In this document: in pieces, positions 1 to 24,016 of the stretch
Numbering within the stretch: the stretch's first letter is position 1
Layout of the letters: each line of letters begins with the position of its first letter
Origin: a virus
Reading direction: 5' to 3' (one strand)
DNA: 24,016 nucleotides
Virus record (IMG/VR): IMGVR_UViG_3300033148_004727
Coordinates: 1-24,016 of that record
Translations under genes and position numbers: made by a program
Notes under the pieces: generated by a model
Database searches by the model: none
Seen by the model: the letters and a program-made list of their open reading frames with translations, nothing else
What the model was told of the DNA's origin: nothing

Positions 1-36
1 TTACATACCCCCTCCAACCCCACCAACAACTCCGCT

Positions 37-594
37 CTAGTCCGCAAATCCCCCCCTATGCGCGGCCTCGCGCCACCTCTCAATAACCCGATTACAGAGA
101 AGTCGGAAGTACTCATGACTACGGTGACTTCTACCCGCCAGCTCCCTACACGACGTACCCCGCAACCAATATCCCACAATACGCCTTTCATCCCGATTCG
201 TAGCCACGCTCTGAATACACTCGCGCAGATCAAACCCCTCATGGTCATCTAACACTACTCGACTATCCCAATCCACCTCGTCCAACCCCCGCGTCTTAAA
301 CTCCAGCTTTCCATGCCGTTTCCCCTGACGATGTAGCTCGTGATAGATCCTACGCATATGCACCTTCGCCCACACGTATTGCTGGCCCAGCGTTTCCTCA
401 CTTCCGTACCTAAAGCTCGTCAACCATGCCTCGCTGACCAAATCCTCCGCCATGATAAAATTGCACCTCCTATCCGGTTCATAATAATTCAGCACATCCT
501 GCGCCGCTTTGAACAATATCCGCTTACCATCCTCATGCCAATAGGCACTTTTAGCGGGTCTACGTTTATGCCCTCCCATCAGACTCGCCCCCAT
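37..594 (-). CDS. sigma-70/ECF-like RNA polymerase sigma factor (putative)
   Basis: A 185-residue protein with the two-block layout of a small sigma factor. Residues around 45-60 contain EDLVSEAWL, like the sigma region 2 helix (DLVQEAFL type). The C-terminal block (about 135-178) has DERRIVGYWLRGTSCRELA followed by an RxxxERWREA end, like the region 4 helix-turn-helix. If real, it would redirect host RNA polymerase to phage promoters. It is the last gene of the leftward array in this window and overlaps the upstream gene by 29 bases. An alternative ATG at 579 has a more G-rich upstream stretch than the ATG at 594. Sigma factors diverge strongly in phages, so this rests on pattern only. It could be another helix-turn-helix regulator. 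Confidence 0.55.
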   Translation of the reverse strand: MGASLMGGHKRRPAKSAYWHEDGKRILFKAAQDVLNYYEPDRRCNFIMAEDLVSEAWLTSFRYGSEETLGQQYVWAKVHMRRIYHELHRQGKRHGKLEFKTRGLDEVDWDSRVVLDDHEGFDLRECIQSVATNRDERRIVGYWLRGTSCRELAGRSHRSHEYFRLLCNRVIERWREAAHRGGFAD

Positions 595-1006
595 ATCGCG
601 CTACCGCAGCGCGAAGATTACTAGCTACTGTGTTATGGGCACTAAAACACTGAAAATAGTCTACTGCCAGCCTTGCCGTACGACTATTCATACCCACGAC
701 AATAGGCCCCTGGCACTCCACAATCTCTTTCAGATTGCCTAGCCGTCGTATATGGGTGGATATGTAATTGCCCTTTGAGCTGTGATGCGGATCATTAGCG
801 TATGACCAACCCTCGGAACCATAAATATGTACAAGTCCATCGTCAATACTACCAAAGTCCCACCGTTTCACCTCCCTCTTTTTCCCCTCTGCCAACGCAT
901 TATCACACGCGCTCCTCAGCTCTTCTATCTGCTCTCGCGTCCCACTAATCGTCTGGGGCCATCCCGTATCCACGTCATGCGGCAACTCCACGTTGTACTT
1001 GTCCAT
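566..1006 (-). CDS. hypothetical phage protein
   Basis: A 146-residue soluble protein I do not recognise. It begins MDKYNVELPHDVDTGWPQ, and the middle contains RWDFGSIDDGLVHIYGSEGW. The ATG at 1006 is chosen because AGGAGAT lies 6 bases upstream; the open frame continues 26 codons further up without a ribosome binding site. It starts just downstream of the short membrane peptide ending at 1009 and overlaps the sigma-like gene downstream, so it belongs to the same leftward operon. No catalytic motif, signal peptide or membrane segment is visible. Confidence 0.65.
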   Translation of the reverse strand: MDKYNVELPHDVDTGWPQTISGTREQIEELRSACDNALAEGKKREVKRWDFGSIDDGLVHIYGSEGWSYANDPHHSSKGNYISTHIRRLGNLKEIVECQGPIVVGMNSRTARLAVDYFQCFSAHNTVASNLRAAVARYGGESDGRA

Positions 1007-1008
1007 TT

Positions 1009-1092
1009 TTATGATCTCCTGGTTATATACATCAAAACACCAACTATACAGCAAAACGCAACTCCAATAGCGATGCCGCGCCACACTGTCAC
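1009..1092 (-). CDS. 27-residue single-span membrane peptide (putative)
   Basis: A GTG start overlaps the TGA stop of the upstream lipoprotein-like gene as GTGA, the usual arrangement for translational coupling. The 27-residue product has a short N-terminus (about five residues), a hydrophobic span (GIAIGVAFCCIVGVLMYI) and a positive C-terminal tail TRRS. It would be a single-pass inner-membrane peptide. Many phages encode such peptides beside lysis genes, but no function can be assigned. The nearest purine stretch (GAAGG) is very close to the GTG, so initiation probably relies on coupling. Confidence 0.4.
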   Translation of the reverse strand: MTVWRGIAIGVAFCCIVGVLMYITRRS

Positions 1093-1544
1093 GCCTTCGC
1101 CGGAAGTCCTCGCAATGCTCGTATCACATTCTCCACTACGATTGGATCCACATTTTGCTTCAACATCTGCTCTTTCAACATCCCCCCTAGCTTGTCCCAC
1201 TGATCCGGACTCGCCTCTTTGAACGCTTCTATCGCGCTCACCGAACTCGCCGCCACGGCGTAATACTGCTTGCTCTTCGCCTGTGCCCTCGTCAGACTCG
1301 GGCGCATCGCACGCCACCCTGCCAACAACCCCGTCAGCACCCCTCCAATCCCCACTCCCACCGGCCCGAACAAAGGGGCTGCCGTAGCTACCCCCTGGAC
1401 AACCGCCTCCCCCGTTGCCGCCACGTTCGGGTCCACAATCCTCACTATCTGCCCTGTCTCTGGGTCCACCGCTTTAATGCACCCCCACATACCTACGGCC
1501 ACGCCTACCACCACAACCATCCACAATATCCGTCTACTACTCAT
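1089..1544 (-). CDS. lipoprotein-like or membrane protein with glycine-rich hydrophobic segment
   Basis: A 151-residue protein. Its N-terminus (MSSRR then a run of V, G and M ending GMWGC at residue 22) looks like a signal peptide with an atypical lipobox. A second hydrophobic, glycine-rich segment follows at about residues 56-76 (APLFGPVGVGIGGVLTGLLAG), then a helical hydrophilic C-terminus. Tail or membrane proteins with glycine-zipper segments look like this, and so do some spanin or holin-like proteins. I cannot choose between them. The ATG at 1544 has AAAGGGA 6 bases upstream. It is coupled to the 27-residue membrane peptide downstream through GTGA. Confidence 0.7.
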   Translation of the reverse strand: MSSRRILWMVVVVGVAVGMWGCIKAVDPETGQIVRIVDPNVAATGEAVVQGVATAAPLFGPVGVGIGGVLTGLLAGWRAMRPSLTRAQAKSKQYYAVAASSVSAIEAFKEASPDQWDKLGGMLKEQMLKQNVDPIVVENVIRALRGLPAKA

Positions 1545-1559
1545 AACAATCCCTTTCTA

Positions 1560-1808
1560 CTACAAACACAACGCACTAATCACCTCCTGCATATCCACCA
1601 ACGTACCTTCCAAATCTTCCACATACCCCCATAATCGCAAATAATCCTCATATGAGACATACCCACCACACTGGGGAAACGTTGTTTGCATCTCCCCATT
1701 CTCATCCACATTCCAAACTTGTGGATTCTCCAACTTCCGTCGATGGTTCCTTACGTTCTCCTCATCGGTCTTTGGCACTGGCTGATTCGTGTCTGTCGTG
1801 TTCATCAT
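1560..1808 (-). CDS. hypothetical small acidic protein
   Basis: An 82-residue protein, not recognised. It is polar at the N-terminus (NTTDTNQPVPKTDEENVRNH) and ends with a probable acidic helix (DYLRLWGYVEDLEGTLVDMQE). AGGAGAGAT sits immediately upstream of tandem ATG codons at 1808 and 1805. It lies between the zinc-finger-like gene and the lipoprotein-like gene in the leftward array. No membrane segment or known motif is visible. Confidence 0.6.
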   Translation of the reverse strand: MMNTTDTNQPVPKTDEENVRNHRRKLENPQVWNVDENGEMQTTFPQCGGYVSYEDYLRLWGYVEDLEGTLVDMQEVISALCL

Positions 1809-1873
1809 ATCTCTCCTACGACTCTGTTAACATTGCCCCTACCCCCTCTCATACGAGACGGTTCGACCGCTGT

Positions 1874-2119
1874 TCACTCGTTTACCTGCTGGCTCACAAT
1901 CTCCTCAATGATTTCTAGCAGACGATCTTTAATGTCCACCTCCGCACCAACTGACTTGATCTTCAATGCCGTACAACACGTTGGGCACAAATCATACACC
2001 ATCCGCTGTCCCTTGTGGTTGTAGGTGAAGACAATCGCGCGCCATCTATGCGGCACCGCAGATAACTGCGTTGGTACATCACCTATCTTACCACATCGGT
2101 CACATTTACACATTTTCAT
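1874..2119 (-). CDS. small zinc-binding-like protein
   Basis: An 81-residue protein with two cysteine pairs: CKCDRCGKIG at the N-terminus and DLCPTCCTAL at about residues 44-53. This spacing fits a zinc ribbon. The remainder is a basic core followed by an acidic helix (DIKDRLLEIIEEIVSQQ). AGGAGAATAGAT precedes the ATG. It lies just downstream of the ATPase gene with a 13-base gap and is probably co-transcribed with it. DNA or RNA contact is plausible for such folds, but no function can be named. Confidence 0.7.
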   Translation of the reverse strand: MKMCKCDRCGKIGDVPTQLSAVPHRWRAIVFTYNHKGQRMVYDLCPTCCTALKIKSVGAEVDIKDRLLEIIEEIVSQQVNE

Positions 2120-2132
2120 ATCTATTCTCCTA

Positions 2133-3434
2133 CTAAAACCCCAACGTACCCGTTTTCAGTGCGTCTAAGGTTTCGCGTACACTCTCGTTATGTGTAATGC
2201 GCCACTTAAATCCATCTTTCTTCTTTTCCGTTTGGTAGGTATAGCGATCTGCCAACCCCAGCAAGTGCAGATCCTCCAACATGATCCGCAACTGGTCCTC
2301 CTTAAACAATACCCATCCTTCGGATACCTGCTTAGCCGTTCGATAACCACCGCCTTTGTGGCCCACGCCTGTTCTCTCATCCTCCCAATCCTCCTTCATT
2401 AGGTATTCCAATAGCTCTCGTCTGATCCGAGTACACCCATGTAGTGCTGTTTTCTGCGCCCTATCAATGTCCCGCCCGCTTACCCGTGGCAATCCTTTCG
2501 CCCAAGACATGCCGATGGCCAAATTACACAGTTGTTTCATGATTCGGTAAGGCGCTTCCGTGCTGGGCACATCCTTGGCCTGCTTGGTCCGATGGTCTCT
2601 CGGGATCTGCACTCGCAAAGTCGCTCCTAGAAACGCTGCATTGCAAATCTGCTCAAGTTGTTCTTTGGACAATACGGGTGCCTCCGTTTCCTGGTTTAGT
2701 ACATCGCACGCCGCTGTATCCATCTCCTCTTGGCGAAAGCTTTCCTTGTGTTGCCCTCCAATCATCATGCAAACACGCCTAGCCACATCTTTGGGCACAT
2801 CCGGTATTCTATACATAAGGAAGCGTTCACCAAGATCCCCGATGATCCTATGATGCTTGTCAATCGCATGTGTAACCCCAGCAATCATACCGAATTTCGA
2901 CTTATACTCCTTAATCACCGTATCCGCATCACCGTCCTTAATGCCGAATGCCTTGCTACACTTCCCATCGAATGCGTCTCGCAATTCCCCCAGAATAGAC
3001 TGTGCGGTATTCTGGTTCATAGACAACGCGCTCGTCAAATCCTTCACAATCAGTACTTTCTTATCCAATTCTGGCAGAAGAGAGCTATCGGCCTTACTGC
3101 CTTGCTTGCCGCGTCCACTCACCAACGTTTGCTCAGTCCACCTTGATATCATCTTAACCGAGTCATGGGCTGCCAGTGGATTTAATATCTCTGTCTTACC
3201 ACATGATGGCTGGCCTGCTAAGTACAACCACGTTGGTACATCATTTAACCTATTTGCGAACATAGTTCCCAAGACCACATGGACGTAATCCGTGTCATGT
3301 AGAATATAGTGCCTTCCCATTGTCTCTTCCAACTGTGCCCACTCAAGCGATGGCTCCATATCCGTTACTTCGACGCACATTCGCGTTGTTTTCTTCTTGG
3401 TCTTCTTTTTCACGGTCTTTTTTACTTTTGGCAT
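2133..3434 (-). CDS. P-loop ATPase, helicase/primase-C-terminal-like
   Basis: A 433-residue protein. After a lysine-rich N-terminal tail (residues 3-18) it has a Walker A motif GQPSCGKT (about 74-81), a Walker B-like strand KVLIVKDLTS (about 126-135) and GDLGERFLMYRIP (about 199-211), which looks like an arginine-finger or sensor segment. The last 70 residues (EGWVLFKEDQLRIMLEDLHLLGLADR) resemble a winged helix. This plan fits phage or plasmid AAA+ replication ATPases. The primase half is absent, so it may load or drive replication proteins. ATG 3434 is preferred because GGAGTAGCACA precedes it; the frame runs 13 codons further to a TTG with no good site. The precise role is inference. Confidence 0.75.
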   Translation of the reverse strand: MPKVKKTVKKKTKKKTTRMCVEVTDMEPSLEWAQLEETMGRHYILHDTDYVHVVLGTMFANRLNDVPTWLYLAGQPSCGKTEILNPLAAHDSVKMISRWTEQTLVSGRGKQGSKADSSLLPELDKKVLIVKDLTSALSMNQNTAQSILGELRDAFDGKCSKAFGIKDGDADTVIKEYKSKFGMIAGVTHAIDKHHRIIGDLGERFLMYRIPDVPKDVARRVCMMIGGQHKESFRQEEMDTAACDVLNQETEAPVLSKEQLEQICNAAFLGATLRVQIPRDHRTKQAKDVPSTEAPYRIMKQLCNLAIGMSWAKGLPRVSGRDIDRAQKTALHGCTRIRRELLEYLMKEDWEDERTGVGHKGGGYRTAKQVSEGWVLFKEDQLRIMLEDLHLLGLADRYTYQTEKKKDGFKWRITHNESVRETLDALKTGTLGF

Positions 3435-3459
3435 TGTGCTACTCCATTCTATAAATTGC

Positions 3460-3894
3460 TCAACAAAACGCAAAAAACTGGGCAGGGCGCATCTTGCGCT
3501 GTTCTTCTTGGCTCAGCGCATGCCATCTTCGCAGTCGTTCTCGTCTACATCGCTCATTCCACCAGCGTATACCCGCCCATCGTACATCGTGGTTTCGCTT
3601 AGCCGTTTCTGCTAGGTCAACCATGTGGTCTAGCATTTCCACAGTTAGTTTCCACCACTCGTCCTCCATTTCAAACCACTCTCCCCCGATACACGCCTGC
3701 CTAGCTACTGCCTTAAAGCCAATTTCAATGAGCCTAGGCTTGCAACTGTGCCGCACATAAACAATGTCCAGCGTTCGCCCTGTCATATACTGCAATGTCT
3801 GTCTTCGCTGTTCCACATTGTCAGACATACCAACCTTTCCTACATCGGACTCCTGATCGCGTAGTACGTAAATATACCTAGGTTTACTCGCCAT
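3460..3894 (-). CDS. GIY-YIG superfamily (T5orf172/MUG113-like) nuclease-like protein
   Basis: A 144-residue protein. YIYVLRD at residues 7-13 and VGKVGMSDNVEQRRQTLQ at about 18-35 match the two opening strands and following helix of T5orf172-type GIY-YIG domains. GGEWFEM at about 70-76 matches the conserved EWF block. The C-terminal third is Trp/Arg-rich and basic, suited to nucleic acid binding. AAGGAG lies 8 bases upstream of the ATG. It directly follows a structured noncoding interval and precedes the ATPase gene. Family members include free-standing phage nucleases. Whether this one is catalytic, mobile or a repair or host-attack enzyme is unknown. Confidence 0.75.
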   Translation of the reverse strand: MASKPRYIYVLRDQESDVGKVGMSDNVEQRRQTLQYMTGRTLDIVYVRHSCKPRLIEIGFKAVARQACIGGEWFEMEDEWWKLTVEMLDHMVDLAETAKRNHDVRWAGIRWWNERCRRERLRRWHALSQEEQRKMRPAQFFAFC

Positions 3895-3912
3895 AATGGT
3901 ACTCCTTAGAAA

Positions 3913-4018
3913 ATAAGCCCAGGATTATGCACGCTACCCTAGCGCTGAGTCCTTGCGGATACTCACATCCTGGGCTTATCGTTTGAAGGACAAAAGTTGA
4001 AATGTAGGGTACGTGCAT
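3913..4018 (-). ncRNA. structured leader candidate with two interleaved inverted repeats
   Basis: On the + strand, ATAAGCCCAGGAT (3913-3925) is perfectly complementary to ATCCTGGGCTTAT (3967-3979). ATGCACGCTACCCT (3927-3940) pairs with AGGGTACGTGCAT (4006-4018) with one bulged base. The order is A-B-A'-B', so the two 13-bp helices either form a pseudoknot or compete. A further TGAGT/ACTCA hairpin (3946-3965) lies inside. Read on the minus strand, the 3' arm of helix A is followed by TTTTC and then the ribosome binding site of the nuclease-like gene. That is the position of an attenuator or riboswitch-like leader. It matches no known class that I recognise. Confidence 0.45.
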
Positions 4019-4164
4019 ACCCTTATTACGAGATCTTTTCGTTTCTGTTCTCATGTTTGGCTGACTTTTTTTCTCGACCCCACTTTAAACGATGTGAGAT
4101 AGGATTCGCATAATATATATGTACACTAATCTATACACTTACCCAATCCCATACTAACAGACAC

Positions 4165-4178
4165 TCTGTTTACACAGA
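4165..4178. promoter_or_regulatory. palindromic operator-like site
   Basis: TCTGTTTACACAGA is a 5-bp inverted repeat (TCTGT/ACAGA) around a 4-base centre, in the noncoding interval upstream of the nuclease-like gene. The size and symmetry suit a dimeric repressor site, but a chance palindrome of this length is not rare. Confidence 0.25.
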
Positions 4179-4255
4179 ACACTCATATAACATATGCATA
4201 GTCTATCCCTACGGGATGGAGAGAGCGTACAAAGATGGTTTGGCTTTCACCCTCA

Positions 4256-4405
4256 TCAATACCGAGACGACCTCCGCAACATCTTACTACTCACACCATC
4301 TATCGACCGATCAATTCCCTCCAAGTGTACTGCAATTTTCAATGCAATTAGCATCATCACCAATATGCCCACAATCTTTACAACGCACCTAGCTCTCTCT
4401 AACAT
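4256..4405 (-). CDS. 49-residue membrane protein (putative)
   Basis: AGGAGACAGAG lies directly upstream of the ATG at 4405. The product starts MLERARCVVK and has one hydrophobic span (IVGILVMMLIALKIAV, about residues 11-26), then a polar tail ending SSKMLRRSSRY. The positive residues before and after the span give no firm topology. The gene starts inside the upstream 59-residue gene in a different frame. It is the third of three consecutive overlapping small membrane genes. Not recognised by family. Confidence 0.55.
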   Translation of the reverse strand: MLERARCVVKIVGILVMMLIALKIAVHLEGIDRSIDGVSSKMLRRSSRY

Positions 4406-4568
4406 CTCTGTCTCCTTTTACCGCCCCCTTCTCTCTCAACAATCTTTCGTACCGCTTACTCAACAATCGCTCCATTTGGTTGAGTTGGTATATCTCCCAT
4501 CGTATTCGCACTATCCCACCCATACAAACTACCACAGCTATACCGCCCAGCATCATTAAATACTTCAT
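4389..4568 (-). CDS. 59-residue membrane-anchored coiled-coil-like protein
   Basis: The ATG at 4568 overlaps the upstream stop as ATGA, and GGGGAGGATAGAGT precedes it, an excellent ribosome binding site. The N-terminus MKYLMMLGGIAVVVCMGGIV is a membrane anchor. It is followed by a charged helix (WEIYQLNQMERLLSKRYERL). The plan of anchor plus helical rod resembles small inner-membrane spanins, but the rod is very short and no lipoprotein partner overlaps it. Function unassigned. Confidence 0.6.
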   Translation of the reverse strand: MKYLMMLGGIAVVVCMGGIVRIRWEIYQLNQMERLLSKRYERLLREKGAVKGDRDVRES

Positions 4569-4738
4569 ACTCTATCCTCCCCGGTGAACGATATGATCGT
4601 CAATATATTTGCAATCAATATCGCCCCCGCTGTGTAATAACCCACTAATATGAACGATATCCCGGCAAAGAACCAACTTGCCACCAGCACATCCTGCCAA
4701 TTCAGTCGTGTCCACGTACTAATCTGTAGCCATTTCAT
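4565..4738 (-). CDS. 57-residue protein with two membrane spans
   Basis: ATG 4738 is chosen because AAGGAG lies about 10 bases upstream; the frame is open 13 codons further. After a short amphipathic N-terminus (MKWLQISTWTRLNWQD) come two hydrophobic segments (VLVASWFFAGISFILVGYY and AGAILIANILTIISF) and an acidic tail GEDRV. A small protein with two spans and charged ends would suit a class II holin, but other small membrane proteins look the same. It overlaps both neighbours by 4 bases. Confidence 0.6.
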   Translation of the reverse strand: MKWLQISTWTRLNWQDVLVASWFFAGISFILVGYYTAGAILIANILTIISFTGEDRV

Positions 4739-4965
4739 ATTGCTACACTCCTTTCGTCCTGCCCCTGGAACCAACATATCCTACCCCCCTTACAATGGGG
4801 GCAGATTACCTCATCTTCCCCTACCGGCACTAGACATTCCCCACAATATCCACCATACCCTTCCTTCCGTAGCTTATCCCGTATCACATGCTCCTGCTGT
4901 AAATACACCTTAACTCTCTCTCTCCACCGCATCGCCCACAGTCTTTCACCCATCGCTTTATCCAT
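4735..4965 (-). CDS. small zinc-ribbon-like protein
   Basis: A 76-residue protein with a basic helical N-terminal half (RLWAMRWRERVKVYLQQEHV) and a zinc ribbon CGEC ... CPHCKGG at about residues 41-60. ATG 4965 has ATAGGAGTGATTCGG upstream; a GTG three codons earlier is possible. It overlaps the downstream membrane gene by 4 bases and the upstream gene by 8. Small ribbons of this type often bind nucleic acid or are structural. No function is claimed. Confidence 0.65.
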   Translation of the reverse strand: MDKAMGERLWAMRWRERVKVYLQQEHVIRDKLRKEGYGGYCGECLVPVGEDEVICPHCKGGRICWFQGQDERSVAI

Positions 4966-5152
4966 CCGAATCACTCCTATCCCAACCTAGTTCACTCAAT
5001 GTAATCGAACTACCCACCACCGTCTCCACCACCTGCTCAACCTCTCTCCTGTACAGCCGCACAAACGCATCCAAGTGCAGCTCTGTGGCTTGCCAAACGC
5101 CCCACAGTCCCACGTCCTTCCGCACCCACTCTTCTATCTCGTCATCCGTCAT
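4958..5152 (-). CDS. hypothetical 64-residue protein
   Basis: Starts MTDDEIEEWVRKDVGLWG and continues as an amphipathic helical protein, ending WDRSDSDG. GGAGGTGTTAGG precedes the ATG. It has no membrane segment and no recognised motif. It sits between the pentapeptide-repeat gene upstream and the zinc-ribbon gene, which it overlaps by 8 bases. Confidence 0.6.
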   Translation of the reverse strand: MTDDEIEEWVRKDVGLWGVWQATELHLDAFVRLYRREVEQVVETVVGSSITLSELGWDRSDSDG

Positions 5153-5186
5153 CCTAACACCTCCATGTTCTCGTCCATGTTCGTCT

Positions 5187-5742
5187 CTAAACTTTGCCTA
5201 CAACTTGAAACCACCTACAACGCCATTTGTGCCCCGCCTGGTGCACATCCACGGCTTTCGTCACCACAGAGATAATCTCATCACACCAACTCCAGTCCAC
5301 CGCTTCCTCCTTTGTAGGCCATAAATAGAGCCCTGGATGGCATTCCGTCTCCGATGTTGAGAACCAATCAGCACTATATACCCGTCCATCACGGTATTTA
5401 TCAATGTGACCAGCGCGTCTTGTCCGATAGCCTATTACCATCCCCTCCTTTTGTTGTCTAAACATGCTAGTTTTACCATTAGGCATATTATCTGGGTCCA
5501 AACAGGTTTTTGCAATGTCTGTCTTAGATAAGTTTGCTCCCAATAAATTTGCTCTCAATAAATTTGCTTTAGATAAATCTGCTTCAGATAAATTTGCTCC
5601 CAATAAATTTGCTCTAAATAAATCTGCTTCAGATAAATTTGCTCTAGATAAATTTGCTCTAGATAAATCTGCTTCAGATAAGTTCGCCAGTCTGCCACGC
5701 TGTCCACTTTTCCAGCAACGTCTTTGTATCTGACTGCTCCAT
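5187..5742 (-). CDS. pentapeptide-repeat protein, reading frame interrupted (+1 shift needed)
   Basis: The body is a run of A(N/D)Lxx pentapeptides (right-handed quadrilateral beta-helix) followed by about 110 residues with [18 protein letters not shown] and [11 protein letters not shown], typical of phage pentapeptide proteins with a DUF5758-like C-terminal domain. The frame carrying the repeats has no good start: its first start-like codon is a TTG at 5603, deep inside the repeats, without a ribosome binding site. A well-placed ATG at 5742 (AAGGA 7 bases upstream) opens [20 protein letters not shown], which reads like the usual lead-in to such repeats but stops at TGA 5674-5676. Moving +1 near 5680 (CTT to TTA) joins it to the repeats. 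The cause may be a true mutation, an assembly error or programmed shifting. Confidence 0.7.
5526..5690 (-). repeat. 15-bp tandem repeats encoding pentapeptides
   Basis: About eleven imperfect copies of a 15-bp unit (minus strand, GCAAATTTATCTGAA type) encode the A(N/D)L pentapeptide array. The tract is much more AT-rich than its surroundings. Variants mix TCTAGA, TCTGAA and TTGGGA at the end of the unit. Such arrays gain and lose units easily by slippage. Confidence 0.9.
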
Positions 5743-5770
5743 TACTCGTCCTTTCCGATTATGTTGGTAG

Positions 5771-6277
5771 TTATTCCCAACCCCCTACGTTTTCACCCAA
5801 CGCAGACCGCACCTTACGCCAATATGCCAAGCTACACGCTTGTCTGTAGCCATCCGGCCCCGCGACCCAACAGCGACTCTTGGTTTCATTCGTACCGTTT
5901 GGCACATAATGCCCCATATACACGTCGAACATCTCGCGCGACCGCCTCGGACTCAATCTATCCTGGTTGGTCCACCTCTGCCATCCCACGATTCGATTAC
6001 AATCCCGCACCATAATCGTTGATATCTGTGCCGCCCCCACACTGTCCCCACCATCACCAACCGCATTGGCCCGTCCACCACTCTCAACTTGGCAAATCGC
6101 CCCCCACAGTCGCTCCACACCATCCCCCTCCGTTGTGGGCTGTTCTGCCGCCCTTCTCGCCTCGATCTCCACTTTGGGGGGCGGCCCTGTTCGCATGGCC
6201 AAACAAATCATCCCCACATTGACTACTACCGTGCCTACCAAGACGAGTTTGGTAAATGAATCTGGTTGTTTGCTCAT
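5771..6277 (-). CDS. membrane-anchored SLT-like lysozyme / transglycosylase (endolysin candidate)
   Basis: A 168-residue protein. Residues 11-28 (LVLVGTVVVNVGMICLAM) form a weakly hydrophobic N-terminal anchor. The catalytic domain begins near LWGAICQVESGG, where Glu65 matches the catalytic Glu of goose-type or SLT lysozymes. GDGGDSVGAAQIS is the matching glycine/Gln motif. It would cleave the glycan strand of peptidoglycan. A cleavable anchor rich in G, A and V is what signal-anchor-release endolysins use, so export without a holin is possible. It may instead be a virion-associated transglycosylase, but its place among non-structural genes argues for lysis. It starts 3 bases after the upstream gene ends. 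Confidence 0.8.
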   Translation of the reverse strand: MSKQPDSFTKLVLVGTVVVNVGMICLAMRTGPPPKVEIEARRAAEQPTTEGDGVERLWGAICQVESGGRANAVGDGGDSVGAAQISTIMVRDCNRIVGWQRWTNQDRLSPRRSREMFDVYMGHYVPNGTNETKSRCWVAGPDGYRQACSLAYWRKVRSALGENVGGWE

Positions 6278-6280
6278 ACC

Positions 6281-6667
6281 TCACGCTCCTTTTCCGTGCT
6301 TACAACGATCCGCATAATACCGTTGCCCCCACTCTCGGTAACATTGGGAACATACACATAGTGCTCTACATGCCACACCGTAGTATGGGCTCTTACTATC
6401 ATCCAAGCAACGAAACCACGCATAGGACCACGGCTCATATTTATTATCAACCCACTCCTCAACAACGGTCTTATATCGTCTGAGCCAGCCTTTGCTGCGT
6501 TGCACTGAAAATTTGTCATTGGCAACATAGCAGCCATCATCACTCATCGGTGGAAACGTCTCTTTTAGGGCCGTGAGATTGTTATGTACATCTAGGTGGT
6601 AATTATAATCCTCAGTACTACCAAATAACATTCCACACTCTTCGCACCTATCTACTATGATTTTCAT
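6281..6667 (-). CDS. C2H2 zinc-finger-like phage protein
   Basis: A 128-residue protein. Its first 30 residues contain CEECGMLFGSTEDYNYHLDVH, a C2H2 finger spacing. A second cysteine group lies near the C-terminus (CRALCVCSQCYREWG ... C). ATG 6667 is chosen for GGGAGATTGAC upstream; the frame extends 12 codons further. It is probably nucleic acid or structural zinc binding. No homologous function is recognised. It ends 3 bases before the lysozyme start. Confidence 0.65.
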   Translation of the reverse strand: MKIIVDRCEECGMLFGSTEDYNYHLDVHNNLTALKETFPPMSDDGCYVANDKFSVQRSKGWLRRYKTVVEEWVDNKYEPWSYAWFRCLDDSKSPYYGVACRALCVCSQCYREWGQRYYADRCKHGKGA

Positions 6668-6683
6668 GTCAATCTCCCTTAGC

Positions 6684-6875
6684 TTAGTGCCTCTTGTCGT
6701 CAAGCGTTGCCGCCCAATACTGCACTGTTTTCTTCGCCTGCGCTACCGTCAACTCCGGATGCGTAACTTGCAACCAAGGAGCCGCCCCTGCCATTACCAC
6801 CCCTTTCTCTCGCAGTCGATCCAAATACCGCAAATGCTTATCCGTTACGTACGCAGGTCTCTTCAGTGTTTTCAT
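6684..6875 (-). CDS. hypothetical 63-residue basic protein
   Basis: Starts MKTLKRPAYVTDKHLRYLDRL and is helical and basic, ending WAATLDDKRH. It has GGGAG about 10 bases upstream, and its ATG overlaps the upstream stop as ATGA. The middle (HPELTVAQAKKTVQYW) could form a small helix-turn-helix, but the match is weak. Confidence 0.6.
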   Translation of the reverse strand: MKTLKRPAYVTDKHLRYLDRLREKGVVMAGAAPWLQVTHPELTVAQAKKTVQYWAATLDDKRH

Positions 6876-7126
6876 TTCGGATCACTCCCTTCCTCGTTCT
6901 TGGCGACGTAGACGATTCGTGGCCCTTGGTCGTTCTGATTCGCATACGGCCGCATAACCTGCTTGATCTCCCTTGCCGCCACTTCCGCATCCGAGCAAAT
7001 CCCATGAACGGTCGCGCAACTGCCCAGCAAACATAGGACCGCCAGCAGCGCCACCGCTGTCAACACCCCGGTAATCCAGGCCATGCAAGCTTGCAAAGCG
7101 ATTGAAATTCTGCTATGATAATCCAT
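6872..7126 (-). CDS. small lipoprotein-like membrane protein
   Basis: An 84-residue protein. A hydrophobic segment (ITGVLTAVALLAVLCLLGSC) ends in LLGSC, a good lipobox, although about 20 residues precede the hydrophobic core. The mature part begins CATVHGICSDAEVAARE and ends in a polar tail. The start at 7126 is preferred for AAAGGATGACGAT; a TTG six codons upstream is the alternative. Outer-membrane spanin subunits and entericidin-like lipoproteins share this look. No inner-membrane partner gene overlaps it. Confidence 0.6.
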   Translation of the reverse strand: MDYHSRISIALQACMAWITGVLTAVALLAVLCLLGSCATVHGICSDAEVAAREIKQVMRPYANQNDQGPRIVYVAKNEEGSDPK

Positions 7127-7140
7127 ATCGTCATCCTTTT

Positions 7141-7356
7141 TCAATAGTGATTCGTTACGTCGATTCGATCCGGCGCGACAAGCCCACAGCTATCCCCCTG
7201 CCACATCATACACGCCGACCCAAGACAACGTGACCACTCCGGGTTTCGGTCAAAATCATCCCTGCCGGAAACGGTGCTGTTCACCGAAGAACTATCGTCA
7301 CCGCTGCCACACCGCACCGCTGGGCACCACTTCTCTTTCGCCTCTTCTTCAGTCAT
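7141..7356 (-). CDS. conserved small Cys-motif phage protein
   Basis: A 71-residue protein beginning MTEEEAKEKWCPAVR and containing CLGSACMMWQGDSCGLV near the end. Small phage proteins with an N-terminal TEEEAxxKWCP block and a C(I/L)GSxCMxWR block are common and of unknown function; four cysteines may bind zinc. The start at 7356 is chosen because AAAGGAG lies 8 bases upstream. An ATG two codons earlier abuts the ribosome binding site. Confidence 0.7.
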   Translation of the reverse strand: MTEEEAKEKWCPAVRCGSGDDSSSVNSTVSGRDDFDRNPEWSRCLGSACMMWQGDSCGLVAPDRIDVTNHY

Positions 7357-7448
7357 TGTCATTCTCCTTTCGGACTCCATCCAGAAAACGAGCCTGACGG
7401 AACGCTGGGAGTCCAGGCGCAGCGCCCGCCGTCGGCCCGTGGTGCTCA

Positions 7449-7838
7449 CTACATCGACCAAACCGCATCAATCGCTTTTTCGGGCAAGTCGACAAAGTCC
7501 TCCAGGGTCCACGTATGAGAAATGACAAACCCTGTCATGTCGGGTGAGTCGTCCGGTAGATGACCACGTGATACGGTTTGGGCGTTCGTATCGACCAGTA
7601 AAATCCGGTCGTCTCCATCGCAAGGCTCGGCTGAGATTCCAAACCCCGTTTCGTACGTTTCTACGCCGGCGACCATTTTGCAAAAGATAATTCGGGCCAG
7701 ATAGTTCGGATCATCCCACCGCCAGTGTTTTGCCAGTGCGGTTTGCAGGATGCTCGGGATTGCACCACCCCCCCAATGGGAGTACAACCACACGAAATTA
7801 TCTCCGTTTTTCAGTACTATGTTTGCTCTATCGCCCAT
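7449..7838 (-). CDS. conserved phage hypothetical (MGDRANI-type)
   Basis: A 129-residue protein starting MGDRANIVLKNGDNFVWLY, followed by SHWGGGAIPSILQTAL. This opening recurs in uncharacterised phage and bacterial proteins; I know no function for it. Its ATG follows TAGGAGCCAAAACG, one of the shared leaders of this block. The body is mixed alpha/beta, with no signal or membrane segment. Confidence 0.7.
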   Translation of the reverse strand: MGDRANIVLKNGDNFVWLYSHWGGGAIPSILQTALAKHWRWDDPNYLARIIFCKMVAGVETYETGFGISAEPCDGDDRILLVDTNAQTVSRGHLPDDSPDMTGFVISHTWTLEDFVDLPEKAIDAVWSM

Positions 7839-7857
7839 CGTTTTGGCTCCTACGGAT

Positions 7858-8025
7858 TTAGCGGTTCAATTCGCTTTCTACTCTCGCAACATATTCATTC
7901 CCGCATTTGTTTTGTGCGGCCGTCTTTGCGTCACGAAAGGTCTGTGCATATTGCAGACGGGTTGTGTAAGAGTTACTGCGCCCCGACTGCGACACGTACA
8001 GGTTATGCTTCTTGATTACATACAT
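7858..8025 (-). CDS. hypothetical 55-residue basic protein
   Basis: Starts MYVIKKHNLYVSQSGRSNSY, probably a small beta hairpin protein with a helical C-terminus (TFRDAKTAAQNKCGNEYVARV). The ATG at 8025 follows TAGGAGCCCGAACA, matching the leader used by its neighbours, so the longer frame upstream is not used. Not recognised. Confidence 0.6.
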   Translation of the reverse strand: MYVIKKHNLYVSQSGRSNSYTTRLQYAQTFRDAKTAAQNKCGNEYVARVESELNR

Positions 8026-8082
8026 TGTTCGGGCTCCTACTCGGGTTTCAGTTAGGCCCACCAGCAGGGCAGGCGCAGGTCG

Positions 8083-8349
8083 TTAGGCATTCAGGTTGAC
8101 CATTTCATAATTCCCATCTTTGATATTCTGCTCTGTCTCTCTTTTGGATTCCTCCAGGAACGCATTGCGATACTTGCCGGTGGTCACGCTGTAATCCCAT
8201 GCGTTGATGTCAAGCTGCACTTTCCCAGCGTTTGGCCGGAATGCGATGATGGTACGATAAGACTGGAAATACACACCCTTGTCAGTATGAATAAGGAACT
8301 GATTCGCCACGGCATTACCTTTGCTACTGGTCATGTTTTCAACTCTCAT
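8083..8349 (-). CDS. conserved phage hypothetical
   Basis: An 88-residue protein: MRVENMTSSKGNAVANQFLI then TDKGVYFQSYRTIIAFRP and a helical end. The GNAVANQF ... YFQSYxTxIA pattern resembles a small conserved phage family of unknown function (possibly DUF8033-like; from memory only). The ATG at 8349 follows AAGGAGCCCAGAAG, one of the shared leaders. Confidence 0.65.
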   Translation of the reverse strand: MRVENMTSSKGNAVANQFLIHTDKGVYFQSYRTIIAFRPNAGKVQLDINAWDYSVTTGKYRNAFLEESKRETEQNIKDGNYEMVNLNA

Positions 8350-8378
8350 CTTCTGGGCTCCTTCAAAGGTTTCGTCTC

Positions 8379-8447
8379 TCAGCACAAGGCCAAATATGCA
8401 AACACGGCCAAAATCCTAATACAGCGCCAATCGGTTAGCGTGTTCAT
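8379..8447 (-). CDS. 22-residue hydrophobic micro-protein (putative)
   Basis: The ATG at 8447 follows GGGAGCCCAAACC, the same leader as verified neighbours, and opens MNTLTDWRCIRILAVFAYLA, then LC and TGA. It is a short polar head and one hydrophobic span. The shared leader is the main reason to call it. The frame itself is too short for statistics. Confidence 0.45.
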   Translation of the reverse strand: MNTLTDWRCIRILAVFAYLALC

Positions 8448-8460
8448 GGTTTGGGCTCCC

Positions 8461-8547
8461 TTAATTATGCTGATGGTCCCAGGCCCACTGAATCGTCACA
8501 CAGTGGACGACCAGATAGGCCAGGATGGTCAAGGTTACGGATAGCAT
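8461..8547 (-). CDS. 28-residue hydrophobic micro-protein (putative)
   Basis: The ATG at 8547 follows AAGGAGCCCAGACT and opens MLSVTLTILAYLVVHCVTIQ, ending WAWDHQHN. It has one membrane span at the extreme N-terminus. Its stop lies 13 bases before the next gene's ATG, with that gene's leader in between. It forms a pair with the 22-residue peptide: same leader, same size class, hydrophobic. Function unknown. Confidence 0.45.
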   Translation of the reverse strand: MLSVTLTILAYLVVHCVTIQWAWDHQHN

Positions 8548-8620
8548 AGTCTGGGCTCCTTCAAGAAAGTCCGACTGGGCATAGCGGTGCGCCATCGGCC
8601 CGGCCAGAGCAATTAGGGCG

Positions 8621-8893
8621 CTAGTTTGATTTGCCGGCTTCTTTGGCCGCTTCAATACCCGCCAGGGCCATTGTAGCCAAAAAGGATTTCTGGCCGATCT
8701 GCTCCATACCACAATCACATGCGTCTTTGTAATCGGTGATTGCTTCTGGTAATTTGATCTCGCACCAAGACCGAACACACGCAAAAAGCGGCTCATCGTC
8801 CGCCGTCAGTTTGTGCTCTTTGAGATATGCACACGCTGCCCGAAGCGCTATTTTAACACACACTTGGCCGATATTGCTTGTCTCTGTTTCCAT
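8621..8893 (-). CDS. hypothetical 90-residue Cys-containing protein
   Basis: Starts METETSNIGQVCVKIALRAA and is largely helical, with cysteines at C12, C20, and in FACVRSWCEIK and DACDCGMEQ. AAAAAGGAGATAGGAAAC is a strong ribosome binding site. It follows an intergenic gap that contains a tRNA-like fold. No family recognised. The cysteines could bind metal. Confidence 0.65.
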   Translation of the reverse strand: METETSNIGQVCVKIALRAACAYLKEHKLTADDEPLFACVRSWCEIKLPEAITDYKDACDCGMEQIGQKSFLATMALAGIEAAKEAGKSN

Positions 8894-8928
8894 GTTTCCT
8901 ATCTCCTTTTTGCAACCCTAATTGCATG

Positions 8929-8949
8929 TGCCAGCCGTGCGACCGACTA
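8929..8949. repeat. 21-bp intergenic repeat, copy 1
   Basis: TGCCAGCCGTGCGACCGACTA matches the copy at 9675-9695 at 16 of 21 positions, and all five differences are transitions. Both copies lie in the gap just upstream of a leftward gene's ribosome binding site. A protein-binding or RNA element is possible. Confidence 0.35.
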
Positions 8950-8950
8950 T

Positions 8951-9009
8951 CAAGCCCCGCGACGGAATCGAACCGCCGAGCCACAAGCCCACTGCCGGTC
9001 AGTGCGGGG
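8951..9009 (-). ncRNA. compact tRNA-like cloverleaf (non-canonical)
   Basis: On the minus strand CCCCGC (9009-9004) pairs with GCGGGG (8960-8955) as a 6-bp acceptor-like stem. Inside are three back-to-back hairpins: ACTG-ACCGG-CAGT, GGGC-TTGTG-GCTC and GGCGG-TTCGATT-CCGTC. The last is a canonical T arm (GTTCGATTC). The core of about 55 nt is much shorter than a standard tRNA of 73-76 nt. The D-like and anticodon-like arms have 5-base loops, so it would not decode normally. It lies in the 125-base gap between two leftward genes. It may be a tRNA relic, a processing signal or a tRNA mimic. Confidence 0.4.
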
Positions 9010-9018
9010 ATACTACGA

Positions 9019-9384
9019 TTAGGAGTCTTTTGCCATACTATTCAACATCAAATAGGCGTCGTTGTCTTTTTCAATCCCAGTCATCCCAGGGTTGACAATA
9101 CGGCCTAGAGCACACAATGCGAAATAACCCGTTGACCACTGTCCTGAATGCCATTCGCTATAGTGCCAGTACGCGCCTACGATAAGGTCACTAAGACTGC
9201 ACTCCGTAAATTCACCTATCGCCCAAACGTCTTCGTCGGTTTCGGTGTCTGCTAACACGTCGCACAAGCGAGTTATGGTATTCGTCAAGCGGTTGTAGTC
9301 TAGCTTCCCATCAACTCGGAATAGTGACCGATTGACAACATTAAACAGTCGCTCTATGTTTTTGTACTTAGTGGCGGTTTCCAT
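9019..9384 (-). CDS. hypothetical 121-residue protein
   Basis: Starts METATKYKNIERLFNVVNRS, with an acidic middle (ADTETDEDVWAIGEF) and an aromatic stretch (YWHYSEWHSGQWSTGYF). It is probably alpha-helical and soluble. AGGAG lies upstream of the ATG. It ends KDS-TAA directly before one tRNA-like element and starts just after the other. Not recognised. Confidence 0.65.
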   Translation of the reverse strand: METATKYKNIERLFNVVNRSLFRVDGKLDYNRLTNTITRLCDVLADTETDEDVWAIGEFTECSLSDLIVGAYWHYSEWHSGQWSTGYFALCALGRIVNPGMTGIEKDNDAYLMLNSMAKDS

Positions 9385-9419
9385 TGTTCTAATCTCCTAA
9401 TCAAAAGGTCATTATTAAG

Positions 9420-9465
9420 CCCCGCGCCCGACTTGAACAGGCCGCTTGCCAACACAAGGGCAGGG
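9420..9465 (-). ncRNA. second tRNA-like fold, shorter
   Basis: On the minus strand CCCTGC (9465-9460) can pair with GCGGGG (9425-9420, one G-T pair). Inside are CTTG-TGTTGG-CAAG and GCCTG-TTCAAGT-CGGGC, the latter a canonical T arm (GTTCAAGTC). It shares with the element at 8951-9009 the T-arm signature, GCGGGGCTT followed by ATA one base later, a CTTGTG block and a preceding ACTCCTAATC. The two are therefore probably related. It has one hairpin fewer and about 46 nt, so it is not a functional canonical tRNA. Confidence 0.35.
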
Positions 9466-9487
9466 TTACTGCAAGGAGATTAGGAGT

Positions 9488-9652
9488 CTAGTTGCTTAGA
9501 CGGAAACAGTGGTGCTTAGTTTCGACTAGTCCTCGTCTTTCAAGTCGCGCAATCGCACTTATGGTCGGGTGGTCTTTTGCGTATCCATGCCACCCGGGAT
9601 ATTTGGTGGCAAACGCTAGGGCGTGTTTCATATTGTGGCCGATGTGTTGCAT
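9488..9652 (-). CDS. 54-residue winged-helix-like protein
   Basis: The ATG at 9652 follows TAGGAGCCCAGACC. The product opens MQHIGHNMKHALAFATKYPG, then HGYAKDHPTISAIARLERRG, then LVETKHHCFRLSN. The TISAIARLERRGLVE stretch is a recognition helix plus wing of a winged-helix fold, as in small phage regulators or DNA-binding proteins. It is the first gene of the leftward array, a suitable place for an early regulator. DNA binding is inference from the fold. Confidence 0.65.
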   Translation of the reverse strand: MQHIGHNMKHALAFATKYPGWHGYAKDHPTISAIARLERRGLVETKHHCFRLSN

Positions 9653-9674
9653 GGTCTGGGCTCCTAATATGGGT

Positions 9675-9695
9675 TGTCAATCGTGCAACTGACTA
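9675..9695. repeat. 21-bp intergenic repeat, copy 2
   Basis: TGTCAATCGTGCAACTGACTA pairs with the copy at 8929-8949, with five transition differences. It overlaps the -35-like hexamer of a rightward promoter candidate and precedes the leader of the winged-helix gene on the other strand. Confidence 0.35.
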
Positions 9696-9717
9696 CACCT
9701 ATACTATCGGATATAAT
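9689..9717 (+). promoter_or_regulatory. sigma70-like promoter candidate, rightward
   Basis: CTGACT (4 of 6 to TTGACA), a 17-base spacer and a perfect TATAAT at 9712-9717. It lies in the divergence region about 290 bases ahead of the small terminase gene. Spacing is ideal, but single sites of this quality arise by chance in AT-rich DNA. Confidence 0.35.
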
Positions 9718-9964
9718 ACCGCCGACCATAACAAAATCTGCCCAATCAGCTATTATTTCTTAACTCTCGCTACCATCACACCTTATGACGATAAAACGAG
9801 AGAAATAAATATCACAATAACGCCAAACCGGGTCCGCTTAACCTAGTTTGCTAAACATAATCGCTATCGTGCTACCCGTAAAGACAGCCTATGACTAGCC
9901 TTACCGCTTGACGCACACGAATTAGAAACGAGTAACACATCATCCACTGCTCATATTAAAAAAA

Positions 9965-9993
9965 CTGATACTACATGAACAACCGCTAATAAT
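9965..9993 (+). promoter_or_regulatory. promoter candidate immediately upstream of terS
   Basis: CTGATA (4 of 6), a 17-base spacer and AATAAT (5 of 6, within TAATAAT). Predicted initiation would be near base 10000, leaving a leader of only about 10 bases before the ATG at 10011. This would fit the absence of a ribosome binding site there. Confidence 0.3.
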
Positions 9994-10010
9994 CGGCGTA
10001 TATACACTAT

Positions 10011-10544
10011 ATGAATAAAGACAACACTACAACTGTAGAGAGCGCTCTACAATCGTTAACTCTAAAACAGCAACTCTTTGTCGATGCGTACCTTACACCC
10101 GGGGACACCTTTTTCAATGCTACAAGATCAGCAAGCGCAGCCGGATATGCCGGAAATGAGAACGCTCTATCAGTGATAGGCGCTCGAAATGTCGGGAATA
10201 CTCGTATCAATAGCGCAATTGCGACACACAAACAGTCCATCTCCGACCAAAACGACGATCTACGGCAATTATGCGTCAATAAGCTGCGTATGATTATCAA
10301 GAGTGAGGACGCTAGACCGGCCGAATTGGCTCGCGTCGTGGAGGTGTTGGGTAAGATGTCGGGGTGGCACAGTCAGACGACCGTCCTGGAGACGAGGGAT
10401 CGTCAGCAGCAATTGACGGAGGCGGAGGCGGATCTGGCGAGACGCGCGGCCCTGGCGACGTATGAGCGGCAAGCATTGCCACCAGTCGTGGACGCTGAGA
10501 TCGTAGACGAGAAGGTGGAGGAGCCCCACAATGATGACGATTGA
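10011..10544 (+). CDS. terS: terminase small subunit
   Basis: A 177-residue protein. Residues 15-70 (LTLKQQLFVDAYL, NATRSASAAGYA and INSAIATHKQ) match the N-terminal helix-turn-helix domain of Terminase_2-type small subunits, which bind the packaging site and recruit the large subunit. The central helices and an acidic C-terminus ending EEPHNDDD complete the usual plan. No Shine-Dalgarno sequence precedes the ATG, though the conserved N-terminus shows the start is right. It is the first gene of the rightward arm. The large subunit follows about 2.8 kb later with six small genes between, an unusual distance. Confidence 0.85.
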   Translation: MNKDNTTTVESALQSLTLKQQLFVDAYLTPGDTFFNATRSASAAGYAGNENALSVIGARNVGNTRINSAIATHKQSISDQNDDLRQLCVNKLRMIIKSEDARPAELARVVEVLGKMSGWHSQTTVLETRDRQQQLTEAEADLARRAALATYERQALPPVVDAEIVDEKVEEPHNDDD

Positions 10545-10764
10545 CGAGAAGCGTGCTATCATGCCTAAGACGTATCGCGCGTCCTACAACAAAGCCATGG
10601 CCGGTAAGAGCCGACGAGCCGCCATGCAATCCTTCTGCTATGAATGCATGGGATGGGTTCTAGGTGAGACCACCAAGTGTACTGACACCACATGCCCACT
10701 ATATCCGTATCGGCCAACAACTGACGTCCCCCCCGACAGCTGTGAGAGCGTTCCCCAGTCGTAG
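10531..10764 (+). CDS. small Cys-motif phage protein next to terS
   Basis: A 77-residue protein with RASYNKAMAGKSRRAAM, then FCYECMGW and CTDTTCPLYPYRP at about residues 35-61. The layout of a basic helix, a CxxC and a CxxxxCPLxxYRP block recurs in small phage proteins near terminase genes. It is probably a zinc-binding protein of unknown function. The start overlaps the end of terS by 14 bases. AGGAG lies upstream of tandem ATG codons at 10531 and 10534. Confidence 0.7.
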   Translation: MMTIDEKRAIMPKTYRASYNKAMAGKSRRAAMQSFCYECMGWVLGETTKCTDTTCPLYPYRPTTDVPPDSCESVPQS

Positions 10765-10766
10765 GA

Positions 10767-10996
10767 TGGATAAACTGAAGACCACCGGAAAAACTGGACG
10801 CACGATGATGTCAAACGCCAAACAGATCGAGTTAAACCGCCTGACGCTTGAGCGCACCCCTGATGGGCGGCCTAGCAGATGGGCGGCCCTATTCTCATAT
10901 ACGGAGGGGCATTACCCCCATTGCGTGGCGCGCGTCCCCTATATAAGCATGGAAAAATTTACAGCCAATTTCGGCAATGTCCTACTAACTTACTAG
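10767..10996 (+). CDS. hypothetical 76-residue protein
   Basis: An ATG starts 3 bases past the upstream stop (TAGGATGG) and opens MDKLKTTGKTGRTMMSNAKQ, then RPSRWAALFSYTEGHYPHC and an end of GNVLLTY. The ribosome binding site is weak (AGG only), so re-initiation after the upstream gene is likely. ATG 10806 is an alternative start. Not recognised. It fills the space before the next well-marked gene. Confidence 0.45.
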
Positions 10997-11025
10997 GTAT
11001 TCAGCGTTCCAGAGGAGAGTAACCA

Positions 11026-11481
11026 ATGAACCGACGTGAATTTGCTAAGTTGGCCACGATAGCGGGTATGGCATTAAAAGGGCGCGCAGCACAAGGAAAA
11101 CCGGCTGACTGCCAGATTGATAAGACGAGGATAGAGGCGAAGCCGATTTACCAGCGGCTATTTAGGGTTGGGTCGCACATCGTAGTGGTCACACCAATCT
11201 TTATCAACTGTATCGGCAGGTTTGGCGAGTTGGTAGAAATGCAAGCAAGTCGGTGTAAGCCAAGCCCTGTGAGTCGGCATAGTTATGCGTCGCCATTTAG
11301 AGAAGCCGATTTGGGTAAGTTGGTGGGCCGGGCACAAAGTGATAGGCTATTGTATATTTACCACCCAACGATTGGGATGTGCAAAGTTTCAATTCAGTCG
11401 GATAGTGTGGTGGTGACGATAGAAGCCACGAAAGCTGGGCAGAAGCACAGAAACCGAATATCCAAGATGGTGGGAGAGTAA
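11026..11481 (+). CDS. hypothetical protein with Tat-like N-terminus
   Basis: A 151-residue protein. It opens MNRREFAKLATIAGMALKGR, which looks like a twin-arginine signal (RRxFxK, a short hydrophobic stretch, then a basic residue) and could be cleaved near AAQGKPA. The rest is a basic beta-rich domain (SHIVVVTPIFINCIGRFG and DSVVVTIEATKAG). AGGAGAGTAACCA gives a strong start. Export of a phage protein by Tat would be unusual, so the motif may be a coincidence in a cytoplasmic DNA-binding-like protein. Confidence 0.65.
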   Translation: MNRREFAKLATIAGMALKGRAAQGKPADCQIDKTRIEAKPIYQRLFRVGSHIVVVTPIFINCIGRFGELVEMQASRCKPSPVSRHSYASPFREADLGKLVGRAQSDRLLYIYHPTIGMCKVSIQSDSVVVTIEATKAGQKHRNRISKMVGE

Positions 11482-11484
11482 CCA

Positions 11485-11811
11485 ATGTATGACATAGGTA
11501 TCAATATCTATGCGTGGTGTTTTTTTTGGTGGTGTATTGCAGCGGCTTGCTTCATCACCGCGTATGCTGGGTGGCGGAATCTGCGAGATGATGGGAGAGC
11601 AGCTATGCCAGTGCTCCCACTTACGCCTAAGCAGTTCTACGAAAAGATGAAAGCGGCAGTAGTGGAGCACAAGGGAGACAATGAAGCCACAGCTTGGGAC
11701 ATGGAAATGATAATGGTCAATATGCTGGGCGATATGGGCTTCGATAGAGGTATAAAACTTTGGCGCAATTATGTGCGTTGGAAAGAAATACTAGGAGAGT
11801 ATTATGATTGA
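11485..11811 (+). CDS. hypothetical protein with N-terminal membrane anchor
   Basis: A 108-residue protein. A hydrophobic segment (YAWCFFWWCIAAACFITAYAG, about residues 9-29) is followed by a soluble helical domain with PLTPKQFYEKMKAAV and ending RWKEILGEYYD. AGAGTAACCA precedes the ATG, an identical leader to the upstream gene. It is probably a type I or II single-span inner-membrane protein. Not recognised. Confidence 0.65.
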   Translation: MYDIGINIYAWCFFWWCIAAACFITAYAGWRNLRDDGRAAMPVLPLTPKQFYEKMKAAVVEHKGDNEATAWDMEMIMVNMLGDMGFDRGIKLWRNYVRWKEILGEYYD

Positions 11812-12181
11812 CCAAATCGTAGCATTCAAGACGAGTAATGGGAAGTGCTTTGAAGATAAGGTGAGCGCGTATCAGGAAGAAATAGTGGCGATGTACCAAT
11901 TGTTGCCGAAAGTGGGTAAGCGGGGGTTTTCACTCGTCGAGATGGCAGGGCTCACGAGCGAGGTATCACAATGGAAAGATAGGGCTCGGGCGGTATTGCA
12001 TCGGATGAATGAGGAAGTGGAGACGGATGATTGGTGTAATGGGTTGCGGAAGTCGTTTGGGCTCTTGGTGGGCGAGCTTGATACTTGGATCGAAGATGTG
12101 TGCAAATTTCAAGCGCAGATGAAGGGCGAAGTCGATCCCGATGCGAAGAAGGATATTGCCCATCGTAAGCAGGCGGTGTAG
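11804..12181 (+). CDS. hypothetical helical protein
   Basis: A 125-residue protein, predominantly charged helices: QEEIVAMYQLLPKVGKRG, SLVEMAGLTSEVSQWKDRA and ELDTWIEDVCKFQAQ. It overlaps the upstream gene by 8 bases, with AGGAGAGT just before the ATG. No membrane segment or recognised motif. The following 93 bases to the next start hold nothing I can support. Confidence 0.6.
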   Translation: MIDQIVAFKTSNGKCFEDKVSAYQEEIVAMYQLLPKVGKRGFSLVEMAGLTSEVSQWKDRARAVLHRMNEEVETDDWCNGLRKSFGLLVGELDTWIEDVCKFQAQMKGEVDPDAKKDIAHRKQAV

Positions 12182-12274
12182 GTGGGCGACTAGGCGATGG
12201 TATGACTATGACTATCAGGGGAGCTTATAACGATATGAGAGTAGCTAATAATATGAGCAGATTGGAGCTTGGCG

Positions 12275-13090
12275 ATGGTTTCGAGAGCTAAAATTCCCCC
12301 TAGTCAAATTGAGAAGCACGGTTTCAAACAAAGGGGTACGTTGCGGACGGGTATACCGCTGGACAAGGGACGTGTTTCGGATGCGTTTCGAGTGTTCAAT
12401 GGGCCGGTGCGGATTATTGCGATGTTTATGGAGATAACGGAGGCGGTGCCGGCGGGGACGTGTAATATGTCCTGGGTGTTTAGGAGCGACGCCGGGGGGT
12501 ATCGCGTTATCGGGGATACGGTGGATATTGCTCCAAGTGCCCTGGGCGACTTCTATGTAGCCGAGTTGGACGGTACGAATATCGTACAGGTGACTACTGG
12601 GACGGGGGCGATACACGGGTATTGGTATGAGGCGGCGACGGCGAATGGGACGATAGTGACACAGGGGGGGATCGATATCTCCTTCTCCGATTCGGCGATG
12701 TCAGCGGGGGAAGCAACGCTCTATGTGTATTATCAGCCAATTGTCAGCAATGCGTGTATCGTAGCGGAAGATTGGCAGACAACGAGTACGACGTCGAGTA
12801 GTACAACTAGCACAACGAGTTCGAGTAGTTCGACGGCGAGTACGACATCGAGTTCGAGTAGTACAGCGAGCACAAGTTCGACGGCAAGTACTACAAGTAG
12901 TACAAGTTCGACAGCGAGTACGAGTAGTACCAGTAGTAGTACCAGTAGCACATCAAGCACGAGTAGTACTTCAAGCAGTACGAGTAGTACAAGCAGCACA
13001 TCAAGTACGAGTAGTACGAGTAGCTCTACGAGTAGTACGGCGAGCACGACAAGTACAACTACGACGTTTGCACCCCATCCTGGGCCATAA
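12275..13090 (+). CDS. probable virion protein with Ser/Thr-rich mucin-like tail
   Basis: A 271-residue protein. Residues 1-165 form a beta-rich domain (FNGPVRIIAMFMEITEAVP, CNMSWVFRSDAGGYRVIG and ATLYVYYQPIVSN). Residues about 169-264 are almost only Ser, Thr and some Ala, ending TTTTFAPHPGP. A globular head plus a long extended, potentially glycosylatable tail fits a capsid surface decoration or fibre protein. Its place between terS and terL supports a structural role but does not prove it. GGAG lies 8 bases before ATG 12275; a TTG two codons upstream is less likely. Confidence 0.7.
   Translation: MVSRAKIPPSQIEKHGFKQRGTLRTGIPLDKGRVSDAFRVFNGPVRIIAMFMEITEAVPAGTCNMSWVFRSDAGGYRVIGDTVDIAPSALGDFYVAELDGTNIVQVTTGTGAIHGYWYEAATANGTIVTQGGIDISFSDSAMSAGEATLYVYYQPIVSNACIVAEDWQTTSTTSSSTTSTTSSSSSTASTTSSSSSTASTSSTASTTSSTSSTASTSSTSSSTSSTSSTSSTSSSTSSTSSTSSTSSTSSSTSSTASTTSTTTTFAPHPGP
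12779..13066 (+). repeat. imperfect AGT/ACG codon repeats encoding a Ser/Thr tail
   Basis: About 96 codons drawn almost only from AGT, AGC, TCG, ACG, ACA, ACT and GCG/GCA, in irregular 6- to 12-bp units such as ACGAGTAGT. The composition gives a long spurious Leu/Val open frame on the other strand. Length variation by slippage is expected. Confidence 0.85.
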
Positions 13091-13113
13091 GATAGATAAC
13101 TTAGGAGAGTAAT

Positions 13114-13326
13114 ATGCACACAGTGGAAGACGTGGTACAGAACAACAAGTCGCGTGTTAGGGACTATAGGAATACGACGCCACGGAATATAGATATTATA
13201 GAGCGTATGCACGGCGTAATGACTCCCAGAGAGATGGGCGTAGTGCCGTGGCACAGTGATTTAGGTAAAGACAATATGGGCTTGGTTAACTACATTGACA
13301 TGCTTAGTTGCGTATACGGGTACTAA
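13114..13326 (+). CDS. hypothetical 70-residue protein
   Basis: Starts MHTVEDVVQNNKSRVRDYRN and ends MLSCVYGY. TAGGAGAGTAAT precedes the ATG. Its TAA overlaps the terL start as TAATG, so terL translation may depend on it. A short hydrophilic protein directly ahead of terL, not recognised. Confidence 0.6.
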   Translation: MHTVEDVVQNNKSRVRDYRNTTPRNIDIIERMHGVMTPREMGVVPWHSDLGKDNMGLVNYIDMLSCVYGY

Positions 13327-14984
13327 TGGCTGTTGACAGATCCATAGTGAAGAATATGGCACGGGTCGATCCGGCGAGTTGGGCCGATGCGAATAGTATC
13401 CAACTGCAAAAGGGGTGCTGGTCGTTTAAGGATCGAACGTATCTGATCGAGCCGATGCAGGCGCATCTAAGGGAAGCGCCTCGGCGGCGGTGCTTTATGA
13501 AGGCGACGCAGATGGGATTTTCAGAGTTGCACATTCTGAAGATTCTCTGGGGGTTGATTCACAAGTATTACCCAGCAGGTGTACTCTACTTGTTCCCCAC
13601 GAAGAACGACGTGGGCGAGTTTAGTAAAGCACGGTTTGGTCCGTTGATTCGGGCGAATCCGACAGCGATAGGCCAGTATGTGAAGGATGTTGCGAGTAAG
13701 ACGGACACGGTTAGTTTGAAGAAAGTGGGAGATGCGTTTCTATATTTGCGGGGTGGCAGCCTTACCAAGCACATGGAAGCGGGGGTGCAAGAGAGTGCGG
13801 CGTTGAGAGGAATTACCGTGGACGGAGTCGTCTATGATGAGCTGGATCTGATGGACGAAGATGTGATTCCGAAGGCAGAAGGTCGAATGGGCGATAGTGA
13901 GATAGCGGAGCAGTCGTTCATCTCGAATCCCGTGCTGCCAGATAAGGGGATCGCATCACTCTATGACCAAAGCGATCAGCGACATTGGTTTAGGACGTGT
14001 TTGAAATGTGGGTATAAGACGTGTGCAGAGTTGGAGTTTCCAGATCTGATCGGGCAGAAGAACGGGAAGGGCTATGTCGCGTGTAAGAAGTGTGGGAAGC
14101 CGACGGATCCAAGATATGGATCGTGGGTGCCAGCGGTTAGGGATAACTCAGATTACATGTGGGGGTATCAATTAAGTCAGTTGACGAGCGTGAATCGTGA
14201 CCCGTATCAGATATTGGAAGAGTATACGAATCCGCCCGACGGTAATCTAGGTGACATCGTTAGGTTGAAGTTGGGTTTGCCCTATGTCAGTAGCGAGGAT
14301 AAACTCACGAGCGGACAAGTCCTGAGTTGTTGTGGGTCAGAGGTTATGCGGAATGGACATCCAGGGCCGTGCGCAATGGGCGTAGACGTGAAGAGGCACA
14401 AGAATGTGGTGATTGGTATTCGTGTGGGGGAAGATCGGTATCAAGTGCTAAGGGTTGCACGGATCGGCACGGGGATAGAGGCGTGGACTGATATATTGCA
14501 GATGGCCAAGCGGTTCAATGTCAGAAGTGCGGTAGTGGATATTAGACCCTACGAGGATGCGGCGAGGCAGTTTCAAAAGCAAGCACCGTTTAAGACATGG
14601 TTGTGTCAGTATTCGGAGAGTACTCCTATGGGGACACAATACAATAGCAGGAGTGGAATTGTGACTGTGAATCGGACGGAGATATTGGATGCGACGCATC
14701 GGTTGATATCGAATGAGCGGCAGTTGGAGTTACCGGCGAGTTGTCCCGAGGTGAAGCAGTTTGCGTTGGAGTGTTCTAGTATTGCAAAGGTGGCGGAGGT
14801 TAATAAGAAGACGGGGCAGTCGGTCTTTCGGTATCATAAACTTAGTACAAATCCTGATGACTATCGGCATGCGCTCAACTACTTCTATCTGGCGGCTAGT
14901 GGGGGGCGTGTGGCTACGGTAGGTGGGAGTGGGAGACGAACGAGTCGGCCGAGGTTTGCTAAGAATGAGTACGCGCGGTGTTAA
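13326..14984 (+). CDS. terL: terminase large subunit (lambda gpA-type)
   Basis: A 552-residue protein, a usual length for the family. The ATPase half has a variant Walker A KATQMGFSE (about 59-67) and Walker B GVVYDELD (about 167-174). A zinc-finger insertion with CLKC (225-228) and CKKC (253-256) is typical of gpA-like terminases. The nuclease half shows GVDVKRHKN (D354), AVVDIRPYED (D405) and a late NPDDYRHALNY acidic pair, fitting the three acidic clusters of the RNase H-like fold. It docks on the portal, pumps DNA into the prohead and cuts concatemers. The ATG overlaps the preceding stop. The frame is open six codons further up, but without a ribosome binding site. Confidence 0.9.
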   Translation: MAVDRSIVKNMARVDPASWADANSIQLQKGCWSFKDRTYLIEPMQAHLREAPRRRCFMKATQMGFSELHILKILWGLIHKYYPAGVLYLFPTKNDVGEFSKARFGPLIRANPTAIGQYVKDVASKTDTVSLKKVGDAFLYLRGGSLTKHMEAGVQESAALRGITVDGVVYDELDLMDEDVIPKAEGRMGDSEIAEQSFISNPVLPDKGIASLYDQSDQRHWFRTCLKCGYKTCAELEFPDLIGQKNGKGYVACKKCGKPTDPRYGSWVPAVRDNSDYMWGYQLSQLTSVNRDPYQILEEYTNPPDGNLGDIVRLKLGLPYVSSEDKLTSGQVLSCCGSEVMRNGHPGPCAMGVDVKRHKNVVIGIRVGEDRYQVLRVARIGTGIEAWTDILQMAKRFNVRSAVVDIRPYEDAARQFQKQAPFKTWLCQYSESTPMGTQYNSRSGIVTVNRTEILDATHRLISNERQLELPASCPEVKQFALECSSIAKVAEVNKKTGQSVFRYHKLSTNPDDYRHALNYFYLAASGGRVATVGGSGRRTSRPRFAKNEYARC

Positions 14985-14998
14985 AGAGGGGAGTCGTG

Positions 14999-15214
14999 AT
15001 GGCTAATCTGACGAAGAAGCAGCGGGAGGGGCAAGAGAAGATCAAGGCGAAGATCCGGGAGGCACATGCGCGGGGCAAGTGCGATAAGGATGGGAATCCA
15101 ATAGAGAAGCGTGTGTATGGTGTGGGGCATTTGAATTGGGCACCCGTCACGTGGGGGGAGCAGCGGTTGAACATATGGCCGCGCGATGCGGATGGGAATC
15201 TAATCGATGACTGA
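14999..15214 (+). CDS. hypothetical 71-residue basic protein
   Basis: Starts MANLTKKQREGQEKIKAKIR, a strongly basic helix, then RVYGVGHLNWAPVTWGEQRL and an acidic end. GAGGGGAG precedes ATG 14999, which sits 14 bases past terL. Small basic proteins after terL may be accessory or virion proteins. The role is unknown. Confidence 0.6.
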   Translation: MANLTKKQREGQEKIKAKIREAHARGKCDKDGNPIEKRVYGVGHLNWAPVTWGEQRLNIWPRDADGNLIDD

Positions 15215-15350
15215 GCCCACAAAAAGCATTGAAGAGATTATACAGGAAATAGAAAGACTCGACGGCATGAAGAGGCAGTGTGATAAAGCTATCATGTTTT
15301 CGTTGCTTTGTCTGGGCGCTATTGCGATACTATTGGTGGTGTGCTTGTGA
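15207..15350 (+). CDS. 47-residue tail-anchored membrane protein (putative)
   Basis: The ATG at 15207 overlaps the upstream stop region. The product is a charged helix (MTEPTKSIEEIIQEIERLDG) followed by a C-terminal hydrophobic span (IMFSLLCLGAIAILLVVCL) running to the stop. Its TGA overlaps the next gene's GTG as GTGA. Overlaps on both sides support a real gene in the operon. It would sit in the inner membrane with the helix facing the cytoplasm. Function unknown. Confidence 0.55.
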   Translation: MTEPTKSIEEIIQEIERLDGMKRQCDKAIMFSLLCLGAIAILLVVCL

Positions 15351-15805
15351 AGATTAGGACGAGCCAAAATGCGGAGGACGTGCGGGAGCTGTTCACACGG
15401 TGGCGCGATATCTGTTTGGCGGATGAGTTTGGTATTAGCGCAGACGTGGAGGTGGTGATAGCGGACTTGGCGAAGTGGTTGGCACACACGGAGGGTACGA
15501 TATTACTGGCTGAAGAGGAGGGGAAGGCGATTGGCTTTCTAGCGATCTTCTCCGTGATGAGCAATGTTGGGCATGACAAGTTTGCCCTGGAGAAGTATTG
15601 GTATGCAGAAGAGGGGCATGGTTTATGTGGTGCACATTTGTTCGTGGCGGGGAGAGCATGGGCGCGGTCGCACGAGTGTAAGAAGTTGATGGTGGAGATA
15701 TCGAGCATGTCGTCGCAGCATTACCAGAATGCGGTCAGGTTTTGCGAGAAGATGGGCATGAAGTTGTTTGAAACTACGTACATGTGTGATGTGAGTGAGG
15801 ATTGA
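15347..15805 (+). CDS. GNAT-like acetyltransferase family protein
   Basis: A 152-residue protein. It begins VKIRTSQNAEDVRELFTRW, then EEEGKAIGFLAIFSV (beta4-like), GAHLFVAGRAWARSHECKKLMVEI (helix alpha3 and beta5) and YQNAVRFCEKMGMKL, the GNAT order of elements. The acetyl-CoA loop (usually Q/RxxGxG/A) is poorly conserved, so activity is uncertain. The GTG start at 15347 overlaps the preceding stop as GTGA. GNAT-like genes between terminase and portal occur in many podoviruses, where their target is unknown. Confidence 0.7.
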   Translation: MKIRTSQNAEDVRELFTRWRDICLADEFGISADVEVVIADLAKWLAHTEGTILLAEEEGKAIGFLAIFSVMSNVGHDKFALEKYWYAEEGHGLCGAHLFVAGRAWARSHECKKLMVEISSMSSQHYQNAVRFCEKMGMKLFETTYMCDVSED

Positions 15806-15806
15806 T

Positions 15807-16004
15807 ATGGGCAGTGTAATGGATAAGTGGTTTGGAATGGATCCGCCAAAAGAGCCTACTCCTCCCTCTCCACCACCTAAACCGGAAGTAGAATCGGCAG
15901 ATGATATTATGAAGAGGATGAAGAAGACGAAGGGGAGAGCCGAAACTATTATTGCCGGTGATCTGGTTCCTATGGATATTGGCAAACGTTCCTTATTGGG
16001 GTAA
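15807..16004 (+). CDS. small proline-rich phage protein upstream of portal
   Basis: A 65-residue protein. It starts MGSVMDKWFGMDPPKEPTPP, continues with a proline-rich stretch and a lysine-rich helix (DIMKRMKKTKG), and ends VPMDIGKRSLLG. A KxxLLG-type C-terminus on a short protein just before the portal resembles the T7 gp7.3 or tail-assembly small proteins. GAGG lies 7 bases upstream of ATG 15807. The assignment to a virion or tail accessory is by position. Confidence 0.6.
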   Translation: MGSVMDKWFGMDPPKEPTPPSPPPKPEVESADDIMKRMKKTKGRAETIIAGDLVPMDIGKRSLLG

Positions 16005-16007
16005 GTT

Positions 16008-17636
16008 ATGGCTGACCAACGAGCCAAAGAGATAGTAGCACTGCGTGACCGTGAGAAAGCGCGGCAGCAGAATTTTCGTAACTTGTGGCAATCGGTTGCC
16101 GATTTGATGTTCCCGCAAACCTATGGCATTACGACTCAGAGAAGTCCGGGTTGGGAGTTGATGCAGAACCTGTGGGATACGACGGCGGTGGAAGAGTTGG
16201 AGAATATGACGAGTGGCTTGGTCACAAATTTATTTCCGGCAGGCCAGCCCTTCTTCTCCGTAGTGCCGATGGGTGAGATTGATGATTATGATGTGAAGCG
16301 GTATTTGTCTACTGCCACTGAGAAGACACATGAGGAGATGTTTAATAGTAATTTTATTGAGCAGTGCTCGAATACGGTGAAGTACTGGGCGGGGTTTGGG
16401 ACAGGGGCGCTCTACTCTGATTGGACGGTAGCGGATGGATTGAGTTACCGAGATTACTCGGTGGGCACGTATCAATGTTTGGAGAACAGTCGTGGGCTCA
16501 TCAATACGATCATCGTGTCCTGTCCCATGACAGCGCGGCAGATCGTTGAGAAGTTTGGTGAGAATAGCGGCGAAGCCGTGTTGAAGGCAAATGGAGTGCC
16601 GGAATCTTGCGAAGACGTGTTTGAGGTTATACATATTGTTAGACCAAGGAAGGAGTATGACGAGAGTGAAGGAGTTCGGCGGGCAGATCGTATGCCGTTT
16701 GAAAGTCTATACGTGCAGGAGAAGGACCAGATTATCTTGGAGGAGGGGGGGTTTGATGAGTTTCCGTTTGTCGTGCCAAGATATGAAGTGATGTATCGGG
16801 AGGTATATGGACGCGGGCGCGGGACGATGATGTTGCCGCAGGTAAGGACGATTAATCGGTTGGCAAAAGATTATCTGGAGATGTCAAACAAATGGGTCAA
16901 CTCACCGAAGGAAGTGTTGGAGTCGTTCGATGGGGAGGTGGACGTGACACCGGGGGCGCTCAACTATGTGAGTGAGATGGGATCGATAAAGGCGATAGAC
17001 ATGGGTGCTAATGGGATGTACCCAGTGACGAAAGATATACTGGAGTATCATAGAGAGACGATTCGGCAAGGGTTCTTTAAGAATGCGTTTGAGCCGATTA
17101 CACCATTGAGTGGGGATAGAAGGAATACGACAGAGATAATCGAGAGGCTCAAAGAAGGTATGAAGCGGTTGAGCAAGCCACTGGGGCGGTTGTTTACCGA
17201 GTTTGTGACGCCGTTGGTGACACGCTCGGCGTTGTTGTTGATTCGGAATGGTGTGATACCGCCGCCGCCGGAAGCGTTGCAGGGCACGCCGCTGAAGATT
17301 GAATTGATAAATCCGCTCGCGTTGGCACTCCGAGACCAGCAATCGAGGGGCTTGCAAATGTGGGTCACGGCGGGAGCGAATATGGAGCAGACGTTCCCCG
17401 GTATTACCGACAACGTGGATGCGGATAAGGCGTTTCGTGATTTGGGGATATCGTTTGGTGTGAAGACGGATCATATTAGGCCGGTGAGAGAGCGGGATCA
17501 GATGCGGAAAGCAGAAGCTGAGGCGGCCCAGGCACAACAGGAAATGGCCGCGCAGATGGCCAACGCACAAACGTATAAAGATACGGCGAAAGCACCGGAT
17601 GATGGCAGTCCGGCACAACAGCTGACGGGAGCGTAA
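16008..17636 (+). CDS. portal protein (T7-like head-tail connector)
   Basis: A 542-residue protein, the usual size for podovirus connectors. The opening MADQRAKEIVALRDREKARQ, then FRNLWQSVADLMFPQTYG, FPAGQPFFSV and RGRGTMMLPQVRTINRLAKD match the family pattern seen in T7-type portals. The C-terminal part (PPPPEALQGTPLKIELINPL, then a Gln/Ala-rich helix of about 40 residues) also fits. It forms the dodecameric ring at the prohead vertex through which DNA enters and on which TerL docks. It starts 4 bases after the previous gene and ends with a TAATG overlap. Confidence 0.9.
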   Translation: MADQRAKEIVALRDREKARQQNFRNLWQSVADLMFPQTYGITTQRSPGWELMQNLWDTTAVEELENMTSGLVTNLFPAGQPFFSVVPMGEIDDYDVKRYLSTATEKTHEEMFNSNFIEQCSNTVKYWAGFGTGALYSDWTVADGLSYRDYSVGTYQCLENSRGLINTIIVSCPMTARQIVEKFGENSGEAVLKANGVPESCEDVFEVIHIVRPRKEYDESEGVRRADRMPFESLYVQEKDQIILEEGGFDEFPFVVPRYEVMYREVYGRGRGTMMLPQVRTINRLAKDYLEMSNKWVNSPKEVLESFDGEVDVTPGALNYVSEMGSIKAIDMGANGMYPVTKDILEYHRETIRQGFFKNAFEPITPLSGDRRNTTEIIERLKEGMKRLSKPLGRLFTEFVTPLVTRSALLLIRNGVIPPPPEALQGTPLKIELINPLALALRDQQSRGLQMWVTAGANMEQTFPGITDNVDADKAFRDLGISFGVKTDHIRPVRERDQMRKAEAEAAQAQQEMAAQMANAQTYKDTAKAPDDGSPAQQLTGA

Positions 17637-17866
17637 TGATGAAAAGGGATACGATGCAGCAGGATGAGATTGAAGAACTAGAGAGTCTTGCGTTGATTGG
17701 GCGGCAAGTGTATTTCGTCATGTGTCCGGCGATTAAGGGACAGATCACAGCGGTGCATGTCTTTAGAGCAGGGCGAACCTTCACCGTAACATGGATTACC
17801 GATGAAGGGGCGAGTTCAATGGATGTGGATGGATATCAGATTCGCTTTAGTGAAGAGGCGGTCTAA
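17636..17866 (+). CDS. hypothetical 76-residue protein after portal
   Basis: Starts MMKRDTMQQDEIEELESLAL, then a compact beta-rich domain (VYFVMCPAIKGQITAVHVF, RTFTVTWITDEG and YQIRFSEEAV). ATG overlaps the portal stop (TAATG), with GGGAG just upstream. Its own TAA overlaps the next start (TAATG). No family known to me. It may be a small virion protein. Confidence 0.6.
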   Translation: MMKRDTMQQDEIEELESLALIGRQVYFVMCPAIKGQITAVHVFRAGRTFTVTWITDEGASSMDVDGYQIRFSEEAV

Positions 17867-18141
17867 TGCTGCGATGGAATAAGCAAACGGTTATTGATTA
17901 TCATGTGACGTTTAACAGCGAGCATGGTAAGCGGGTGTTGAACGACCTCCGAAAACGATGTCCATTCCTGTGTGATACGATCAATACAGCTAATGGGATA
18001 GATGTGAATAAGTTGTTGTACTTGGAAGGACAGAGGAGTATGTTGCTGCACGTTTATCGGATGCTGAAGAGGGATCCGAATGAAGAGGTGCCAACTAAAG
18101 CCATTAATAGGAATAAAGTAGGAGAGTCCCAAAATGCCTGA
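17866..18141 (+). CDS. conserved phage protein (Bbp19-like)
   Basis: A 91-residue helical protein. FNSEHGKRVLNDLRKRCPF and LLYLEGQRSMLLHVYRMLKR match the two conserved blocks of Bbp19-type phage proteins (a TxxGxxVLxDL-like start and an EGxRxxxLxI-like helix). These are usually encoded between portal and scaffold or capsid. Function unknown, possibly virion-associated. It overlaps the preceding gene by one base and the scaffold start by 8. Confidence 0.65.
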   Translation: MLRWNKQTVIDYHVTFNSEHGKRVLNDLRKRCPFLCDTINTANGIDVNKLLYLEGQRSMLLHVYRMLKRDPNEEVPTKAINRNKVGESQNA

Positions 18142-19090
18142 TGTGATTATTAGTGATTCAGTGAGTGCGACACCAACCGTATTGGCGGATGTACCCACTA
18201 CGCCGACGACGCCAACGACTCCCATTGAGCCGGTAACACCGACCGTACAAGCGGGTAGTGACGTAGTGATAGACACGCCTAAGCCGTTGGTGGGAGCGGA
18301 TGGGAAGTTTAGCGAAAGTTGGCGAGATGGATTCTCGGAAGACGTTAGAGACGCGGCGTGTTGGGAGAATGTGACGGACTTGGAGAACATGGCCAAGCAG
18401 TTCGTCAATCAGAGGTCCGCTATCGGCAAGGATAGCATTGTCATGCCGAAAGAGGGTGCGGAGCCGGAAGAATGGAACACGTTCTACAAGGCGATTGGTC
18501 GTCCCGATGCGCCCACGGAGTACCAGTGTGATGTGCCCAATGAGCTTAAACCCATCTTCAGTGATGAGCGAGTGGGGAAGGCACGCGAATTGGCACACAA
18601 ATTAGGGATCTCAAATGCACAATTCACTGCTTACATGCAGCATGAAATGCAAGAAGCGGCGGTTCTACTGGAAACGAAAGCGACCGAAGAAGGAAGAGTA
18701 AAGCAGGCGGCGGAGCAGGCGTTGCGGACGGAGTATGGAGCGGCGTTCGATGAGCGGATGCACGTAGCGAAGCGGTTGGTTGCTGAAGCGATTCCCAATG
18801 AAGAGGGGCGTATGGCGTTCCTGGAGAAGTTTGGCAATGATACGGATTTTATTCGATTCGCATCCGTGGTAGGAGCGAGGTTGGTAGAGCATAAGGCTCT
18901 CGTTGCGAATCTTACGGAAGACGCACCAGGGGATGCGCTACACCAAATCAAAGAACTACAACGCAAGCCCGGCTACATGAGTGCGGATAGTACTGAAATG
19001 ACCAACGATGAACGGGAGGCAATCACGGTAAAGATCCGTGATCTCCATAAGATAGCTTACCCCACGACGCCGAATACGCGTTTGGGATAG
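18134..19090 (+). CDS. scaffold / capsid assembly protein
   Basis: A 318-residue acidic protein between portal and capsid genes. The first 55 residues are Pro/Thr-rich and disordered (VPTTPTTPTTPIEPVTPT). SWRDGFSEDVRD and a middle block VMPKEGAEPEEWNTFYKAIG ... Pxx(P/T)EYQ are the signature of podovirus scaffold proteins. A long helix rich in Glu, Ala and Arg (about 170-215) follows. It would be an internal core that guides capsid assembly and then leaves. AGGAGAGTCCCAAA precedes the ATG. Confidence 0.85.
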   Translation: MPDVIISDSVSATPTVLADVPTTPTTPTTPIEPVTPTVQAGSDVVIDTPKPLVGADGKFSESWRDGFSEDVRDAACWENVTDLENMAKQFVNQRSAIGKDSIVMPKEGAEPEEWNTFYKAIGRPDAPTEYQCDVPNELKPIFSDERVGKARELAHKLGISNAQFTAYMQHEMQEAAVLLETKATEEGRVKQAAEQALRTEYGAAFDERMHVAKRLVAEAIPNEEGRMAFLEKFGNDTDFIRFASVVGARLVEHKALVANLTEDAPGDALHQIKELQRKPGYMSADSTEMTNDEREAITVKIRDLHKIAYPTTPNTRLG

Positions 19091-19114
19091 CCGTGGATAA
19101 GCGAATAGGTACAC

Positions 19115-19137
19115 GTCGAATGCTGTCAGAATTCGAC
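19115..19137 (+). promoter_or_regulatory. hairpin in the gap before the capsid gene
   Basis: GTCGAAT (19115-19121) pairs with ATTCGAC (19131-19137) across a 9-base loop. A competing CTGTC/GACAG stem (19123-19127 with 19135-19139) uses part of the same sequence. There is no T-run, so it is not an ordinary intrinsic terminator. A processing site or leader element for the highly expressed capsid message is plausible. The rest of the 156-base gap shows no gene. Confidence 0.3.
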
Positions 19138-19246
19138 AGTATCTTATAAGCCCCATCGCCTATCGGGCGTAAAGCGAAGGCATTGGACCATAGTGTTTAT
19201 GATAATCCTGCCGCTCTAATGTAGACACTATTTAGAGGTGTTTATT

Positions 19247-20170
19247 ATGAGCTTACCTAGCACGATTGACGTTGCTTTTACACAACAGTATGGCTCTATG
19301 CTCTATATGCTTTCGCAGCAGAAAAAGAGCAAGTTTGCTCCTCGTGTACGCAATGAGACGATTAGGGGCGCTAAGGATGGTTATTTTGATCGTCTTGGCG
19401 AAGCCGAAGTGGAAGACATTACCACGCGGCACCCCGATACGCCTCTCAACGAGATACCGAATTCTCGTAGACGGCTCACGATGACGGACAGCCATACCAA
19501 TAGCTTTATTGACCATCAGGATCAGCTAAAGATGCTGATTAACCCGCAGAATCCGTATGCCCAAGCACAGGCAATGGCTTTGGGGCGCAAGATCGATGAC
19601 AAGATCATCGCAGCGGCGCTCGGAAGTGCAGCCGCCGGTGTGGATGGGACGACTTCTGTGGACTTCAAAGATGAGTCGATAAGCATCAATGGCGATGGTA
19701 CGGTAACGACTCTTGGTACGCTTGCTGCTGTTAAGACGGTTGCGATTATGAGTTTGGCGAAGATTCTAACCATGAAGCGTTTGTTCGACGATGAGGATGT
19801 TGACGAAGATGCGAAGTTGCATTGGGCTGTCAGTCCGAAGGATGTTCAGGATATGCTGGATATCGAAGAGCTGAGCAGCGCTGATTACAACACGGTTAGA
19901 ACGCTGGCTCAGGGGAATATCGAGACCTTTATGGGTTTTGAGTTCTTCAAGACTACGCGATTGACCGAAGACGCAGTGACCAGTACCGCACATCGAACCT
20001 TCGCTTGGGTTGCTGATGGGGTTATTTTCGGTTCTGCCGAGGGTATCTACAATCAGATTTCCGAGCGTGAGGACAAGAGTTATACCACCCAGGTGTATTC
20101 TCGCATGAGCAATGGCGCGGTCCGTATGGACGGCGACAAGATTCACGAATGTCTTAACAAGATCGCTTAA
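19247..20170 (+). CDS. major capsid protein
   Basis: A 307-residue protein directly after the scaffold gene. It opens MSLPSTIDVAFTQQYGSMLY, with an N-arm, then IPNSRRRLTMTDSHTNSFID, a long helix with INPQNPYAQAQAMALGRKID (spine-helix-like), AVSPKDVQDMLDIEELSSAD and FMGFEFFKTTRLTED (A-domain-like). These fit an HK97-fold phage coat. ATG 19247 follows AGAGGTGTTTATT; a GTG three codons upstream is less likely. Codons ending in T or C and CGT for Arg are more frequent than in neighbouring genes, as usual for the most abundant virion protein. Confidence 0.88.
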   Translation: MSLPSTIDVAFTQQYGSMLYMLSQQKKSKFAPRVRNETIRGAKDGYFDRLGEAEVEDITTRHPDTPLNEIPNSRRRLTMTDSHTNSFIDHQDQLKMLINPQNPYAQAQAMALGRKIDDKIIAAALGSAAAGVDGTTSVDFKDESISINGDGTVTTLGTLAAVKTVAIMSLAKILTMKRLFDDEDVDEDAKLHWAVSPKDVQDMLDIEELSSADYNTVRTLAQGNIETFMGFEFFKTTRLTEDAVTSTAHRTFAWVADGVIFGSAEGIYNQISEREDKSYTTQVYSRMSNGAVRMDGDKIHECLNKIA

Positions 20171-20192
20171 CCTCCGTTGAAAGGAGCACAAA

Positions 20193-20993
20193 ATGGGTAC
20201 TCCACTTGAGGCTGGTAATTTCCAGCTTGAGGTTCCGAGTTATCCTCGTGTCCTGATTAATGGTGCGCTAGGCGAACCGAAACAGGGCATTTACGAGACT
20301 AGCTCGACGCAAGAGTATGAGCATGGAACGAAGTTGACCTACCCGGATGGTAGGGTATTTCGCTATACCGAGAACGGGGCGGTGGCACTGACCGTTGCTC
20401 GTATGACGGAAATGGAAGCGCTGTATGCGCGCGCCGTTGAAGAGACCCAAAGCACCTATGGTGCGGATGCTGACGTTGGCGATGTCGAAATCGACGTGGA
20501 CGTTACGACCGGTGGGACTTTCTCCGACAATGCGTATGCTGGCGGTACCATGATCGTCAATGATAGTACGGGTATGGGCGACATCTACCGGATTTTGGCG
20601 ACAGAGATCAACGACAGTGATGACACGCTGCTGAGAGTTCGGCTTGAAACACCGATCAGGACAGCACTGGACACTGGAAGCATATTGACCTTTGTTAAGC
20701 CGGTTGGAAAAGATGTTGTTGTACGTCCGACTACAGCGGAAGGTACTCCTACGGGTGTGGCACTTGTTGCGGTTCCAGCAACAAACTTCTTCTGGGCGCA
20801 AACCGGGGGCGTTGGTCCCTTGTTTGTAGACGACAGCGATACGGTCATCAAGGGTCAGTTGGTAGGTCCCGGTGGGACTGATGCTGGTGCTTGTGATGTG
20901 ATTGCAGCAGATACGACATATGCCTATGGCGTGGCCGTATATGTGGCAGCTGCGGATCAGCCCGCGCTGATTGACTTCAAACTGGACAGTTAA
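20193..20993 (+). CDS. capsid-region virion protein (decoration-like)
   Basis: A 266-residue acidic, beta-rich protein with an AAAGGAGCACAAA leader. Segments GNFQLEVPSYPRVLINGALG, GGTMIVNDSTGMGDIYRILA and ILTFVKPVGKDVVVRPTTAE suggest beta-barrel repeats; no membrane segment is present. It sits between major capsid and tail genes and shares the capsid's codon preference, which points to an abundant virion protein such as a head decoration protein. The name rests on position and composition, not on a recognised family. Confidence 0.6.
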   Translation: MGTPLEAGNFQLEVPSYPRVLINGALGEPKQGIYETSSTQEYEHGTKLTYPDGRVFRYTENGAVALTVARMTEMEALYARAVEETQSTYGADADVGDVEIDVDVTTGGTFSDNAYAGGTMIVNDSTGMGDIYRILATEINDSDDTLLRVRLETPIRTALDTGSILTFVKPVGKDVVVRPTTAEGTPTGVALVAVPATNFFWAQTGGVGPLFVDDSDTVIKGQLVGPGGTDAGACDVIAADTTYAYGVAVYVAAADQPALIDFKLDS

Positions 20994-21015
20994 TACTAAC
21001 CCTTTTCGTGGGGAG

Positions 21016-21039
21016 GCCCGCTCAATATCGGGCGGGTTT
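21016..21039 (+). terminator. possible intrinsic terminator after capsid genes
   Basis: GCCCG-ctcaatat-CGGGC (21016-21033), alternatively CCCGC/GCGGG (21017-21036), followed by GGGTTT and a second small CCC-tgc-GGGTTT. The GC-rich stem is right, but the T-run is only three bases. Partial termination, which would lower tail-gene transcription relative to capsid, is a reasonable reading. Confidence 0.4.
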
Positions 21040-21067
21040 CCCTGCGGGTTTATTAAAGGTGGTAATT

Positions 21068-21670
21068 GTGGGACCGACGGAATTGTGTAACCAAGCACTA
21101 GCTCGCCTCGGTGGACACCGCATCAATAGTTATGAAGACGCGGGCGATACGAAGGTAGAGGCTGTCTATTGTAGACTCTTTTACGAGCAGACGATTCGCG
21201 CATTGCAGAGGTCGCACCTATGGAGATTCGCCAAAGCTCGTGTCCAACTGTCTCAAGACACGACAGATCCGGAATTCCAGTGGACGTACGCCTACCATCT
21301 GCCCGCTGACTTCCTCCGTCTCATTGGTGTGTACAGTGGAAGTGATTTGCTGGATGGCCGCACCTATTATAGTTATGAGTTGGAAGGGGTGCGGCTTATG
21401 ACAGACGAGAGTACGGTGTATTTGAAGTACATCAAGTGGGTGCCGGAAGTGCCTAGCTGGGATGCGTTGTTTACCGATTTGGCCATTTTAACATTGGCGC
21501 GAAAGTTGGTCATCCCCCTATCGCAGGATTTGAAATTGAAGCAGGATGTGGATAAGGACTTTGTGCTGCTGGAAAGACGAGTACGGGCAATGGATCGCAA
21601 TGAGATGAGTCATATGGGACGGGAAGATTTAAAAACGTGGCAAGACGCTCGATGGAATGATAAGGCTTAG
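21068..21670 (+). CDS. tail tubular protein A (gp11-like)
   Basis: A 200-residue protein that starts at GTG 21068 (AAAGGTGGTAATT upstream), giving MGPTELCNQALARLGGHRIN, the usual opening of gp11-type proteins (LCNQALxRLGxxxI). FYEQTIRALQRSHLWRFAKA and YAYHLPADFLRLIGVY are the other family blocks. It forms the dodecameric ring between portal and nozzle in T7-like virions. A longer frame with a start at 21008 would cross the hairpin and lacks a ribosome binding site. The usual partner (tail tubular B) does not follow in this window. Confidence 0.85.
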   Translation: MGPTELCNQALARLGGHRINSYEDAGDTKVEAVYCRLFYEQTIRALQRSHLWRFAKARVQLSQDTTDPEFQWTYAYHLPADFLRLIGVYSGSDLLDGRTYYSYELEGVRLMTDESTVYLKYIKWVPEVPSWDALFTDLAILTLARKLVIPLSQDLKLKQDVDKDFVLLERRVRAMDRNEMSHMGREDLKTWQDARWNDKA

Positions 21671-21690
21671 ACGAATTACAGGAGAGTAAT

Positions 21691-21975
21691 ATGAGTAAGC
21701 AAAAACACATATCCCCTTGGAAGGATAGTCAGGTATCACAGCTAACTAAGTGGCTTCAGTTAATTTACACTGCGGCATCTAATGGGCAGTACGATTGTGA
21801 AGAGGAACTACAGTTGGAATACTGGCCCGCTGTTTCTAGTACGATTGCTCGGTACATATTGCCCCCAAACAAGGACTACTTGGTTATGTCTAGGAATGCT
21901 GATAATTATGTAACGGTGGAAATGGCAGCTACGCGTCTAAAGTGCAACTGTTTGCCAGAAGAACTTGGTCTTTAG
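21691..21975 (+). CDS. hypothetical 94-residue protein
   Basis: Starts MSKQKHISPWKDSQVSQLTK and continues WLQLIYTAASNGQYDCEEEL, with an acidic middle and ending CLPEELGL. CAGGAGAGTAAT precedes the ATG, the leader shared by rightward genes. It lies between tail tubular A and the methyltransferase genes. Not recognised. Confidence 0.6.
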   Translation: MSKQKHISPWKDSQVSQLTKWLQLIYTAASNGQYDCEEELQLEYWPAVSSTIARYILPPNKDYLVMSRNADNYVTVEMAATRLKCNCLPEELGL

Positions 21976-21988
21976 CAGGAGAGTAAAA

Positions 21989-22459
21989 ATGAAACAACAT
22001 GAGAAGTATGGGCTCTGCCTAGACGCCGGCTCCAGTATTGGTACGAAGAGGCCAGCGCCAGGGTTTAGCGCCTATTGTGATGTGATTGTGCCGAGAGAAG
22101 GCGACATCGTACCGGAGAATTATCACACGGCTCCGCTAGAGGATATGAGTTGCTTCAGTGATAAACAATTTGATTGGGTCCGATGTCACCACGCGATTGA
22201 GCATACATATGATCCAGATAAGGCGTGTCGTGAGTTGATTCGTGTAGGCAAAGCAGGGATTATCTCCTACCCCCCGATGTGGTCGTGTATGTTGTTTGGG
22301 AGGAGGGATCACAATTGGTTCGTGACGGAAGATCATGGAAGACTGGTGTTTATCAAAAAGAGACACGCCAGTTACGGGGTACCGAGGTGTGAAGTGGGCA
22401 CCGAGTTGAATCGCAACTTCGAGTGGAAAGACTCGTTCAAATGGCTAGTCGTAGAGTAG
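21989..22459 (+). CDS. class I SAM-dependent methyltransferase-like protein (short)
   Basis: A 156-residue protein. Residues 8-18 (GLCLDAGSSIG) form motif I of a SAM-binding Rossmann fold. LEDMSCFSDKQFDWVRCHHAIEH (about 50-72) matches the motif of Methyltransf_11-type enzymes (L.. D.SFD.V.. .H.IEH), then CRELIRVGKAGIISYPP. The C-terminal part is short, so the substrate domain is minimal. ATG 21989 is chosen for GCAGGAGAGTAAAA. It lies at the head of the glycan-modification cassette; such enzymes often act on sugars or nucleotide sugars, but the substrate cannot be read from sequence. Confidence 0.7.
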   Translation: MKQHEKYGLCLDAGSSIGTKRPAPGFSAYCDVIVPREGDIVPENYHTAPLEDMSCFSDKQFDWVRCHHAIEHTYDPDKACRELIRVGKAGIISYPPMWSCMLFGRRDHNWFVTEDHGRLVFIKKRHASYGVPRCEVGTELNRNFEWKDSFKWLVVE

Positions 22460-22465
22460 TGGTGA

Positions 22466-23089
22466 ATGGTGATGAGTAATACAAACAAAACAGGATTGGT
22501 ATTTGATGTAGGAGCATATCGTGGTGACAAAACAAAGTCCTATCTATTACAAGGACACAATGTAGTCAGCTTCGAGCCAAATCCAGTCTATGCTGCAAAA
22601 CTACGTAGCCGTTTTAAGAAAAACGTAACCGTAGTTGAAAAGGCTGTTGGTTCCTTTGGTGGGACTGTAAAGCTGATGATATGCTCCAGAGCAGCAACAA
22701 TATCTACTTGTAGTCCATTGTGGAAGACCGGGCGATTTGCTCAATATAAATGGGATAAAGAGATTGATGCTGAGCAAATAACGCTTGATACTGCAATATC
22801 CGAATATGGTAAACCAGACTTTATTAAAATAGATGTAGAGGGGTATGAGTACGAAGTGCTTAAAGGTCTGAGTTCTTACGTTTGTGAGCTGTCATTTGAG
22901 TTTGCCTGTGAATTTCAATCTGCTATATCAAAATGCGTAGAAAGATTAGTTGAACTTGGATATCGACAGTTTAGTTTCAAAAACGCAAAGCAGTCTAACC
23001 TTTACATCTCATGGGGAAGTTCTTTTGAAGCGATAGATGCACTCGGTAAAATGCCTGTATGCACATGGGGAGATGTTTATGCTAAATGA
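22466..23089 (+). CDS. FkbM-family methyltransferase
   Basis: A 207-residue protein. VFDVGAYRGD (residues 12-21), VVSFEPNP (33-40) and DFIKIDVEGYEYEVLKGL (118-135) are the three hallmark blocks of FkbM (Methyltransf_21) enzymes, SAM-dependent O-methyltransferases often found in polysaccharide clusters. It starts 6 bases after the previous gene, with a poor ribosome binding site; ATG 22472 is an alternative. Base composition turns visibly more AT-rich here than in the structural genes, suggesting recent acquisition. Confidence 0.82.
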   Translation: MVMSNTNKTGLVFDVGAYRGDKTKSYLLQGHNVVSFEPNPVYAAKLRSRFKKNVTVVEKAVGSFGGTVKLMICSRAATISTCSPLWKTGRFAQYKWDKEIDAEQITLDTAISEYGKPDFIKIDVEGYEYEVLKGLSSYVCELSFEFACEFQSAISKCVERLVELGYRQFSFKNAKQSNLYISWGSSFEAIDALGKMPVCTWGDVYAK

Positions 23090-23690
23090 GCCAGAAATGA
23101 AACCCTCTATTGCACATAGACTGACAAACGGTAAGAAAGACAAACTACAACCACGTAGACTCAAACTGAAACCCCTTGATAGGGATGTCGCCAAAGAGAA
23201 TTTACTCCTAATGAAAGAAGTTCTGGACCGGCGTAACATCAAATTCTGGCTGCTATATGGAACTCTTCTTGGGGCAGTTCGTGATAAGAACTTTATTGCA
23301 GGAGACAATGATATAGACCTCGGTTTCTATTACAGTGATGCGGAAGAAGTATATAACGCACTATTGAAACTACAAACTCTTGGTTTCAACATATTTCGTG
23401 TTACCGCAGATAGTACGTTCGTCCAGATTAGCCGAAACGGGGTTTATATTGATATAGTTCTATGGAATCAGGAGCATGAAACTATGTGGAGGTGTGGTGA
23501 TTATTACGAACCGCACAACTTCTTTTCCGAATTTATAGAATGGCCGTTCCTCGATACTACATTTCTCATCCCAAAGAAATATGAGGAGTATCTAAGAGTA
23601 CACTACTACGGCGAAAATTGGAAAATACCAGATCCTTCGTGCAAACATGCAAAAGTGTGTAAAATCAGCAAGAGGAGTAGGGACGCATGA
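23079..23690 (+). CDS. LicD-family nucleotidyltransferase (phosphocholine-transferase-like)
   Basis: A 203-residue protein. FWLLYGTLLGAVRDKNFIAG then DNDIDLGF (residues about 57-83) is the LicD signature of the nucleotidyltransferase fold, with catalytic acids D76, D78 and D80. The third acid fits D125 in GVYIDIVLW. LicD enzymes transfer phosphocholine or another phospho-alcohol from the CDP-activated form to a sugar on a cell-surface glycan. ATG 23079 has GGGGAGATGTTT upstream and overlaps the previous gene by 11 bases. A good start and operon overlap support an intact gene, and the next gene could supply its donor. Confidence 0.82.
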   Translation: MLNEPEMKPSIAHRLTNGKKDKLQPRRLKLKPLDRDVAKENLLLMKEVLDRRNIKFWLLYGTLLGAVRDKNFIAGDNDIDLGFYYSDAEEVYNALLKLQTLGFNIFRVTADSTFVQISRNGVYIDIVLWNQEHETMWRCGDYYEPHNFFSEFIEWPFLDTTFLIPKKYEEYLRVHYYGENWKIPDPSCKHAKVCKISKRSRDA

Positions 23691-24016
23691 TTATCGTATA
23701 TTCATCTTACGTGCTTGACATAGTTCATAAAGGACATCTTGAAATGCTACGAAACGCTAAAGCTGTAGCTGGCAGAGATGGCAGACTCATAGTAGGAATA
23801 CTTACCGAGGCGGCTTGCTGCGAAAAGAAGCCCGCGCCCATAATGCCATTCGAGGAGCGAGTAGAGCTTGCTCGCAGTATAGAGTGTGTAGATTTGGTAG
23901 TAGCACAATCAACCTATTCTACACTATCGAACATACAATCCATTAAACCTGATATACTAATGGAATCCTCATCACACGAACCAGATCCAGATGTCATATC
24001 CGCTATGAATAGGTTA
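23687..24016 (+). CDS. cytidylyltransferase-like nucleotidyltransferase (3' truncated by window)
   Basis: The frame starts with AGGAGTAGGGACGC before an ATG that overlaps the LicD stop (ATGA) and stays open for 110 codons to the window edge. VYSSYVLDIVHKGHLEMLRN carries the HxGH motif (H14, H17) of the cytidylyltransferase superfamily. LIVGILTE, MPFEERVELARSIECVDLVV and IKPDILMES match the later strands. Related enzymes make CDP-choline, CDP-glycerol, CDP-ethanolamine or phosphonate-CMP donors. Coupled to LicD, it is likely to provide a CDP-activated donor. The rest of the protein and any partner gene lie beyond the window. Confidence 0.8.
   Translation, partial: MIIVYSSYVLDIVHKGHLEMLRNAKAVAGRDGRLIVGILTEAACCEKKPAPIMPFEERVELARSIECVDLVVAQSTYSTLSNIQSIKPDILMESSSHEPDPDVISAMNRL

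Follow-up and report, generated by a model that had tools for sequence, protein, structure and literature searches.

A predicted jelly-roll protein encoded between the two terminase genes of an uncultured phage carries a C-terminal chain of 96 residues made up of serine, threonine and alanine only. Our best reading is that the chain is exposed and possibly O-glycosylated, and that the jelly-roll protein bearing it is of the capsid decoration type; we hold this reading to be evenly balanced between right and wrong. Judged by comparison of related sequences, the tail is a removable, length-variable accessory that is dispensable for the gene. The tailed protein as such is a variant within known phage virion decoration and virion glycosylation. 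The stretch of DNA that was analysed, called the window below, is a whole virus record of 24,016 bases (IMGVR_UViG_3300033148_004727) with the following features.

10011..10544, plus strand: terminase small subunit, terS (PF03592, Terminase_2, E 6.8e-10; phrog_51)
11804..12181, plus strand: 125-residue protein upstream of the tailed gene, with a weak homologue at the same place in the tailless relative L021
12275..13090, plus strand: whole gene of the 271-residue protein, predicted jelly-roll plus Ser/Thr/Ala tail (no Pfam or PHROG family over cut-off)
12275..12778, plus strand: head domain, 168 residues, predicted jelly-roll (model pLDDT 77.2, pTM 0.75; VIA-align Z 9.3-8.2 against phage capsid proteins)
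12779..13066, plus strand: Ser/Thr/Ala tail, 96 residues (S54 T37 A5, by codon count)
13067..13087, plus strand: seven-residue end FAPHPGP, by translation; no domain beyond the tail
13326..14984, plus strand: terminase large subunit, terL (PF05876, GpA_ATPase, E 9e-20; phrog_675)
16008..17636, plus strand: portal or head-tail connector (PF12236, E 1e-90)
19247..20170, plus strand: major capsid protein (PF19821, E 1e-61; the family profile matches T7-group capsids)
21965..22459, plus strand: SAM methyltransferase-like protein (PF08241, E 6e-7)
22466..23089, plus strand: FkbM-family methyltransferase, a glycan gene (TIGR01444, E 1e-22)
23037..23690, plus strand: LicD-type phosphotransferase, a glycan gene (NF045866, E 8e-16, under the model cut-off; the sister copy has PF04991 over cut-off)
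23687..24016, plus strand: cytidylyl- or adenylyltransferase, cut by the contig end (TIGR00125 over cut-off; sister copy PF01467)

The initial annotation had placed the gene between terS and terL and glycan genes at the right end of the window. Pfam matches (PF03592 and PF05876) confirm the former, and the FkbM methyltransferase, the LicD-type protein and the cytidylyltransferase account for the latter. The tailed gene lies upstream of the portal (PF12236) and capsid (PF19821) genes. Since the capsid-family profile matches T7-group capsids, the phage is likely to be short-tailed. The 125-residue protein encoded at 11804..12181 shares 23% identity with its L021 counterpart (E 1e-8 in a single comparison).

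The tail had been described as about 96 consecutive residues of nearly only Ser, Thr and Ala. An exact codon count agrees: positions 12779-13066 hold exactly 96 codons, 54 for Ser, 37 for Thr and 5 for Ala, with no other residue. The reading frame is open from 12269 to 13090, and a TTG at 12269 is a possible start that would give 273 residues; we prefer the ATG at 12275 (271 residues) because relatives begin at that residue. Numbered from this ATG, a small correction of the start, the head comprises residues 1-168 and the tail residues 169-264, followed by FAPHPGP. Outside the tail, S+T+A make up 21.7% of the codons in 11 plus-strand coding stretches, head included. At this background a random run of 96 such residues has a probability of about 10^-64, and chance can therefore be excluded. 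The Ser codons comprise 43 AGY and 11 TCN, all four Thr codons are used, and the +2 frame across the tail is full of stops. From the mixed codons and the stop-filled frame we conclude that the tail is a feature of the protein rather than a simple DNA repeat, with imperfect DNA repeats present within the region. An artefact of DNA repeats was rejected on the same mixed codons and because a relative at 58% head identity keeps the tract in the same frame. The possibility that the tail links the head to a missing domain was also discarded, as copies with a visible end stop at most 7 residues past the tract.

The head gave no family or match over cut-off in Pfam, PHROG or PDB sequences, and a profile search of PDB sequences to E 1 returned no cement protein. 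No functionally characterised homologue was found. The beta-rich head suggested by the initial annotation was borne out in an AlphaFold2 model based on a nine-row alignment (pLDDT 77.2, pTM 0.75), which is an all-beta sandwich forming a single jelly-roll domain. Foldseek matches to the PDB were weak (best E 8e-4), the Pam1 and KHP30 chains reaching a probability of 0.99 at TM of only 0.40-0.41. VIA-align 2 was run on Foldseek's top chains, and just 4 of the 986 aligned chains scored Z of at least 8, all of them phage capsid proteins: KHP40 (Z 9.3, rmsd 3.8, 110 residues), KHP30 (Z 9.3, rmsd 3.7, 107 residues), BPP-1 (Z 8.3, rmsd 3.3, 110 residues) and Pam1 (Z 8.2, rmsd 2.9, 112 residues). Scores of this size (Z 8-9) are moderate, and the jelly-roll is a widespread fold (Ena pilins 7.8, BcsB 7.4, other viruses). 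The structure library titles describe KHP40 as a trimeric cement protein, and KHP30, BPP-1 and Pam1 as capsid or capsid-topology structures; the matched KHP30 and Pam1 chains we take to be cement proteins as well. The top BFVD match, A0A6J5T790 (E 4e-8), comes from a phage and is uncharacterised. Similarity of fold does not by itself establish homology to cement proteins. With phage capsid proteins as the best solved matches of the predicted jelly-roll, the model supports the earlier proposal of a virion protein, and a decoration-type virion protein is likely. Alternatively, the true decorator could be the conserved protein encoded at 20193-20993, immediately behind the capsid gene. The model of that protein (pLDDT 52) is too poor to use, and a profile search of the PDB with this protein returned nothing.

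The matched cement proteins (BPP-1 Bbp16, those of KHP30/KHP40 and Pam1 capsid chain H) share the predicted fold over about 110 residues, and the likeness extends to a short-tailed phage with a T7-group capsid protein. Excerpts of PMC3863775 name the BPP-1 jelly-roll a cement protein and describe an exposed C-terminal extension that accepts a 22-residue C-terminal fusion. Given such an exposed and fusion-tolerant C-terminus, a natural extension of 58-137 residues at this place is plausible by analogy. The protein described here differs from these jelly-roll cement proteins in that identity is 10-14%, the gene stands before terL instead of beside the capsid gene, most copies bear a Ser/Thr/Ala tail of 58-137 residues, and capsid binding is putative.

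Jelly-rolls are also found at fibre tips. The jelly-roll head might accordingly belong to the tail or fibres and bind a receptor or carbohydrate there, with the Ser/Thr chain as a stalk or adhesion aid. BcsB and tail-tip proteins do appear among the VIA-align rows (Z 6-7.4), and the C-terminal part of some beta-helix-like proteins (L065, L095) may be a distant relative of the head; yet capsid proteins head the same list, and the gene is grouped with terS and terL rather than with tail genes. The relationship to the fusion proteins also depends on L101 alone, which encodes a distant tailless head-like relative two genes past the major capsid gene (L101:8826-9395), a position in favour of the decoration reading. 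Iteration of the head profile brought in L065 (C-terminal part), L095, L096 and L101, but when built without those seeds only L101 stood clear of shuffled sequences (24.1 versus 12.1 bits), and L095 scored 8.2 bits against a profile built without fusion proteins, under the best shuffled controls (12.1 bits). We consider a fibre role unlikely. In the translations of L095:8578-10089 and L065:10166-11632, the head-like domain appears to be C-terminal.

A sister contig, 3300033153_008490 (52,468 bases), is 98% identical to the window and has a tail of the same length, with one synonymous and one S-to-T codon difference among 96; its head differs by four synonymous and two non-synonymous codons among 170. 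A search by TerL instead of the tail returned L004 (TerL identity 59%, tail of 58 residues) and L012 (47%, 137 residues). The comparison of tail lengths proposed earlier gives a length unchanged in the sister and varying from 58 to 137 residues across relatives. Viral contigs searched for the tail motif held 17 such stretches, spread over 16 contigs, among them more heads (L042/L045) and fragments (L032, L040). A head-profile search added the tailless homologues L021, L022 and later L050, all directly before terL.

This gene slot was then surveyed in a sample chosen so as not to select for tails, made up of the window and the 80 top-ranking TerL relatives from viral contigs. A Ser/Thr tract directly upstream of terL, one small intervening gene allowed, occurs in 11 of these 81 loci (the window, L003, L004, L012, L032, L042, L051, L063, L064, L070 and L125), where L064 shows the tail end only and L032 and L040/L070 lack the N-terminus. 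Three loci (L022, L050, L065) have the head without the tract, and 67 have neither in the slot, 17 of them showing fewer than 700 bases upstream of terL; a tract sought throughout the fetched DNA of these 67 was not found. One locus contains both forms as a tandem pair before terL (L063:1429-2706), a tailless copy of 165 residues and then a tailed copy of 254 residues, with heads 54% identical and a tail that is nearly pure Ser.

In a TerL tree of 15 rows (L005, L006, L016, L052, L056-L062 and near-copies were omitted), the tailless pair nests within a clade (100/98) in which four rows are tailed and two tailless. The rows L042, L032 and L040 were first found by the tail motif, but the pair also nests inside rows located independently of that motif (window, L004, L012). 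The simplest history is hence that the gene was kept and its tail lost; the head tree is poorly resolved. The initial annotation would have given up its proposal had relatives lacked the tail while the gene kept its position. Such relatives exist (L021/L065, L022, L050), which counts in part against the proposal. They show that the gene can do without its tail, but this is no evidence that the tail is functionless. Beyond these contigs, tblastn of the head against 50,697 phage records gave no match, three different queries gave no head relative in GenBank phages, and tblastn gave none in bacterial genomes. TerL relatives also occur in MAG contigs, Phycisphaerae and deltaproteobacterial ones included, and neither head nor tract is present in any of them. 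The frame at L005:385-975 starts sigma-factor-like and continues as a TerL C-terminus, and looks like a chimeric assembly.

The window ends inside the glycan cassette, ahead of any GT2 gene, and contains no GT2 gene itself. In the sister the cassette reads FkbM, LicD, CTP_transf, DUF2061, MT+GT2, GT11, GT2, GT2 and sits among late structural and virion genes; it thus holds three GT2 proteins and a GT11, and a fourth GT2 lies at L009:8863-9888. Two further proteins of the sister are also rich in Ser/Thr: a LamG protein of 789 residues, in which 267 residues of S/T/A separate domains, and a protein of 500 residues whose corresponding tract spans 109. In L004, a protein that is LamG-like by resemblance and contains an S/T tract follows immediately after a GT2. 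From reading translations, L020 has a gene run similar to the sister cassette.

These tracts bear on a rival account, in which the tail is a mere hydrophilic spacer or solubility chain whose chemistry is irrelevant and which is not glycosylated. The same type of tract joins folded domains in the two sister proteins, one lineage has lost the tail and retained the gene, the mix of Ser and Thr gives way to almost pure Ser in L063 and L125, and only one of seven further tail-motif contigs has a GT2 over cut-off. However, the tail links nothing, since no copy with a visible end has a domain past it, and its residues are almost purely O-glycan acceptors, without the Gly, Asn, Gln or charged residues that spacers usually contain. 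We consider a mere spacer somewhat unlikely.

Two sister GT2 families carry DAH where ordinary GT2 enzymes have DxD, and DxH is presumably the hallmark of GT27. A profile of the L009, L020 and L125 glycosyltransferases has a polypeptide GalNAc-transferase as its top PDB match (E 7.8e-11, positions 3-251; DAHC aligned on DAHC). The profile of the L008 and L004 enzymes has GalNAc-transferase 7 first (E 1.3e-6), across three weak stretches. GalNAc-transferases are abundant in the PDB, and ranking first there does not tell which sugar donor is used. Single sequences gave weaker matches: the best for L009 is a GalNAc-transferase (E 9e-4), and for L008 a GlcNAc-transferase (0.0015) stands ahead of GalNAc-transferase 1 (0.01). 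The DxD-type GT2 of the same cassette matches chondroitin synthase first, and none of its eight matches is a GalNAc-transferase. In GenBank phages, the L009 enzyme has no relative and the other has one weak match (Tunturi_4, E 4e-10). Since the tailless L021/L065 also has a GalNAc-transferase-like enzyme (L021, E 4e-7), serving the tail cannot be the only role of such enzymes.

In the TerL sample, GT2 genes over cut-off occur in 3 of the 11 records with tracts (sister, L004, L125) and in 2 of the 70 others (L065, L122, the latter without a head), which corresponds to a Fisher p of 0.016 (0.020 length-weighted, 0.010 with near-copies collapsed); these statistics ignore the kinship of related genomes, which are not independent, just five records carry GT2, and the 17 loci with short upstream DNA weaken the count. 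In an earlier mixed set of 34 records the two groups did not clearly differ (GT2 in 3 of the 15 with tracts and in 2 of the 19 others). As GT2 occurs in the tailless L021/L065 and the headless L122, tail and GT2 are separable, and we regard their co-occurrence as weak, suggestive evidence. O-glycosylation, raised as a possibility by the initial annotation, gains strength from the sister cassette, the GalNAc-transferase-like enzymes and this co-occurrence. The proposed functional link to the glycan genes does so from the cassette and the two Ser/Thr-rich proteins of the 98% sister. Both are unproven.

The cassette might instead modify the host surface, for superinfection exclusion or receptor masking, and have nothing to do with the tail. 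The DUF2061 membrane protein in the cassette and the DxH GT2 genes without a tail in L021/L065 and L122 would fit such a role, and excerpts of PMC2884959 propose exclusion or DNA modification for a GT2 of Tweety. Set against this are the placement of the cassette among late structural genes and the precedent of mycobacteriophages. In Corndog, according to PMC4351075, the stretch from portal to protease gene includes genes for an O-methyltransferase, two glycosyltransferases and a putative N-acetylglucosaminyltransferase, for which capsid modification is suggested. Glycosylated proteins in Che8, Corndog and Myrna appear in excerpts of PMC12363180, and capsid glycans of Che8 in excerpts of PMC11256854, both crediting Freeman 2023. 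On balance, we consider a role confined to the host surface somewhat unlikely.

We favor the exposed chain on a decoration-type protein. The head would dock on the capsid exterior, and the S/T/A chain would be disordered and project outward from the particle. GalNAc-transferase-like and GT2/GT11 enzymes encoded by the phage may add O-glycans to the Ser and Thr residues of the chain, with LicD and FkbM decorating the sugars further, and the resulting brush could alter how the particle makes contact with surfaces, host decoys and other particles. The glycosylation step alone, suggested by gene content, we would put somewhat short of an even chance. In its fullest form the proposal states that the phage makes its own mucin: Ser/Thr chains of decoration proteins would become O-glycan brushes through phage GalNAc-transferase-like enzymes, extended by fucosyl, methyl and LicD-type additions, and give a proteoglycan-coated capsid that is lost by a lineage dropping the chain. 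This we consider unlikely.

A long Ser/Thr tract is also seen in animal mucins, and the candidate enzymes resemble GT27 by a DxH within the DAHC motif and by best PDB matches to GalNAc-transferases. In contrast to animal mucins, the tail has no proline, and the phage enzymes are remote from animal GalNAc-transferases and, inferred from their length, too short for the C-terminal lectin domain. The reportedly glycosylated mycobacteriophages Che8, Corndog and Myrna encode glycosyl- and methyltransferases, as the sister does, those of Corndog among virion genes, but the targets reported there are capsid and tail-tube proteins, whereas the putative target here is a separate S/T-only chain. The idea of an accessory on the capsid surface is shared with T4 Hoc and other mucus-binding capsid proteins; adhesion there is ascribed to Ig-like domains of the Hoc type, and the protein described here has none over cut-off. 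The mucus adhesion suggested by the initial annotation is therefore unsupported and was rejected: the head is a predicted jelly-roll without any Ig-like or known mucin-binding domain over cut-off in Pfam (Ig-like Big_3 only at E 0.12), and mucin-like does not mean mucin-binding.

In a few mycobacteriophages, virion glycosylation has been reported on ordinary capsid and tail proteins, and we found no description of a Ser/Thr-only capsid chain in the open-licence PMC literature. If the proposal holds, a dedicated Ser/Thr-only chain on a decoration-type protein and enzymes that resemble the initiators of mucin O-glycosylation would make a simple two-part system of acceptor chain and transferase, which could reveal what role a sugar coat plays in phages outside animal hosts. 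Tailed and tailless homologues, including the tandem pair in one genome, are natural controls. The main interest is that acceptor and candidate enzymes can be tested together, including in E. coli.

Three minor observations concern the rest of the window. Between terL and the portal gene, positions 15308-15805 encode a GNAT-type acetyltransferase (PF00583, E 1e-4), and similar acetyltransferase-type proteins were seen by eye at that place in L004, L012, L040 and L063. A tandem array of 45-, 30- and 15-base units at 5525-5681 overlaps a minus-strand, pentapeptide-repeat-like frame. The coding strand switches at 9384-10011, from minus-strand genes on the left to plus-strand late genes on the right, and the GC skew changes there.
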